Assembly: GCF_009828925.2 (NCBI RefSeq)
Contig: NZ_WUTY02000001.1
Coordinates: 2,386,492-2,450,491, forward strand
Direction of reading: 5' to 3'
From: Methylicorpusculum oleiharenae
GTDB lineage: Bacteria; Pseudomonadota; Gammaproteobacteria; Methylococcales; Methylomonadaceae
DNA: 64,000 bases
In this document: positions 1 through 64,000 of the stretch, one piece after another
How positions within the stretch are numbered: the first letter of the stretch is position 1
Layout of the letters: each line of letters opens with the position of its first letter
Notes under the pieces: model-generated
The model's database searches: none
Seen by the model: the letters and a program-made list of their open reading frames with translations, nothing else
What the model was told of the DNA's origin: nothing
Made by a program: the position numbers and the translations under genes

Positions 1-2161
1 CCCCGATAAAGGACAAATCATCCGGCATCAAGCTAAAGATTACTGTTTTTTGTTGACCCGGAGTCAATTCGATTTTTTTAAAGGCTTTAAGCTGTTTGAC
101 GGGCCGGGAGACAGATGCGGCGACATCGTTTAAATATAACAAAACCGTTTCTTTGCCGGTCCGGTTTCCGGTATTTTTGACAGTGACGCTGATATTCAGA
201 CTTTCTCCTAATTTAAGCTCCTGTTTATCCAGCGTCAGGGCGGTAGTTTCAAACTGGGTATAGCTTAATCCGTGGCCAAAGGGGTAAAGAGGGTTATAGA
301 CATTCCATTCGAATGCCTCTATGGGTTTGTGATCGTAGAGCACGATATCATTGGTGTTTCTGGGGTACGTAATAGGCAGTTTGCCGTTCGGGTTATAGTC
401 GCCGAACAGAATGTCGGCAATGGCCTCACCACCTTCCATACCCGGTAAGAAACCCAGAATAACCCCGGCAGCTTTTTCGGCAAGTGCCGTAATGATTCGC
501 GGACGACCGCCCAACGTCAGCAAGATAACCGGTTTGCCGGTTTTCAGCAGAGCTTCTGCCAACTTTTGTTGCCGGGGCTCAAGCAGCAATGAATCGATAT
601 TGCCCGGTGTTTCGGTATAGGGCTTTTCGCCAAGACACAGTAAGATGAATTCATGGTTGGCCGCCTCACTTACCGCCTTGTCGATATCAATCTCATCATC
701 AAAGGATTGCCCGCCTATATAGGTGACCGTTCCTGAAGATTTATTACGAATCGCCTCTAATACGGTTGATTTTTCTTGAGGGTACAATTCCTCTGCATCG
801 CCTTGCCATGTGATAGTCCAGCCGCCGTTAAGGACGCTTAATAAATGGGCGGTAGGCCCTGTGACCAGAATGCGGGCGTCTTTTTTCAAGGGCAATAGGT
901 GGTCTGAGTTTTTTGCCAAAACGATGGATTCACGAGCTGCTTGTCGATTTATCTCAAGCGCCTGGGGTGTTGCAAAATGATCCTTTGGATCGGGCATCGG
1001 GCGGTCAAAGTCGAATAAACCACTTTGATATTTGACCGTCAGAATACGAGAGACCGCCTCATCAATACGAGACAGAGGCACTTCGCCGGAACGGACCAGA
1101 TCCAGCAGCAAATCGTAAAAAGAAAAGTCAAAGGGCACCATGCTCATATCGACACCGGCCAATACCGCCATTTTTACGGCTTCTTTGGGGGAGGCTGCCA
1201 ACTTGTCACGCGTATATAGGCGATTGATATCTGCCCAATCCGAAACGGTGAACCCTTTAAAACCCAGTTCATCTCTGAGAATCGTCGTTAAGTAATGGTG
1301 GTTGGCGTGTCCTGGAATACCATCGACTTCAGCCGAGTTGATCATGATGGTTGGCGCGCCTTGTTTGATGCCGGCCTCAAAACCCGGTAAAAAATATTCA
1401 CGCAGCATTCTTTCGCCTATCCAGGCGGGTGAACGGTCTTTACCGTTGATAGGGAAACTGTATCCGACAAAATGCTTTAAACAGGTGGGTGCCTTGTCCG
1501 GCGCTGAAAAATCATTTCCCTGATGGCCTTTGATATAGGCCGAACCCATGGCGCTAGACAAATGGACGTCTTCACCATAGGTTTCCCATAAACGCGGCCA
1601 AAGAGGCTGCCGGCCGATATCCATTACCGGAGAGAAATTCCAGTGTAAACCGGATGCACGGACTTCCCTGGCGGTTATTTCCCCCTCTTGATAGGCTAAA
1701 TCGGTATTAAAAGTAGCGGCCATATTGATCGCTTGTGGGAATAGAATCGAATTTTGTGTATAGGAGACGCCATGGATCGCATCTATACCGTACATGACCG
1801 GGATTTTTAGCCGGGTTTTAAGCGAAACATCACGAATGGCCTCCATCATTTTTCGCCAGGTTTCAATCGATTGAGCTTTGTTATCAGGTGTAAATGGGGT
1901 GTTGAGAATGGATCCTACATGATGATTCAAGACCGCCTCTTCAAGCTTTTGAGGGTCGATCGGAAAGGTTGGGTTTTGCTCTGGCGGTATACCGATTACG
2001 GTAAAGTCAACCTGCGTCATTTGCCCAATCTTTTCTTCCAGGGTCATTTTTGATAATAAATCAAGAACCTGATTTCCTTTGCGGGTGTTCATTGTTTGAG
2101 CGCTCACGGGTGACTCCGAAATAAATAAAAAAAGTGTAAGGCAACCTGCTATTGTTTTCAC
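1..2161 (-). CDS. Secreted GH3 beta-glucosidase (ExoP/BglX-like), C-terminus beyond window
   Basis: Glycoside hydrolase family 3 enzyme that removes terminal glucosyl residues from beta-glucans or oligosaccharides, probably in the periplasm. The frame opens at a GTG on the minus strand (2161) followed by a signal peptide (MKTIAGCLTLFLFIS, cleavage likely after PVSA) and stays open for 720 codons to the window edge, so the 3' end is missing. The catalytic nucleophile is visible as Asp308 in GFTVSDWADI (about 1230-1255). The C-terminal (alpha/beta)6 sandwich follows (LGGRPRIITALAEKAAGVI, then FLPGMEGGEAIADILFG), and the last visible residues belong to the fibronectin-III-like domain (PLYPFGHGLSYTQFE, LTPGQQKTVIFSLMPDDL). 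Family known; substrate not determinable. An ATG 24 codons in is an alternative start but would lose the signal peptide. Confidence 0.93.
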   Translation of the reverse strand, partial: MKTIAGCLTLFLFISESPVSAQTMNTRKGNQVLDLLSKMTLEEKIGQMTQVDFTVIGIPPEQNPTFPIDPQKLEEAVLNHHVGSILNTPFTPDNKAQSIETWRKMMEAIRDVSLKTRLKIPVMYGIDAIHGVSYTQNSILFPQAINMAATFNTDLAYQEGEITAREVRASGLHWNFSPVMDIGRQPLWPRLWETYGEDVHLSSAMGSAYIKGHQGNDFSAPDKAPTCLKHFVGYSFPINGKDRSPAWIGERMLREYFLPGFEAGIKQGAPTIMINSAEVDGIPGHANHHYLTTILRDELGFKGFTVSDWADINRLYTRDKLAASPKEAVKMAVLAGVDMSMVPFDFSFYDLLLDLVRSGEVPLSRIDEAVSRILTVKYQSGLFDFDRPMPDPKDHFATPQALEINRQAARESIVLAKNSDHLLPLKKDARILVTGPTAHLLSVLNGGWTITWQGDAEELYPQEKSTVLEAIRNKSSGTVTYIGGQSFDDEIDIDKAVSEAANHEFILLCLGEKPYTETPGNIDSLLLEPRQQKLAEALLKTGKPVILLTLGGRPRIITALAEKAAGVILGFLPGMEGGEAIADILFGDYNPNGKLPITYPRNTNDIVLYDHKPIEAFEWNVYNPLYPFGHGLSYTQFETTALTLDKQELKLGESLNISVTVKNTGNRTGKETVLLYLNDVAASVSRPVKQLKAFKKIELTPGQQKTVIFSLMPDDLSFIG

Positions 2162-2308
2162 ATAAAGTCCTTAGGCTGATAGTCGCCTTGATAAAGGATC
2201 ACAGACAGCAACGGCTCTTTTCTAGAATATAGGGACATAGGTGTTTCTTATGCTTTTGGGGAAAATAAAGAGTTAATTCAATAATTAAATGTAATAAAGA
2301 GGTTCTAA

Positions 2309-3178
2309 ATGGATGCCATACAATTAGTTAAACAGGTCAGGTCACTGTTTTCGCTTCCGGAAATCGCATTACGTGTTAACGAATTGCTGACTGTTCCGGA
2401 GCCCTCTATCCTCGAGCTTGAGGCTATTATTATCAACGATCCCGCATTGACCGCCAATATTCTTAAAGTAGTTAACAGTGCCTACTTCGGTATGCCGGGA
2501 AAAATAGATACCGTTTCAAGGGCCATCACTCTGGTCGGTTTTAATGAATTACGAAATATTGTAATGGCAACCTCTGTAACAACCCGGTTTAAAGGGATTC
2601 CTGCTGAACTAGTCGATATGGATGTGTTCTGGTATCACAGTGTCACTTGTGGGGTATTGTCCAGAAACTTAGCCAAGCGACTGAAGCATCCGGACCAGGA
2701 GCGTTTTTTCATTGCCGGATTATTAAGCAGTATAGGTAAACTGATATTTTTTTCGACTTATCCCAGAGAATCGGCTGAAATTCTTGAGCTTAAAGAACAC
2801 GGCGATGAAGTAATGACTGCGGCAGAAATAGAGCATTTTGGTTTTAACTATGCTGATCTGGGTGCGGAATTGCTTAAACAATGGAAATTACCGCCCAACA
2901 TCTGGGAGTTAATCGAGTTCCAATTGAATCCTCTTAAAGCCAATACCCCAAGAGAAGATGCCTGCATTATCAATGTGGCTAGAAAAATTGTGAATAGCAT
3001 AGAGCCTTGTGCAAAATTCGATTTTAATTTCGATATTCTCGAGCCGACCTTGAGTTCAGACGTGTTGACCTACCTGAAATTAACACCCAATGTCATTCAA
3101 AGCGCGATAGATGACGCATTATTTCAAGCATATGAAGTCATGTGTATCATCAGACCCCAAGCGGCAACCATTTATTGA
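2309..3178 (+). CDS. HDOD domain signalling protein
   Basis: A 289-residue protein made almost entirely of an HDOD domain, a non-enzymatic relative of HD phosphohydrolases found in bacterial signalling proteins linked to chemotaxis, biofilm and cyclic-di-GMP pathways. Recognised from the N-terminal LPEIALRVNELL, the NDPALTANILKVVNSAYFG block (about residues 43-61) and ISRAITLVGF-like continuation, with no attached receiver, GGDEF or EAL domain. The ATG is preceded by AAAGAGGT at good spacing. It stands alone between the divergent GH3 gene and the secretion pair. Partner and signal cannot be inferred. Confidence 0.88.
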   Translation: MDAIQLVKQVRSLFSLPEIALRVNELLTVPEPSILELEAIIINDPALTANILKVVNSAYFGMPGKIDTVSRAITLVGFNELRNIVMATSVTTRFKGIPAELVDMDVFWYHSVTCGVLSRNLAKRLKHPDQERFFIAGLLSSIGKLIFFSTYPRESAEILELKEHGDEVMTAAEIEHFGFNYADLGAELLKQWKLPPNIWELIEFQLNPLKANTPREDACIINVARKIVNSIEPCAKFDFNFDILEPTLSSDVLTYLKLTPNVIQSAIDDALFQAYEVMCIIRPQAATIY

Positions 3179-3756
3179 TTAGAAGCAACAACTGTTTGCC
3201 TTGCCGGGAAATAAAAGAAAAAAGTGTATTGATCAATGGTCTGTCCGGTCAATAGCAATGCTGTAGGCTCTCTTTGCTCAGAGTCTGCAGCGTGTTTTAA
3301 GTTGAGTGGCGAATAGTATTGTTCATAATGAGTTATTACCCTCTTGTAAATAAATCCATTTTTGTATTCATCCGAATCCTTTGATAATCAAAAGCGAAAA
3401 GTGTGAGGCTATTCTCAAGCTTTTTGTCTGATCCCAATGCAGCGCTATAAAAAACGTATAGACTAAGTTTGTACGTTAGAGTTTGTGCCGGTATGCTTTC
3501 TTATTTTTTCTGTTAAATCTCAGATTGACCTTGTTCCCGAATAGCTAACTATTCTAACGCCGCTGATTCCTGCGAATAGGCAGTAACGATTCAGCCGTGC
3601 ATGGCACGATGACGAAGTACACCGGGACCTGAGGTTTGGGACAAATAATGCCTGGCAACGTGTGTCAGGTATTGTTTGTGATGTGGGCTTAATCCCTTCT
3701 ACGGGCAGCGAAAGCACTGTTGCCGGTTTGCATCTGTCATAAGGATCGGATCAATC
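3179..3756. other. 578-bp non-coding stretch upstream of the HlyB-like gene
   Basis: No convincing gene. The distal part (3587-3742) holds a 51-codon open frame in the plus direction that ends 14 bases before the transporter start, but it has no usable start codon and may be the decayed tail of a lost gene. A short hairpin CGTGC-ATG-GCACG lies near 3596-3608. The promoter of the secretion operon must be here but no strong -35/-10 pair stands out. Confidence 0.5.
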
Positions 3757-5946
3757 ATGTTTAAAGCAATCGATCAAGAGTCTCACGAAAACCAATCATC
3801 AGCCACCGGTGCTTATGCGGTCGAATCTCCAGAGCCACACTCAAAGCTGGATACCGGCTTGACTTGTCTGGTCATGATGGCACGGCTGCTCGGCGTAGGG
3901 GCCGACCCGGATCAATTGGCTCATGAATTTTCAGAGGATGGCAGGTTATTTGGTATTGCCGAGTTATTGCTGGCTGCAAAGCATTTGCATTTGAAAGCCA
4001 AGCTGATCAAAACGGGCTTGAATCGGCTCGAAAAAACGCCTTTACCGGCCATTGCGATAGGCGGGGCGGGCGATTTTTTTATTTTGGCTCGCTGCGAAGG
4101 CAATCAGGTGCTGATTCAGTCACCTGATGAGGGACGCCCTAAAACGCTGAACTTGGTCGAGTTTCAGTCATGTTGGTCAGGCGAGCTGATTTTGTTGACC
4201 TCACGTGCGTCTTTGGGCGGTGATCTCAGCAAGTTTGACTTTACCTGGTTTATCCCTGCTGTCGTCAAATATCGAAAATTGCTGACTGAAGTCTTGCTGG
4301 TCAGTCTAGTGCTGCAATGTTTTGCGCTAATTACGCCGCTGTTTTTTCAGGTGGTAATGGATAAGGTATTAGTACATAGGGGCTTTGCTACCTTGGATGT
4401 CATCGCCATCGGCTTGGCTGCTGTCATTTTATTTGAGGTTTCGCTTACCGTCTTGCGCAGTTACGTGTTTTCCCATACCACCAGTCGCATGGATGTGGAA
4501 CTGGGAGCAAGGCTATTCAGGCATCTTCTGAATTTGCCGATCGCTTATTTTCAAGCCAGACGGGTGGGTGATTCTGTTGCCAGGATACGCGAGCTGGAAA
4601 ATATCCGTTCTTTTCTAACCGGTAATTCCATTACTTTGGTATTGGATCTAGGGTTTTCAGTGGTATTTATCGCTGTAATGTTGCTTTACAGCGGCTGGTT
4701 GACCTTGATTGTAATAGCATCATTGCCTTGCTACATAATTTTGTCAGTCCTTTTTACGCCGCTTTTACGCGCCAGATTGCACGAAAAATTCAACCGAAAC
4801 GCTGAAAACCAGGCATTTTTGGTTGAAACCATCAGCGGTATTGATACGTTAAAAAGTATGGCGGTGGAACCGCAGTGGCTGCGTCAATGGGATAATCAAC
4901 TCGCTGCTTATGTATCCTCAAGTTTTCGGGCTGCCACAGTGGGGACTTTTGCAAACAGTGGGGTTACTTTAATTAGCAAACTGGTTACGGTTGCTACGAT
5001 GTATTTGGGTGCCAGGCTGGTGATTGAAGGCCAATTGACTGTAGGGCAGTTGATTGCATTCAATATGTTGGCGGGTCAAGTGGCGCAACCGGTGATCCGG
5101 CTGGCGTCATTGTGGACAGATTTTCAGCAGATTGGCATTTCGATGCAGCGCTTAGGCGATATTCTTAATACACGAACCGAGGTTGCAGGCAATAAAAGTG
5201 CGTTACCGCCGCTGAATGGTCGACTGACTTTGGATGATGTCGTTTTCCGGTATACCCCAGGCGGACCGGAAGTGCTTAAAAATATCCGCTTAGATATATC
5301 TCCCGGTGAAGTCATTGGAGTGGTCGGTCATTCCGGGTCAGGTAAGAGCACGCTGGCGAAACTGATGCAGCGGCTTTATATGCCTGAACGAGGCCGAGTG
5401 CTTGTCGATGGTATGGATTTGGCTTTGGCGGATGCGTCGTCATTACGCAGACAAATCGGGGTAGTGTTACAGGAGAATGTCCTGTTCAATCGAAGCATCC
5501 GTGACAATATCGCGCTTTCCGATCCCGGTGCGCCGATTGAAAAGATAATTCATATGGCCAAGCTCTCTGGCGCGCATGGTTTTATTTTGGAGTTGCCGGA
5601 AGGCTATGACACCCCCGTCGGTGAGCATGGCTCGACACTTTCGGGAGGCCAACGCCAACGCATTGCTATAGCCCGCGCCTTGATAGGTAACCCTCGAATT
5701 CTGATTTTTGACGAAGCCACCAGTGCTCTGGATTACGAGAGCGAGCACATCATTCAGCTCAATATGAAAGCGATCAGTAAAGGACGCACTGTCATTATTA
5801 TTGCGCATCGGCTAAGTGCGGTGAGAGATGCGAATCGCATTATCGTGATGGATCGCGGAAAAATCGTTGAAGAAGGCACTCATGGCGAATTATTGGCCTG
5901 TGAAGCGGGGTATTATTCGCGATTGTTCAGTTTGCAACAGGGATGA
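3757..5946 (+). CDS. HlyB-like type I secretion ABC transporter with C39-like domain
   Basis: Inner-membrane ATPase that energises direct export of an unfolded protein, normally an RTX protein, across both membranes. The 729 residues follow E. coli HlyB along the whole length. Residues about 25-140 form a C39-peptidase-like domain whose catalytic cysteine position is Thr33 (context KLDTGLTCLVMM), so it is a substrate-binding rather than protease domain. The transmembrane region follows (about 155-440; VVMDKVLVHRG, RRVGDSVARIRELE). The nucleotide-binding domain has Walker A GHSGSGKST at 524-532, signature LSGGQ at 628-632, Walker B LIFDE near 649-653 and H-loop His684. Followed after 4 bp by the HlyD-like adaptor. 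No RTX substrate, HlyC acyltransferase or TolC gene is adjacent. Confidence 0.95.
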   Translation: MFKAIDQESHENQSSATGAYAVESPEPHSKLDTGLTCLVMMARLLGVGADPDQLAHEFSEDGRLFGIAELLLAAKHLHLKAKLIKTGLNRLEKTPLPAIAIGGAGDFFILARCEGNQVLIQSPDEGRPKTLNLVEFQSCWSGELILLTSRASLGGDLSKFDFTWFIPAVVKYRKLLTEVLLVSLVLQCFALITPLFFQVVMDKVLVHRGFATLDVIAIGLAAVILFEVSLTVLRSYVFSHTTSRMDVELGARLFRHLLNLPIAYFQARRVGDSVARIRELENIRSFLTGNSITLVLDLGFSVVFIAVMLLYSGWLTLIVIASLPCYIILSVLFTPLLRARLHEKFNRNAENQAFLVETISGIDTLKSMAVEPQWLRQWDNQLAAYVSSSFRAATVGTFANSGVTLISKLVTVATMYLGARLVIEGQLTVGQLIAFNMLAGQVAQPVIRLASLWTDFQQIGISMQRLGDILNTRTEVAGNKSALPPLNGRLTLDDVVFRYTPGGPEVLKNIRLDISPGEVIGVVGHSGSGKSTLAKLMQRLYMPERGRVLVDGMDLALADASSLRRQIGVVLQENVLFNRSIRDNIALSDPGAPIEKIIHMAKLSGAHGFILELPEGYDTPVGEHGSTLSGGQRQRIAIARALIGNPRILIFDEATSALDYESEHIIQLNMKAISKGRTVIIIAHRLSAVRDANRIIVMDRGKIVEEGTHGELLACEAGYYSRLFSLQQG

Positions 5947-5950
5947 CATC

Positions 5951-7387
5951 ATGAGCAGGCGTTTACCCTTTGACGCATTTTGCGATTTAATCAAACGTTA
6001 TGGCGCCGTATTTGAGTATGCCTGGGAACAGCGTGCTGATCATGAGCTTCAAAAACGTTTGCGGCATGAGACTCAGTTTCTTCCTGCGGCATTGGCATTG
6101 CAGGAAACCCCAGTTTCTCCTGCTCCCAGGTTTGCTGCGTGGGTATTGATTGCATTTGCAGGACTCGCATTTTTGTGGGCTGTCTTCGGCAGGATTGATG
6201 TGGTTGCCAGCGCGCAAGGCAAAATTGTTCCCAATGATCGTATCAAGACGATTCAGCCGCTGGAAACGGCCAGGGTTAAAGCTATTTATGTGACCGATGG
6301 TCAGGTTGTTATGACCGGCGAGGTGTTGATAGAACTGGATCCTACCACTGCACTGGCTGATCAGCAACGTCTTCAAAGTGATCTGACCAGCGCCCGGCTT
6401 CAAGTTGCCCGCAGCTTGGCTTTGCTGGCTGCACTCGATAAAGGAATAACTCCCAGTTTAAAGCGTCATGCTGATATCTTTGACAATGATGAGGTTAAGT
6501 TTCAGGAGGCTGAACGATTGCTCACTGCACAATTTGACGAATATATTGCCAAGAGCAGTGTGATCAACTCGGAAATTGCTCGGCACGCAGCTGAATTGAA
6601 TTCAACCCAAGCGCTTGTGCGCAAGCTGGAGCTGATCGTGCCTATTGCGCGGCAAAGGGTGGAAGATTATAAAAATTTGGTTGAACGAAATTTTGTATCC
6701 AGGCATGGCTTTTTGGAACAGGAGCAAAAACGGATAGAGCAGGAAGGCGACCTTGCCAATCTAAAAAGCCGGCTCAAGGAAATTGACGCCATGAAATCCG
6801 GGATACTTGCGCAACGGACGGAACTGGCTGCTGAAACACGACGTATAACACTGGACAGCATTATCGAAGGGCAGCAAAAAGCTGAAACATTGGTGCAAGA
6901 GTTACTAAAAGCCACCCAGCGCAGTAAGCTCATGAAGCTGACCTCGCCGGTAGACGGCACCGTTCAGCAGTTGTCGGTTCATACGGTTGGCGGCGTGGTA
7001 ACTCCGGCACAACCGTTGATGTCCGTGGTGCCAAGTGATAATCCGCTTGAAGTGGAAGCGTTTATCGAAAATAAAGACATAGGATTTGTGAAGGTCAATC
7101 AGGAGGCCGAAGTTAAAATTGAAACTTTTCAATACACCAAATACGGAACCCTTGACGCTAAGATAACATCTGTATCGCATGATGCGATCAATGACGAAAA
7201 ACGCGGCTTGATCTATTCGGCAAGAGTAAAAATGGACCGTTCGACGATGAATATAGAGGGAACCGAGGTGAATCTGAGTCCCGGAATGGCGGTTACAGTT
7301 GAGATCAAGACTGGCAAACGGCGCGTGATTGACTATTTCCTTAGCCCGCTTATGCAATACGGGCATGAGAGCCTGACTGAACGATGA
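5951..7387 (+). CDS. HlyD-like membrane fusion protein of type I secretion
   Basis: Periplasmic adaptor that links the HlyB-like ATPase to an outer-membrane TolC channel. I place the start at ATG 5951, four bases after the transporter stop, giving 478 residues, the length of E. coli HlyD. A longer frame reaching back to 5867 would overlap the transporter by 80 bp and is unlikely. One transmembrane helix lies near residues 53-72 (WVLIAFAGLAFLWAVF), followed by the first lipoyl half-motif (QGKIVPNDRIKTIQPLE), a long alpha-helical coiled coil (about 120-330), the second lipoyl half (LTSPVDGTVQQL) and a beta-barrel end (VNLSPGMAVTVEIKTGKRR), which is the classical HlyD C-terminal signature. Operon with the preceding gene. 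Confidence 0.95.
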   Translation: MSRRLPFDAFCDLIKRYGAVFEYAWEQRADHELQKRLRHETQFLPAALALQETPVSPAPRFAAWVLIAFAGLAFLWAVFGRIDVVASAQGKIVPNDRIKTIQPLETARVKAIYVTDGQVVMTGEVLIELDPTTALADQQRLQSDLTSARLQVARSLALLAALDKGITPSLKRHADIFDNDEVKFQEAERLLTAQFDEYIAKSSVINSEIARHAAELNSTQALVRKLELIVPIARQRVEDYKNLVERNFVSRHGFLEQEQKRIEQEGDLANLKSRLKEIDAMKSGILAQRTELAAETRRITLDSIIEGQQKAETLVQELLKATQRSKLMKLTSPVDGTVQQLSVHTVGGVVTPAQPLMSVVPSDNPLEVEAFIENKDIGFVKVNQEAEVKIETFQYTKYGTLDAKITSVSHDAINDEKRGLIYSARVKMDRSTMNIEGTEVNLSPGMAVTVEIKTGKRRVIDYFLSPLMQYGHESLTER

Positions 7388-7410
7388 GCCGGGCTATCAA
7401 TTGCGTGAGT

Positions 7411-8349
7411 TTATAATTGGCTGAAAAATAACTGCAATTCTGACAACAAATCACGTTCCTGCTCTACCTGTCTTGGGTATTCTGAATGGCCTCTGTCGAG
7501 TACGAAAAGCTTTTTCTCCCCAGGCAACGCATTGTAAATGCTGAATTGCCCTGGCGGAGCAACCGCAGGGTCAGCCAGGGCCGCTGCTATATGCACGGGT
7601 ACTTGGATGTGACGAGCAGACATAGCGGCATCATAATAATTCAATGTTGAGAGAATAGAGCCGTGTTGCTGTTGATAGTTTTGCACCGCCGCCGCGCTGC
7701 CCCAGGTCGGTAATTGCAGGCGCAACGGATTATTTCCGAAACTGGGCACGTTGAAATGTGCGCGTTGAATGCGGGCATCCCACGGTAATGCCAATGCACC
7801 TATTCCGCCACCAAAGCTGATCCCGAGATAGCCCACATGTCCGGCAACGGATGGAAATAGCTCAAGCAATGCAGACACCCCAAGCCAAAGGTCCTCCACG
7901 CAACCGCCTAAAATGTAGCGATCCCGATTGTCAATGTTATGTAAAACATGAACGCTGGGATCGTCAGAAATCGTTTCGCACCGGCTTTTAGACAGGCCTC
8001 GAAAGCAAGGAAAAAGAAAGGCCGCTTCAGAAACAGGCAGATTGAAATCCGATTCATCCCGCCCCCCATAACCGTGTCCGACAATGATGCCCCGTCTGAC
8101 CTGACTATGTTTGGGGATCAAAGCCCAGCCGCCAATCTCGAAAGCGTCTGTGGAACGGTATTTCAAGTCGTAACACTCAAAATCAGCATGAAAGGTGTTT
8201 TTATGTAAGAGGCGCGCGTTGGGTTTTGTCAGCAGGGCTTTTTGATAGCGAGACTGCCAAAACGCTGCAAAATCCTCCGGCGGTGTCGGCGGTTTGATGC
8301 GCAGCAGTTTTTCCAGGGTGTAACCGTATGTTGGGTCGAAATCGGACAT
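7411..8349 (-). CDS. Acetyl-xylan esterase-family alpha/beta hydrolase
   Basis: A 312-residue alpha/beta hydrolase of the acetyl-xylan esterase / cephalosporin-C deacetylase family, which removes acetyl groups from sugars or small esters. The N-terminus (PPTPPEDFAAFWQSR) is typical of the family. The nucleophile is Ser178 in GISFGGG, the oxyanion region is VGHGYGGRDES near residue 90, and Asp260 (ALADPAVAP) and His288 (LDRGHSEYP) complete the triad. No signal peptide is visible, so it is probably cytoplasmic. Convergent with the HlyD-like gene (23 bp apart). Natural substrate unknown; the GH3 enzyme at the window start raises the possibility of plant-glycan or oligosaccharide use, but that is inference. 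Confidence 0.88.
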   Translation of the reverse strand: MSDFDPTYGYTLEKLLRIKPPTPPEDFAAFWQSRYQKALLTKPNARLLHKNTFHADFECYDLKYRSTDAFEIGGWALIPKHSQVRRGIIVGHGYGGRDESDFNLPVSEAAFLFPCFRGLSKSRCETISDDPSVHVLHNIDNRDRYILGGCVEDLWLGVSALLELFPSVAGHVGYLGISFGGGIGALALPWDARIQRAHFNVPSFGNNPLRLQLPTWGSAAAVQNYQQQHGSILSTLNYYDAAMSARHIQVPVHIAAALADPAVAPPGQFSIYNALPGEKKLFVLDRGHSEYPRQVEQERDLLSELQLFFSQL

Positions 8350-8507
8350 GGGAAAAGGAGGTGAGTCTTATTAAACCAGTAATTTGAGCATAGGATTGCT
8401 TGCCTTTTTCTGCAAGCTTGATGCTTATTTAAGTCATAAAATTGAGTTATGGAAAGAGGCCTAAATTTTAGTCAAAATCCATATTTGACTTTTTTATAAC
8501 GGTGTAA

Positions 8508-9077
8508 ATGATGAACGCTTTTTTATGGAGCTTAACGCTTGTCCTGTTTCCTGTCTCTCAAATTTTGGCGCAACAGCAAGAATGCGATTTGATCATTGAG
8601 TTACCTGTGAATAGTCAAGAGGCCAGAGTACGGCCCGAAGGTGGAGACTATCGCCAGTGTTTAATCAGCGAGACAGCCTTACGTGAGGGGATTAAAAACC
8701 AATTAAATGCATGGGCAGCGTTGCATTGGCCTATTCGCAGTGTCAATCTGGGGCGGGCAATAAATTATCCCTGGCTGGTCGATTATCTTATTGAAGCATC
8801 ACTTGCTTCGACTGCTTGGGATATTCACAAAGGGCGGAGTTTAAGCGGGAGTGATAACCTTTTTGTTTCAGGCATCTTATCGGAACCGGTTTTTATCAGG
8901 CGATTACAAGACTTTTTTGAAGGCTCTCCCTATACCGTAACTGGAGTGAGTGTTGAAAAAGTATTGATTGGCGACTCAACAGTTCATCAAAGCGGCTTAT
9001 CAAAAGCAGAAAAAGTGCCGTTTGATGCGCAAGTACGGCTTATTCTTGAATATCAAGAAATCAAGACTATGCCTTGA
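8508..9077 (+). CDS. Unknown exported protein
   Basis: I do not recognise this 189-residue protein. It begins with a clear signal peptide (MMNAFLWSLTLVLFPVSQILAQ, cleavage probably after ILA) and has two cysteines in the N-terminal half (Cys26, and Cys51 in DYRQCLISE), which could form a disulfide in the periplasm. The rest is soluble and mixed alpha/beta. Start at the first of two consecutive ATG codons; no strong ribosome site precedes it. It lies 61 bp ahead of another unknown gene on the same strand and the two may form a small operon. Confidence 0.65.
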   Translation: MMNAFLWSLTLVLFPVSQILAQQQECDLIIELPVNSQEARVRPEGGDYRQCLISETALREGIKNQLNAWAALHWPIRSVNLGRAINYPWLVDYLIEASLASTAWDIHKGRSLSGSDNLFVSGILSEPVFIRRLQDFFEGSPYTVTGVSVEKVLIGDSTVHQSGLSKAEKVPFDAQVRLILEYQEIKTMP

Positions 9078-9138
9078 TCAGTTACCTGACTCTGCATAAA
9101 TTCGCTGAAGGTTAAGAACATTTCTTAAAAGAGGACTC

Positions 9139-9816
9139 ATGAGCAAATCATCATTGACTGTCGATAGCAGCACAATAGTTTTGAAGAAGCCGTCCGCTCG
9201 TCAAGCCTATTATGCTGAGTTATTTCGGACTATAAAAAAACCGTTTAATCCCCGGCAATTACCGTGGATAGTCGAGTTGAAACCCGGGATTGATAGGCGC
9301 AACAATGAACGCTTGATACTCAAAATTGCACTAGGATTCGTTGCGTTGATCAGTTCGGGGATAGGGTTGACAGATGAGCCTTTTGATCCTGTCATGTTTG
9401 CTTTCGGCGTTTCGTCAGTTCCTTTGACCCTTTTGACGGGTGTGCTTTGGGTGCGTTGGATTTACAGAGGTGTGCCTGCCTGGTTTCGACTTCGCTTGTC
9501 TGTTGATAAGGTCAGCATGGAATCACCGAAAGGGCAGTGGGAAGAGCAGGTTGCCCATTACCTTGGCCTCGCGTTAAGGCATAGAGTGACTTATAAGCCG
9601 CCGCCCAGAACGCGCAAGTTGTTTTACACGGAACTGGAGAAAAAACTTCGTCAGCATGAGCTCATCACGCTGTACTGGATAGAACTGGTTCACGCCGATT
9701 CTTCGCGCACTATCGTCTTATGGGCATCAGACAAAGCCAGGGTGGAGGATGTAGCAAGAAAACAATTGGAACAGTTTGCAAAGACGTTGAGTTTGCCGGT
9801 CATCCAGTCGGTCTGA
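9139..9816 (+). CDS. Unknown two-helix membrane protein
   Basis: A 225-residue protein I cannot place in a family. Two hydrophobic helices in the middle (about residues 53-72, LKIALGFVALISSGIGL; and 80-105, VMFAFGVSSVPLTLLTGVLWVRW) separate a basic N-terminal arm from a C-terminal cytoplasmic-looking domain that is rich in Arg, Lys and aromatic residues. The ATG is preceded by AGAGGACTC, a good ribosome site. Same strand and close to the exported protein at 8508, so possibly an envelope operon. No motifs suggest catalysis. Confidence 0.6.
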   Translation: MSKSSLTVDSSTIVLKKPSARQAYYAELFRTIKKPFNPRQLPWIVELKPGIDRRNNERLILKIALGFVALISSGIGLTDEPFDPVMFAFGVSSVPLTLLTGVLWVRWIYRGVPAWFRLRLSVDKVSMESPKGQWEEQVAHYLGLALRHRVTYKPPPRTRKLFYTELEKKLRQHELITLYWIELVHADSSRTIVLWASDKARVEDVARKQLEQFAKTLSLPVIQSV

Positions 9817-10018
9817 GCGAGAGCTTCATCGTGCATAACGGCATTTAGTCGCAATTACAAGGCCCAAACACTGCGAATCAATAGCCTTTGGGTAAAAGTC
9901 AGTTGGTGCAAGGCAATCAATCGGTTTATGATTGGTCGCGGGTTAGGAAGACCATACTATTAAAACGGTTCAGATGTGTGTTTATCCCTACTTTTCTTAA
10001 AATACAGACCGTTTAAAT

Positions 10019-13000
10019 ATGACAGATTCTATCGAAGAGAATAGCAACGGGCAATTGGCTCAACTTGACGCCTATTACCGGCAGGTTAACGAAATTATCC
10101 TGCAGCGACAGGACTGGGTCAGCGGTTTGCTGCCGGCGAGTACGGCCGTCAATATCCACGGTAATTATACCGATGCGTGGGTCAGGGATAATGTCTACAG
10201 TGTTTTATCTGCCTGGGGTTTGGCGCTGGCTTACCGGCGACTTGGCGAAGCAGAGGGTAAAACCTATTTGCTGGAGCAAAGCGTTGTCAAGCTGATGCGC
10301 GGTTTGCTGACGGCAATGATGCGGCAGGCGGTTAAAGTCGAGCGCTTCAAACATACGCAAGATCCGTTGGATGCCTTGCATGCCAAATACGACACCAAAA
10401 CCGGGAATGTTGTGGTAGGCGACAGCGAATGGGGGCATCTGCAACTGGATGCGACCTCTCTCTTTTTGTTGATGCTTGCGCAAATGACCGCTTCCGGGTT
10501 ACGTATCATTTTTACGATAGACGAAGTCAATTTTGTCCAAAATCTGGTTCACTATATTAGTCGCACTTACAGGACCCCCGATTACGGCATATGGGAGCGA
10601 GGCAATAAGATCAATCATGGTATTGCCGAGCTGAATGCCAGTTCAATCGGCATGGCTAAAGCGGCTTTGGAAGCCATGTCCGGTTTTAATTTGTTCGGAA
10701 AGAATGGCGGACAAACCGCTGTGATCCATGTCATCAGTGATGATATCGCCCGAACCCGTATCGCGCTGGAATCGTTGTTACCCAGAGAATCCTTGTCAAA
10801 AGAAGTTGATTCAGCGGTTCTTAGCGTGATTGGTTATCCCGCATTCGCTGTTGACCAGGATTCGCTGCGTAACAGGACCGAACAACTGATTATCGATAAA
10901 TTACAAGGTCGTTACGGCTGCAAACGTTTTTTACTCGATGGGCATCAAACAGAGATAGAGGATAGTCACCGGCTGCACTATGATCCGCATGAACTCAAAC
11001 AATTTATGGACATTGAATGCGAATGGCCGCTGTTTTTTACTTATTTGCTGTTGAACCGGCTTTTCGCGAACCACCAGGAAGGTGCAAAAGAATACCGTGA
11101 AAAAATTGACAGTCTCATGGTTGAACAGAATGGACAAAAACTGCTGCCTGAACTTTATATCGTGCCGCTTGATTTAATTGAAGCGGAAAAAGCATCGCCA
11201 CACAGTCAGCCTCGAAAACCCAATGAAAATATTCCACTGGTGTGGGCGCAAAGTCTTTATGTGTTGGGCAGTTTGATTCAGGACGGGCTGCTTGATATCA
11301 ATGATATCGATCCGCTGGGGCGTCATAAGACAGTGAAGCACGCCCGGGAAGTGACCGTGCAGTTTGCCTTGCTGTCTGAGGATGAAGCCGTTCAGAAAGA
11401 TTTGCTGAGCGCTGGTATTCCAACTCAGACCTTGGCTGAAATTGTTCCAATACAGATGCGTGAGGCGAGTGAACTGGCCAGAGCTTATACCCATATCGGT
11501 AGAAATGACCGGATTGGATTGACTGGCCGCCCCTACCGTCAGTTAAGAACCCTGGCGACTTCGCAGATTTATGTGTTGGCTAATCAGCGCCTGGTTTTTT
11601 TACCGCAGTTTTTAAGCCAGAAAGGCTTCTATCTGGCCATGGATAATCGCTTGCTGATTCAGCGGTTGCGTCTGGAAATCTCTTATGTTTACCGACATTG
11701 GGACAGGCAGGGAAATCCGCTGATGGTCATGACGATCAAACGCAATATGTTGAATAATCAAGGCAGGAATGTACTGATTGATTTTATCAAGGAATTGCAA
11801 GGTGGTTTGATCAAGACTATTCCGGTGCGTTTGGGATCTTTATCAGACATGGCGGCGGCGACCAGTCATGAAAAAATCGATTATCTGCATGATTTTCAGT
11901 TTTCAGACCCGTTATCGGATGCCTCCGAGCGGCCCTACTCTCGTTTATTGTCCAGTGTCGATTCAACGCCGGTGCTTTTGACCCCTCAAGCAGCGATGGA
12001 TTTTGAAATCAATGATGATGCCGGTTTAGTCGATTATCTGAAATCAGGCCAGCCGCTTTACGGGCAGCTGGAAGCCTTGTCACAGTTAGCTTTACGACAT
12101 GGGCTTGATTATAAGTTAAACCTGACGGCGCCCGATTCAGAAGACTGTTCGGTCAAAAATTTATTGGAAGAGATTTATGCCAGGGCAGGTGATCTGCATG
12201 TTTGGGATATTGTCAGGCGTTGTGCCGGTTTATTGGGCAAATACGATATTAACCTTGAACAGGCGGCTACTGAAATATTAGTCAGGCAGCATCAGTTGAC
12301 GGTAGGACGAGCCTACAGCGGCAAAGCCACTTTGAAACGTCCGGCAGATTCTTCTGAAATCCTGCAAACGATCAGAACCTATAACAGCACCGGAAACATC
12401 AGTGAACAGATTTTGATCCAGGAACTGATTATCTATTTGGGTATGTTGATCAAATCGGATCCCGAGTTGTTCGCCGATATGCATACGATCAGGGTCGGTC
12501 ATATTCTGCAATTAATTCTGGCAACGCGAAAACGGCTTTCCGATGGCACGCTGGATCAAGCGTTTAATGAAATATTAGCCATGCCGCCCCATCAGTTGGC
12601 AACCAAAGTAGAGGATACACTCAGGAATTACAATCAGGTTCAAGATCAATTGGGCCGGGTCGAGTTGTTGCATATCGACGGTGAACCGCGCGAGTTGGCT
12701 ACCGCACGTTTTTCACCGGCGATGGATGCCCGACGGGATGATGCGGAAGATTGGTATGAATGGCGGGAGCGCCAAGGTAGTGTCAGCCGTGAAAGTGAGT
12801 CTTTCTTTGCCTGCGTATGGGACATTCTGCATCACTGTAAAGGCTTGATGATAGGTGAAAAGTTTAACAGTAACCGTCGTCTGGACAGTGAGACGACTCT
12901 GGCACACATGACCTCGGGTGAACAAAGCTTTAAACTTTTTGTCAGTCATCTGCTCAATAAAATACAGTCTCCGGTTTATCGGCAACTGACCGTCGAGGCG

Positions 13001-13267
13001 CTTCTGGCTGTGGCTTCGATCATGCAGGTGAATCCGGCTTTGCAGATTGACGATACCTTGGTTATCGATGTCATCATTGGTCATGCTGTTCGCATAACCT
13101 GGCTGCAAAGTCATCCTGAAGCGCAGGAATATTATGAAGAACAGGTGTCTTTTGCCTGGCAGGCCTTTTATCAGTTACCACCGCATAAAGTCGCAAATGC
13201 AATGCTCGATGCTCTTATCCATTTACTTGATAATAATCAACACTCAGAACAAGAAGGTACTCTATGA
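10019..13267 (+). CDS. Bacterial homologue of phosphorylase kinase alpha/beta subunit (GH15-like)
   Basis: A 1082-residue protein resembling the regulatory alpha/beta subunits of animal phosphorylase b kinase over most of its length. Blocks that I recognise from the mammalian alpha subunit include WVRDNVYSVLSAWGL, VVKLMRGLL, FKHTQDPLDALHAKY, WGHLQLDATSLFLL, ASGLRIIFTIDEVNF, LNASSIGMAKAALEA, KLQGRYGCKRFL and ECEWPLFFTYLL. The N-terminal half is a GH15-type (alpha/alpha)6 barrel; Glu193 in the GIWERG motif corresponds to the usual catalytic acid position, but I see no clear partner for the second catalytic Glu of true glucoamylases. No kinase gamma subunit or phosphorylase lies in the window. 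The stop overlaps the start of glucokinase (ATGA), so the two are co-expressed and a role in glycogen or glucose control is likely. Enzymatic or purely regulatory function is open. Confidence 0.88.
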   Translation: MTDSIEENSNGQLAQLDAYYRQVNEIILQRQDWVSGLLPASTAVNIHGNYTDAWVRDNVYSVLSAWGLALAYRRLGEAEGKTYLLEQSVVKLMRGLLTAMMRQAVKVERFKHTQDPLDALHAKYDTKTGNVVVGDSEWGHLQLDATSLFLLMLAQMTASGLRIIFTIDEVNFVQNLVHYISRTYRTPDYGIWERGNKINHGIAELNASSIGMAKAALEAMSGFNLFGKNGGQTAVIHVISDDIARTRIALESLLPRESLSKEVDSAVLSVIGYPAFAVDQDSLRNRTEQLIIDKLQGRYGCKRFLLDGHQTEIEDSHRLHYDPHELKQFMDIECEWPLFFTYLLLNRLFANHQEGAKEYREKIDSLMVEQNGQKLLPELYIVPLDLIEAEKASPHSQPRKPNENIPLVWAQSLYVLGSLIQDGLLDINDIDPLGRHKTVKHAREVTVQFALLSEDEAVQKDLLSAGIPTQTLAEIVPIQMREASELARAYTHIGRNDRIGLTGRPYRQLRTLATSQIYVLANQRLVFLPQFLSQKGFYLAMDNRLLIQRLRLEISYVYRHWDRQGNPLMVMTIKRNMLNNQGRNVLIDFIKELQGGLIKTIPVRLGSLSDMAAATSHEKIDYLHDFQFSDPLSDASERPYSRLLSSVDSTPVLLTPQAAMDFEINDDAGLVDYLKSGQPLYGQLEALSQLALRHGLDYKLNLTAPDSEDCSVKNLLEEIYARAGDLHVWDIVRRCAGLLGKYDINLEQAATEILVRQHQLTVGRAYSGKATLKRPADSSEILQTIRTYNSTGNISEQILIQELIIYLGMLIKSDPELFADMHTIRVGHILQLILATRKRLSDGTLDQAFNEILAMPPHQLATKVEDTLRNYNQVQDQLGRVELLHIDGEPRELATARFSPAMDARRDDAEDWYEWRERQGSVSRESESFFACVWDILHHCKGLMIGEKFNSNRRLDSETTLAHMTSGEQSFKLFVSHLLNKIQSPVYRQLTVEALLAVASIMQVNPALQIDDTLVIDVIIGHAVRITWLQSHPEAQEYYEEQVSFAWQAFYQLPPHKVANAMLDALIHLLDNNQHSEQEGTL

Positions 13268-14250
13268 TTCTTGCAGGCGATATAGGTGGGACCAAAACAG
13301 TATTGTCATTGTTTAAAAAAGAAGCCGGCGGTTCATTGGTCTGCGAGCGGGAAGAAACCTATGCGAGTGCCGATTTTCAGGAATTCGATGAACTGCTTGC
13401 TGCGTTTCTGCCGGACGGCGTTGCCCTTTCAGCTGTTTGTTTTGGCGTTGCCGGACCTGTGCTGGATCAACGTTGTCATCCAACCAATTTGCCCTGGATT
13501 TTGGATGCAGAAGACTTGAAAGTAAAACTCAATGTGGCCAAAGTCAGAATTTTGAACGACCTGGAAGCGATGGCATTGGGTATGTTGCATCTGCCTGAAA
13601 AAGATTTGCTGGAGCTAAATCCCAATGCCCAGAGTCATGCAGGCAATATTGCCGTTATCGCTGCAGGGACAGGGTTGGGTGAAGCCATATTGTATTGGGA
13701 TGGCGTAAAATACCATCCGCTGGCAACGGAAGGCGGGCACTGCGATTTCGCTGCCCAAAATACGCAACAGGATTTGCTGCTGAGTTACATGCGCAGAAAA
13801 TATAACGATCATGTCAGTTGCGAACGGCTTATTTCAGGCATCGGATTCAGTCATTTATACGACTTTCTGCGCGAGCAGCAATTTGCTCCGGAGTGTCCCG
13901 CTGTTCCTCCGGTCAATGCCCTCTATAACGAGGGCGTGGATCGAAACGCCATCATTTCGCGCCTGGGTGTCAATGGTGAAGATGCACTTTGTGCCGAGGC
14001 GGTCCGGTTGTTTGCCGAATTGTATGGGGCGGAAGCCGGAAATCTGGTGTTAAAATCCTTTGCAATAGGCGGAGTCTATATCGGTGGCGGTATCGGTCCA
14101 AAAATCCGTCCTTTGTTGCAGAACGGCGTTTTTATGGATGCGTTTAAAGCGAAAGGTCGTTTCACGGCTTTGCTGGACAAAGTACCGGTCAAGTTATCAC
14201 TCAATCCGAAAACACCGTTATTGGGCGCTTTACATTATTTTGACGTTTGA
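13264..14250 (+). CDS. glk: Glucokinase
   Basis: Phosphorylates free glucose to glucose-6-phosphate with ATP in the cytoplasm. The 328 residues carry the E. coli Glk-family pattern: phosphate-1 loop LAGDIGGTKT at the N-terminus, GVAGPVLDQR, a catalytic-base region ILNDLEAMALG (about residues 98-108), AAGTGLGEA and the glucose-binding EGGHCDFA, with a C-terminal FAIGGVYIGGGIGPK. The start codon overlaps the preceding stop by four bases, so translation is coupled to the phosphorylase-kinase-like gene. Together they may handle glucose released from glycogen. A family A repeat begins 20 bp after the stop. Confidence 0.95.
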   Translation: MILAGDIGGTKTVLSLFKKEAGGSLVCEREETYASADFQEFDELLAAFLPDGVALSAVCFGVAGPVLDQRCHPTNLPWILDAEDLKVKLNVAKVRILNDLEAMALGMLHLPEKDLLELNPNAQSHAGNIAVIAAGTGLGEAILYWDGVKYHPLATEGGHCDFAAQNTQQDLLLSYMRRKYNDHVSCERLISGIGFSHLYDFLREQQFAPECPAVPPVNALYNEGVDRNAIISRLGVNGEDALCAEAVRLFAELYGAEAGNLVLKSFAIGGVYIGGGIGPKIRPLLQNGVFMDAFKAKGRFTALLDKVPVKLSLNPKTPLLGALHYFDV

Positions 14251-14270
14251 TGTGTTATTCAGTGCGTGAA

Positions 14271-14400
14271 ACTACTCGCCCGTTTTGAATTAAGGGTGTA
14301 GGTGCTTGATTTCAAAAGATGCGTAAATACGTCCCTGTTGCAGAAGCCTTTTCATTCAACCACCTACACCCACTAAAATCTGAGGGGTGAGCAGATACCC
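14271..14400. repeat. Dispersed palindromic repeat, family A, copy 1
   Basis: About 130 bp shared with 20461-20612 and, in part, 21530-21645. It contains inner inverted repeats GGGTGTAGGTG / CCACCTACACCC and starts ACTACTCGCCCG and ends TGAGCAGATACCC. Compared with copy 2 it lacks about 22 bp that would complete a TCTGCAAC...GTTGCAGA hairpin. No coding frame. It looks like a non-autonomous miniature element. It sits just after glk and could form a 3'-end structure. Confidence 0.85.
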
Positions 14401-14515
14401 ATGCGTACTGAATTGATGGCCTGTTTTCGGATAAATGCTTCAGTCGTCCAGGCTTCAGGTAAAATATTCGCATATCATATCTTTAACACTAAATAATGGG
14501 TAAAGGGATAGCCTC

Positions 14516-15472
14516 ATGCTGAGACTATGCAATATAAAAGACGGCATTCTTAACGCACAATATCTGCCGAAGGAAATCCGCAAACAACTGCTTGATGAAG
14601 CGCACTGGATTGATGCGCATGATCCCAATGAGCTTGAGCGAACCCAATTGCAGACCTTTCTGCATACGCAATTGCCTGATTCTGACGAAGTCGATGAAAT
14701 CGAGGCCTCCGCCCGGTATTTTATCGATGATAACGGCATTCATATCCATTCCCTGTTTTTAGCGCAAAGTGAAGGCCGCTTGGATACTGTTTCCGTAGCC
14801 TTTATTTTACAACCCGAGCGCCTGATATCGCTTAGAGAAGGACTGGATTTGGCCGATTTCAGACTGCTGCGAATGCGGGCTCGCCGACAACAGGTTGAGG
14901 TCGATTCACCCAAGAATCTGTTAATAGAAATCTTTGGGCAAAAAATTGAGAATCTGGCCGATGCAATTGAAGATGTGTTTTGCCTGTTGGAACAGGTCAG
15001 TTATCAGATTCTTGAAGAAGATGACGCAAATCACGAACATGGAATTGATCAATTAGCCAAACTCGAAGACAGTAACGGTAAAATCCGACTTTGTTTGATG
15101 GATACGCAACGGTCAGTCGCATTTTTACAGCGGCATATGCGAATGGATAAGGATGTACAATTACCTATTCACGACATGATGCGCGATATGGATACCTTGT
15201 TGTCGCATACCACGTTTATGTTTGAAAAAATCAACTTTTTGATGGATGCGGCTTTAGGTTTTATTAATATTGAGCAAAATCAGATCATTAAAACGTTCTC
15301 CATCGCCGCTGTGGTATTTATGCCGCCAACGCTGATTGCGAGTATTTACGGGATGAACTTTGAAATGATGCCCGAGCTGAAGTGGTTGTGGGGCTATCCT
15401 GGCGCAATTGTGTTGATGGTGTTGTCCGGAATTGCACCTTATTGGATTTTTAAACGTAAAGGCTGGTTTTAG
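14516..15472 (+). CDS. corA: CorA-family magnesium/divalent metal transporter
   Basis: Inner-membrane Mg2+ channel of the CorA family, 318 residues, the normal length. A large N-terminal cytoplasmic domain is followed by two C-terminal transmembrane helices; the signature GMN motif ends the first one (ASIYGMNFEMMPEL), and the second is GAIVLMVLSGIAPYWIF followed by basic residues KRKGWF. Preceded by TAAAGGGATAG as a possible ribosome site. Single gene with its own upstream space; the following csiV-like gene starts 29 bp later and may be co-transcribed. Co or Ni transport cannot be excluded from sequence. Confidence 0.94.
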   Translation: MLRLCNIKDGILNAQYLPKEIRKQLLDEAHWIDAHDPNELERTQLQTFLHTQLPDSDEVDEIEASARYFIDDNGIHIHSLFLAQSEGRLDTVSVAFILQPERLISLREGLDLADFRLLRMRARRQQVEVDSPKNLLIEIFGQKIENLADAIEDVFCLLEQVSYQILEEDDANHEHGIDQLAKLEDSNGKIRLCLMDTQRSVAFLQRHMRMDKDVQLPIHDMMRDMDTLLSHTTFMFEKINFLMDAALGFINIEQNQIIKTFSIAAVVFMPPTLIASIYGMNFEMMPELKWLWGYPGAIVLMVLSGIAPYWIFKRKGWF

Positions 15473-15501
15473 TGTTGGCTATAGAACGGTAGGATATCTT
15501 G

Positions 15502-16023
15502 ATGTTACAGTTAATACGGTTGAGTGTTGTTTTCGGATTATTTTTATGTGTTTTTCAGGTTTGCGCCGATGACAGCTTTCAAATCGAACTGGTTGTGTTC
15601 TCTCAAGACATGCCCAGCACCGAATTGTTTGATCAGACTCAAACCAGGATTGAATGGCCTGATGCCGTACTGGATTTTGATGTTTTGGGTAGTGTTGCCG
15701 AAAATGCAAAAATGCTTAAGCCGGTTTACGATAAATTGGCAGCGCAGCTTTCCTATAATGTCTTGGTGCATGCTGCCTGGCAACAAACTCTCAGTGCCAA
15801 TGCAACTGGGGAAGCGGTGCGTATCCGGGATGTGAGGGGCGAGGTTAACGGGTTTATGCGCATTCAACGAGGCGAATATCTTGAGCTGATGCTTGATCTT
15901 GAATATCAGCCGTTATCCAATCAATTCTATCGGCTGAATGAAGTGCGCCGGATTAAATTCAACGAACAACACTATTTCGATCATCCCAAATTTGGGGTGG
16001 TGGCCATCGTCAAACCCCTTTAA
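15502..16023 (+). CDS. CsiV-family periplasmic protein
   Basis: A 173-residue protein of the CsiV family, named for a peptidoglycan-binding factor of Vibrio. I start it at the ATG at 15502 (the preceding TTG is in frame but the ATG has AGGATAT upstream). Signal peptide: MLQLIRLSVVFGLFLCVFQVCA. The mature part shows the family pattern FQIELVVFSQ, then LSYNVLVHAAWQQTL, and a repeated beta structure (MRIQRGEYLELMLDLEY, VRRIKFNEQHYFDHPKFGVV). Often encoded beside transcription-repair genes in gammaproteobacteria; here it follows corA. Function in this organism unknown. Confidence 0.75.
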   Translation: MLQLIRLSVVFGLFLCVFQVCADDSFQIELVVFSQDMPSTELFDQTQTRIEWPDAVLDFDVLGSVAENAKMLKPVYDKLAAQLSYNVLVHAAWQQTLSANATGEAVRIRDVRGEVNGFMRIQRGEYLELMLDLEYQPLSNQFYRLNEVRRIKFNEQHYFDHPKFGVVAIVKPL

Positions 16024-16143
16024 ATCGAAGGCGCAAGTTCCGTCGGCTTGAGATTGCTTTCTTAATCCTTTTTAGCCAAATGCCTGTAGTTTAATGAGTT
16101 GAGCGTATTTTCTGATCAACGGGCAGATCATACTGATTTGTTT

Positions 16144-16213
16144 GAATATCATTATTTCAGGGTATAATTAATTCCAAAGTTTAAGCCCGCGTTTAAAAAA
16201 ACCGGGCTTTTTT
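16144..16213 (+). promoter_or_regulatory. Sigma-70-like promoter followed at once by an intrinsic terminator
   Basis: A consensus -10 TATAAT (16163-16168) with a weak -35 (TTTGAA or TTGTTT about 16-19 bp upstream) would start RNA near 16175. Only about 8 bases later an AAGCCCG / CGGGCTT hairpin with TTTTTT (16183-16213) forms a textbook terminator. The unit lies between csiV and miaB, so it either makes a roughly 40-nt RNA or acts as an attenuated leader for the miaB operon. Confidence 0.6.
16183..16213 (+). terminator. Intrinsic terminator upstream of miaB
   Basis: Stem AAGCCCG (16183-16189) pairs with CGGGCTT (16203-16209), ending in six T. It can end read-through from corA-csiV and would also stop transcripts from the TATAAT promoter immediately upstream of it. 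Confidence 0.8.
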
Positions 16214-16290
16214 GCTTGTTTTGTATAAACACCGGATGACGATGGAAGGGTTGTTCAGTGTTTGATGTGTAACTTTATTTGCAGTGTTGT

Positions 16291-17664
16291 ATGACCCAAA
16301 AACTTTATATTCAGACTAACGGCTGTCAGATGAACGAGTACGATTCCGACAAGATGCGGGATGTGCTCAAAGCCTCGCATGGACTGGAGTTGACCGATAA
16401 ACCGCATGAGGCTGATGTTTTATTATTGAATACCTGCTCGGTACGCGAAAAAGCGCAGGAAAAAGTCTTTTCGGCGCTGGGTGTCTGGCGGCCGTTCAAG
16501 GAACTGCGTCCTGATGTCATCATTGGCGTCGGTGGTTGTGTGGCCAGTCAGGAAGGTTCGGCAATTCAGCAGCGAGCGCCCTTTGTCGACATCGTCTTCG
16601 GTCCGCAAACCTTGCACCGGTTGCCGCAATTGCTGGATGAAGCGCGCAGCAAAAAACGCCGTGTTATCGATATCAGTTTTCCCGAAATTGAGAAATTTGA
16701 CGCTTTGCCCGAACCCAGAGCGGAGGGCCCGAAAGCGTTTGTATCAGTGATGGAAGGCTGCAGTAAATATTGTACGTTCTGTGTGGTGCCTTATACGCGC
16801 GGAGAGGAAATCAGCCGTCCGCTGAATGATGTGATTGCCGAAATTTCGGCCTTGGCAAACCAAGGCGTTAGGGAAGTCTGTTTGTTAGGTCAGAATGTCA
16901 ATGCTTATCGCGGCTTGATGGCAGACGGCGATATCGCCGATTTTGCCTTGTTGCTGCATCATGTGGCGGCTATAGACGGCATTGAACGGATTCGCTTTAC
17001 AACCTCTAATCCTGTTGAGTTTACCGATAGCTTGATTGATGCCTTTGCAGAAATTCCAAAACTGGTCAATCATTTACATTTACCGGTGCAAAGCGGCAGT
17101 GACGCCATTCTTAAGGCAATGAAGCGTGGCCATGTTCGCGCTGATTACATCGAAACTATCCGTAAATTGCGTAAAGTTCGTCCCAATTTGACCTTGTCTT
17201 CTGATTTTATTATCGGGTTTCCGGGTGAGACAGATGAACAATTCGAAGATACTCTGCGCCTGATAAGGGAAGTCGGTTTTGATCTGTCCTACAGTTTTAT
17301 TTACAGTCAAAGACCGGGTACGCCGGCCGCCGATTTGCCGGATGATGTGCCTGCTGAAGTCAAAAAGCTGAGATTGAAGCGATTGCAAGACTTGATTAAC
17401 GATATGGCTGCCCATATTTCAACAAGCATGATTGGAACCACTCAAACCATTTTGGTTGAGGGCCAATCAAAAAAGAACTTATTACAAATGCAAGGCAGAA
17501 CAGAAAATAACCGCGTTGTTAATTTTATTGGGCATTCGCGTTTGACAGGACAATTTGTCGACGTATTGGTTACTGAGGCATTGCCCAATTCACTCAGAGG
17601 CCGACTGGTTGAATCTTCAGTCGATAAGATAAAAAATCAAGCTGAAATATTAGATGTATTCTGA
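16291..17664 (+). CDS. miaB: tRNA methylthiotransferase MiaB
   Basis: Radical-SAM enzyme that adds a methylthio group to i6A37 of tRNAs reading UNN codons. 457 residues from the ATG at 16291; an in-frame TTG 12 bp upstream is less likely. The N-terminal UPF0004 domain has the auxiliary-cluster cysteines ([31 protein letters not shown]), the radical-SAM cluster is CSKYCTFC in the context [20 protein letters not shown], and a TRAM domain closes the protein ([20 protein letters not shown]). First gene of the conserved miaB-ybeZ-ybeY-ybeX group; overlaps the next gene by 11 bp. Confidence 0.97.
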
Positions 17665-18631
17665 GGAAATCACCCTGTTGCCGTCGGATAACGGCAGACT
17701 CTCCAATCTTTGCGGTCAATTTGATAGTCACCTGAGGCAAATCGAAACGCGGCTTAAAGTCGAAATAGCCAATCGCGGCAATCACTTCAAAGTAACGGGC
17801 GGTGACCAGTCAGTCAAAGCCGCCTGTGCAGTGATGCACAAATTGTTTGAATCCACCGGTCAGGAACTCCTGACCCCGGAACAGGTTCATCTGGCAATGC
17901 AGGAATCCAGCATTGATGACGCCGTTAATGCGGGCCATGGCGAGGCCGAGGTAAATAATCATGTGATGATTAAAACCAAACGCGGAATCGTTAAAGGACG
18001 CGGCACCAATCAGCAAAATTACCTAAAAAAAATTATGTCCAACGACATCAATTTTGGGGTGGGGCCTGCGGGAACCGGGAAAACTTATTTGGCGGTCGCC
18101 TGTGCAGTGGATGCCTTACAAGCTGAAAAAGTCAGGCGTATTATTCTGGTGCGTCCAGCAGTAGAGGCGGGTGAAAAGCTGGGTTTTTTACCCGGCGATA
18201 TGGCTCAAAAAGTCGATCCTTACCTCCGGCCTCTGTATGATGCGCTATACGAAATGCTGGGCTATGAACGTGTCGAAAAATTGATTGAACGTGACGTTAT
18301 TGAAGTGGCTCCGTTGGCTTTTATGCGGGGCAGAACACTTAACGATTCATTTATCATCCTTGATGAAGCGCAAAATACCACGGTCGAGCAGATCAAAATG
18401 TTCCTGACCCGGGTTGGCTTCGGTTCTACAGCCGTTGTTACGGGTGATGTCACGCAAATCGATCTACCTTCCGAGAAAATGTCCGGATTACGTCATGTGC
18501 TTCAGGTGCTCAAAGATGTGGAGGGCATCAGCTTTACTTTTTTTGCTGCCAAGGACGTGGTCAGGCATCCTCTGGTTCAGCGAATAGTGCTCGCCTATGA
18601 GGCTTATGAAAAAAATAACAAGTCGTCTTAA
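17654..18631 (+). CDS. ybeZ: PhoH-family ATPase YbeZ
   Basis: Cytoplasmic PhoH-like NTPase, 325 residues, partner of YbeY in rRNA maturation and ribosome quality control in related bacteria. N-terminal KH-like part, then Walker A GPAGTGKT at 137-144, [17 protein letters not shown], and Walker [12 protein letters not shown]. Starts 11 bp inside miaB and its stop shares one base with the ybeY start, so the four genes are a tightly coupled operon. Confidence 0.95.
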
Positions 18632-19098
18632 TGAATCATATTGAAATTCAATGGATGGTTGACACGGCTGGTTTACCGGGCGAAGAGCTGATTCACCAGT
18701 GGGTTGATGAAGCGTTGGAGGGCTATGCTCACGATGCGGAACTGGTTGTGCGCATTGTCGATATAGAAGAGAGCGCCGAGCTCAACGAGCAATACCGCGA
18801 TAAAAGCGGCCCCACCAATGTCTTAAGTTTTCCTTTTGAAGTGCCGGAGGGCGTTTCTATGGATGTTAACCTCTTGGGTGATTTGGTCGTATGTGCACCG
18901 GTTTTGGCGGAAGAAGCGGTTGAACAAAACAAATTGCTAAACGACCATTGGGCTCATATCATTGTACACGGTGTACTTCATTTGTTAGGCTTTGATCATA
19001 TTGACGATATTGAGGCCGAAGAAATGGAGTCCCATGAAATTGCTATTTTAGCCCGATTAAATATCCAAAACCCGTATAACGAGGTATGCGAATCATGA
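18631..19098 (+). CDS. ybeY: Endoribonuclease / rRNA maturation factor YbeY
   Basis: Zinc-dependent endoribonuclease needed for 16S rRNA 3'-end processing and ribosome quality control. 155 residues. The diagnostic metal motif HGVLHLLGFDH provides His113, His117 and His123; the TNVLSFPFE segment is also conserved. ATG overlaps the previous TAA, and the stop overlaps the start of ybeX. Confidence 0.96.
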   Translation: MNHIEIQWMVDTAGLPGEELIHQWVDEALEGYAHDAELVVRIVDIEESAELNEQYRDKSGPTNVLSFPFEVPEGVSMDVNLLGDLVVCAPVLAEEAVEQNKLLNDHWAHIIVHGVLHLLGFDHIDDIEAEEMESHEIAILARLNIQNPYNEVCES

Positions 19099-19955
19099 GC
19101 GAGGAATCTCCTCACAGTAGTAACGGCGGCACACAAAAAAGCTGGTTAAGTAAAATCGGACAAATGCTTAGCGGTGATCCCCAGGATCAAGAAGATTTGA
19201 TGGATATTCTCAGGGAAGCGAAAGATAACCATCTGATCGACAGTGACGCGTTTGCGATGATTGAAGGCGTCATGGAGGTTTCTGAAATGCGCGTCCGGGA
19301 TATCATGATCCCGCGTGTACAAATGGTGGTTGTTCCTCATGATGCCGAACTTAAATCCATACTGCCTTTAGTGCTGGAACATGGGCATTCTCGTTTTCCG
19401 GTTATAGAAGATGACCGCAGTAAAGTGGTTGGCGTCTTGTTGGCAAAGGATTTGTTGTCCCACATTTTGTCAGACCTGACCATCAGGATTGAAGAAATCA
19501 TGCGTCCGGTCAGCGTAGTTCCGGAAAGCAAGCGATTGAACATTTTGCTCAAGGAGTTTAGGGCTAACCGTAATCATATGGCTATTGTGGTCGATGAATA
19601 TGGTGCGGCTGCAGGTTTAGTTACGATAGAGGATGTTCTGGAACAGATTGTGGGCGAAATTGAAGACGAACACGATCTGGAAGACGATGAAGAAGATTAT
19701 ATTTTTAGGCGCAGCGATGCCGAATATACGGTAAAGGCGCTGACTCCGATTGAGGATTTTGACGAATATTTTTCCACTGATTTCGCGACAGATGAATACG
19801 ACACCGTCGGTGGTTTTATTGTTACACGACTGGGTCATTTGCCCAAGAAAGGCGAGAAAGTCGTCGAAGACCGGTTTCGATTTGAAGTGCTAAAGGCTGA
19901 CAGCCGGCGCATCCATCTATTAAAAGTAAAGCTTCTTGACAGTGCCGACGATTAA
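19095..19955 (+). CDS. ybeX: CBS-pair CorC/YbeX protein
   Basis: CorC/YbeX family, linked to Mg2+/Co2+ homeostasis and to ribosome metabolism through its operon partners. 286 residues from ATG 19095, which overlaps the ybeY stop as ATGA and has GAGG ten bases upstream; an ATG nine bases earlier has the GAGG too close. Two CBS domains (MIPRVQMVVVPHDAEL; RFPVIEDDRSKVVGVLLAKDLL and MRPVSVVPESKRL to VDEYGAAAGLVTIEDVLE) are followed by the CorC_HlyC domain (FVTRLGHLPKKGE-like segment near residue 250). No transmembrane helices. In E. coli lnt follows; here an LEA lipoprotein gene does. Confidence 0.94.
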   Translation: MSEESPHSSNGGTQKSWLSKIGQMLSGDPQDQEDLMDILREAKDNHLIDSDAFAMIEGVMEVSEMRVRDIMIPRVQMVVVPHDAELKSILPLVLEHGHSRFPVIEDDRSKVVGVLLAKDLLSHILSDLTIRIEEIMRPVSVVPESKRLNILLKEFRANRNHMAIVVDEYGAAAGLVTIEDVLEQIVGEIEDEHDLEDDEEDYIFRRSDAEYTVKALTPIEDFDEYFSTDFATDEYDTVGGFIVTRLGHLPKKGEKVVEDRFRFEVLKADSRRIHLLKVKLLDSADD

Positions 19956-20011
19956 ATTCAATAAAGCTACCGGATTTAAGATCCTAAAATCAGCCCTTTT
20001 ATGAGAGGAAT

Positions 20012-20461
20012 GTGAAGAAAATAAAATTGATTGGAATTATCTTTTTTACTTTTTGGCTCTCAGCTTGTTCTTATTTTGCCGGTGAATTTAAAACGCCTCA
20101 TGTTTCCCTCGCCGGTATTTCGCCAATTGCTTTAGGTTTGTTTGAGCAGCGTTTCAAACTTAAATTACGTGTTCAAAACCCCAATGAAGCCGCTTTGTCC
20201 ATAAAAGGCATGCAGTATTTCCTTGACGTGGAAGGACGAAAATTTGCCCATGGCATTTCCGATCAAGAAATCACCATCCCTAAATTTGGCGAACACGTCA
20301 TATCTTTGCCCATCAGTTCTAACCTCAGTGTATTACTGTCTCTGCTCAAAAAGGCCAGGCATGAAAAATTGAATTACGAATTGAATGGCGAAATTCAACT
20401 AGCCAATCAATTCATGAAACTGCCTTTCAGTTATAAAGGTAAAATTGATCTGAAGCTGTAA
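20012..20461 (+). CDS. LEA type 2 family lipoprotein
   Basis: A 149-residue outer-membrane or periplasmic lipoprotein with an LEA-2/WHy-like beta-sandwich. It starts at GTG with GAGAGGAAT upstream. The signal peptide ends in the lipobox LSAC, giving lipidated Cys19. The domain motif is visible as LKLRVQNPNEAALSIKGMQY, followed by ITIPKFGEHVISLPI. Family members are associated with stress or desiccation, but the function here is unknown. It takes the place often held by lnt after ybeX. The third base of its stop codon is the first base of family A repeat copy 2. Confidence 0.82.
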   Translation: MKKIKLIGIIFFTFWLSACSYFAGEFKTPHVSLAGISPIALGLFEQRFKLKLRVQNPNEAALSIKGMQYFLDVEGRKFAHGISDQEITIPKFGEHVISLPISSNLSVLLSLLKKARHEKLNYELNGEIQLANQFMKLPFSYKGKIDLKL

Positions 20462-20612
20462 CTACTCGCCCGCTTTGAATTAAGGGTGTAGGTGCTTGAT
20501 TTCAAAGGACGCGTAAATACGTCATTGTAGCTCTCTGCAACATCCCTGTTGCAGAAGCCTTTTCAATCAACCACTTACACCCGATAAAATAGAAGGGGAT
20601 GAGCAGATACCC
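20461..20612. repeat. Dispersed palindromic repeat, family A, copy 2
   Basis: Longest copy (about 152 bp). Starts ACTACTCGCCCG inside the LEA gene's stop codon and ends GAGCAGATACCC. Inner inverted repeat GGGTGTAGGTG / CACTTACACCC and a central hairpin TCTGCAAC-ATCCCT-GTTGCAGA. The remaining sequence to 20793, before the minus-strand MlaC-like gene end, holds no gene. Confidence 0.87.
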
Positions 20613-20793
20613 GAAGCTTTAGTTTTAAACTTTTCAGCTCCTTCGTCTTAGGTAGTGGTGTTTTTAAACATCTTTAAATTTAAACTCGGTAAAGTCGAAT
20701 AAGACGATGCGCTTAACCGAATAACCCCCGCAAAAAAACTCTAGGTCAAGTGACTTAACCAGTCTGATTCGAGGGCTCTGATGTCAAGGCTTA

Positions 20794-21423
20794 TTAATTC
20801 AGGCGGGATCTGCTGTTTTTGTCTACCAGACTTTGAATGACACCGTCGATAGAGCCGGTTTGGGCGATTTCCTGATTAAATGTAGTCCTGTAATTGGTGA
20901 TAAGACTAATGCCCTCAATCATAATGTCGTAAACTTTCCACTCACCTTTTTTGTTTAATATCATCCGGTAGCTGATATTAACAGGTTGTTTGCCGGGTTG
21001 AATGACTTGGGCTCTGACTATGGTTCTGCCGTCGTCCTTCGAATCGTTATTAGGCATAAAAGAGATCTGCCATTCTTTATATTCCAGAAATGCCTGGGTA
21101 TAGGTCCTGACAAGCAGTGTCTTGAATTCGTTCATAAATTGTTGTCTTTGATCAGTAGACGCTTTGCGAATATTGTTTCCCAACACCAGTAAAGAGACTC
21201 TCGGCATATCGACAAATTGCGAGACTACACCGTCAATAAAGTTTGCAGCTTGATTGAAATCATTCTGGTAAACGGGAAGTTTCAGGTTCTCCTGAATTTG
21301 AGTAGCGCTTTTTTTAATGACATCTTGGGCAGCCACTAAATCATCAGCAGCCAATGACAGTTTCGAAAACAAACTTAATGTAAAAATGAGTAAACCTAAC
21401 GCATAAAACTGCCTGTTTTGCAT
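20794..21423 (-). CDS. MlaC/Ttg2D-family phospholipid-binding protein
   Basis: Periplasmic carrier of the Mla lipid-transport system, moving phospholipid between the outer membrane and an inner-membrane MlaFEDB complex. 209 residues: signal peptide ending KLSLAA, then VSQFVDMPRVSLLVLGNN, QRQQFMNEFKTLLVRTYTQAF and KGEWKVYDIMIEGISLITNYR, the conserved MlaC pattern. Preceded by CAGGAGC as ribosome site. Unusual because the other mla genes are not adjacent, so it is an orphan copy or a paralogue. Confidence 0.9.
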   Translation of the reverse strand: MQNRQFYALGLLIFTLSLFSKLSLAADDLVAAQDVIKKSATQIQENLKLPVYQNDFNQAANFIDGVVSQFVDMPRVSLLVLGNNIRKASTDQRQQFMNEFKTLLVRTYTQAFLEYKEWQISFMPNNDSKDDGRTIVRAQVIQPGKQPVNISYRMILNKKGEWKVYDIMIEGISLITNYRTTFNQEIAQTGSIDGVIQSLVDKNSRSRLN

Positions 21424-21529
21424 AAATGCTCCTGAAGAAAAAAAGTGAAGGTATTTGTAATGAAATGGGCTTGATATTCAATAAAAATCAACCGTTTCAT
21501 TATACAGTGAGTTTTTGAAATGAATTAAC

Positions 21530-21645
21530 GTATCTGCTCATCACCTCTCATTTTATTGGGTGTAGGTACTTGATTTCAAAGGGCGCATGAAAAAACGTCC
21601 CTGTAGCTCTCTAAAACATTTCTGTTGCTGAAGCCTTTTCAATCA
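21530..21645. repeat. Dispersed palindromic repeat, family A, copy 3 (variant end)
   Basis: Shares the core GTGTAGGT.CTTGATTTCAAAGG and the GAAGCCTTTTCAATCA end with copies 1 and 2. Its left outer arm (GTATCTGCTCATCACC...) is the reverse complement of the right outer arm of copies 1 and 2, showing that the arms themselves are terminal inverted repeats that can be swapped. It ends about 7 bp from the stop codon of the DUF1704 gene. Confidence 0.8.
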
Positions 21646-21652
21646 GTATGAA

Positions 21653-22984
21653 TTAACTCAGCTCGCAATCGGGGCTAGGGGCAGGAGGCAACCGGGCAAT
21701 ATGGCGGAACATTTCGCTGAAATGCTCTTGTACATTATTGATATTGATTTGAGCAATACCGGATGAAAAGCCGAACCACACATAAAGACCATTCAAGTCT
21801 CTGAACATAGGCGGCAGATGTTCAGGCGGGCTGATTAAACCATCAAGATAGTGTTCATAAATTACGGGAATGTCGTCCAGTGTCACTTTGCCCACGAAGA
21901 GCATGGGTAAGATTTCAGGCACGCCTTCCAGTGTCGCGGTTCTGATGAAGTTAACCAGTTCAATAAAGCCTCTTACATAGGATAAGTCCTTCGTAAAACA
22001 AGCCCCGCCTTCAACCATGCCGCCTCTAAAGACCCGCTGCGCAATCGTATAGCTGTCGCTTGGGCTGATGCCGGAGTCACAGAAATAATGAAAAACCTCC
22101 AGAAAATCCGCACCTTGTTCGGCCATGTCAATGGCAATGACTCTGTCACTTACGCGCTTTGCCCGGTTCGGAAAGGAACTGAAGGTTAATGTCTCGATTA
22201 GAACGGCTAACCCTTCCTGTGTCGCGGTAATGCGGGGTGAGCCTACGCTAAGCCAGGTAGCCCAGGGCTGGTTGCGTCCGTTTAAGGTGGTTCCGACATG
22301 CACCCAGCCTTCGTGAACTTCCAGGACTTGCAGGTCAAGTTCCGAAAAGCTGGCATTTTTATTGATTTTTATTTTATCTCCTCCGGCTGAGGCATCCGAA
22401 ACAATACCATCGTCCAGAACCACGCTTAGAGCACCGTCACCAAAATGATTCGACAAGCGATAAGATAAGCGTTGTACGGCGTCATCCGCTGAAAATACCT
22501 TGGGATAGGAGCGATTCAGATGTTTGGCGCCCGGTAATGAAAAAATGCCGCATAAACTTTCGCCGAGTTCTAACAGGCTTTTATTGTCGCCGCACAGATG
22601 GTCTTTGGCCGAACCGTAGAGTGATTGACTGTGCATTAAGAAATCGGGGGTGCCGCGCGTACGGAGTAAGCTGATAACCCGCATGTATTGTGTTGTTGTG
22701 TCCTGCAATATCAGGCCTAAGGGATCGGTTTTTCCCAATTCGCGTGCGATAGTCAGGCGAAGCTCATTCAGCGCTTCAAAAACCGCAGAGACATCGTAAT
22801 TGGGTTTCTGTTTCTGATAAAACGCTGCGTCAACAGCGGGCAGTCTCCGAAATTTGTGGTCAAAAAATTCAGTTCTTATCTCGCGTGGCCACTTGATCGA
22901 ATCCAAAATTTGAATCGGTTTTTGGATTTTGATTAACTGATTGGACAGAGCAAGTAACCGTTCCCGGTAAGTCGATTTGGTCAT
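21653..22984 (-). CDS. DUF1704 family putative zinc peptidase (QEGLA-motif protein)
   Basis: A 443-residue member of the DUF1704 family, annotated in bacteria as flavohemoglobin expression-modulating QEGLA motif protein. The HExxxH motif is present as His224-Glu225...His229 (LEVHEGWVHVGT) and the QEGLA motif follows at 256-260 (Glu257), the expected third zinc ligand. The same fold includes the eukaryotic tubulin tyrosine carboxypeptidases of the MATCAP/KIAA0895 type, so a peptidase activity is plausible. Soluble, no signal peptide. Bacterial substrate unknown. Single gene, divergent from nothing close; the upstream 200 bp is unremarkable. Confidence 0.88.
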   Translation of the reverse strand: MTKSTYRERLLALSNQLIKIQKPIQILDSIKWPREIRTEFFDHKFRRLPAVDAAFYQKQKPNYDVSAVFEALNELRLTIARELGKTDPLGLILQDTTTQYMRVISLLRTRGTPDFLMHSQSLYGSAKDHLCGDNKSLLELGESLCGIFSLPGAKHLNRSYPKVFSADDAVQRLSYRLSNHFGDGALSVVLDDGIVSDASAGGDKIKINKNASFSELDLQVLEVHEGWVHVGTTLNGRNQPWATWLSVGSPRITATQEGLAVLIETLTFSSFPNRAKRVSDRVIAIDMAEQGADFLEVFHYFCDSGISPSDSYTIAQRVFRGGMVEGGACFTKDLSYVRGFIELVNFIRTATLEGVPEILPMLFVGKVTLDDIPVIYEHYLDGLISPPEHLPPMFRDLNGLYVWFGFSSGIAQININNVQEHFSEMFRHIARLPPAPSPDCELS

Positions 22985-23160
22985 AAGTCAATCCTCAGTT
23001 TATTGCACACTTCGAGCATACTGATAATTAAGCTAAAGATCAAAAAAACCATCGATTGATGGCGTATTGGTTGAATCCAAATAATGTGGAGAAAAAGAGT
23101 GATAGTGGTGTCAGCAGGGGTAGTGACCCGTCAAAAGATAACGGTGAATAGTCAAAAATA

Positions 23161-23203
23161 TGCAAAAAAAAGCCCCTGGCAAACGTGTTTACCAGGGGCT
23201 TTG
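23161..23203 (-). terminator. Intrinsic terminator of the EF-G gene
   Basis: AGCCCCTGG and CCAGGGGCT form a nine-base-pair stem with an AT-rich loop; on the minus strand it is followed by a run of eight T. It lies about 25 bp beyond the EF-G stop. Confidence 0.9.
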
Positions 23204-23227
23204 AATCACTAATTAATTTCGCGATGC

Positions 23228-25312
23228 TTACTTTTTAGCGTTGCGTTCCAGTGTTTCTTTAATGACCTCGTCCGATACGTTTTTCGGACAAGGTAAGTAA
23301 TGAGAAAATTCCATGGAGAACTGACCGCGACCTGAAGTCATAGTCCGCAAATCACCGATATAGCCGAACATTTCGCTCAGCGGAGCTTCGGCTTTGATCC
23401 GGACGCCAGTGACGCCCGCTTCTTGTGACTTAATCATGCCGCGGCGGCGGTTAAGGTCACCGATGACATCACCTACGTGATCTTCAGGAGTAAATACATC
23501 AATTTTCATGATCGGTTCAATCAGTTGTGGACCGGCTTTAGGAACTGTTTGGCGATAAGCGGCGCGGGCAGCAATTTCAAAAGCAATCGCCGAGGAGTCA
23601 ACCGCATGGAAACCACCGTCAGTGAGGATAACTTTGAAGTCTAAACAGGGGAATCCTGCCAAAACACCTTTATCCAGACTGTTTTTGAAGCCTTTGTCAA
23701 CGGCAGGCCAGTATTCTTTAGGTACGTTACCACCGGTAACCGCTGATTCAAAAACAAAGCCGCTGCCCGGTTCGCCTGGCTCAATTACGTAATCGATCTT
23801 CGCGTATTGGCCTGAACCACCGGTTTGCTTTTTATGTGTGTAACTGTCTTCAACCCGGCGAGTGATCGTTTCGCGATAAGCCACCTGGGGTTTGCCGACG
23901 ATAACGTCAACGCCATGGGTTCTGCGTAGAATATCAACTTTAATATCCAAATGCAGTTCGCCCATCCCTTTAAGAATGGTTTCGCCGCTGTCAATATCGG
24001 TTTCAACGCGGAATGAAGGATCTTCCTGGATCATTTTGCCCAGTGCAACACCCATTTTTTCTGATGCGCTTTTATCTTTTGGAGCAACTGCGATCGAGAT
24101 AACCGGGTCAGGGAAAACCATTGGCTCTAACGTCGCAGGCTCTTTCGGGTCACACAAGGTGTGGCCGGTTTGTACGTTTTTCATGCCCAGTACAGCAACA
24201 ATGTCACCCGCTTGGGCCGAATCGATTTCAGCGCGGTTATCCGCATGCATTTCTACGATACGACCAATACGTTCGGTTTTACCGGTGAACGTGTTGAGAA
24301 CGTTTGTGCCTTTTTCCAGTCGGCCCGAATAAATGCGTAAGAATGTCAATGCGCCGTAACGGTCGTCCATAATCTTGAATGCCAGCGCCCGTAAAGGTCT
24401 GTTTGGATCAACGATAGCGAAATTGCCCGTTTCGTTGCCTTCCAGGTCAACTTCCGGTTGCGGATTAACTTCGGTTGGGCTTGGCAGGTAATCAATAACG
24501 CCATCCAGAACCAATTGCACGCCCTTGTTTTTGAACGATGAGCCGCAAAAAGTAGGGAAGAAATCCATCTTGATAGCGCCTTTGCGGATGCAACGCTTCA
24601 GTGTTTCGATATCGGGTTCTTCGCCTTCAAGGTATTTTTCCATGACATCGTCATCTTGATCGACAACTTTTTCGATCAATTCAGCGCGCCATTTTTTAAC
24701 GTCTTCCAGCATGTTGGCAGGAACGTCTGTGATTTCATAATTCATTGGGTCGCCTGAGTTATCCCAAATCCAGGCTTTTTCCGTCAATAAATCGACAACA
24801 CCGACAAACTCATCTTCTGTGCCGATAGGCAGCGTCATTACAACAGGAACGGCACCCAAAACATCTTCAACTTGCTTAACCACGCGATAGAAATCTGCGC
24901 CGGTTCTATCCAGTTTGTTGACGTAGATGACACGAGAAACTTTTGAGTCATTTGCATAGCGCCAGTTGGTTTCGGATTGCGGTTCTACGCCCCCGGAGCC
25001 ACAGAAAACACCGATGCCGCCATCAAGGACTTTCAGCGAGCGGTAAACTTCAATAGTAAAGTCAACGTGCCCGGGAGTGTCGATAATGTTAAAGCGGTAA
25101 TCTTTCCAGAAACAGGTCGTCGCCGCAGATTGAATGGTAATGCCGCGTTCTTGTTCTTGTTCCATGAAATCGGTGGTTGCCGCGCCGTCATGCACTTCAC
25201 CAATTTTGTGGATTTTTCCGGTGAGTTTGAGAATCCGCTCTGTCGTAGTTGTTTTCCCGGCATCCACGTGCGCGAATATGCCGATGTTTCTGTATAGCGA
25301 TAGATCTGTCAT
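23228..25312 (-). CDS. fusA: Elongation factor G (second-type, stand-alone)
   Basis: Translational GTPase promoting ribosome translocation or, in specialised paralogues, recycling. 694 residues. G1 AHVDAGKT (14-21), switch region [15 protein letters not shown]3 [10 protein letters not shown]4 NKLDRTGAD, and complete domains II-V ([31 protein letters not shown]). It is not next to rpsL, rpsG or tuf as the usual fusA is, has its own terminator and a roughly 600-bp upstream region, and ends NAKK. It is most likely the second EF-G type found in many gammaproteobacteria, but whether the genome has another copy cannot be seen here. Confidence 0.93.
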
Positions 25313-25948
25313 GTTTGTACTCTAAAAGTTAAGGCTTAAGGCATAAAAAACTTTTCATCAGGACATGCCCGGGTTTCTTAGGGAAACACTTTTAATCACC
25401 GGTTTCTGCAGTGGGAATGGGGCTGCACTGCTAAAATCCAAAATGAAAATCATCAGCACTACTTTACGGCTCGAGTGACTGTGTTTAAGCATTCACCTGC
25501 GAGAGCTATCCCCTGCAAAACGCGTCCAGAATCGAAAAACCCCATATTGTAACCTAAAACTGAGATTAAACTAGCTTGAAATGATCTTAAGTAAATCCAA
25601 GAACTGAATAAGCCTCCGTATTTTTCTTAACGCCTAATCAGATCAATTTCAAAACGCTGTCTGGCTGGCCTAATCACTATAATGGCGGCATAAGGGTATT
25701 AAAATGAATGAACTTGATTTATGAGCTCCCGATTCTGTTCTTATTTATCTAAATATATGTGTTGCAGTAAAAGTTCTCAGCAGATTTATTTCTAATCACC
25801 TATATCTATTACATAATTTAAAAATACTTGTATCTGATGCTTTTGCTGGGCTAATCAGTCAGTTTTTCGGGAAAATTTCAGTAATGAAGCTTTCCAATCA
25901 GTAGGAGTTTAATGCCCCCTGTGACATTCGTTTTTAAGGAGTTAACAC
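25313..25948. other. 636-bp divergent intergenic region between EF-G and the CBS/PAS kinase
   Basis: No coding frame. For the minus direction a -10-like TACAAT (plus 25546-25551) lies about 235 bp upstream of EF-G, and the implied leader holds a GCAGTG / CACTGC hairpin (plus 25408-25431). The half nearest the kinase is very AT-rich. The kinase ribosome site AAGGAG is at 25936-25941. Confidence 0.4.
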
Positions 25949-28900
25949 TTGAAATCAGTTTATGATCTGACCATAGCCGACATCATGAACGGTGAGGTAT
26001 ACCTCGTGTCTTCGGATTGTTTGCTGGGTGAAGCGGCCAGGCAAATGGCTGATGATCAAGTTTCCTCGATTGTCATAACGAATAACGGCAAACCGCTGGG
26101 AATTTTAACTGAGCGGGATTTGTTGAAACTGGCCCATGCTGATCGTTCACTTCTCACACCGATTAACGAGGTCATGACCTCGCCTGTTCTAACGATTAAG
26201 ACAAAAAGCTCTATTGAAACGGCTTTAACACTGTTTCTTGATCGTCCTATCCGCCATCTTGTGGTTGTCGATGACTTCGATCGGGTTGCTGGAGTAGTCA
26301 GTGAATCTGACTTTTTCAGGCATATCGGACTGACGCTGGTAAGTCAGTTGGGGGATCTTAATGGAATTATGGATAAGGATTTGCCGCGCATACTGCCTTC
26401 CGCCGGTTTAGATGAAGCAATAGCCTTGATGCTGCTGAAACAAAGTTCCTATGTTTTAGTCATGGGCGATGCAAAGATGCTGGGAATTTTGACTGAGCGA
26501 GAAATTCCAGCGGTCATTTCTGCAATGAGCGCAGGTCCTTTACACTTGATCCCGGTAGGCCAAATGATGAGTCAGCCTGTCGTGACGGTGCCAAGCAATC
26601 TGGCGGTTCTTGATGTCTTGAAGCTTATGCAATCCAGGTTGTTGCGACATTTGGTGGTTGTTAATGACCAAAGCGAAGTGGAAGGTATTATCAGTCGTCA
26701 CAGCTTAATGGAACGGATTGGAACCACTATTTTGCTGGCGGCGGCCCAGCATCAAAAAGACAAGTTAGCGGCGAACCGGCAGCATATTGAACAGCGTTTG
26801 CGTTTAGCGGTGGAGGTGACTCATCTGGCCTTTTGGGAAATTGATTATGTCAGCGGAAGGCTGCGTTTTCAGGAAAACTGTTTAAAAATATTAGGACTTG
26901 AAGCAGGTCAAGCGGCCAAGACTTTTGATGATTGGCTGGCGCTCGTTCATCCGGACGATAAGAACAATGTCCGGTCTCAATTTAATCAAGCGATGCAGCC
27001 TGACAATCCGTTGGTTGATGTGGTTTACCGAATGCAATCCAACCATTCGGATTGGCTTTGGCTGCATACACGCTCAAGGGTGGTCAGGCGTGATCAGCAT
27101 GGGCGCCCGGAACTGAGCTTGTGCGCATCAATGGATATCACCGAGCGCAAGGTAAACGAACTGGCGTTAGCCGAAAGTCAGCAGCGCAATCAGCGTTTTA
27201 TGGAACTGGCAAAAGAGGGCATTTTAACACTGGATGCAGGCGAGCAAATCACGTTTGCCAATAAGCGTATCTCGGCGCTATTGGGTTGGGCGGAGCCTGA
27301 GCTGATGGGACAGACTGTCAGTCGATTTATTCAGGATGAAGATCTGGACGATCATCGACGGATTATGACGGAGGTAAAACAAGGCTTGCCTGCTGAATAT
27401 GAGCGACGATTGCGTGACAAAGCCGGACAAGCCGTATGGGTCAAAGTCACGACCTCGGCCATAACGGATGAGCATGATCAGTTTGCCGGCTGTTTTTCGA
27501 TGCTCACCGATATTACGCTGCAAAAAAGGACAGAAGACCAGTTGTTCCGAACGGAAGCGCTTTTAAAGATGACGTTGGATTCAACCGACGAGGGCATTCT
27601 GGTCATCACTAGAGACAATAAAGTCCTGATTGCCAATCATCGTTATTTCGAACTTTGGCGTATCCCGGCTAATTTGGTAAACACACAAGACTACAGGGTG
27701 CTGCGTCAACACGTTTTGGGTCAATTAAGTGATCCGGATCATCTGGATCATTTAGGTTCAAGTCTTCATCTTGACAGGGATGTCATTCGCGACAAACTTT
27801 ATTGTCAGGATGGAAGAATAGTAACGCGTAGCAGTAAGTCCCTGGTTATTAAAGACACCCCATGCCGCATCATTTCTTACAAGGACGTCACCCCTCAGGA
27901 ATATTTAGAAACTGCATTGGCTGAACGTGAGGAAATTTACAGCGCAATTGTGACTCATGCCTCCGATGGCATTTGCCTGATTGATGTCGATACCTTTCGT
28001 TTTGTGGAATTTAATGATGCGGCTTGTCATACGCTCGGTTACTCCCGTGAGGAATTTTCCAAGCTGAGTATTCCTGATATACAGGGTGAACTGGATGCTG
28101 CTCAGGTGGCGATTAAAATTAGCGAAATAGTGCAAGCCGAAATCAGTGTTTTCGAAACAATACACCGAAATAAAAGTGGTGCGTTGATGAATATACGCGC
28201 CAACAACTTTCTGATCTATCTGAGAGAGCAGCCTTACTTGGTCGCCATTTGGAACGACGTATCCGAACGAACCAAAACGGAAGCACTGATTCATGCCAGT
28301 GAAATTCGATACCGCACATTATTCGAAAATTCAGCCGATGCCATTGCGATAATCCAGGATGGTTTGTTTGTAGAATGCAATGAAAAAGCCTTGCAGCTTT
28401 TTGGCTGTGGTCGTGGTGAATTGATAGGTGTCTCCCCGGCGGTTTTTTCGCCGCAGTTTCAACCGGACGGCTCAGATTCTGCGCGGTTAGCCCAAATTAA
28501 AATCGATCAAACCTTGGGAGGAAAACTCAACTTATTTGAGTGGCGGCATAAACAACTGTCAGGCGCTGAGTTTGATGCAGAAATTCACTTAAACTCTTTT
28601 AGCACGCAGGGGCAGGTTTTTATTCAGGCTATTGTCAGGGATATCAGTGAACGTAAACGTAATGATGCGGCCTTAAAACTCAGTGAAGTCCGGATGAGAA
28701 CCCTCATTGAAACGATACCTGATTTGGTATGGCTAAAGGATCCCGAAGGTATTTACATGGCCTGCAACCGCATGTTTGAGGGGCTTTTGGGTGTTTCCGA
28801 ACAAGAGGCGATAGGAAAATCAGATTATCATTTTTTTAGTCAGGAAGAGGCTGATTTTTTCAGAAAAAATGATCTTAAAGCGATTGAAGCCAATCAGTCC

Positions 28901-31849
28901 CTTGTTAATGAAGAATGGTTGACTTTTGCCGATGGCGGTTACAGGGGGTATTTTGAAACCATTAAAACGCCGATGTACGATAGTACAAACCAGCTGATAG
29001 GCGTAGTTGGTGTTGCACGGGATATTACTGATAGACTGGAAATGCAGTTGGCGCTTAACGAACGTATCAAGGAGCAGAAATGTTTGCATAATGTGTACAG
29101 CATTACTGAAAATGTGGAGCAGGATTTGGATGTGATGCTTCAAGAAGTGGTTGAACTGTTGCCTGAGGGTTGGCGGTATAGCGATATTGCCGGTGCCTGT
29201 ATTGACTGGTGTGGAATGTTTTACACCAGTCCTTTATACAAGGACAGCCCCTATGCCCAGACAGCGGCTATCAAATTCAAGCAGGAACACAAAGGAAGTG
29301 TCACTGTTATTTATACAGAAGAGCCGCCGTTTAAAGTGGATTCCCTGTTTTTACGTGAAGAACGCACTTTGATTGATAGCGTAGCTGACCGTTTGGCAAG
29401 TGTTATAGACAGGCGGCAAACGGCTAGACTGCTTCGGGAGCGCAACGAAATTTTCCGTTCCATCGTCACACAGGCGTCGGTAGGTATTGTGTTGATGGAT
29501 CCGGTTATGGGTCACTTTGTCGAGTTCAATTCGGCAGCTTGCTGGTGCTTAGGGTATACCCGGGAAGATTTCAAGCTTTTAGGTATTAAGGATCTTGTGC
29601 CCGCTTCAGCCAGGTATAGCAGTTCGACCATTCTTGAAACAGGTAATGATAATTTTGAAACTGTTTTGCTGCATGCAGACGGTCGCCTGCGAAACATGAA
29701 TATTAGCAAGCAGATGATTAAACTGCAGAATTGTTACTTTATTGTTGCGATCTGGACGGATATCACTCAGCACAAAGAGCTTGAAAAATCATTGGCGTAT
29801 GAGATGGAGCGCCGTCAGGCACTGATCGATAATTCCAGGGACGGCATCGTCATCATCGATCAGCAACATCGGGTGCGTGAGGCAAATCAGCGTTTTGCCG
29901 ACATGTTGGGGTATACGGTCGAAGAGGTAATCGGTCTTTATACCTGGGATTTCGATACGTGTTTTTCACAAGATCAAATTGAAAATGGCTTTTCCAATCT
30001 GTTGCAGACCCAGACTATTTTTGAAACACAGCATCGTCGTAAAGACGGCATTATTTTCGATGTTGAAGTTAGCGCCAGCGGCACCGTTTGGGATGGCGAA
30101 AATCTGTTAATTTGTATCAGCCGGGATATAACTTCCAGGAAAATAGCCGAGCAGGAACTGAATAACTACCGGGATCATTTGGAGGAGCTGGTGCAAACTC
30201 GAACCGTTGAGTTGGTTGAGGCCAAAAGGCAGGCTGAAGAAGCAAATCGGGCGAAAAGCACGTTTCTGGCCAATATGAGCCATGAAATACGGACGCCGAT
30301 GAATGCTATTCTCGGATTGACGCATTTGCTGCGAAACGCGAGTACCGAACCTCATTCCCGGAACCAATTAGGTAAGGTTGAAGATGCGGCTCAGCATTTA
30401 TTGGCTATCATCAACGATATTCTCGATTTATCAAAAATTGAAGCTGGTCAATTGAGCATTGAGCAGAGCGAGTTTTCACTGCAACGCTTGATGGGTGATG
30501 CTCTAAGTATGATGAGCCAGCGAGCCGCCGAAAAGGGACTGCGGCTGGTTATGGTGACTGATCCAACAGTTCCTGCGGTTTTGATCGGTGATGCGCTTCG
30601 TTTGCGGCAGATGCTAATTAATTTTATCAGTAATGCGGTCAAGTTTTCCGTCTCCGGACAAATTACAGTGACATCCCAGATTATTAACGCAAACGAAGAA
30701 TCGATTATGCTGCGTATTGCTGTCAAAGATCAGGGTATCGGTTTGGCAGATGGTCAAAAGAAAAAACTTTTCAAAGCATTTACCCAGGCTGATGAGTCGA
30801 CTACCCGAAAGTTTGGCGGCACGGGTTTGGGATTGGCGATTACCAAGCGTTTAGCTTTGTTGATGGGGGGTGACGTAGGCGTCGAAAGTCAGCAGGGAAA
30901 AGGCAGTATTTTCTGGTTTTCCGTTGTATTAGGTAAAACCAAGAGTCAGAAAATTCCTGAGCAACTGCCCTCCTGTTCTTGTAAGGAGGGTAACGCGGCT
31001 GAGCAGACTTTGCGCAGTCAATATGCAGGTGTCCGGGTTCTTGTTGCAGAAGATGATCTTGTTAATCAGGAGGTTGCCCGCGAATTACTGGCAGCAGTTG
31101 GCTTACAGGCAGATATTGTCGATAATGGTCTCAAAGCAGTGCAGCAAATGGAAGTGCGGCGTTATGCCCTGGTTTTGATGGATATGAAAATGCCGGTAAT
31201 GGATGGTATGGAAGCAACACGTTTAATTCGTCTGGCATCTGGTAATAATGATGTTCCAATTTTGGCTATGACGGCAAATGCTTTTGACGAAGATAGACGG
31301 CTTTGCTTAAATGCGGGTATGAATGATTTTATTGGCAAACCCGTTGATCCCAATCTGCTTTACCAAGTCCTATTAAAGTGGTTGATGAATGAAAATACTG
31401 GCACAACTAAACTTAACGATGATAAAAAAGATAAGGATGATCAGTCGTTAAAGTCTCTTTTAACGGGTCTTGATGGCGTCAATTTAGATGCCGGACTAAG
31501 CGTCGTCAGAGGCAATCTGGCCAAGTATGCCAAGCTGCTTAAAATGTTTGTAGAAGGGCATGGGCACGATGTCGTTTTAATGAGGCACCATCTGCAAGAA
31601 GGTGAAATGGAAGAGGCCAATCGCTTGTCTCATACGCTGAAGGGCGTTGCTGCAACGCTGGGCCTGGAAGTCATTTACAGCAAAGCCGCAGCCTTGGATC
31701 TGGCTATACATCGCGGCCAGCCAGTGGATGTTATTCTGGCGGAATTGGCTGAAGTCGATCGGGTGTTGAGGCCTTTTTTGCAGTTCGTAACGCCTATAAT
31801 CAATCAAGGCCAAGGTTTGGACGCGCAGCCTTCTTCTGATTCTGACTGA
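25949..31849 (+). CDS. Giant hybrid histidine kinase: 4 CBS, about 8 PAS, GAF-like, HisKA, HATPase, REC, Hpt
   Basis: A 1966-residue soluble phosphorelay kinase. It starts at TTG with AAGGAG seven bases upstream. Order: two CBS pairs (about 9-125 and 130-260; [39 protein letters not shown]), then eight PAS/PAC units ending in DITERK-type motifs (about 280-1100 and 1150-1420), with a GAF-like unit ([20 protein letters not shown]) between PAS 6 and 7. HisKA has His1445 ([12 protein letters not shown]), followed by a full ATPase ([13 protein letters not shown]), a receiver with Asp1745 ([11 protein letters not shown]) and an Hpt domain with His1895 ([12 protein letters not shown]). No membrane helix, so it reads cytoplasmic signals; CBS pairs commonly bind adenine nucleotides and PAS may hold haem or flavin. 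No cognate regulator lies next to it. Single gene. Confidence 0.95.
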
Positions 31850-32203
31850 GTCGTAAGCTGCATACAAGGCGCTGGATGTTGTTGCCCTTAAGTCGGGTAA
31901 TCAGATTAAAACTTTTGACTTTGAAAAAGCGTTGTTTACCGTAAAAAACTTAAAAATTCAGTGCCCGTCCGGTTAAGCATTTTTGGATAGCTTGATTCTG
32001 CTCCTCATTCCGGCAGGGATTGCCCGATTCCAGTCCCCAGGTATCGATCGACGCTCGCAACCCAACCATAAACGCCATTGCCTTGAAAAGTTGGGTTGGC
32101 TAGCTCCAACCGCAACCTACGCGGTGCGTCACCTTAGTTTTGTTGCTCCGCTGAATAGTTACAAGTCTTGTTTCATTAAATCCTGATTTAAAAGGAGTGC
32201 CTC
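31850..32203. other. 354-bp gap with a palindromic repeat
   Basis: Contains a hairpin CAACCCAAC (32058-32066) with GTTGGGTTG (32090-32098) followed by a further GGTTGGCTAGCTCCAACC-like palindrome, typical of a short interspersed repeat. A 67-codon frame across it is spurious because it translates the palindrome. AAAGGAG for the next gene is at the end. Confidence 0.6.
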
Positions 32204-32467
32204 ATGAATTTCAAGCTTTCAAACAGTATCAATTTCCGGAAATTTCGCGCGAAACCCTTCGATATTGGGATTGCGGTCATTTTTGCGTTGGTTATTTTCA
32301 AGCTTTGGAGCCTTTATGCCAGTGCTAATCTTGATGAAGGGCAATGGGAGCAATTCAAACAAGAACACCAATGCAAACAGTTGGTTAGCGAGACAGGAAC
32401 GCAGCGATTAAGCTGGCAGTGTGATGACGGCCGTGTCTATTATCGCTGGAGACAGCAACGAGAATAA
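32204..32467 (+). CDS. Small single-helix membrane protein, unknown
   Basis: An 87-residue protein with a good ribosome site (AAAGGAG, 8 bp upstream). A basic N-terminus (FRKFRAKPFD) precedes one transmembrane helix (IGIAVIFALVIFKLWSLYA, about residues 22-40) and a C-terminal domain with two cysteines (HQCKQL and SWQCDD) about 22 residues apart, likely a disulfide in the periplasm. No family recognised. Convergent with the YheT-like gene. Confidence 0.65.
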   Translation: MNFKLSNSINFRKFRAKPFDIGIAVIFALVIFKLWSLYASANLDEGQWEQFKQEHQCKQLVSETGTQRLSWQCDDGRVYYRWRQQRE

Positions 32468-32489
32468 AGGATTTCAGATAGCCAATTAA

Positions 32490-33497
32490 TCAGCCGTTTT
32501 CGGACTGTTTGAATTTCTCATCGAAAAAGTTAGGGATCCGTGTCTCCAGCCAAAAGACAGGTCTTAAGGGCAGGCGGCCTGAAACGAAACCGACATGTCC
32601 CCCTTTCGGGGTAAATTCCAATTCGACGGTTGCCGAAACCTCATTCAAAGCCGGCAGCACTTCCTGTGTCATAAAGGGGTCATCCTCAGCCTGAATCAGC
32701 AATACCGGTACGGTAATCGATTTGAGAAACTGGCGTGAGCTGGAGCGCTGGTAATAGTCGTTGACATCCTTGAAGCCATGCAATCTGGCGACAACCCGGT
32801 CATCGTACTGCCAGAATGAACGGATATTCGATAAATCACCCAGCTGCCTGATTCTGTTTAATTCTCCGTGTCGGCCTATACGCTCCAAATGCTGCTCTTT
32901 TTTTGACATGTATTCTTTAAGTTCTTTTAACAGGTTCTTACGGTATAGCCGCGACATGCCTTGGTCCAGTTTGGTTGCACAATGACCCAGCAGCAGCGGG
33001 ACTGACACGGCCACGGCGCCAAACAGATTCAAACTGTCACCTTGTTCGCCCAGCCATTTGAGCAAAACATTCCCGCCCAGAGAGAAGCCGGCAGCGCCCA
33101 GCGGCGTATGAGGTTCGCGTTCACGCAGTGTTTGATATAAAAAATGGATATCTTCAGTCTCGCCCGAATGATAACAGCGGGCGCTGTTGTTGGATTGACC
33201 GCTGCATCCACGAAAGTTGAGTGCAGCACTTCGAAACCCTTTTTTTAACAAAGCGGTTTGCAGGCCTTTGATGTAACCCGACTGTGAACTTCCGGTTAGT
33301 CCATGTAATAGCATGATTAAAGGCTTTGGACCGGTTCCGCAAAAATCCACATCGATAAAGTCATCATCCGGCGTCGTCAGCCGTTCCCGGAAATAGTCCG
33401 GCGGATTGGGTACGCTTCTGAACAATGACGGATAAATGGTTTGCAAATGTTGGTTGTTCAGCCACCAGGCCGGTTTGAAGGTCGATTGAATAGACAT
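32490..33497 (-). CDS. YheT-family alpha/beta hydrolase
   Basis: A 335-residue cytoplasmic hydrolase of the YheT/EMB8 group with predicted carboxylesterase activity. Family features: WWLNNQHLQTIYPSLFR at the start, oxyanion HGLTGSS, the RGCSGQSN loop, nucleophile elbow GFSLGGN, and catalytic ends QAEDDPFM and GGHVGFV. Physiological substrate unknown. A family B element lies between its start and the end of the formate dehydrogenase regulator. Confidence 0.9.
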   Translation of the reverse strand: MSIQSTFKPAWWLNNQHLQTIYPSLFRSVPNPPDYFRERLTTPDDDFIDVDFCGTGPKPLIMLLHGLTGSSQSGYIKGLQTALLKKGFRSAALNFRGCSGQSNNSARCYHSGETEDIHFLYQTLREREPHTPLGAAGFSLGGNVLLKWLGEQGDSLNLFGAVAVSVPLLLGHCATKLDQGMSRLYRKNLLKELKEYMSKKEQHLERIGRHGELNRIRQLGDLSNIRSFWQYDDRVVARLHGFKDVNDYYQRSSSRQFLKSITVPVLLIQAEDDPFMTQEVLPALNEVSATVELEFTPKGGHVGFVSGRLPLRPVFWLETRIPNFFDEKFKQSENG

Positions 33498-33572
33498 GTT
33501 TAGATAAAAGAAATGGGTTTTGGCGCAATTTTAATACGATTGACCTATTGGAAATCAATTAAAAGCGGGCGA

Positions 33573-33708
33573 GTATACCTTTCGCACTTCAAATTTCGGC
33601 AGTGCCTAAGGAGGCACCGGGTTGTTCGGCATAGAGCCTATAGGGATGGTTTTACGGCGTCCTTTGGCGGGCACCCCGGTGCCGAATTTCGATCTACGAT
33701 GGGTATAC
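33573..33708. mobile_element. TA-flanked miniature inverted-repeat element, family B, copy 1
   Basis: 136 bp bounded by GTATACC and GGTATAC. The imperfect terminal inverted repeats extend about 29 bp (ends with AATTTCGGCA / TGCCGAATTT). Internal hairpin GTGCCT-AAGG-AGGCAC and the segment GGATGGTTTTACGGCGTCC. The TATA at both ends fits a TA target duplication as used by IS630/Tc1-type transposases. A second, longer copy in the same orientation is at 41112-41273. Confidence 0.87.
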
Positions 33709-33719
33709 TTACTCTTTAC

Positions 33720-34607
33720 CTAACGTAAATTCAAAACGACTTTACCCGCACCCGATAAATCATAACCGCCCAGTTCCCTGGCTTTTTCTGCAAACGCGGG
33801 AGTACGGGTAAATTCAAGCAGGCGTTGAACCGGAGGTTCGAAATAATCATAACGCCGCATCACCAGATCGAAGCGTTCTTTTGTCAACGGGATAAAATCC
33901 AGATGCAGTTGCATCGCGACTGAGGCTACGGCGATACCGGCATCGGCTTTGCCGCTGGAGATGGTCAGACCTACATCGATTTCGGTTCGGGCGGGTTTGT
34001 CAGCGATTTTGATGTGTGTCTTGTCTATCCCTGATTTTTCAAGCAAATGGTCCAGCAAAATGCGGCTCCCTGCACCGCTTTGTCTATCGATTAAGACCGC
34101 TTTCTTGCTGATCAGATCGTCGAGGGAAGTGAGTTGCAAAGGATTACCCGCTGCGACGACCAGGCCTTGTTCACGCCAAGCCCACTCGATGGCGACCACG
34201 CTGTGATCCGGTAACGCGTTTCTAATGACCGGGACATTGAATTCGCCGCTTTCGGTATCCAGAACATGCATGCCGCAGATCAACGCTTCACTTGACGCAA
34301 AGCGGCTCAGTCCTTCCATGCTGCCGGTTGCCTGCATGGCCATAGGCAGGCTGCTTTCCCGTAAAGCCCATTCCAACAGTGGGTCATGACTGCCCACGAC
34401 AATTTCAGGAACGGTTCTGAATAACGTGTCTTGAGAGACCGACTCGCTGTTTTGCATCAGCCACATATCGATCAAATACCTGGGGAAAAGCCATTTTCCG
34501 GTCACGCGGGTGCAGGGAATTTGTTTTTGAGTAATTAAATCGTAAATCTTGCGTTCTTTTACGCGCAAATATTCGGCAACCTCATGAACGGTCATCATGT
34601 CGGACAA
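33720..34607 (-). CDS. HTH plus periplasmic-binding-protein-like regulator of the formate dehydrogenase locus
   Basis: A 295-residue one-component regulator. Residues 1-60 are an excisionase-type helix-turn-helix (MTVHEVAEYLRVKERKIYDL, TGKWLFPRYLIDMWL); the remainder is a PBP-like domain of the molybdate-binding type (VVGSHDPLLEWAL, DRQSGAGSRILLDHLL, GKADAGIAVASVA). Such proteins commonly control molybdoenzyme genes. The TTG start at 34607 is supported by GAGGT seven bases upstream; ATGs at 34598 and 34595 lack one. It is transcribed away from fdsGBA, so it most likely senses molybdate or a related anion, or formate, and controls that operon. Confidence 0.8.
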   Translation of the reverse strand: MSDMMTVHEVAEYLRVKERKIYDLITQKQIPCTRVTGKWLFPRYLIDMWLMQNSESVSQDTLFRTVPEIVVGSHDPLLEWALRESSLPMAMQATGSMEGLSRFASSEALICGMHVLDTESGEFNVPVIRNALPDHSVVAIEWAWREQGLVVAAGNPLQLTSLDDLISKKAVLIDRQSGAGSRILLDHLLEKSGIDKTHIKIADKPARTEIDVGLTISSGKADAGIAVASVAMQLHLDFIPLTKERFDLVMRRYDYFEPPVQRLLEFTRTPAFAEKARELGGYDLSGAGKVVLNLR

Positions 34608-35053
34608 GGGGCAGACCTCGCTAAAAACATTACTGGGGGCAACAATATAGCGAGCTTATCAGGTCCTCGCAATGCGAGTGTATGGCCGGCTTTTCCGTAA
34701 GGCATTATCAGAAACAGTGATATTAATGTCATAAAAATGTGATTTTTACTAATCAAACTTTGTTCATATAATTAAAAGGCATAAAAAATAAGGAATAAAT
34801 CAATTTAATGAGTCATTCTACAGTTTGTTTAAATAGGTTTAATTATGTGTTTTTTACAAAAGAGTATTCTCATGATATTCTCGAGAGTAGAGCTAAATTG
34901 GCCTGCTTTCCTTAACATAAGGATTTACTACGCCTGTCAGATTTAAAAAAAACGTCGGTTTAGTGACTGCCGGCTCTATTCCAAGTGACTTTTAATTACC
35001 CGGCCCCGATCCGTCAGTGTCTGAGCCGATCCGGATCGCATAGCGAGATAAAT
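34608..35053. promoter_or_regulatory. Control region between the regulator and fdsG
   Basis: 446 bp, AT-rich. Contains TATTCTC twice at 34865-34871 and 34876-34882, eleven bases (one helical turn) apart; the second copy continues as the near-palindrome TATTCTC-GAGAGTA (34876-34889), a candidate operator for the adjacent regulator. A short CTCGC-AAT-GCGAG hairpin lies near 34664-34676. I see no convincing sigma-54 site. Confidence 0.45.
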
Positions 35054-35524
35054 ATGACTGAAACCGCTTCGATGCAAACGACATTGCAAGATATCACTAC
35101 CCGCCTCAAGGATAAGCCCGGCGCTTTGCTGCCCATCCTGCATGAGATTCAAAATGCATTTGGCTATATACCCAAAGACAGCATTACTGTTATCGCCTCA
35201 GAACTGAACTTGTCACGCGCGGAAGTGCATGGTGTGATCAGTTTTTATCACTATTTCAGGGAGTCGGCTCCGGGTCATCATACGATTCATTTATGCCGTG
35301 CAGAATCCTGTCAGGCTATGGGCAGTAAGCAGTTGGAAGCGCATGTCAAAAACCGGCTGGGTATTGATTTTCACGAAACGACTCCGGACGGCAAGTTCTC
35401 TTTGGAACCGGTTTATTGCCTAGGGCTTTGTTCCTGTTCACCGGCGATGCAGATTGACTCGGAGGTTTTCGGGCGGGTTTCTCCGGAAACCTTTGATCGT
35501 TCGCTAGCCAAGATAGGAGCTTAA
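35054..35524 (+). CDS. fdsG: NAD-dependent formate dehydrogenase gamma subunit FdsG
   Basis: NuoE-like subunit (156 residues) carrying a [2Fe-2S] cluster in the soluble molybdenum formate dehydrogenase that oxidises formate to CO2 with NAD+. Cluster cysteines are visible as CRAESC and [10 protein letters not shown] choose ATG 35054 (GAGAT seven bases upstream); a GTG at 34985 would add 23 unrelated residues. First gene of fdsG-fdsB-fdsA-fdhD-fdsD, two bases ahead of fdsB. Confidence 0.95.
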
Positions 35525-35526
35525 TC

Positions 35527-37080
35527 ATGACGGTCACTGTTTATATCTCTTGTGATTCAGGCGCACTAGCGTTGGGCGCGGAACGAATTGCCCAGTCAGT
35601 CAGTCGGGAAGCGCAACAGCGCGGTATCGATATCCGCTTGATTCGTAATGGCTCAAGAGGCCTGTTCTGGCTGGAACCTTTAGTGGAAGTGCAGACTGAT
35701 CAGGGCCGAATCGCTTATGGACCGGTGCAGGGCCATGATGTCTCCGGATTATTCGATTCAGGATTTCTGAACGGCAGTCCGCACTCCTTATTTTTGGGTT
35801 TAACAGAAGAGCTGCCGTTTTTCAAAAAACAGCAACGCCTGACTTTTGCCAGGGTCGGGCTAACCGATCCGGTCAGTCTGGAAGATTATCTGGCGCATGA
35901 CGGCTACCGCGGTCTCCATAATGCGCTGACCATCAGCGGTGCAGACATTGTCAGGCAGGTGACCGATTCCGGCTTGCGAGGCCGTGGCGGCGCAGCATTT
36001 CCCACCGGGATCAAATGGAATACGGTGTTGAATGCCGAGGCGGATCAAAAATACATTATCTGCAATGCGGATGAAGGTGATTCGGGGACTTTTTCCGATC
36101 GCATGGTGATGGAAGGTGATCCGTTTGTGCTGATTGAGGGGATGACCATCGCCGGTATTGCGGTAGGAGCGACGCAAGGCTATATCTATTTACGCGTTGA
36201 ATATCCGCATGCTCATAAAGCGCTGACTACGGCAATCGCCAAGGCATATGCGGCAGGCTATCTGGGTCAAAACATCCTGGGTAGCGGCAAAACTTTCGAT
36301 TTGGAAGTCCGCCTGGGTGCCGGCGCTTATGTCTGTGGTGAAGAAACTTCGCTAATGGAAAGCCTGGAAGGCAAACGCGGATTGGTCAGGTTTAAGCCGC
36401 CACTGCCCGCAATCAGCGGATTATTCGGTAAACCGACTATCGTCAACAATGTCATTTCTCTGGCTTCAGTTCCAATTATTCTCGACAAGGGCGGTGAATT
36501 TTACCGCGATTTCGGTATGGGCCGTTCGCGTGGAACCCTACCGGTACAACTGGCCGGTAATATCAAATATCCGGGCTTGGTTGAACTGGCATTCGGTTTG
36601 ACCTTACGTGAATTGCTTTATGACTTCGGCGGCGGTTCAGCCAACGGAAAACCGATCAAGGCGGTGCAGGTTGGCGGTCCTTTGGGAGCCTATTTACCTG
36701 AATCACAATTCGATATACCCCTGGATTATGAAGCGTTTGCCGCAATTTGGGCCGTTGTCGGGCATGGCGGCATCGTGGTTTTCGATGACACCGTCGATAT
36801 GGCGGAAATGGCCCGTTATAGTATGGAGTTTTGCGCCATAGAATCGTGTGGCAAATGCACACCCTGCCGGATAGGCTCGACGCGCGGCATGGAAGTACTG
36901 GATGACATTATCAATGGCCGCGAACTCAATAAAAACATTCCGTTACTGCGCGATTTGTGCGACACCCTTCTCAATGGCTCCCTGTGCGCCCTGGGCGGAA
37001 TGACGCCTTATCCTGTTTTAAGTGCCTTAAACCATTTTCCGCTCGATTTCGGACTGACCGATCAAGCTGACGCGGCTTAA
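35527..37080 (+). CDS. fdsB: NAD-dependent formate dehydrogenase beta subunit FdsB
   Basis: Diaphorase subunit (517 residues) with the NuoF fold: N-terminal thioredoxin-like domain, FMN-binding GRGGAAFPTGIKW, NADH-binding CNADEGDSGTFSDR, CGEETSLMES, and the [4Fe-4S] cysteines ESCGKCTPCRIG with a later Cys in LCALGG. It passes electrons from FdsA clusters to NAD+. AGGAG upstream of the ATG; 19 bp before fdsA. Confidence 0.97.
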   Translation: MTVTVYISCDSGALALGAERIAQSVSREAQQRGIDIRLIRNGSRGLFWLEPLVEVQTDQGRIAYGPVQGHDVSGLFDSGFLNGSPHSLFLGLTEELPFFKKQQRLTFARVGLTDPVSLEDYLAHDGYRGLHNALTISGADIVRQVTDSGLRGRGGAAFPTGIKWNTVLNAEADQKYIICNADEGDSGTFSDRMVMEGDPFVLIEGMTIAGIAVGATQGYIYLRVEYPHAHKALTTAIAKAYAAGYLGQNILGSGKTFDLEVRLGAGAYVCGEETSLMESLEGKRGLVRFKPPLPAISGLFGKPTIVNNVISLASVPIILDKGGEFYRDFGMGRSRGTLPVQLAGNIKYPGLVELAFGLTLRELLYDFGGGSANGKPIKAVQVGGPLGAYLPESQFDIPLDYEAFAAIWAVVGHGGIVVFDDTVDMAEMARYSMEFCAIESCGKCTPCRIGSTRGMEVLDDIINGRELNKNIPLLRDLCDTLLNGSLCALGGMTPYPVLSALNHFPLDFGLTDQADAA

Positions 37081-37099
37081 ACTTTCCTGAGGAAATACT

Positions 37100-39952
37100 A
37101 TGTCCATGAATAAAGAACAAGACTTTGGAACACCCGCCAGGATTGCAGCTACGCTGGTTAATCTGGAAATCGACGGATTTCAGGTAACAGCGCCTGCCGG
37201 AACGTCAGTGATGCGGGCGGCAGCAAGCATCGGGATCGATGTTCCGAAATTATGTGCCACTGACAGCGTCGAGCCTTTTGGTTCCTGCCGCTTGTGTGTC
37301 GTCCAGATTGAAGGCGCGCGAGGTATGCCCGCTTCCTGTACTACCCCGGTTGCCGAAGGCATGAAAGTGGTCACGCAGAATAAAAAGCTGGCCGATGTTC
37401 GCCGCGGGATCATGGAGTTATATATTTCCGACCATCCCCTGGATTGCCTGACCTGTTCGGCAAACGGCGATTGCGAATTACAGGATATGGCTGGTGCGGT
37501 GGGTTTACGTGAGGTCCGCTATAACCCGCAAGGTCAGAATCATTTGAATGCAGTCAAGGACGAGAGCAATCCTTATTTCAGCTTCGATCCCAGCAAATGT
37601 ATCGTCTGTTCCCGTTGTGTCAGAGCCTGCGAGGAAACCCAGGGTACCTTTGCGCTGACCATAGACGGACGCGGATTTGATTCCAAAGTCTCGCCCGGCC
37701 AAAACGAAGCCTTTATGGATTCGGAATGTGTCTCATGTGGTGCTTGCGTCCAAGCCTGTCCAACGGCGACATTGATGGAAAAATCAGTCATCGAGCACGG
37801 CCAGCCTGAACACGCGGTTGTTACGACCTGCGCTTATTGCGGCGTCGGCTGTTCATTCCGGGCCGAAATGAAAGGCGATCAGGTTATCCGTATGGTGCCG
37901 CATAAAGACGGCAAAGCCAATCATGGTCATTCCTGTGTCAAGGGCCGGTTTGCGTTCGGTTATGCCACGCATAAAGATCGCATTACCCAACCGATGATTC
38001 GTAAAAGTATCAAAGATCCCTGGCAGGAAGTCAGTTGGGAAGAGGCTATCAGTTATGCCGCCTCCGAGTTGAAGCGTATCCAGGCAAGTTACGGTATTGG
38101 CGCAATAGGCGGCATCACGTCATCGCGCTGCACCAATGAAGAAACGTATCTGGTGCAAAAACTGGTTCGCGCCGGTTTCGGTAATAACAATGTCGACACA
38201 TGCGCACGCGTCTGCCATTCGCCTACCGGTTACGGGCTCAAACAAACCTTTGGTGAATCGTCCGGAACGCAGAACTTTGATTCGGTGATGAAGGCCGATG
38301 TCATCATGGTTATCGGTGCTAACCCGACGGACGGTCATCCGGTCTTTGGCTCATTAATGAAAAAACGTCTGCGGCAGGGTGCAAAACTGGTGGTTATTGA
38401 TCCTCGCGGTATCGATCTGGTCAAAACGCCGCATGTCAAAGCCGATTATCATTTGAAACTGCGGCCTGGAACCAACGTTGCCCTGATCAATGCCATTGCA
38501 CATGTTGTCGTCACTGATAATCTGGTCGATCATGAATTTGTGCAAGAACGGTGCGAGACGGCGGCATTCGAAAAATGGAGAACGTTTATCGCCGATCCGC
38601 GTCATGCGCCTGAAGCGACAGAAGCAGTGACCGGTGTTCCGGCTTCGGATGTGCGGGCAGCAGCCAGGCTCTATGCTACCGGCGCCAACAGTGCCATTTA
38701 TTATGGTTTGGGGGTTACCGAGCACAGTCAAGGTTCAACGACAGTTATCGGCATTGCCAATCTGGCGATGGCAACAGGTAATCTGGGCCGGGAAGGGGTG
38801 GGCGTCAATCCGTTACGCGGTCAAAACAACGTTCAGGGTTCCTGCGACATGGGCTCGTTTCCGCATGAGTTTCCCGGATACCGCCATGTGTCCGATACCG
38901 AAACGCGCACGCTGTTTGAAAATGACTGGAATGTCATACTTGAGTCCGAACCCGGGTTGCGTATACCCAATATGTTCGACGCCGCCAGTGACGGCACTTT
39001 TAAAGGGCTTTATGTCGAAGGCGAAGACATTGCGCAATCGGACCCCGATATTCAACATGTCCACCATGCATTAAGGGAAATGGAATGCGTGATCGTGCAG
39101 GATCTGTTTTTGAATGAAACGGCCAAGTTTGCGCATGTGTTTTTGCCTGGTTCCTCTTTCCTGGAAAAAAACGGCACTTTCACCAATGCCGAACGCCGTA
39201 TTTCACCCGTGCGTAAAGTCATGAAACCTTTGGGTGGCTACGAAGACTGGGAAATTACGCAACTGCTGTCCAATGCGATTGGCTACCCGATGAACTACTC
39301 CCATCCTTCTGAAATCATGGATGAAATTGCCCGATTAACCCCTTCTTTTGCGTCCGTCAGCTATGAAAAAATAGACAGTTTGGGCAGTGTTCAATGGCCT
39401 TGTAACGATGAAACGCCTGACGGTACGCCAACCATGCATGAGCAAAACTTTATGCGCCCAGGCGGCAAAGGCTTGTTTATGCTGACGGAGTATGTCGCGA
39501 CACAGGAACGCACAACCCGCATGTTCCCGCTGATTCTGACCACCGGCCGGATTCTGTCGCAATACAATGTCGGCGCGCAAACCCGCCGTACCGAAAATGT
39601 CGCCTGGCATTCCGAAGACCGCCTGGAAATTCATCCTCATGATGCCGAAGACAGAGGCATTGTTGATAACGATTGGGTGGGCATTAAAAGCCGTTCCGGT
39701 GAGACCGTGTTACGTGCTTTGATCAGTGAACGGGTTCAGCCGGGCGTAGTTTATACCACGTTCCACTTTCCTGAATCGGGTGCGAATGTGATTACCACCG
39801 ATAACTCTGATTGGGCGACCAACTGTCCTGAATATAAAGTTACGGCTGTGCAGGTTGCTAAAGTTAGCCAGTCATCAGAATGGCAGCAAAAATACGAGGC
39901 CTTTTCTCAGCAGCAACTGGAATTGCTGGAACAAGGCAGTCACCATGCTTAA
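37100..39952 (+). CDS. fdsA: NAD-dependent formate dehydrogenase catalytic subunit FdsA
   Basis: The molybdenum bis-MGD catalytic subunit, 950 residues. N-terminal [2Fe-2S] (GSCRLCVVQIEG), histidine-ligated cluster (HPLDCLTCSANGDC), two ferredoxin-type clusters (CIVCSRCVRAC and CVSCGACVQAC), then the [4Fe-4S] of the molybdopterin domain (CAYCGVGC...HSCVKG). The metal ligand is Cys372 followed by His373 (ARVCHSPTGYG), so it is the cysteine and not the selenocysteine form. C-terminal molydop-binding domain ends with TDNSDWATNCPEYKVTAVQV. Serves formate oxidation, the last energy-yielding step of C1 oxidation in methylotrophs. Confidence 0.97.
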   Translation: MSMNKEQDFGTPARIAATLVNLEIDGFQVTAPAGTSVMRAAASIGIDVPKLCATDSVEPFGSCRLCVVQIEGARGMPASCTTPVAEGMKVVTQNKKLADVRRGIMELYISDHPLDCLTCSANGDCELQDMAGAVGLREVRYNPQGQNHLNAVKDESNPYFSFDPSKCIVCSRCVRACEETQGTFALTIDGRGFDSKVSPGQNEAFMDSECVSCGACVQACPTATLMEKSVIEHGQPEHAVVTTCAYCGVGCSFRAEMKGDQVIRMVPHKDGKANHGHSCVKGRFAFGYATHKDRITQPMIRKSIKDPWQEVSWEEAISYAASELKRIQASYGIGAIGGITSSRCTNEETYLVQKLVRAGFGNNNVDTCARVCHSPTGYGLKQTFGESSGTQNFDSVMKADVIMVIGANPTDGHPVFGSLMKKRLRQGAKLVVIDPRGIDLVKTPHVKADYHLKLRPGTNVALINAIAHVVVTDNLVDHEFVQERCETAAFEKWRTFIADPRHAPEATEAVTGVPASDVRAAARLYATGANSAIYYGLGVTEHSQGSTTVIGIANLAMATGNLGREGVGVNPLRGQNNVQGSCDMGSFPHEFPGYRHVSDTETRTLFENDWNVILESEPGLRIPNMFDAASDGTFKGLYVEGEDIAQSDPDIQHVHHALREMECVIVQDLFLNETAKFAHVFLPGSSFLEKNGTFTNAERRISPVRKVMKPLGGYEDWEITQLLSNAIGYPMNYSHPSEIMDEIARLTPSFASVSYEKIDSLGSVQWPCNDETPDGTPTMHEQNFMRPGGKGLFMLTEYVATQERTTRMFPLILTTGRILSQYNVGAQTRRTENVAWHSEDRLEIHPHDAEDRGIVDNDWVGIKSRSGETVLRALISERVQPGVVYTTFHFPESGANVITTDNSDWATNCPEYKVTAVQVAKVSQSSEWQQKYEAFSQQQLELLEQGSHHA

Positions 39953-40820
39953 CGGCTCAGCGGTTATGCCGGCGTCACTGGAACTGGGCTGGCCCAGTTA
40001 CCAGCAAAGCCGCGTCGAGCGCTGGACCGGGGGCAAGCAGATTGTGCAGCAGGATTATATTGCCGAGGAAGTCCCCGTTTCTCTGGTATATAACGGTCAG
40101 CCGCACGTGGTGATGCTTGCGACACCGACGAACCTTGAAGATTTTGCCTTGGGTTTCAGTATCACCGAAGGTATTATCAAGGACCGTTCCGAATTGCTCG
40201 GCTCGCGCGTCGTGACGCGTTCCAACGGCATTGAAGTCAGGTTGAAAATTCCGGAGCAGCGCTTCCAATATATATCAGATAAGGGCAGAAATTTGACAGG
40301 TCGCACCGGTTGCGGCTTATGCGGTGCCAGTACGCTGCAGCAAGCCATCCGCAGTCCTGAGCCCGTCCAAGGCGAGTTGACGGTAACCGCAGCCGAGCTT
40401 TTGAATGCATTGGATAAAATCAAGCTGCATCAGCGGCTTAATCAATTGACCGGAGCAGTCCATGCCGCAGCCTGGGTTGTCCCCGGTTCCGGCATACAAA
40501 ATATCCGCGAGGACGTGGGCCGGCATAATGCGCTGGATAAATTGATAGGAGCACTATTATCAAATGCAGAGAATCTAGCCGGTGGTTTTGTCATTGTTAC
40601 CAGCCGGGCCAGCTATGAAATGGTTCAAAAAACGGCCAGTGTGGGCATCGTCATGCTGGCGGCCATTTCTGCACCTACCGGCTTGGCAATACGTTTGGCG
40701 GAAGAAACCGGACTGACGCTGGTCGGCTTTGCCCGCGATGATCAGCATGTGGTTTATGCTCACTCCCACCGCTTGACACATCCCCCTTATCCTTCCTTGA
40801 TCAGGAACGAATTACCATGA
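39945..40820 (+). CDS. fdhD: Formate dehydrogenase accessory sulfurtransferase FdhD
   Basis: Transfers sulfur from a cysteine desulfurase to the molybdenum cofactor of formate dehydrogenase. 291 residues when started at ATG 39945, which overlaps the fdsA end by eight bases; ATG 39966 is possible. The functional CxxC is Cys123-x-x-Cys126 (TGCGLCGAST), and the DNALDKLIGA-like region appears as REDVGRHNALDKLIG. A frame extending to 39855 is not credible because it would lie inside fdsA. The stop overlaps the fdsD start. Confidence 0.95.
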   Translation: MLNGSAVMPASLELGWPSYQQSRVERWTGGKQIVQQDYIAEEVPVSLVYNGQPHVVMLATPTNLEDFALGFSITEGIIKDRSELLGSRVVTRSNGIEVRLKIPEQRFQYISDKGRNLTGRTGCGLCGASTLQQAIRSPEPVQGELTVTAAELLNALDKIKLHQRLNQLTGAVHAAAWVVPGSGIQNIREDVGRHNALDKLIGALLSNAENLAGGFVIVTSRASYEMVQKTASVGIVMLAAISAPTGLAIRLAEETGLTLVGFARDDQHVVYAHSHRLTHPPYPSLIRNELP

Positions 40821-41035
40821 ATATAGAAAGACTCATCAAAATGGCCAATGACATAGGCGATTTTTTTAACGCAGAAAGCGATAAAGAGGCGGCATCTATC
40901 GGCATCAGAAATCATATTTTAAGATCCTGGGATCCGAGAATGCGCCGCGAGATCATTGACTATTGCGAAAAAGACGGCTCAGCTCTCCATGGTATTGTTA
41001 AAATCGCCATTGATGATCTGGCCCGTTTCAGCTGA
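40817..41035 (+). CDS. fdsD: Formate dehydrogenase delta subunit FdsD
   Basis: Small (72-residue) delta subunit found at the end of fds operons; it is needed for activity or cofactor assembly. Typical features are IERLIKMANDIGDFF at the start and SWDPRMRREIIDY. ATGA overlap with fdhD shows translational coupling. Last gene of the operon; repeats and a hairpin follow. Confidence 0.93.
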   Translation: MNIERLIKMANDIGDFFNAESDKEAASIGIRNHILRSWDPRMRREIIDYCEKDGSALHGIVKIAIDDLARFS

Positions 41036-41047
41036 GCCAGCTCGCAG

Positions 41048-41074
41048 GATGCGGTGAACAACCTGAGCCGCATC
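41048..41074. repeat. REP-like palindrome, left half of a pair
   Basis: GATGCGG (41048-41054) pairs with CCGCATC (41068-41074). Starts 12 bp after the fdsD stop. Its partner at 41314-41338 is separated from it by the family B element, as if the element had landed between two REP units. Confidence 0.75.
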
Positions 41075-41111
41075 GTTTACGTCATTCGCTTACAGGCCAC
41101 CGTCGATACGT

Positions 41112-41273
41112 TTATACCTTTCGCACTTCAAATTTCGGCAGTGCCTAAGGAGGCAGCGGGTTGTTCGGCAAAGGCTTTGCCAGCATGGATGCTGGCATTC
41201 AGCCTACAGGGATGGTTTTACGGCGTCCTTAGACGGGCACCCCGGTGCCGAATTTCGATCTACTTGGGTATAT
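41112..41273. mobile_element. TA-flanked miniature inverted-repeat element, family B, copy 2
   Basis: 162-bp relative of 33573-33708, same orientation, ends TATACC / GGTATA, terminal repeats through AATTTCGGCA. It carries about 26 extra bases that form two small hairpins (GGCAAAGGCTTTGCC and GCCAGCATGGATGCTGGC). Flanked on both sides by REP-like palindromes. Confidence 0.87.
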
Positions 41274-41313
41274 TTGTTACCCGACTTATTAGGATACACA
41301 TCCCGTCGCAATT

Positions 41314-41338
41314 GATGCGGTTCGTGCCTCACCGCATC
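41314..41338. repeat. REP-like palindrome, right half of a pair
   Basis: GATGCGG (41314-41320) with CCGCATC (41332-41338) enclosing TTCGTGCCTCA. Nearly identical to 58204-58228 and, inverted and degenerate, to 47677-47704. Confidence 0.8.
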
Positions 41339-41356
41339 CTGCCGGGCTGAGCTTTT

Positions 41357-41375
41357 AGCAGGGCTCCTCCCTGCT
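41357..41375 (+). terminator. Hairpin possibly ending the fds operon
   Basis: AGCAGGG-CTCCT-CCCTGCT stem-loop followed by only three T, so a weak intrinsic terminator. The remaining 200 bp before the next gene contain no other feature that I can support. Confidence 0.45.
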
Positions 41376-41574
41376 TTCGTAAAGGATACAAACCGTCCAT
41401 CTGCATTCCAACTCAATTCAAACTCAATTTTGAGACGTCCTTATTTTCAAAGTATAAAATTCGTCCCGAAATCACCCTCTTTTTTTGAAAATGCAGGGTA
41501 TGCCTGTCTCGGAAAAGTTATGCTTAATCAAAGCCTAAATTTGCAAGCTGTTAATTTAATTTGTAGGGGGTTTT

Positions 41575-42009
41575 ATGTTGTCAACCTGGGTAGTCGTCGC
41601 AGATAGTTCCAGAGCGCGTTTTTTCTCATTGGTCAGCCGGACTGAGTCAATGCAAGAATTAGACGGAATGGTTCATGTTGAAAGCAGAATGCGTGAACTG
41701 GATGAAGTATCTGATAGACAAGGCGGCATCGCTGGAGGTCATGGTGAAGGTGATCATACTTTTGAAGCGCCCACCGATTTTAAGCACCATGAAGCGCAAC
41801 TGTTTGCAAAACAAATAGGCGTTAAACTTGAACGGGGCCGTGTCAACAACGAGTATGCAAAACTGATTTTAATAGCGCCACCTGCCTTTTTAGGTGTGTT
41901 GCGCGAGTCTCTCAATAGTCATGTTTCAGATTTGGTTATCAAGTCGATGCATAAAAATCTGGTTGTTGAGGATGAATCGGTTATTCGCGAACACATTCAT
42001 AACGATTAG
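41575..42009 (+). CDS. Host-attachment-protein-family (baeRF/eRF1-like) protein
   Basis: A 144-residue member of the family first named from an Agrobacterium host-attachment protein and structurally related to release-factor eRF1 middle/C domains (bacterial RF-like). Pattern: WVVVADSSRARFFSL at the start, HEAQLFAKQIGVKLERGR in the middle, and YAKLILIAPPAFLGVLRESL. Cytoplasmic, no signal peptide. The TAGGGGG ribosome site is strong. The name is historical; molecular role is unknown, with ribosome-related or stress functions suggested for relatives. Confidence 0.85.
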   Translation: MLSTWVVVADSSRARFFSLVSRTESMQELDGMVHVESRMRELDEVSDRQGGIAGGHGEGDHTFEAPTDFKHHEAQLFAKQIGVKLERGRVNNEYAKLILIAPPAFLGVLRESLNSHVSDLVIKSMHKNLVVEDESVIREHIHND

Positions 42010-42039
42010 CTTTGCTTGTCTGCTTAAATGATCCACGAG

Positions 42040-42060
42040 GTCAGCGCCGAAAGCGCTGAC
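42040..42060. terminator. Strong hairpin between two convergent genes
   Basis: GTCAGCGC-CGAAA-GCGCTGAC, eight base pairs, without a T tract. It lies 31 bp after the attachment-family gene and may act as a 3' RNA stabiliser or factor-dependent end. Confidence 0.5.
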
Positions 42061-42238
42061 TTCAAGGGCTCGGTTATTTAAGAAATGCAGCAAATTTAGA
42101 TACAGTATGGCGTTGCGTAGGAACTCAATTTCACAAGATAACTTGCAAAATTGATCAAGGTACTTAATCAGTCGAAATGTTTGCCTTTTGAATGAAAGTT
42201 TAAAGCCCGTTCAGAACTTGCCTGACAATCCGTATTAA

Positions 42239-42967
42239 TCAGCCTTTGACGCGCAAAGTTGACCGGCCGCCGTCAACACTGATGATCTGCCCGGTTATCC
42301 AGCTTGCTTGGGGTGACAGCAGAAAGGCGCTGAGAGACGCAATATCCTTCGGTTCTCCGAGTCTTTGCAAGGCATGCAGTCCGGCAATGTCGGCGGCTAA
42401 TTTTTCATTGGCAAGAATGCCATCAGCCAGAGGTGTTCGGGTGAGTGACGGCGCTATCGCATTAACGCGTATTTTAGGGGCAAGCTCGGCCGCAAGCGAC
42501 AATGTCAGACCCGACACTGCGCCTTTTGCCATACCGACTGAGGCATGAAAAGCAAAACCCTGCAAGGCGGCCACGCTGGAATAAAAAAGTACTGATGCAC
42601 CTTCAACGCTTTTCTTGAGCATCGGCAAAGCCGCCTGCACGGCAAATGCCGCGCCCAGTGCATTGACCCTGAAGTCATTCAGAAAATCGGCTTCGGTTAG
42701 CCGTTGAAGTCCCCGCAGATTGATGGAGCCTACGGCATAGACTAATCCTTCCAAAACCTCTCCCGCATCGCTTGAGGCGCGGGCAAACAGATCGGTCTCA
42801 TTGATATCCCCTACGGTGTAACCGGCGCCCAGTTCGGTTGCAAGCGCTGTAAGTTTGGCTTCATTTCGTCCAACCAAGTGAAGCGTATCGCCACGCTCAG
42901 CTAGAATTCGTGCAGTTGCCGAGCCGATTGCGCCATAACCGCCATAGATAAGAAATTTGCCAGCCAT
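42239..42967 (-). CDS. SDR-family protein lacking the catalytic tyrosine
   Basis: A 242-residue Rossmann-fold short-chain dehydrogenase/reductase-type protein. The nucleotide site is clear (YGGYGAIGSATARILAERG; VGRNEAKL), as are the structural NALGAA and SSVAALQG segments. In the catalytic region HASVGMAKGAVSGL the lysine is present but the position four residues before it, normally Tyr, is Val, so classical SDR chemistry is doubtful. End motif WITGQIISVDGG is typical. AAGGAGT precedes the ATG. Substrate unknown. Downstream of, and same strand as, the nirBD-phzF operon but 200 bp away. Confidence 0.85.
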   Translation of the reverse strand: MAGKFLIYGGYGAIGSATARILAERGDTLHLVGRNEAKLTALATELGAGYTVGDINETDLFARASSDAGEVLEGLVYAVGSINLRGLQRLTEADFLNDFRVNALGAAFAVQAALPMLKKSVEGASVLFYSSVAALQGFAFHASVGMAKGAVSGLTLSLAAELAPKIRVNAIAPSLTRTPLADGILANEKLAADIAGLHALQRLGEPKDIASLSAFLLSPQASWITGQIISVDGGRSTLRVKG

Positions 42968-43168
42968 AGAAAGAACTCCTTGTTTATATGAATTGTATAC
43001 TCAGGTGCTACACCTACGTATAGCCATAAACAATGTACCCAAGAAATGCTCAAGCTCAAGAGATTTACGAAAAAATCACTTTATAAGGAAGAAGATATTG
43101 GATTTATAGGCGATTCGCAGAGACGCAAGATTTTGCGTCTCTCCCGGAATTTACGCCCCACCCTGTCT

Positions 43169-44101
43169 TCATCCCCGGGTATTCATGGCGCCCAGATCAA
43201 TCGTCCCCTCGGCAAACAGCACGGCTTCGCCGCCGACCCGGACGGTCAGGAACTCGGCGCCTTTATGATCCATTTCCAGATTGATGACGCTACGCCGGGA
43301 GCCGGCATCACCGCGGTCCACCGCGAAGGTCTGAGTGCCTTTGCGGGTATGCTCGAACGAACACAGGTAGGCGCAGAACGCCGGTAAGGCGCTGCCCACC
43401 GGTGGGTCTTCGGTCAGGCCGATGCGCGGGCCGACTAAGCGCAGGTTGAAGTCGGCGTCGGCATAAGGTGATTTCGGCGCAAACACTAAGATCTCCTGGG
43501 CGGCGGTCTGCGGCGCGGTGGATTGGCTCCAGGCGCTGTAATCGAAGCGGGCTTTGCGCACCGTTTCATACTGCCAGACCGGCACGATCAGGTAGGGATA
43601 GCCGCAGGAGACCAGCCGGGGCGAATATTTCTTGTGATCAAGTTCGGCTTGGTCCAGGCCTAAAAAGCCGGCCAGTTCTTCGTCGCTGGGCGCAAAGCGG
43701 TCGACGATCGCGCTGACTTTGCGGGTAAATTGCACAAAATAGGGGATGCCGTCCCGGCTGGAGATGTTGGCTTCCACGTTGCCGGCATTTTGTTCGAAGC
43801 TCAGCGAGGTGACCGGGGCGGAGACGTCAATGTCGCCGCAGCAGGCCAGCACATAGGCGGCGGCTATGATCGGATGGCCGCCGAAATTGACTTCGGCTAA
43901 CGGGGAAAAAATCCGCATGCGCCGGGTCTGGGCAGACTTCAGTTGATGAAAAATGAAGACGGTTTCGGACAGGTTCAGTTCTTTGGCAATCAGGGCCATG
44001 GTGTCGGCATTCAGGCCGTCCGCATTGGGAAACACGGCGATCTGTGCGCCATTGAACAGGCGCCGGGTAAACACGTCGGCAATGTAGTAATGGTATTTCA
44101 T
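43169..44101 (-). CDS. PhzF-family isomerase/epimerase-like protein
   Basis: A 310-residue member of the PhzF (phenazine biosynthesis-like, diaminopimelate-epimerase fold) family. Typical N-terminus: YIADVFTRRLFNGAQIAVF, then LNLSETVFI with the catalytic Glu and NFGGHPIIAAAYVL; the second half repeats the fold (GPRIGLTEDPPVGSALPAF). Start overlaps the nirD stop (ATGA), so it is made together with the nitrite reductase, an unusual partnership. Reaction unknown. It shares the raised GC of nirBD, which suggests that the three genes moved together. Confidence 0.88.
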   Translation of the reverse strand: MKYHYYIADVFTRRLFNGAQIAVFPNADGLNADTMALIAKELNLSETVFIFHQLKSAQTRRMRIFSPLAEVNFGGHPIIAAAYVLACCGDIDVSAPVTSLSFEQNAGNVEANISSRDGIPYFVQFTRKVSAIVDRFAPSDEELAGFLGLDQAELDHKKYSPRLVSCGYPYLIVPVWQYETVRKARFDYSAWSQSTAPQTAAQEILVFAPKSPYADADFNLRLVGPRIGLTEDPPVGSALPAFCAYLCSFEHTRKGTQTFAVDRGDAGSRRSVINLEMDHKGAEFLTVRVGGEAVLFAEGTIDLGAMNTRG

Positions 44102-44436
44102 CGCGCCTCCTGAACGCAGACTGCGACCCGGTGGTTGACGATCCGGGTGGGGTAGGTGGCGACTTTGACGGTTTCATCTTCAAAACACACGCCGGTGACC
44201 AAATTGAAATGCTGCTTGTACATCGGCGAGGCGACCATCGGCTGGCCGCCGATATCGCCGATCATGCCGCGGGACAAGACATTGGCCTGGCCAAAGGGGT
44301 CGAAATTATCGAGCGCGTACAGGGCCTGTTCTTTGGGCATATAGAACAAGGCAATCTGATGCGCGTTGACTTTTACGCAGATGCCGGAATCCGGTTGCAG
44401 ATCATCGACACTGCAGACATCTTGCCATTCGCTCAT
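44098..44436 (-). CDS. nirD: Assimilatory nitrite reductase small subunit NirD
   Basis: Rieske-like small subunit (112 residues) of NADH-dependent nitrite reductase. Matches the NirD pattern (WQDVCSVDDLQPDSGICVKV, DPFGQANVLSRGMIGDIGGQPMVASPMYKQHFNL). As in other NirD proteins the usual Rieske Cys/His ligands are mostly absent, though a GVCFEDE segment remains. Two bases after the nirB stop and overlapping the phzF-like start. Confidence 0.95.
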   Translation of the reverse strand: MSEWQDVCSVDDLQPDSGICVKVNAHQIALFYMPKEQALYALDNFDPFGQANVLSRGMIGDIGGQPMVASPMYKQHFNLVTGVCFEDETVKVATYPTRIVNHRVAVCVQEAR

Positions 44437-44438
44437 GG

Positions 44439-46994
44439 TCAGGCTTCCTCTAACAGGGTGAAGTGCTTGTGCGGGGTCAAGGCGGCGCGTTCCTCGTCTT
44501 TGGCCGGGCGGATCTGGCCGCGTTCCTGAACGAACAGGATGCGCTCATCGGGCTGGTCGCTGTTGACGAAATGCCGGAACCGTTTCAGTTTGCCGGGATC
44601 GGCGAGCGTGGTTTTCCATTCGCATTGATAGGTGTCGATGACGCGCTGCATCTGCGCTTCGAGTTCATCGCCCAAGCCCAGGCTGTCGTCGATGACCACG
44701 GACTGCAAATACGCCAGACCGCCTTCCAGGTTGTTCATCCACACCGAGGTGCGTTGCAGGCGGTCGGCGGTGCGCACGTAAAAGATCAGGAGGCGGTCGA
44801 TGTACTTGATCAGCGTGGCTTGATCCAGCTGGGTGGCGAACAGGTCGGCATGGCGCGGCTTCATGCCACCGTTGCCGCAGACATAGAGATTCCAGCCGTG
44901 TTCGGTGGCAATCACGCCGATATCCTTGCTTTGCGCTTCGGCGCATTCGCGGGTGCAGCCGGACACGGCGAATTTGAGCTTGTGCGGCGAGCGCAGGCCC
45001 TTGTAGCGGTTTTCCAGGGACAGTGCCAGACTGACGCTGTCATCGACGCCGTACCGGCACCAAGTGCTGCCGACACAGGATTTGACGGTGCGCAGCGATT
45101 TGCCGTAGGCATGGCCGCTTTCAAAGCCGGCATCGACCAGCTCCCGCCAGATCAGCGGCAGCTGGTCGACGCGGGCGCCGAACAAATCGACCCGTTGAGC
45201 GCCGGTGATTTTGGTATACAGTCCGTATTTTTTGGCAACCTGGCCCAGGACGATCAATTTCTCCGGTTCGATTTCACCTCCGGCGACGCGCGGTACCACT
45301 GAATAGGTGCCGTCTTTTTGAATATTGGCCAGATAATGGTCATTGGTGTCTTGTAAGCCCAGGTGCTCGTTTTTCAGGATGTAGTCATTCCAGTAAGACG
45401 CCAGGATCGAGCCGACCGCCTGTTTGCAAATTTCACAGCCGCGCCCGCGGCCGTGCTTGTCCAGCAATTCAGCGAAAGTCTTGATCTCGCCGACCATAAC
45501 CAAATGGTACAGGCCTTGCCGGGTGTGCGGAAAATGCTCACAGAGGTCGGTATTGACGGCCACGCCCTGTTTTTTCAATTCGGCATCCAACACCGATTTG
45601 AGTAAGGCGCCGCAGCCGCCGCAGCCGGTGGCCGCTTGGGTGGCTTGTTTGAGCGCGCCCAGCGAGGTGCAGCCGGTGTCGATGGCCGCACAGATGTCGC
45701 CTTTGCTGACGTTGTGGCAGGAGCAAATCTGGGCCGAGGCCGGTAGCGCATCGGCGCCCAAGCCGACCGGCTCGCCGGACAGCCGCGGCAGGATCAAGGC
45801 TTCAGGGTGTTCCGGCAGGGCGATGCCGTTCAAGCAGTATTGCAGCAAGGTGCCGTAATCGGCGGCTTCGCCGACCAGCACCGCACCCAGCAGGGTCTTT
45901 TTATCGGCACTGACCACCAGGCGTTTGTAGATATCGCTGTCGCCGTCTTGATAGGTGTACACCAGGGCGCCCGGGGTGGCCGCATGGGCATCCCCGATGC
46001 TGGCGACATCGACACCCATCAGTTTCAGTTTGGTGCTCATGTCGGCACCGGTAAAGGCGCTGCCGGCGCCTTCCAGTACCGAGACGACGGCACGGGCCAT
46101 CGCATAACCCGGTGCCACCAGACCGAAAATCCGGTTATTCCACAGCGCGCATTCACCGATGGCAAAAATGGCCGGATCGGAGGTGCGGCACTGGTTGTCG
46201 ATGACGATGCCGCCGCGCGGGCCGATGTCCAGGCCGCAGGCGGCGGCCAGGTCGTCGCGCGGACGGATGCCGGCGGAAAACAGAATCAAATCGGTTTCCA
46301 GCACATCGCCCCCGGCAAAATTCATTTTATGCAAACAGGTGCTGCCGTCATCGATCAAGGTGGTGTTTTTATTGAGATGGACACTGACGCCCAGCGCTTC
46401 AATTTTGCGTTTCAACAAGGCGCCGCCGCCTTCGTCCAATTGCACCGCCATCAGGCGCGGGGCAAATTCCACGACATGGGTAATCAGTCCCAGATCGGTC
46501 AAGGCTTTGGCCGCTTCCAGCCCGAGCAAGCCGCCGCCGACCACCACGCCGACTTTTGAGCAGGCCGCGGCGCTTTTCATCGCCTCCAGATCTTCGATGG
46601 TGCGGTACACCAGACAGTGCGGACGGTCATGACCGGGCACCGGAGGGACAAAGGGGTAAGAACCGGTAGCCAGAACGAGGGTGTCATACGCGATCACCAC
46701 GCCGCGTTCGGAAATCACCGTCTTGGCGGCGCGGTCAATGGTTTTAGCCTTATCCCCCACATGCACGGTGATGCCGTGTTCGGCAAAAAAGCCGTCCGGT
46801 ACCAGCGACAGATCCTGCGCCGTTTTACCGGCAAAATACTCCGATAAATGCACCCGGTCATAGGCCGGCCGGGGCTCTTCGCAAAACACCACAAGGTGAT
46901 AGCGCGCCTTCGCGGCGCTGTTGACCAGAGCGGCCAAAAAATGTTGACCGACCATGCCATTGCCAATAACGACCAGTGTCTGTGTGTGACTCAT
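44439..46994 (-). CDS. nirB: NADH-dependent nitrite reductase large subunit NirB
   Basis: Cytoplasmic siroheme enzyme reducing nitrite to ammonium with NADH. Starting at ATG 46994 (MSHTQTLVVIGNGMVG) gives 851 residues, the usual length; an upstream in-frame start at 47264 would include the leader and terminator and is rejected. Domains: FAD/NAD(P)-binding (1-about 310), BFD-like [2Fe-2S] (CSCHNVSKGD, CGGCGALL), then sulfite-reductase ferredoxin and siroheme/[4Fe-4S] domain (SCVGSTWCRYGV, VSGCTRECAEAQ, YVCGNGGMKPRHADL). First gene of nirB-nirD-phzF. GC is visibly higher than that of genes to either side. Control elements lie at 46995-47326. Confidence 0.97.
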   Translation of the reverse strand: MSHTQTLVVIGNGMVGQHFLAALVNSAAKARYHLVVFCEEPRPAYDRVHLSEYFAGKTAQDLSLVPDGFFAEHGITVHVGDKAKTIDRAAKTVISERGVVIAYDTLVLATGSYPFVPPVPGHDRPHCLVYRTIEDLEAMKSAAACSKVGVVVGGGLLGLEAAKALTDLGLITHVVEFAPRLMAVQLDEGGGALLKRKIEALGVSVHLNKNTTLIDDGSTCLHKMNFAGGDVLETDLILFSAGIRPRDDLAAACGLDIGPRGGIVIDNQCRTSDPAIFAIGECALWNNRIFGLVAPGYAMARAVVSVLEGAGSAFTGADMSTKLKLMGVDVASIGDAHAATPGALVYTYQDGDSDIYKRLVVSADKKTLLGAVLVGEAADYGTLLQYCLNGIALPEHPEALILPRLSGEPVGLGADALPASAQICSCHNVSKGDICAAIDTGCTSLGALKQATQAATGCGGCGALLKSVLDAELKKQGVAVNTDLCEHFPHTRQGLYHLVMVGEIKTFAELLDKHGRGRGCEICKQAVGSILASYWNDYILKNEHLGLQDTNDHYLANIQKDGTYSVVPRVAGGEIEPEKLIVLGQVAKKYGLYTKITGAQRVDLFGARVDQLPLIWRELVDAGFESGHAYGKSLRTVKSCVGSTWCRYGVDDSVSLALSLENRYKGLRSPHKLKFAVSGCTRECAEAQSKDIGVIATEHGWNLYVCGNGGMKPRHADLFATQLDQATLIKYIDRLLIFYVRTADRLQRTSVWMNNLEGGLAYLQSVVIDDSLGLGDELEAQMQRVIDTYQCEWKTTLADPGKLKRFRHFVNSDQPDERILFVQERGQIRPAKDEERAALTPHKHFTLLEEA

Positions 46995-47045
46995 CGGTAA
47001 CCCCGGATCTGCTGCAAAGAAAACGTAAAAACCTAAATTTCGGGC

Positions 47046-47095
47046 AAAAAAAAAGGCGTCCGGCCCACGTGAAAAAATCACTGAACCCGGACGCC
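47046..47095 (-). terminator. Intrinsic terminator inside the nirB leader (attenuator)
   Basis: On the minus strand GGCGTCCGG (plus 47087-47095) pairs with CCGGACGCC (plus 47055-47063) and is followed by nine T. It lies about 50 bp upstream of nirB with no other minus-strand gene above it, so it must be read through for nirB to be expressed. This fits antitermination by an ANTAR protein. Confidence 0.88.
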
Positions 47096-47144
47096 ATTGC
47101 CCCAAAATCATAACCGCTCCGACGAGGAGCTTTGTCTCAACTAA

Positions 47145-47160
47145 AGCAAAGGTAATGCCA
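47145..47160 (-). promoter_or_regulatory. Sigma-54 promoter for nirB-nirD-phzF
   Basis: Minus-strand TGGCATTACCTTTGCT has the invariant GG and GC separated by ten bases and matches the TGGCA...TTGCT consensus. It predicts RNA starting near 47134, that is about 40 nt before the leader terminator and 140 nt before the nirB start. Confidence 0.75.
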
Positions 47161-47311
47161 GAAAGACCGGTAAGGCCGACAAAGAAGTGTAAGTGCTTGT
47201 TTGGTAAAGAATCAAAAGCGAACCATCCGGCCCTGAGCCCAACAACACAGCGTCGGCAACGCACAGCAACCCGTCAGGAGCGCACTGATTCGGGGAGAAA
47301 GAAGAGGTATT

Positions 47312-47326
47312 GCACTATTGTGGAGC
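47312..47326 (-). promoter_or_regulatory. NtrC-like enhancer site
   Basis: GCACTATTGTGGAGC matches 13 of 15 positions of the GCAC-N7-GTGC type NtrC site as found upstream of glnA (GCACTATTTTGGTGC). It is about 150 bp upstream of the sigma-54 site, a usual enhancer distance. Confidence 0.6.
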
Positions 47327-47344
47327 GAAAACTCGTCAGATACG

Positions 47345-47653
47345 CCAAATAGGATGTGCCGACGCCAGGAGGCGCATCTGTCGGGTTACCCAATACTTTT
47401 AAACTCAGGCATTTCATTTTCCCAATTTTTTTCATAAAAGCCTTGCTTCACATAAAGGTTTTCGTTGTTTTACCTATCAAAAGGCATCACGCAACACCTC
47501 AATCTTGTTGATCAACCAATGCTTGTATTTCCGATCGGCAAGATTGACGGTGAAAAACCATAGGGCGTTCGGTAGGTAAAAGCGTCGGTATTCGGTTAGG
47601 GTTTATTTGAATCGCGAACGATGCGCCTCCTATCGTCGGCACATCCTATTTGG
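47345..47653. mobile_element. Miniature inverted-repeat element, family D
   Basis: 309 bp with 34-bp terminal inverted repeats (47345-47378 and 47620-47653) that differ at two positions; outer ends CCAAATAGGATGTGCCGACG. Inner inverted repeats (CAATCTTG / CAAGATTG; TTTTACCTA / TAGGTAAAA) would let the whole unit fold. No coding frame. It separates the nirB control region from the divergent transporter gene. Confidence 0.88.
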
Positions 47654-47676
47654 TTAACATTATCGAGTTAACCCGT

Positions 47677-47704
47677 AGGATGTGGTGAGGAACGAACTGC
47701 ATCG
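47677..47704. repeat. Degenerate REP-like palindrome
   Basis: AGGATGTGGTGAGGAACGAACTGCATCG is the reverse complement of the 41314-41338 REP with about three changes. Lies 23 bp beyond the family D element. From here to 47831 only an AT-rich transporter promoter region remains. Confidence 0.65.
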
Positions 47705-47831
47705 TTCTCAGGTGTTGATAAAGTCTCCGGCGGGTTCATGAAGAAAATGCACTGGCTTATTAATTGCTATATTTTGGATTAACTTAGAATGAGTTCTTCG
47801 GCTTAAATTACTTTACAGGTCTGCCTTACCC

Positions 47832-49295
47832 ATGAATATTTTCAGCTTTTCCGGGAAAATAAAAATCCTTCACATGACCTGGATAGCGTTTTTTATCAGT
47901 TTTGTCGTTTGGTTTAACCATGCGCCGCTGATGCTGATGATCATGACGTCAATGGATTTGAGCGAATCGGAAGTGGCTATTTTGTTGTTGCTTAATTTTG
48001 CCTTGCCGATTCCAGCCCGTATCATAATCGGAATAGTTGTCGACCGGTTTGGTGCCAAGATCAGCTACAGCACCTTATTGGCCTTGTGCAGTTTGCCCTG
48101 TTTTGCTTTTGCTGCCGCCGAAACGTTTCAACAACTGGCCTGGGCAAGGTTTGCTCTGGGCTTTGTCGGTGCCGGATTTGTGATCGGTATTCGCATGATT
48201 GGCGACTGGTTTCCATCCAGACAAGTCGGTATCGCCGAGGGTCTCTATGGTGGTTGGGGCAATTTCGGTTCGGCTGCGGCAACGCTGGTTTTACCCGGAC
48301 TTGCGCTTTATTTTGGTGCGGAGCAAGGCTGGCGCTACGCCATTGCCGTTACCGGTGTTCTATCGCTAGCCTATGCTTTTATTTACTATCAAAACGTCGA
48401 AGACACGCCGCCACATGTTCCTTACCTGAAACCCAAACGTTCGGGTGCGATAGAAGTGACCAGCATCAGGGATCTTTTCTTCTATATAGCCACCACCGTG
48501 CCGCTTTATGCCGCCATGTCGCTGTTGACCTGGAAACTCTCCACTCCTGAAGCCGATTTACTGTCCGGTTCGTGGGTTGTTGCCATTAATCTGTTAATTT
48601 GGGTATTGTTCTTTTTTCATGCACACCGGATCGTGGATATCAATGCTGATCGGCTTAGTGGGCCTATAGACAGTATTCATCGTTATTCGTTTAAACAAGT
48701 CAGTATTCTCAGTGTGGCCTATTTGATGACCTTCGGTTCCAAACTGGCCGTGGTGTCTATGTTGCCCATTTTTTTCTTCACGACTTACCGGGAAACCCAG
48801 CCGATTTCGATGATAGATGCGGGTCTGCTCTCGTCCAGTTTTATTTTTATGAATTTAATCGCACGTCCTGCCGGAGGCTGGCTCAGTGACAGAATAGGCA
48901 GAAGATTTTCTTTAATGATTTTTATGAGCGGAACGGCGTTCGGTTATTTTATGATGTCTTTCATAGCCAGTGATTGGCCGATTTATTTGACGGTAACGGT
49001 CACCATCATTTGTTCGATATTTATTCAGGCGGCCGAAGGTGCCGTCTTTGCGATTGCGCCCTTGATAAAACGATCTATAACCGGACAGATAGCCGGTATC
49101 ATAGGGGCTTATGGCAATGCCGGAGCGATTGTATTTCTTGTTTTGATGAGCATGGCCACGCCGTCGATTTTTTTCATAGGACTGGGTGTTTGTTCGGTGG
49201 CGGCATTGATATTAATATACTGGCTTGAGGAACCCAAAGAATTCATAACAGAAATCATGGCCGATGGCACGCTCGTTAAAATCGAACTGGACTGA
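47832..49295 (+). CDS. NarK/NNP-family nitrate/nitrite transporter
   Basis: Inner-membrane major facilitator of the nitrate-nitrite porter family, 487 residues with about twelve helices. Characteristic segments: PARIIIGIVVDRFGAK in the loop after helix 2, the nitrate-signature-like GGWGNFGSAAATLVLP in helix 5, and GAYGNAGAIVFLVLM in helix 11. Supplies nitrate or nitrite to the divergent nirBD operon. Followed two bases later by the NasT-like gene, so transporter and antiterminator are one operon. Confidence 0.93.
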   Translation: MNIFSFSGKIKILHMTWIAFFISFVVWFNHAPLMLMIMTSMDLSESEVAILLLLNFALPIPARIIIGIVVDRFGAKISYSTLLALCSLPCFAFAAAETFQQLAWARFALGFVGAGFVIGIRMIGDWFPSRQVGIAEGLYGGWGNFGSAAATLVLPGLALYFGAEQGWRYAIAVTGVLSLAYAFIYYQNVEDTPPHVPYLKPKRSGAIEVTSIRDLFFYIATTVPLYAAMSLLTWKLSTPEADLLSGSWVVAINLLIWVLFFFHAHRIVDINADRLSGPIDSIHRYSFKQVSILSVAYLMTFGSKLAVVSMLPIFFFTTYRETQPISMIDAGLLSSSFIFMNLIARPAGGWLSDRIGRRFSLMIFMSGTAFGYFMMSFIASDWPIYLTVTVTIICSIFIQAAEGAVFAIAPLIKRSITGQIAGIIGAYGNAGAIVFLVLMSMATPSIFFIGLGVCSVAALILIYWLEEPKEFITEIMADGTLVKIELD

Positions 49296-49296
49296 T

Positions 49297-49875
49297 ATGA
49301 AGCCCTTGAAAGTACTGATTGTCGACGAAGTGCAATCCGATAAACTGTTGGAAGAGACGCTGCAGAAATACGGTTTTGAGATTGCCTGTCTGCCGCTTCA
49401 ATCGCTGGATCTCAGCGCGATTGTCTTGTCGCTGTTGCCGGATATCGTTGTACTCAACGTATTTACCCCGACACAAGCGATGCTTAAAGCCATTTTGACC
49501 ATCAATCAAAGTCATTCGGTACCGGTCATTATTTTTGCCGAGGATCAGGATGCCGAAACGATTAATCAGGTTATCAAAGCCGGTGTCAGTGCCTATATTG
49601 TCGATGGTCTCGACACCAAACGGATTAAAACCATCATCGACATTGCGATTGCCCGATTTAGGGAACAGCAGGCTCTGAAAGATGAACTCAAAAAAACCAA
49701 ATCGCAACTGGAAGAGCGCAAGTTGATAGACAGAGCCAAAGGTCTGCTAATGAAATCGCAAGGCTACAACGAAGATGAGGCCTATCATGCGTTAAGAAAG
49801 CTGGCGATGGATAGAAATATTGCGATCGGTGAAATGGCCAAAAACGTAATTTCCATGGCGGATTTATTGAAGTGA
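49297..49875 (+). CDS. nasT: NasT-type receiver-like/ANTAR antiterminator
   Basis: A 192-residue RNA-binding regulator. The receiver-like domain (1-125) keeps the acidic pair Asp10-Glu11 but has Asn54 at the phosphoacceptor position (PDIVVLNVFTP), so it is not a conventional phosphorylated receiver. A coiled coil (REQQALKDELKKTKSQLEERK) leads to the ANTAR domain (IDRAKGLLMKSQGYNEDEAYHALRKLA). ATG 49297 is one base after the transporter stop. ANTAR proteins bind leader hairpins and prevent termination; the leader terminator of nirB is the obvious target. No nasS sensor gene lies next to it. Confidence 0.88.
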   Translation: MKPLKVLIVDEVQSDKLLEETLQKYGFEIACLPLQSLDLSAIVLSLLPDIVVLNVFTPTQAMLKAILTINQSHSVPVIIFAEDQDAETINQVIKAGVSAYIVDGLDTKRIKTIIDIAIARFREQQALKDELKKTKSQLEERKLIDRAKGLLMKSQGYNEDEAYHALRKLAMDRNIAIGEMAKNVISMADLLK

Positions 49876-49974
49876 ACCGCTTTATTTAAAGACTCGAACG
49901 GTTTGTTAAGCGATATTGTGAAATCTGGATTTGGCTTTAGGCGAATTCCAAATCTCAAAGGGTAGGGTTTAAAT

Positions 49975-50069
49975 AGGCACTGTTCGCGATAATAGTGGGT
50001 ATCGCCCCGGCAATCCATGCCGGAATGACGATGTTGATGTTCTTTGAACTACTAACGCGAACAGTGCCT
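49975..50069. mobile_element. 95-bp miniature inverted-repeat element, family C
   Basis: Perfect 14-bp terminal inverted repeats AGGCACTGTTCGCG (49975-49988) and CGCGAACAGTGCCT (50056-50069), with an internal CCGGCA-ATCCA-TGCCGG hairpin. No target duplication is evident. Lies between convergent nasT and the peroxidase gene. Confidence 0.85.
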
Positions 50070-50113
50070 TTTCAAAGGTGGAGTTATTTGTTGCGAGATT
50101 CTTAATCGCCTGC

Positions 50114-51520
50114 TTATTTTATATCTTCAGCCGTCAACCGGGCGAGCGGTTTTCCCTTGTATTCACCGGTCAGCGTTTTTAAAAACGCTACTATTTTTCC
50201 GGTTTCATCATCAGTCAACGTTTTATCCAGTTGAACTTGACTCATTATCCGTACCGCATCAGCAAGATTATCGACTGAACCGTCATGAAAATAAGGCTGG
50301 GTCAGTTCGATGTTACGCAATACCGGAACCTTGAAAAAATGACGGTCTTTTTCCAGTTGAGTGACATTGAACCGGCCATTGTCGACATCGTTAACCGGAC
50401 CGCCGCGCAGTTTGAAATAATCCTGCTTGACACCCATTTTTTCAAACGACAAACCGCCAAGAGCGGGGCCGAAATGGCAGGCAGTGCAATTGGCTTTAAA
50501 CAGGTTATATCCGGCCTTTTCATCAGCAGTTAAAACGGTTTTATTACCCCGCAGATATTGGTCGAAACGGGAGTTGGGGGTCACCAGTGATTGTTCGAAA
50601 ACGGCAATCGCACCGGTGACCGATTCTTTAGTCAGACCTTGTTCCGGGTAGAGTTCGGCAAAGGCGTTCTGATAATCTGCAACTTGTTTGAGTTTTTCGA
50701 TCATAACATCCCAATCTGCGCCCATCTCACCGGGATTGGCGACCGGTCCTGCGGCTTGTTCCTGCAAGTCTTTGGCCCGGCCGTCCCAAAATTGCGCGAT
50801 GTTGTACATAGCGTTATAGACAGTCGGCGAGTTGATAGGTCCCTGTTGTCCACGAATGCCGGTAGAGACTTTGGCCTGATCGGTGCCGCCCCGGGTCAGG
50901 TCGTGGCAGGACGCGCAGTTCAGGGTGTTGTCTCCGGAAAGCAGACGGTCGTGAAACAGTTTTCTGCCTAACGCGATCGTGTCCTGATTGAGCGAGACGC
51001 TCAACGGCAGCGTTTGAACCGGCTCACCTTTAAACGGTTCTGCGGAATCCTGGCTCCAAGGTGATTTGGATCTTTCTCCAGCAATCCAGACGAGTATTGT
51101 TTGTTTCTCGGCATCGGTTAAATTTCCTGTCCAGTGCATCAGTATGTACTCTGCCGGGGGCATGATCCCGGATCGAACGACGTGCTCCAGCCTTGCCAGC
51201 ATTAACGGGGTAAAAGCATTCTCTCCGCTAAAAATCTTTTTGGTTAGCACCAGCCTTTTTCCAGCCTGTTCGATATCGTTCTCCATCAACTGTTTAGCGA
51301 TGGGCAGATTTGCATAAACCGGCATCCGCGTCATGCCCGGCGAATGGCAATCGACGCATTTATTCTGCAAAATTTGAGATACCTCGGCAAAGTTTTCCGA
51401 AGTGCCGGGGACACTGGCAATAAGTTCATTTTTGCCCTGTAGACCCATCAGATTGGAAATTGGAAAAAACAAAAAAACGGCCAGTAGAAGCAGCAATAAA
51501 ATCAAGAGTGCTTTTTTCAT
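50114..51520 (-). CDS. Triheme di-heme-peroxidase-family protein (YhjA/MauG-like)
   Basis: A 468-residue membrane-anchored c-type cytochrome peroxidase. N-terminal helix ALLILLLLLLAVFLFF, then an extra haem domain with CVDCH (55-59), and two haem sites of the CcpA/MauG core, CASCH (202-206) and CTACH (345-349). Length and three-haem layout match E. coli YhjA, a quinol-linked hydrogen peroxide reductase. The periplasmic location and the ends LDKTLTDDETGKIVAFLKTL are typical. Stand-alone gene. A MauG-like oxidase role is possible but less likely because of the N-terminal haem domain. Confidence 0.92.
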   Translation of the reverse strand: MKKALLILLLLLLAVFLFFPISNLMGLQGKNELIASVPGTSENFAEVSQILQNKCVDCHSPGMTRMPVYANLPIAKQLMENDIEQAGKRLVLTKKIFSGENAFTPLMLARLEHVVRSGIMPPAEYILMHWTGNLTDAEKQTILVWIAGERSKSPWSQDSAEPFKGEPVQTLPLSVSLNQDTIALGRKLFHDRLLSGDNTLNCASCHDLTRGGTDQAKVSTGIRGQQGPINSPTVYNAMYNIAQFWDGRAKDLQEQAAGPVANPGEMGADWDVMIEKLKQVADYQNAFAELYPEQGLTKESVTGAIAVFEQSLVTPNSRFDQYLRGNKTVLTADEKAGYNLFKANCTACHFGPALGGLSFEKMGVKQDYFKLRGGPVNDVDNGRFNVTQLEKDRHFFKVPVLRNIELTQPYFHDGSVDNLADAVRIMSQVQLDKTLTDDETGKIVAFLKTLTGEYKGKPLARLTAEDIK

Positions 51521-51760
51521 AATCAGATCCAGTCAGTTAGATGCCTCATTTTATACCGGTATTTGCCTGTGCCGGTTCGTAATTTATCAGTCAATTGATA
51601 GTCAACACTCAAAGTTGGCAGAAAATGAGGGGAAGTTGTCCTTGTGCAAGAAGGGGTAAAGAGCGATTATTTGCTTATGCTTAATAATGAATTTCCTGTC
51701 GGTTGATACAGCTTTTGGATTTGTATTGTTTAGCCTTGTTTCATCGGCGTAGGAGGATTT

Positions 51761-52813
51761 ATGCCTAATAAATTTATTGTGTCCAGTGCGTTGCTTCAAA
51801 ATCCTTCCGTCAGACGTATCAGTATCGTGGCTTATCCCGGGGCGGAAGTTTTAGATATCTCAGGACCTTATGAGGTGTTTGCTTTTGCCAGTTTATATTT
51901 ACAAAGAGAAGGGTTAATCAAGGAACCTGTTTATCTGATCGAAATAGTGGCAGAGAAGCCTGGCGCAGTAGCCACTATGACCGGTCTACAGATTGTTGCG
52001 AACCGGGCTTATGCCGAAATCAGTGGCGGTATTGATACATTAGTCATTCCCGGTTGTATTGATCTTCAATCTAGGTTGAAAGATGTTGCTTTATTAAACT
52101 GGGTGACATTTATGGCGACTCGGGTCAGGCGTTTGGCGTCGGTGTGCACGGGAGCCTTTCTTTTGGCTGAGTGCGGACTTTTAGATAATCAGAAGGCAAC
52201 CACGCATTGGAACTGGTGTGCCGAGCTGGCGCTTAACTATCCGGCGATTCAAGTGGAGTCAGATCATATATTTATTCGCAATGACTCTATTTATACCTCA
52301 GGCGGCATAACATCGGGGATCGATTTGGCTTTGGCGATGGTGGAGGAGGATTGGGGGCGGGAGCTGGCTTTATTCGTAGCACGTTATTTAGTGATGTTTC
52401 TTAAACGGCCTGGCGGACAATCCCAATTCAGCACTTATCTGACCAGCGAGGCACATCATCGGACTGATATTCGCGACTTACAGGTCTGGATTATCGCAAA
52501 TCCGGCCGAGGAACATCATGTTGATAATCTTGCCAGACGCATGGCGATGAGCCCGCGCAATTTTGCCAGAACGTTCTTGACGGAAACCGGAGTCACGCCC
52601 GCCAAATTTGTCGAAATGGCGCGTATCGATGCCGCTCGACAACACCTTGAAAACACCGCGTTATCGATTGAAGATGTGGCGGAAAAAGCAGGATTTTTCG
52701 ATTCCGAGCGCATGCGTCGTGCTTTTGTCAAACACATGGGTGTCAATCCGCAGGACTATCGAAAACGATTCAGTGTTCGCCCGTGTTCTGCAACTGCTTT
52801 GACAGTCGCCTGA
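51761..52813 (+). CDS. GlxA-family transcriptional regulator (DJ-1/PfpI plus AraC)
   Basis: A 350-residue activator with an N-terminal amidase-like DJ-1/PfpI domain (1-about 200; RISIVAYPGAEVLDISGPYE, nucleophile-elbow-like ASVCTGAFLLAE) and a C-terminal AraC helix-turn-helix pair (about 245-340; MSPRNFARTFLTETGVTP, EDVAEKAGFFDSERMRRAF). AGGAGG precedes the ATG. Target genes unknown. The 240 bp upstream contain nothing that I can identify. A 32-bp piece of its 3' end recurs at 53151. Confidence 0.93.
   Translation: MPNKFIVSSALLQNPSVRRISIVAYPGAEVLDISGPYEVFAFASLYLQREGLIKEPVYLIEIVAEKPGAVATMTGLQIVANRAYAEISGGIDTLVIPGCIDLQSRLKDVALLNWVTFMATRVRRLASVCTGAFLLAECGLLDNQKATTHWNWCAELALNYPAIQVESDHIFIRNDSIYTSGGITSGIDLALAMVEEDWGRELALFVARYLVMFLKRPGGQSQFSTYLTSEAHHRTDIRDLQVWIIANPAEEHHVDNLARRMAMSPRNFARTFLTETGVTPAKFVEMARIDAARQHLENTALSIEDVAEKAGFFDSERMRRAFVKHMGVNPQDYRKRFSVRPCSATALTVA
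52747..52778. repeat. 32-bp direct repeat, copy in the GlxA-type gene
   Basis: Exact 32-bp match with 53151-53182, coding here for PQDYRKRFSV near the C-terminus of the regulator. Confidence 0.9.
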
Positions 52814-52895
52814 ATAAGACACTTTACGGTGTTTCTATTATTGTGATTAGTCCACACGGATGTAATGCAATTTCGACTCTTTTTAAGGAGTATTT

Positions 52896-53129
52896 ATGTC
52901 AAATTATAATGAAATGTTCAAATTATCCCTCAACGAAATCGATTTGATTGAACATGCCGTACGTGAACAAATCGGTTACTTATCGCAAATGAATGCCTCG
53001 CACCCGAAAACAGAAGAGGAGAAAAGCTATCAACAAATCCGTAAATTAATGGATTTGTTAGGCTCGATTCACAACCAAAAAGTGTATTACTGCCAAGTCC
53101 ACCACCGGTCTGGCATGCCGTTAGGGTAA
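52896..53129 (+). CDS. Small unknown protein
   Basis: A 77-residue soluble protein with an excellent ribosome site (AAGGAG seven bases before ATG). Mostly helical and charged in the first 60 residues (LNEIDLIEHAVREQIGYLSQM), ending in a Cys/His-rich tail (YYCQVHHRSGMPLG) that might bind a metal. No family recognised. It lies between the two copies of a 32-bp repeat, so it may have been inserted after the regulator gene by duplication. Confidence 0.6.
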   Translation: MSNYNEMFKLSLNEIDLIEHAVREQIGYLSQMNASHPKTEEEKSYQQIRKLMDLLGSIHNQKVYYCQVHHRSGMPLG

Positions 53130-53150
53130 AGCGTTAAACCCAGGGGAGTC

Positions 53151-53182
53151 TCCGCAGGACTATCGAAAACGATTCAGTGTTC
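53151..53182. repeat. 32-bp direct repeat, remnant copy
   Basis: Exact copy of 52747-52778 outside any gene; it would still read as the end of a GlxA-type regulator. Evidence of an old duplication or insertion in this spot. Confidence 0.9.
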
Positions 53183-53238
53183 ATCTGAACCCAAAAAACT
53201 TCTCGGTTAGTCATCTAAAGCTGGCGTTTGCCAAATGC

Positions 53239-53253
53239 GGGTCTCTCAGACCC
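53239..53253. promoter_or_regulatory. Hairpin just ahead of hoxX
   Basis: GGGTCT-CTC-AGACCC, extendable by AAAT/ATTT with a bulge, ends 10 bp before the GAGG ribosome site of hoxX. Could be a weak terminator of upstream transcripts or a translation control element. Confidence 0.4.
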
Positions 53254-53274
53254 ATTTAGAATGAGGTGATTAAG

Positions 53275-55074
53275 ATGCGTATTTTATTGGTTTCATCAGC
53301 TTTTTCGGGATTAACTCAGCGCTTTTATACAGAGCTTAATGATGCCGGTTATATCGTTTCGGTAGAACTTCATTTGGGCGATATACACCAATTGCTGGAG
53401 GGCGTTGCATTATTTCAACCGGATTTGATCATTTGTCCATTTTTGACGAGACGGATTCCTCAAGAGCTGTATCAAACTACGACCTGTTTGATCGTTCATC
53501 CAGGCATCAAAGGTGATAGAGGCCCTTCTTCTCTGGATTGGGCGATACAGAATGGAGAGCAGGAGTGGGGCGTCACCTTGCTGGAAGCGCGCGAGGAAAT
53601 GGATTCCGGGGATATTTGGGCGAGTAAAACCTTTCCGATGCGGATGGCTACAAAAAGCAGCCTCTTTTATCGCGAGGTGACACAGGCGGCTATTGACTGT
53701 TTGTGGGAAGCGCTGACTTACTTTGAAGCTCCGGCGTTTAAACCGGAACCACTGGATTACAGTAAACCGGATATCAAAGGCATCTTAAGACCTTTGATGA
53801 AACAACCCGATAGAATCATCGATTGGAAAAAGCACAAAACCGATGACATTTTAAAACGCATCCATGCCGCCGACGGCAGTCCGGGTTTATTGGATACCCT
53901 CTACGGAAAGCCTTTTTATCTGTTTAATGCACATAAAGCGTCCGGTTTGACCGGAAAGCCGGGCGATATCATTGCAACAGCCAATCAGGCAATTTGCCGG
54001 GCAACGGTGGATGGCGCGATCTGGATAGGCCATTTACAGCCAAAACTGGATAACGGTACCAAAGGACTCAAATTACCCGCGGCGGAGGTCTTGAAAGACC
54101 TGTTGCCCAAGCCTTTCAAAAGTCCGTTAAAGAATCTGGTGTACAAATCGATTCAATCCCTGGACATAGACTATACCCAGCCAGGCCGCCAGTTGCCGGT
54201 TCAGGAAGTGTGGTATGAACTGGATGGCGATATCGCCTATCTGAATTTTCCTTTCCATAATGGCGGGATGTGCACTGATCAATGCCGCTTGCTGTTATCG
54301 GTCTACCGTCATGTTGCAACGTTACCGGTTAATGTGATTGTGCTGATGGGGGGCGAGGAGTTCTGGTCCAATGGGATTCATCTCAATCATATCGAAAATG
54401 CCGACAGTCCGGCGGATGAATCATGGGCCAATATCAACGCGATAGATGATTTGATCTATCAGATCCTTACGACGCCGGATAAATTGACCATCTCGGCCAT
54501 GGCAGGCAATGCGGGGGCAGGGGGCGCAATTCTAGCACTCGCTTCGGATGTTGTGTTGGCACGCGACGGCATCATTTTGAATCCGCATTACAAAAATATG
54601 GGGGAACTCTACGGTTCTGAATACTGGACTTATTTGCTGCCCAAACGGGTGGGTCTGGAATTAGCCACCTCACTGACCGAGCAGCGCTTGCCTATCAGTG
54701 CCAAAGCAGCCTGGCGTATCGGACTTGTCGACAAAATGCTTGATAAACAGCATTCTATTTTTTACGCGCAAGTCAAATATGTAGCCAAAACCTATAGTGA
54801 GGACAGTACAAATTTGAGGAAAAGTTTGATTAAGAAAGCCAGAACCCGCTGTTTTGACGAAGCGGCCAAAGCTTTGGCGTCCTACAGGCAATTTGAACTC
54901 ACCCAGATGTACGACAATTTTTATGGAAATGAAGCTTACCATGAGGCAAGAAAGCGCTTTGTTTACAAACTGGGCGGTGAACTCCAGACCCCTGAAAATA
55001 TAGCCATTCACCGGCAAGCAGACCGAATGGTCAATAATAAATCCAGCTTTAACGCGTTGGTTATGAATGCCTGA
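53275..55074 (+). CDS. hoxX: HoxX-like formyl-transfer/crotonase protein
   Basis: HoxX makes CO from a formyl donor for the active-site ligand of [NiFe] hydrogenases matured under air. 599 residues from ATG 53275 (GAGG eight bases upstream; an in-frame GTG nine bases earlier lacks one). N-terminal formyltransferase-type domain with His75 and Asp81 (VHPGIKGDRGPSSLDWAI), a middle Fmt-C-like part (IIDWKKHKTDDILKRI), and a C-terminal enoyl-CoA-hydratase-like domain (ISAMAGNAGAGGAILALA, YKNMGELYGSEYWTYLLP). No hydrogenase structural or hyp gene is in the window. The next gene overlaps its end by eight bases. Confidence 0.9.
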   Translation: MRILLVSSAFSGLTQRFYTELNDAGYIVSVELHLGDIHQLLEGVALFQPDLIICPFLTRRIPQELYQTTTCLIVHPGIKGDRGPSSLDWAIQNGEQEWGVTLLEAREEMDSGDIWASKTFPMRMATKSSLFYREVTQAAIDCLWEALTYFEAPAFKPEPLDYSKPDIKGILRPLMKQPDRIIDWKKHKTDDILKRIHAADGSPGLLDTLYGKPFYLFNAHKASGLTGKPGDIIATANQAICRATVDGAIWIGHLQPKLDNGTKGLKLPAAEVLKDLLPKPFKSPLKNLVYKSIQSLDIDYTQPGRQLPVQEVWYELDGDIAYLNFPFHNGGMCTDQCRLLLSVYRHVATLPVNVIVLMGGEEFWSNGIHLNHIENADSPADESWANINAIDDLIYQILTTPDKLTISAMAGNAGAGGAILALASDVVLARDGIILNPHYKNMGELYGSEYWTYLLPKRVGLELATSLTEQRLPISAKAAWRIGLVDKMLDKQHSIFYAQVKYVAKTYSEDSTNLRKSLIKKARTRCFDEAAKALASYRQFELTQMYDNFYGNEAYHEARKRFVYKLGGELQTPENIAIHRQADRMVNNKSSFNALVMNA

Positions 55075-55846
55075 AATGGCAGAGCTATACCTCTATGTCA
55101 TGGGCGCTGAATCCGGTGCAGGTAAAAGCACTGTGTGTTTGGGTATCCTGGGTCAGTTGCTGTCTGATGGCTATGCGCCGAGTGAATTGGCCTATATCAA
55201 ACCGATGACACAATGCACGGACAGGCAGGCGGTAACGATTTTTTGTAAGCAGCAAACTATTGAACACCGGGATGCGGCCTTAATTTTCAGGAAAGGTTTT
55301 ACCCGGGATTTCATTGATGGTTTAACGCCGGATTCGACAGAACTCAAAAAACAGATTCTGCAAAAGATTTCGGATGTCGGGGCAAACAAAAAAATCGTGC
55401 TTATTGATGGCATTGGAGACCCGGCAACAGGCAGTATCATTGGGGTATCCAATGCCAGTCTGGCAAAGGCCTTTTCGGCCAGGGTCATTTTTGTAAGCCG
55501 GCCTGGTCTTGGCGCGGCAATCGATAATACCGTGCTGTGCGTTTCGTTCATCAACAGCCATGGGATAGATAGCGTGGGGCTTATAATTAACAAGTTGCCT
55601 TTGGACGACGTGGCTCAAACCAAAGCTTATCTGAGTAAGCGTCTTGCCGACCTGCTTCCCGCGTCAACTGTTTTGGGGGCTATTACGGATGACTTTCAAT
55701 TGGATAAAAAATTGACGGCGGAGGCTGTTAATCAAAGGTTTAGCACTTACGTGAAAAGCCGCGTGTTACTCGATTGGATGGGATTGGAGCCGGGTATTTC
55801 AAAGCTATCTAAACCGATGGCAGCAATTCTCGGTTTGAACTTTTAA
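55067..55846 (+). CDS. BioD/CobB-like P-loop protein coupled to hoxX
   Basis: A 259-residue soluble P-loop protein of the dethiobiotin synthetase-like type. Walker A GAESGAGKST (13-22), VLIDGIGDPATGSIIG in the place of the second switch, and LIINKLP near residue 170 resemble BioD and related ligases, but the biotin pathway genes are absent. Its start (ATG 55067, or 55076) overlaps the hoxX stop, implying a common function. It may be an ATP- or GTP-dependent partner in cofactor handling. Family membership is likely; role is inference. Confidence 0.7.
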   Translation: MPEMAELYLYVMGAESGAGKSTVCLGILGQLLSDGYAPSELAYIKPMTQCTDRQAVTIFCKQQTIEHRDAALIFRKGFTRDFIDGLTPDSTELKKQILQKISDVGANKKIVLIDGIGDPATGSIIGVSNASLAKAFSARVIFVSRPGLGAAIDNTVLCVSFINSHGIDSVGLIINKLPLDDVAQTKAYLSKRLADLLPASTVLGAITDDFQLDKKLTAEAVNQRFSTYVKSRVLLDWMGLEPGISKLSKPMAAILGLNF

Positions 55847-55853
55847 TATGGCT

Positions 55854-55963
55854 TTAAGGAGTGTCGTAAGCCTTGCGAGGAACGCCATAACCCCCTCCAT
55901 GGGGGCTTGACGCCAGCATCCCTGCTGCCGACATCCTCGCAAAGCTTAAGACGCCCTTTTTTT
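55854..55963. mobile_element. Inverted-repeat element, family E, with terminator-like end
   Basis: About 110 bp with imperfect 25-bp terminal repeats (AAGGAGTGTCGTAAGCCTT... against the reverse complement of ...AAGCTTAAGACGCCCTT) and inner hairpins CCCCC-TCCAT-GGGGG and GCCAGCATCCCTGCTG. The right arm runs into seven T, so the folded RNA should act as a terminator for the hoxX pair. Confidence 0.75.
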
Positions 55964-56049
55964 ACCGTCAAACTGGGAATTGCTGAAACGAGGGAGGAAT
56001 AGCAGAAGTTGTTTCCGACCTTATTCTAGTAATGTTTTTCAGGTGTCAA

Positions 56050-56739
56050 ATGAATAAACCAACCACGCCGCGTAAAAGACAGCATCTGGCCTTTTTATTG
56101 GGCATTGTCTTGGGTCTGGCCGGTCTGTTGTTCTTGTCGCAGATGGACCGTTTCCATATTCGTGGACCTATGAATACCGGTCATGAAGATGTCAAATGCA
56201 TGGCTTGCCATAAAGATGCGCCGGGGTCCGCCCGCCAGCAAATTCAAGCCAACCTGCAATTTGTATTAGGAAAACGCCAAAACAGCGCGAATTTTATCCA
56301 TGCTCCGGTCAGTAATAAAGAGTGTCTTGAGTGTCACGAAAGACCCAATGACAACCATCCGGTTTACCGGTTTCTTGAACCGCGTTTTCTGAAAGCCAGA
56401 CAAGCTCTGGGGCCAGATCGTTGTCTTTCCTGTCATGCTGAACATAATGGCCGACGCGTCACGCTGACCGATACAAGTTATTGCCGGAACTGCCACAAGA
56501 ATACCCAACTGAGAAAAGACCCCGTGGATGTTCCTCATGATCGATTAATCGCTCTTAATCTTTGGGACAGCTGTTTGGGTTGTCATGATTTTCACGGTAA
56601 CCATATCAGGCAGCCTGCCAAAACGGTAGAGAAAATCATTCCGCCTGAAAAAATTACCGCTTACTTTAACGGTGGTCTGTCACCTTACGGCGAACAGCGC
56701 CATCACCAGGCTAAAAAGGAGACCGATGATGGTAGATAA
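56050..56739 (+). CDS. Membrane-anchored pentaheme cytochrome c
   Basis: A 229-residue cytochrome with one N-terminal helix (LAFLLGIVLGLAGLLFL, about 13-30) and five CxxCH haem sites beginning at residues 50, 92, 125, 145 and 175, plus several non-motif histidines (NHPVYR, AEHNG, DFHGNH) that could be distal ligands. Resembles tetra/penta-haem cytochrome c3 or NapC-type proteins in style, but I cannot name the family. Start ATG 56050 with AGGTG upstream; an upstream ATG at 56032 is in frame. The stop lies 14 bp inside the following gene: a tight three-gene operon for periplasmic electron transfer. Confidence 0.8.
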   Translation: MNKPTTPRKRQHLAFLLGIVLGLAGLLFLSQMDRFHIRGPMNTGHEDVKCMACHKDAPGSARQQIQANLQFVLGKRQNSANFIHAPVSNKECLECHERPNDNHPVYRFLEPRFLKARQALGPDRCLSCHAEHNGRRVTLTDTSYCRNCHKNTQLRKDPVDVPHDRLIALNLWDSCLGCHDFHGNHIRQPAKTVEKIIPPEKITAYFNGGLSPYGEQRHHQAKKETDDGR

Positions 56740-57574
56740 AAGCAATGGAATCATCGTATTGACACTTGTTTGTTTGGCTATTTATTTATTTGTCAGTGCG
56801 CCGCCGCCGTTAGAGACGAATAAGAGCGAGGAGGCCAGTATTCCGGTGGAGCAACTGTTTAAGCTGTTACAAGCGGAAAATGCTGCCGTACGGGCGCTTT
56901 GGACACAGGAAATTGTAGGCAGCGGCACTAAGGCCGGGCTTAAATTTGATGAACATTGGCGTGATAAGGACCTGGAAGCGGGGCCTTTGCCGGCTTTGTT
57001 TCTGAGAGAAACAGCCAAGAGCCTGGAAAAAAGTCCCGTACGCATCAGTTTATTTCTGGGTTCCGATTTTCCAATCAGCCCTGATAACCGGTTTGAAGGA
57101 CTGCAACAAGACAAATTTCAGCTGCTTCGTCAGACGCAACAAGCGCAGTTTTTTTACGTGACCGATACGCATTTATATACGGGCATGTTTGCCGATGTGG
57201 CCATCGCTGAACCCTGCATCGATTGTCACAATAAACATCAACAATCCCCGAAGAGGGATTGGCGCCTGCGCGATATCATGGGCGGAACTACCTGGTTGTA
57301 TCCCGCTCCGGCCGTTTCGCTGGAAGAACTTTTTCGCGTGCTGACGGTTTTTCATCAGAGTGTCCAGGAGGCTTACAGTACCTACCTGGACAAAGTCAAA
57401 ACATTTGCCAACCCGCCGGTTCTGGGCGAGCACTGGCCGCGCGAAGGCTATTATTTACCCTCTGGCGAGGTTTTTATGCGGGAGGTTTTGGCGCGCACGG
57501 CTCCCCAAACACTCAGCTTGATTCAGCAGTCAATTCATCGCCTGGAGGTGCCAGATCATGCTAGTCATCGATAA
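56726..57574 (+). CDS. Tll0287-like (DUF3365) monoheme cytochrome
   Basis: A 282-residue periplasmic protein anchored by an N-terminal helix (IIVLTLVCLAIYLFV). It has one haem site, CIDCH at 164-168 in ADVAIAEPCIDCHNKHQQ, placed as in Tll0287-like (DUF3365) c-type haem domains, with the typical preceding sequence about 60 residues earlier (FRGLQQDKF-like). The second half (EELFRVLTVFHQSVQEAY) is helical. Overlaps both neighbours, so a complex with the pentaheme cytochrome and the membrane protein is likely. Start chosen after AAAGGAG; ATG 56729 is equally possible. Confidence 0.72.
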   Translation: MMVDKSNGIIVLTLVCLAIYLFVSAPPPLETNKSEEASIPVEQLFKLLQAENAAVRALWTQEIVGSGTKAGLKFDEHWRDKDLEAGPLPALFLRETAKSLEKSPVRISLFLGSDFPISPDNRFEGLQQDKFQLLRQTQQAQFFYVTDTHLYTGMFADVAIAEPCIDCHNKHQQSPKRDWRLRDIMGGTTWLYPAPAVSLEELFRVLTVFHQSVQEAYSTYLDKVKTFANPPVLGEHWPREGYYLPSGEVFMREVLARTAPQTLSLIQQSIHRLEVPDHASHR

Positions 57575-58097
57575 AGCCGTTGCGCCGCCGGCAAGCAAAA
57601 AATCGGGTTCAGCTACGACTAAAATCAGGGGTAAAAATTATTTTTATTTGGGGCTTATATTGATGCTGTTGCTGGGTGTTTTTATCGCTTATGAGTGGCG
57701 ATGGGCCTGGCTGAGCGAGCTGCAGGCGGATGATGTTTATAAACAGCTTTCAGGGTTTGCAATACTGACTTATCTGGCACATCAATGGCATTGTTCAGTG
57801 TTGCGCAATCGAGGCTTGATGCGGTTGGCAGGTAGGCTTATCCATCGTCACAAAGTGATCGGCAGTTTGGCGCCGCTGATTTTTTTTACCCATTCACAAA
57901 CGATAGGGTTTGGTTATTTACAGCTTTTGAGTCTGGTTTATTTTGCCCTGTTTTTCACCGGACTATTCAATGTTGAGACAATGGCTATTCGCAATGCCTG
58001 GTTTCATACTTTGTGGGTGATAGTGCATGTCACTCTGGCAACGGGGCTTTTGTTTCTGATGGGTTATCACATTTATATCAGTTATGCCTATCGATAA
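57558..58097 (+). CDS. Four-helix membrane protein with conserved-looking histidines
   Basis: A 179-residue inner-membrane protein starting 17 bp inside the previous gene. Four helices: YLGLILMLLLGVFIAYEW, then a stretch LSGFAILTYLAHQWHCSVLRN, LIFFTHSQTIGFGYLQLLSLVYF and LWVIVHVTLATGLLFLMGYHIYI. Histidines in or near helices (AHQWH, RHKVIG-flanking, FTHSQT, FHTLWVIVH, GYHIY) could ligate b-type haems and link quinones to the two cytochromes. Resembles b561- or ferric-reductase-type proteins in layout, but no family is certain. Confidence 0.65.
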   Translation: MLVIDKAVAPPASKKSGSATTKIRGKNYFYLGLILMLLLGVFIAYEWRWAWLSELQADDVYKQLSGFAILTYLAHQWHCSVLRNRGLMRLAGRLIHRHKVIGSLAPLIFFTHSQTIGFGYLQLLSLVYFALFFTGLFNVETMAIRNAWFHTLWVIVHVTLATGLLFLMGYHIYISYAYR

Positions 58098-58186
58098 GGT
58101 ATGAAAATAGTCAAGATGATATCAGGAGGCAGGTCGTTAGCCCTGCGCTAATGCCAACCGCTTTCGATTGAAGGCATCTGCGTGCA

Positions 58187-58228
58187 CCGCATCGTTCGCG
58201 ATTGATGCGGTTCGTGCCTCATCGCATC
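58187..58228. repeat. REP-like palindrome
   Basis: CCGCATC (58187-58193) pairs with GATGCGG (58204-58210), followed by TTCGTGCCTCATCGCATCCT, which is almost identical to 41314-41340 (30 of 31 bases from ATTGATG to CATCCT). Confidence 0.82.
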
Positions 58229-58568
58229 CTACGGGACTGAACACCTTTTAACAACTCGGCATCGGCAACGTCAAGATAATTCCGTTTTTGACTATCTAAC
58301 AGACGATACGAAAAAAATGTGGAGACGAAAGTAACAACCAGACAAATGATTATTACCAATTGCCGTTTAAGATTAAGCGTGAACATGAGTCACTTTGATA
58401 AGGCTAGGGAAATACAAAAAAAAGTGGGAGATGGAATGACATAGCATGACTCGTCTAGTTTGAGACTCAGGAATAGTTCCAATAAAATCGAATGGGTTGT
58501 TTTCAAGGGTCGATTTTCCGGGTTACGCCTATCGCCTGATCCTCAATACCTTTTAATTTGGAGGAACG

Positions 58569-58650
58569 GGCCATTCCCGCGATTGAACCACCTTAGATCG
58601 CAGGCATGGCTTGCTCCTACAATTGTGCCTATCAATTGATTGGAATGGCC
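58569..58650. repeat. Inverted-repeat unit, family F
   Basis: GGCCATTCC (58569-58577) and GGAATGGCC (58642-58650) bound a unit with an inner GCAGGCATGGCTTGCTCCTACA palindrome fragment similar in style to Pseudomonas REP units. It lies before the 3' end of the HD-GYP gene. Confidence 0.6.
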
Positions 58651-58691
58651 TTAACTTAACGGCATAATGACTGTCAGGATGAAGGGACGCC

Positions 58692-60251
58692 TCACTCGAT
58701 GGTTTTGACGGCATTCTCAATCGTTTGATCGAATCCTCCATTATCCAATACGTTTAAAAAAGCGGCGACTACGGCGGGGTCAAATTGTGTTCCGGCTCCG
58801 GAGGCGATGTTTTCTCTCGCGTCCTGGGTGCTCCACGGCTGTTTGTAAGGCCTCCAGCTTATCATTGCGTCAAATACGTCCGCGACTGAAACAATCCGGG
58901 CAGCAAGCGGTAATCCCGAAGACATCAGGCCTTGCGGATAACCTCTGCCATCCCAGCGTTCATGGTGAAACAAGGCTATTTGCCGCGCCAGATCAAAGGC
59001 CGTATCGTGACCCAGAATATTGGCCCCCAGTGTAGTATGTGTTTTGATGATTTCAAATTCTTCCGTCGTCAACTTGCCGGGTTTTGACAGAATATAATCA
59101 GGAATCCCGACTTTTCCCACATCATGCAGACGGCTCGCTTTGCCGTAGCAACAGGCTTCATTTTTATCAACATTCATGGCTAGCGCGGTCGCATGAGTGT
59201 AATGATCAAGCCGATTGACATGTCCGCCGGTCGCTTTGTCTTTGTATTCGGCTACTTCAGCCAGCATGTCAATTGCGCTTTCAAATGAATTGAGTATAGT
59301 GCTGTGCAGTTCGAAATTTTCCAGGGCTTGCGAACATTGGCGGGCAAAGATAGTAATCAGGCTGCGGTCAATCTGGGATAAAGCCTCGATAGGTTCAACA
59401 TAGATATAGCCGACCGGCTTGCCGGCTATGCTTAACGGAAGGACTTCCGCTTTGTCGCGTAATTGCGTTATCGGTTGATCGTAAAGAATTCTGTTGACGC
59501 ATTGCTGATGGATTTCATCAAAACGCGGGTTATCGACAAAATGATCGGTGTAGGCTCTGATCTTGATTTCATCATTATTGATGGTCGTGATGACGCCTTC
59601 CAATGAACCCATATAGGTGGTGGGCGAGAGTCTGCAAAGTCCGATTACCTGGGTCAACATACCGTTAAAAAAATTGGATAAATGGCTATGGCCCAGATTA
59701 TAGATAGCCGGTGTGGCATTTAATACGCACTCTAAACCGAGACGATTGGTGTTAATAGTTTGCAGGTCACGAAAGGCTTTTAATGCTGAGCGAACCGTCG
59801 TGTATAGCCGCGATGCCGTCAGTTCGGTTTTATCTTTGTAATCGTCTATGTCGTAATGATCAATGACATAACGTTCCGGGGCTATTCCGGGCTGGCCGGT
59901 GCGGATAACGATCCGGATCATGTCGTTATTAAGCTGATATCGAATATGATCAACCAGTTTCAGTCCGGCATCATCGGTCTCCATCACTACATCAATTAAT
60001 GCCATGGCGATATCGTCATGTTTTGTCAGTTGGTCCAGCGCTTCCTGCGCCGAACCGGCTTCGATAAATTCAATAGAACGATTGGCAAACGTAAAGTCAC
60101 GCAGACTGATGCGCGTCAACGTGCGGATATCCAATTCGTCATCGACAATCAGAATCTTCCAGAAATACCGCCCCGTTTCGCTGTCGGGAGGCTGGTTATG
60201 ACCGCTGTTATCTTCGCTTGGGTCAGGGTTTGAGCGACGGATTAGCTTCAT
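58692..60251 (-). CDS. Response regulator with DUF3369 and HD-GYP domains
   Basis: A 519-residue regulator that probably degrades cyclic-di-GMP when phosphorylated. Receiver domain 32-160 with Asp87 as phosphoacceptor (ALIDVVME), a DUF3369 sensor-like domain (about 170-315, LNATPAIYNLG, GLCRLSPTTYMGSLEG), and an HD-GYP domain (about 325-500) with HDVGK at 376-380 and HHERWDGRGYP at 429-439. Its start overlaps the histidine kinase gene by 29 bp, so they are cognate partners. Confidence 0.95.
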   Translation of the reverse strand: MKLIRRSNPDPSEDNSGHNQPPDSETGRYFWKILIVDDELDIRTLTRISLRDFTFANRSIEFIEAGSAQEALDQLTKHDDIAMALIDVVMETDDAGLKLVDHIRYQLNNDMIRIVIRTGQPGIAPERYVIDHYDIDDYKDKTELTASRLYTTVRSALKAFRDLQTINTNRLGLECVLNATPAIYNLGHSHLSNFFNGMLTQVIGLCRLSPTTYMGSLEGVITTINNDEIKIRAYTDHFVDNPRFDEIHQQCVNRILYDQPITQLRDKAEVLPLSIAGKPVGYIYVEPIEALSQIDRSLITIFARQCSQALENFELHSTILNSFESAIDMLAEVAEYKDKATGGHVNRLDHYTHATALAMNVDKNEACCYGKASRLHDVGKVGIPDYILSKPGKLTTEEFEIIKTHTTLGANILGHDTAFDLARQIALFHHERWDGRGYPQGLMSSGLPLAARIVSVADVFDAMISWRPYKQPWSTQDARENIASGAGTQFDPAVVAAFLNVLDNGGFDQTIENAVKTIE

Positions 60252-61803
60252 AACGGTTTCCTTGGTTGGGCGGGTTTTCTATCGGACATTCAATGTGAAT
60301 ATGAGAACCCAGGCCGGGCGTTGACTTGATATGAATTGTACCGGCCAATTGAAGAGTAACAAAAGTATAGATTATATAAAGTCCCAAGCCGGAACCGCCG
60401 CGGTCCCGTTTGGTTGTGAAAAAAGGTTCGAAAGCCTGACGGCAAACCTCGTCGTTCATTCCTGCACCATCGTCCTGGTAGTCAATGATTAGTTGCCCGT
60501 CAGGGTTTTTAAAGGCTTTGATCAGAATGCGTCCGGTGCGCTGGCCTTCATCGAAACCGTGAGTGATACTGTTGGTAATCAGGTTGGTGAATATCTGTTC
60601 CAGTAAACCGGGCGCTCCGTACAATTTGAGCTCAGGATCGCAGTCGATATCGACTTTAATAGTGGTTTTTTTCAGGATATTGCGTAGCGTGGTCAATACA
60701 TCCTGTATCAGTTCTGCCAGCAGAAACTCGCGTTTTTGCTCTGAACCGCGGTCAATTGATGTGCGTTTAAAACGCTGTACCAAATCTGCGGCGCGGCGTA
60801 AATTGGCTAAAGCCAAATGATGGCTTTCGCCCAGATAATCCATCTGGGTAGAAAACTCTGTTTCGCTGACTTCGTCTTTGGTCAGTAAGTGTCGCAGTGT
60901 TTTAATGATTTCGTCGCTGTGGCTGATGGCGCCAACGGCCACACCTACGGGTGTGTTCAATTCATGCGCGAAACAGGCGGTCAGACGCCCCAACGAAGCC
61001 ATTTTCTCAGTGGCAACCAATCCATTACGAGTGGCTTCCAATGACGCAATCGTGTCGTCCAGACTGCGCCATCGGCGAGCCAGTAATTCGATCAGGACCC
61101 AGCTGATTGTGACCAGCAGAGCATAATACAAGCCGTGATGGATCACGGTAGCCTTAATTTCTTTTTGCGTTGCCTGCTCAATGGCCTTATAGGGCATGCT
61201 GACGCTAATGCCTCCTCGCATGTCACCCAGTTTATAGCCTTGCTTTTCGTGACAGGCCAGGCACGGTTTCTTGACGGCTAAAGGGGCCATATAACGCAAG
61301 TAACTTTGATCATTGATGTTTTCGATACTGAACTTTTCAGATTTACCCTCCGCGAATTCTTTTAGCGCTAAGGCTTCCCATTCGTCCGGTCCGCTTTCAG
61401 GTCTGATGGGCTTTAAGCTGGTGATATGCAGATGCAGATGCAGCTGTTCATCCTCCATGGCCAGTTCGGCAATCTGTCGGGTCATATAGGCCGGATTGAT
61501 CATGGTCAACAGGCGCTTGTCAGCCAGCTCCAAATCTCGGTCTGGATGTTCCAGATAGTTATTGGGTTGCGTGTCGGCGGTTACAAAAGCATAGAGTCCT
61601 TGGTGTTCGGCATTCCATTGCCGGGTCAGAACGATTATCTGAAAAATATTGCGTGCCCCGACGGTCGTTAATTCCAAATAATGATGACGGACCGAGTTGA
61701 TACGAAAATATAACGATACTGCCAGAATCAGTGTGATCACCAGAAGCAACAGAGGAAGATGGACTCTGCGAAGCAGGGAATCAATGGCTGGTTTTTCTTT
61801 CAT
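60223..61803 (-). CDS. Histidine kinase with Tll0287-like haem-c sensor domain
   Basis: A 526-residue membrane kinase. After the first helix (LPLLLLVITLILAVSLYF) comes a periplasmic DUF3365/Tll0287-like domain with a c-type haem site CLACH (181-185, context VKKPCLACHEKQGYKLGDMRGGISV), a second helix (YYALLVTISWVLIELL) and a HisKA/HATPase core with His280 (CFAHELNTPVG) and GSGLGLYIIYTF. A covalently bound haem in the sensor implies redox or gas sensing. Start ATG 61803; a GTG six bases earlier is in frame. Pairs with the HD-GYP regulator. Confidence 0.92.
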   Translation of the reverse strand: MKEKPAIDSLLRRVHLPLLLLVITLILAVSLYFRINSVRHHYLELTTVGARNIFQIIVLTRQWNAEHQGLYAFVTADTQPNNYLEHPDRDLELADKRLLTMINPAYMTRQIAELAMEDEQLHLHLHITSLKPIRPESGPDEWEALALKEFAEGKSEKFSIENINDQSYLRYMAPLAVKKPCLACHEKQGYKLGDMRGGISVSMPYKAIEQATQKEIKATVIHHGLYYALLVTISWVLIELLARRWRSLDDTIASLEATRNGLVATEKMASLGRLTACFAHELNTPVGVAVGAISHSDEIIKTLRHLLTKDEVSETEFSTQMDYLGESHHLALANLRRAADLVQRFKRTSIDRGSEQKREFLLAELIQDVLTTLRNILKKTTIKVDIDCDPELKLYGAPGLLEQIFTNLITNSITHGFDEGQRTGRILIKAFKNPDGQLIIDYQDDGAGMNDEVCRQAFEPFFTTKRDRGGSGLGLYIIYTFVTLQLAGTIHIKSTPGLGSHIHIECPIENPPNQGNRYEANPSLKP

Positions 61804-61858
61804 GAGCACTGTTTGCAGTGTAAATAGACGAGGGGTTTAAGTGCATGATTTGTAAAAC

Positions 61859-63733
61859 TTACTGCAACTTAAAAAATCCAATTTGCGCCATCAATAACTG
61901 GCTTTGATCCTTAAGTTCCTCTGATGTGGCGGCTAATTGTTCGGATGCGGCGGCATTTTGTTGAATGACACCATCCAGTTGCAGGATGGCTTGACTGATT
62001 TGCCGGACGCCTGTGGCTTGTTCATCAGATGCGGTTGCAATTTCCTGCACTAGGCCGGCCGTTTTCTGAATGTTAGGCAGCACTTCATTCAACAGATTTC
62101 CGGCTCTTTTGGCGATGGCTAAGCCATTATTCGCGAGCGTGCTGATTTCGTTGGCGGTTTCCTGGCTGCGCGTTGACAGCTTACGAACCTCGGTAGCCAC
62201 CACGCTAAAACTGGCGCCATGTTCACCTGCTTTAGCAGCGACAATCGAGGCATTCAGCGATAACAAATTGGTTTGATAGGCGATTTCTTCAATCAAACTG
62301 ATTTTGTCAGCAATTTTTTCCATTGCCGCGACTGTATCATTCACTGCTTGCCCTCCATCGATTGCTATTGCTGCTGCACCAATCGCAGCCTTTTCGGTGA
62401 TTTGCGCGTTTTCATGATTGTTTTCAACAGTGCCGGTCAGTTGCTCCAGTGCGGCCCTGGTTTGTTCGATGCTGGCCGCTTGTTCGCAGGTACTTTGACT
62501 TAATGTTTGAGCCGCATTGTTGACTTCCTGGGATGCTTGGGCAATATGTTCTGAACATGTACGGAGAGTGTCGATGACATCTGCCAGGCGTTTTTGCATG
62601 GTGAGCATCGCTGCAAATATGCCGGAATGTTGCGACGCGTGTTCATCGGTGCGCCGGTCCAGTTGGCCCGCAGTGATTTTCGCCGTCATGGCACTGACCA
62701 TTTGAGGTTCTCCCCCCAGTTGCTTGGCAATGTCTTTGCTGATTATCCAGAACAGGCTGAGTGATAATCCGCCGATTAGTAAAATGAAAATGCCGTTAAA
62801 CATCAATTGGCGGGTGGCGACCTGCTGAATGCCGGCTGAAGTCGCCATAGCATCGGTGGCGATGAAGTTTTCCACCTCTTTCAATAGATCAATTTTGCCG
62901 GTCTGCATCGCAAACCAGTGGCTCGCATCGACGCCAAATCCGCCTTTTTCAGCTTTGTCCAAGGCTTTACGCCGCATTGCGGCCGTTTCTTCTACCGTCT
63001 TGCCGGACAAGGTGCGCTGGAAAAAATCTTTATATTCGGCGGATGCTACAGTGGCAAACAAGTCTAAATAGGTATCCTGGAAAGCAATCAAGCTGACCAG
63101 TCTTTCATACATGCCGAGGCCAAATGCGTCCCGTGTAAACGTATTGGTTAAAACAGCGCGCTCTATGCCGGCTTGTTCCTTGCCTTTGAGAAAATTGGCG
63201 TAGGCATCCAGCTTATGGTTAATGTGAACATTGGTGCTGAACTGCGGCAGTTGCGCGATGATATCCAGATATGCGGCATTGACTCCTGAATAATAAGCGA
63301 GGGTGGCCTCTCCGGAAGCGGTTAAAGCGCTGACACCGCGGCGGATTTGATTGAGTCTGGCTATTTGGCTTTCAGCACTATCCATGCCTGCGGCAATTTC
63401 GCGGCTGAGCTTAGCATCGAATCCGCTAAGAAACTGATTCAACTTTTTGATACGGGCATCGGTGGTTTCGCGCTGTTGAACCAGTTCGGTTTTAAATTTT
63501 TGCCCGCGGCTGCCCAAATGGCCAGCCGACATCCCGCGTTCTTTTTGTAACTCATGGACCAGATCACTGACATACACCGATAAATTCGCCAGCGCAATAA
63601 TCTTCTCGGCCGATTGCATATCATCAATTTGCCGGACCATCACAAATGACGACATCAACAGCAAACCCGTAAGGGGCAATAAGGAGATTAAGGCAATTTT
63701 ATAGTTGAATTTCAACTTGTTTAGGCTAAACAT
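61859..63733 (-). CDS. Methyl-accepting chemotaxis protein with NIT sensor domain
   Basis: A 624-residue chemoreceptor. First helix near 12-30, a periplasmic NIT (nitrate/nitrite-sensing-type) domain at about 45-300 (LVHELQKERGMSAGHLGSRG is the family hallmark), second helix 312-332, HAMP-like linker, and the signalling domain with tip IEEIAYQTNLLSLNASIVAAKAGEH (about 481-505). The tip differs from the usual [12 protein letters not shown]: Val498 replaces the conserved Glu and Lys501 the Arg. Upstream gene of the kinase and HD-GYP genes (49-55 bp gap), so a three-gene signalling operon. NIT ligands are nitrate or nitrite only in some members. Confidence 0.93.
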   Translation of the reverse strand: MFSLNKLKFNYKIALISLLPLTGLLLMSSFVMVRQIDDMQSAEKIIALANLSVYVSDLVHELQKERGMSAGHLGSRGQKFKTELVQQRETTDARIKKLNQFLSGFDAKLSREIAAGMDSAESQIARLNQIRRGVSALTASGEATLAYYSGVNAAYLDIIAQLPQFSTNVHINHKLDAYANFLKGKEQAGIERAVLTNTFTRDAFGLGMYERLVSLIAFQDTYLDLFATVASAEYKDFFQRTLSGKTVEETAAMRRKALDKAEKGGFGVDASHWFAMQTGKIDLLKEVENFIATDAMATSAGIQQVATRQLMFNGIFILLIGGLSLSLFWIISKDIAKQLGGEPQMVSAMTAKITAGQLDRRTDEHASQHSGIFAAMLTMQKRLADVIDTLRTCSEHIAQASQEVNNAAQTLSQSTCEQAASIEQTRAALEQLTGTVENNHENAQITEKAAIGAAAIAIDGGQAVNDTVAAMEKIADKISLIEEIAYQTNLLSLNASIVAAKAGEHGASFSVVATEVRKLSTRSQETANEISTLANNGLAIAKRAGNLLNEVLPNIQKTAGLVQEIATASDEQATGVRQISQAILQLDGVIQQNAAASEQLAATSEELKDQSQLLMAQIGFFKLQ

Positions 63734-64000
63734 CGTTTTCCTTCATTGAATCCCATAAATTCGAATTTTCGATTGCAGAGTGGACGATGTGGTTATGCCG
63801 GGGGGGATTAAGTCTTGTCATTCCTGCTCTGTGGGTTGGACCAGATTCCTGCGTATCAGGTAGTTGCTGCACATCGCAATGAAAATGTGATTTTTAGTAT
63901 AGAGCATTGACTTGATTTGTTAATGGTTACGGCGTTTAAACGAGACGAATGGCCTCAAATAACGCTTCTAAGAGAGTAGGTCAAATTCAGTGTAACGTTA
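63734..64000. other. Upstream region of the chemoreceptor, to window end
   Basis: 267 bp without a recognisable gene. Probable promoter region for the signalling operon on the minus strand; no element is strong enough to name. Confidence 0.4.

Follow-up and report, generated by a model that had tools for sequence, protein, structure and literature searches.

A candidate NasT-controlled nirBD leader with a single canonical hexaloop in the methanotroph Methylicorpusculum oleiharenae

In Pseudomonas, nirBD is described as being controlled by RpoN, NtrC and NasT, with NasT acting by antitermination at the NalA leader (PMC12830290, PMC8092218); the NalA work itself (Romeo 2012, Nie 2024) is known to us through these two citing papers. 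The antitermination scheme is also already known from nasF of Klebsiella (PMC3369931), so that a combination of sigma-54 initiation and NasT control is in itself not new.

ANTAR proteins of this kind act on two hexaloop hairpins, P1 and P2. For EutV, deletion of P1 is reported to reduce induction (PMC3369931), a later paper describes both hexaloops as obligatory (PMC8934654), and binding of NasR to P2 alone is given as about 12 times weaker (PMC7496416). The linkers of eut leaders measure 5-12 nt, and one of 14 nt in eutP already cut induction strongly (PMC3369931). The authors of the EutV-RNA structure asked why two hairpins are needed if one dimer binds only one hexaloop, and proposed a recruitment-hairpin model as the answer (PMC8934654). 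What is new at the nirBD locus described here is the shape of its leader, in which a predicted P2 stands without a canonical upstream hexaloop and the segment from the 5' hairpin (H0) to P2 is nearly invariant within the genus.

Promoter, leader and terminator of nirB

All coordinates refer to the window, the whole stretch of 64,000 nucleotides that was analysed. Its minus strand carries nirB (44439-46994, ATG at 46994; TIGR02374, 1099 bits, cutoff 578.35) and nirD (44098-44436; TIGR02378, 116.8 bits, cutoff 74.65), encoding the large and small subunits of nitrite reductase. On the plus strand, a NarK-type nitrate/nitrite MFS transporter (47832-49295; TIGR00886, 298.7 bits, below the cutoff of 311.7) lies directly upstream of a nasT-like gene (49297-49875) with a receiver-like domain and an ANTAR domain (Pfam ANTAR, 1.3e-19), the nearby NasT-type gene that a preliminary description of the locus had named. 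The receiver-like domain has N at the phosphorylation-site position, as judged by eye.

Sigma-54 promoters follow the consensus TGGCA...TTGC, with GG-N10-GC at -24/-12. Direct reading of the minus strand confirms a putative promoter of this type, TGGCATTACCTTTGCT, at 47160-47145, the spacing of which places the predicted nirB +1 at about 47134; GGCA...GC-type elements also occur upstream of related leaders. An NtrC-like palindrome, CGCTCCACAATAGTGCA (47311-47327, minus strand), precedes the sigma-54 site by 150 nt. Scored over 12 consensus positions, with P from shuffles, this previously noted site is modest, with 9/12 positions and P 0.10, and by itself it does not rise above chance; three sequences from the two congeneric genomes have an equally spaced site that scores 10/12 (P 0.00-0.02).

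All elements of the predicted leader lie on the minus strand. H0, GCUCC-UCGUC-GGAGC (47116-47130), has a five-base loop, is found by direct reading, hairpin scan and MFE fold alike, and corresponds to a hairpin that has a canonical hexaloop in other leaders. A 13-nt linker, GGUUAUGAUUUUG (47103-47115), occupies the place of P1 in complete leaders and contains an AUG (47111-47109) 5 nt after GGAG. The preliminary description had reported H0 correctly but took it for the only hairpin before the terminator and saw no A-N-N-G hexaloop, thereby overlooking GGGC-AAUGGC-GUCC (47089-47102). This hairpin has the features of an ANTAR P2, namely a predicted hexaloop with A1, G4 and a C:G closing pair, and it shares bases with the 5' arm of the terminator. 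The earlier statement that the usual pair of hexaloop hairpins is absent does stand, as no P1 hexaloop (A1, G4; at least 4 bp) is found within 60 nt upstream in the nirB leader. GAG-ACAAAG-CUC was rejected by eye as a hidden P1: its loop carries A instead of G at position 4, and its 5' arm falls before the point where transcription is predicted to start.

The intrinsic terminator (47046-47095) is as first described, with a 9-bp outer stem, longer when inner pairs are counted, formed by GGCGTCCGG (47095-47087) and CCGGACGCC (47063-47055) and followed by T9 (47054-47046). It is evident from direct reading and from the MFE fold; a simple consensus hairpin scan, which covered loops of 3-8 only, lists H0 and misses the terminator. 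Folding of 46995-47134, proposed earlier as a check, gave a structure more stable than that of shuffled sequences (z -3.07; 1/200 as good). P2 alone (-3.4 kcal/mol) is weak relative to the terminator (-26.0). In the 5.85-Mb genome, GGCGTC-N12-42-GACGCCTTTT has three matches, one in the nirB leader, one in a duplicate of that leader and one in the leader of nrtA, and its reversed control has none.

Complete leaders and ANTAR proteins in the family

A complete, three-hexaloop leader precedes nrtABC...nasA in the same genome, about 390 bp outside the window. Our three-hairpin model R1 matches it with 62 bits (2.2e-11) but gives no match to the nirB leader even at E 10, which indicates that the latter is not a complete leader. 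The R1 structure covaries, with six pairs changed on both sides, a score reached by 0/500 shuffles.

Within the family, the three-hexaloop leader is present in 22/24 ANTAR-positive and 0/13 ANTAR-negative genomes (Fisher 2.9e-8), and in 10/12 and 0/13 when the 12 genomes that supplied training sequences are set aside. One of the 22 is doubtful: in G028, the match (L190, E 8.4e-5) lacks a canonical P2 with a T run after it. At E 1e-4, R1 matched none of the 16 ANTAR-positive genomes outside the family, so that the co-occurrence of leader and ANTAR protein holds inside the family only. For the nirB leader alone, the association with ANTAR presence is not significant (10/23 vs 0/7, P 0.064).

NasT is the only ANTAR match that a domain search found in the genome, which places the one such protein inside the window. 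Using a numbering offset of 2 derived in this analysis, we find that it retains the residues corresponding to EutV R142, K143, K149, E160, Y164, R168 and M172, and has D, N and A at the counterparts of N173, R175 and R177. No change was seen in the binding face of NasT that could account for the loss of P1; the positions compared in 19 proteins do not split lineages with reduced leaders from those with complete ones. A search with PF13379 found no NasS as sensor in this genome. It returned two proteins, an nrtABC component with a signal-like N-terminus and a lipoprotein-like paralogue (signals judged by eye), neither of which adjoins nasT; the cytoplasmic NrtA-like nitrate binder that accompanies NasT in NasS-NasT systems is therefore not among the proteins found.

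Conservation of nirB leaders and competing readings

In related loci, P2 is carried by 25/26 terminators located at most 400 nt upstream of nirB (the exception is L095) and by 20/137 other terminators, 14 of these 20 preceding nas genes, in counts whose rows include duplicates of one genome. The start motif used for this tally missed 12/113 loci, and P2 before nirB was not found in 11 of the 12, those holding the nirB start. Loop positions A1 and G4, which served as a search criterion, are constant in the genus and its neighbour while positions 2-3 vary (AAUGGC, ACUGGC, AUUGGC). From H0 to P2, 47/48 positions are invariant across four congeneric sequences; upstream of the promoter, 138/212 are. 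All 14 nirB leaders of the genus, the Methylotuvimicrobium group and the Methylomonas group combine the lack of a canonical upstream hexaloop with a retained P2, which was also a search criterion for these leaders; the tally of terminators, however, contained only one before nirB without P2. L040 is the reduced leader of a laboratory strain of Methylotuvimicrobium buryatense. L054 likewise lacks a canonical upstream hexaloop, which shows that the loss extends beyond these groups, and L156 is an nrtA-type leader in the same state.

Sequence, conservation and co-occurrence together make it very probable, in our judgement, that nirBD of this methanotroph is governed by sigma-54 initiation and NasT antitermination. 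NtrC would activate transcription of nirBD from the sigma-54 promoter, the nascent RNA would by default end at the intrinsic terminator of the leader, and NasT bound to the P2 hexaloop would block pairing of the terminator 5' arm and permit read-through. The double control proposed in the preliminary description thereby gains good comparative support, although its NtrC-like site alone is not above chance. The leader would be a NalA-like nitrate-assimilation leader in reduced form, plausibly derived from a full one, with P1 lost, P2 retained and H0 devoid of a hexaloop, nirBD being separate from the nas operon in this lineage. The H0 loop resembles ACCGUC or AUCGUA of other leaders minus one base.

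More tentatively, and at somewhat less than even chances, NasT may antiterminate nirB through P2 alone while the same NasT reads the three-hexaloop nrtABC...nasA leader, such that, inside a single regulon, the induction threshold would depend on hexaloop number; the vacated place of P1, with its Shine-Dalgarno sequence and AUG in the genus, may add a translational input. Our guess is that nirB would require more free NasT than nrt-nasA, giving it the higher threshold.

H0 might, despite its five-base loop, still serve NasT as the P1 recruitment hairpin of an ordinary two-hairpin element, which we regard as possible but rather unlikely. Its stem is kept by two-sided change (GCUCC/GGAGC here, ACUCC/GGAGU in L004, L039 and L041), it is invariant within the genus and its loop retains a G, yet the loops break the A1/G4 rule, with UCGUC here, UAAC or UAAU in those three leaders and irregular forms in the Methylomonas group (by eye), whereas the H0 of nrtA leaders from the same lineages keeps A1/G4 in 5/6. 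The 13-nt spacing to P2 can be read both ways, being close to the 5-12 nt of eut leaders and also to the 14 nt that strongly lowered eutP induction (PMC3369931). The earlier suggestion that recognition may be unusual is borne out in part by the five-base loop and the missing P1; the decisive hairpin, P2, is present and conserved.

Control of nirB read-through by a leader ORF seems improbable. GGAG in the H0 3' arm would act as the Shine-Dalgarno sequence for AUG 47111, with H0 opening and closing as the control and the ribosome covering P2 and the terminator. The ORF extends through the terminator and would account for the invariant linker, and GGAG precedes AUG in the four genus sequences examined and UUG in the three of the Methylotuvimicrobium group. 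The reading frame, however, varies, spanning 25 codons in G001 and staying open into nirB in the window. Of the 12 further leaders inspected, L043 alone has a start (GTG) that is preceded by a sequence of this kind and opens at least 8 codons. GGAG also occurs commonly in the H0 of leaders that lack the ORF, and a Shine-Dalgarno sequence with a start codon is presumably not rare by chance. Least probable is that the terminator acts simply as an attenuator or insulator whose read-through never varies, with P2 as a relic free of NasT control. The missing P1 and the failure of the family model would suit this reading, but the 47/48 conserved positions, P2 in the 14 reduced leaders (where it was a search criterion) and the lone terminator without P2 among the 26 before nirB would not.

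Relation to described leaders and ANTAR elements

The nrtA leader aligns over the full length of the Rfam model of the Pseudomonas sRNA P11 (RF00625), including GACAAAGGCGUC, although with 32.2 bits the match is weak against a gathering score of 70. No match above 70 was found in 61 relatives, and none at gathering thresholds in a scan of the whole window with Rfam; a low-stringency scan of the nirB leader gave two chance-like matches and not P11. As a tally, the P11 search was too insensitive (12/61 genomes at E 1, 12/369 class genomes at E 0.001), and R1 was used instead. Hexaloops stand upstream of P2 in L205, the leader that P11 matches most strongly. P11 and NalA are, we infer, the same RNA.

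If true, a single-hexaloop switch at nirB would contradict the rule of two obligatory hexaloops. One genome with one ANTAR protein offers a single-hexaloop candidate beside a three-hexaloop control, both serving nitrate assimilation from sigma-54-type promoters; since these leaders would answer to the same NasT, they form two natural reporters with which the role of hexaloop number can be tested directly. For methanotroph biology, this amounts to a prediction of how the switching of nitrite reduction relates to that of nitrate uptake and reduction.

As far as the NalA leader of Pseudomonas is described in the citing papers, the present locus resembles it in its gene, nirBD, its sigma-54 promoter type and its leader terminator, with NasT as the predicted antiterminator; it differs in that no NasS was found in the genome, the nirB leader has no P1 and its 5' hairpin has no hexaloop. 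With the dual-hexaloop elements reported for EutV at eutP and NasR at nasF (PMC3369931, PMC7496416, PMC8934654), it shares a P2 hexaloop with A1, G4 and C:G closing that excludes the terminator. Where those elements have two hexaloops, the genome described here has one at nirB and three at nrtA.

The P2 hexaloop in the nirB leader

On the minus strand, a sigma-54 element, TGGCATTACCTTTGCT (47160-47145), is followed by the hairpin GCTCC-TCGTC-GGAGC (H0, the 5' leader hairpin; 47130-47116), a 13-nt linker, GGGCAATGGCGTCC, and a terminator whose T9 end at 47046 lies 51 nt 5' of the nirB ATG (46994). The preliminary description placed promoter, hairpin, terminator and nasT at coordinates that hold on direct reading, but its reading of H0 as the only leader hairpin before the terminator does not stand, since GGGC-AAUGGC-GUCC is a further hairpin whose hexaloop carries A1 and G4 and is closed by C:G, the pair identified by SELEX (PMC7496416). 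The loop and 3' stem of this hairpin contain the start of the terminator 5' arm, and by its sequence it is P2, described as the second hairpin of ANTAR target RNAs (PMC3369931). Folded only up to P2, the leader is predicted to form H0 and P2. The full leader (46995-47134) has a better fold than its dinucleotide shuffles do (z -3.07; 1/200 as good). The terminator arm pattern GGCGTC-N12-42-GACGCCTTTT occurs at three sites genome-wide, namely the window nirB leader, a duplicate nirB block and the nrtA leader, and the reversed pattern at none.

We scanned for P2 in 33 loci or stretches plus the best 80 of at least 583 confirmed candidate loci, rows that are not independent, since duplicate loci from one genome are among them. 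A canonical P2 overlapped the 5' arm in 25/26 terminators up to 400 nt upstream of nirB on the same strand (exception L095), and was present in 20/137 other terminators of the same loci. Fourteen of these 20, classified post hoc, precede nas genes (seven before nrtA, seven rows in L113/L114), while no tie to nas genes was found for the other six (L026, L039, L040, L041, L058, L068). The start motif recognised nirB in 101/113 loci; for the remaining 12, a looser script located the start in 11, with no P2 up to 450 nt before it. Imperfect terminator stems (L007, L012, L017, L046, L054) fell under the stem cut-off and were recovered by another search. Ahead of nasA, L113 (5072-5116) has one terminator whose arms carry the GGC-AATGGC-GCC hexaloop and L114 (4743-5463) has three, possibly tandem ANTAR sites; the two loci are titled Marinobacterium and Oceanospirillaceae.

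At low nitrogen, NtrC and sigma-54 would start the nirBD transcript, and the terminator would form when active NasT is absent; going by family precedent, NasT on P2 would block the terminator, allowing nirBD to be made. The predicted energies are -26.0 kcal/mol for the terminator and a weak -3.4 for P2 alone, so that protein should be needed to hold P2.

The nirBD-phzF block with its leader occurs twice in this genome (window 43118-47648 and L031:3767-8297; 99.25% identity over 4531 bp), and the congener G002 also has two nirB leaders. One edge of the duplication falls inside an inverted-repeat element with GCGTCGGCACATCCTA ends (about 47340-47655, between narK and nirB), parts of which recur in G002 and again in L031, and which is not beside nirB in the relative G001.

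Complete and reduced leaders

In several relatives, nrtA-nrtB-nrtC-porin-nirB-nirD are contiguous, mostly with nasA behind. The leader, which precedes nrtA and lies downstream of a GGCA-type sigma-54-like element, has three hexaloop hairpins (H0, P1, P2), most of whose loops have A1 and G4. Across 20 leaders selected for showing the hairpins (13 before nrtA, 7 before nirB), the three helices show covariation, with 96.7% of cells paired, both-sided changes in 6 pairs (1/500 shuffles as high), and a covariation score that 0/500 shuffles reach and slid controls fall far below. R1, the leader model built from these 20 and run on 61 genomes at E <= 1e-4, matched 22/24 ANTAR-positive versus 0/13 ANTAR-negative genomes of the window's family (Fisher 2.9e-8), or 10/12 versus 0/13 without the 12 genomes that supplied model sequences. 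The match in G028, counted among the 22, is doubtful, and the two unmatched ANTAR-positive genomes are G006 (77% complete) and G017 (weaker ANTAR match). Outside the family, the same cut-off gave no match in 24 genomes, 16 of them with an ANTAR match.

The window's genome has a single ANTAR match, the NasT of the window, and an R1 match at C1:2450879-2450949 (contig coordinates; 62 bits), about 390 bp past the window end; two others (E 1.87 and 7.25) are chance-like. This complete leader, with hairpins CCCC-AGUGCU-GGGG, GCUC-ACUGUC-GAGC and GAC-AAAGGC-GUC, stands 5' of nrtABC-porin-(nirB-like FAD protein)-nasA.

The window's nirB leader goes unmatched by R1 both in a genome-wide search at E 10 and, as L001, with filters off. 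A canonical upstream hexaloop is absent from 15/25 nirB-proximal leaders (duplicates excluded beforehand), comprising four from the window's genus, three from the Methylotuvimicrobium group, seven from the Methylomonas group, and also L054; L015, L041 and L043 were placed by their leaders. By comparison, 21/22 distinct nrtA-type leaders have at least one (exception L156; L190 left out, L188 presumed to be of this type). Six whole genomes (G000, G001, G002, G011, G012, G030; genus labels g1, g10, g11, g29) have reduced nirB leaders, with P2 and without P1, and their R1-matched leaders have canonical P1 in 6/6 and canonical H0 in 5/6.

Among four sequences from three genomes of the window's genus, 47/48 positions from H0 to P2 are invariant, as are 138/212 upstream of the promoter, 14/16 in the sigma-54 element, 25/35 in the remaining part of the terminator and 48/52 after it. 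Given the invariance from H0 to P2, the reduced leader does not have the look of a sequence in decay. H0 appears to correspond to canonical H0 minus one loop base, with UCGUC here versus ACCGUC in L149 and AUCGUA in L007 (compared by eye). One P2 hexaloop alone may suffice for antitermination, H0 may stand in for P1, or a leader ORF, its AUG at 47111 sitting 5 nt after GGAG in H0, may take part in nirB control.

NasT and its neighbours

A PDB search with NasT (49297-49875) gave matches to AmiR, EutV, NasR and a mycobacterial antiterminator. Among residues contacting the hexaloop in EutV (PMC8934654), R142, K143, K149, E160, Y164, R168 and M172 are kept in NasT, and K147, N173, R175 and R177 are changed to R, D, N and A. 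Position 177 is R in only 1/19 proteins compared (L158), and no contact position separates reduced-leader from complete-leader lineages among them. The receiver-like domain has N at the expected phosphorylated D, likewise in most of the 19.

A conserved GAF-domain protein of about 308 aa lies directly 3' of nasT in 12/15 neighbourhoods viewed (e.g. L156:6307-7230) and may be a NasT sensor replacing NasS. It occurs in 16/24 ANTAR-positive versus 0/13 ANTAR-negative family genomes, with no match in the window's genome; eight ANTAR-positive genomes lack it, namely G015, G017 and the six whose nirB leaders are reduced. In G000, G001, G011, G012 and G030, nasT is downstream of a NarK-type gene. G026 and G016 have an EAL-domain (c-di-GMP phosphodiesterase-like) gene 3' of nasT (L153:6759-7805, by Pfam; L154:4116-5390, by eye) and the GAF protein elsewhere. 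In G015, a NasS-like PF13379 protein (L158:4639-5919) stands beside an ANTAR protein keeping the receiver aspartate. According to a review, c-di-GMP inhibits NasT in Pseudomonas putida (PMC12830290).

Comparison with known leaders

Rfam P11 (RF00625), a Pseudomonas sRNA, spans the genome's own nrtA leader at 32.2 bits, below its threshold of 70, and matches above threshold in 1 of 369 class genomes (L205), whose leader loops are AACGUG (stem of three pairs, judged by eye), ACAGAG and AAAGGC; leaders with three hexaloops may also occur outside the methanotrophs. In the literature listings and passages covered, we found no report of NasT leaders in methanotrophs, nor of an ANTAR leader antiterminating with a single hexaloop; sites with a single hexaloop are proposed in PMC8934654 for cases free of the time limit set by a transcribing polymerase. 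For Paracoccus denitrificans, PMC5424462 describes reporter fusions with mutated versions of the nasA leader hairpins HI and HII, as well as a chromosomal HI mutant whose growth on nitrate was set against that of a nasT mutant. NtrC/RpoN, together with NasT acting via a terminator in the leader, are already known to control nirBD in Pseudomonas (PMC12830290 and PMC8092218, citing Romeo 2012 and Nie 2024).
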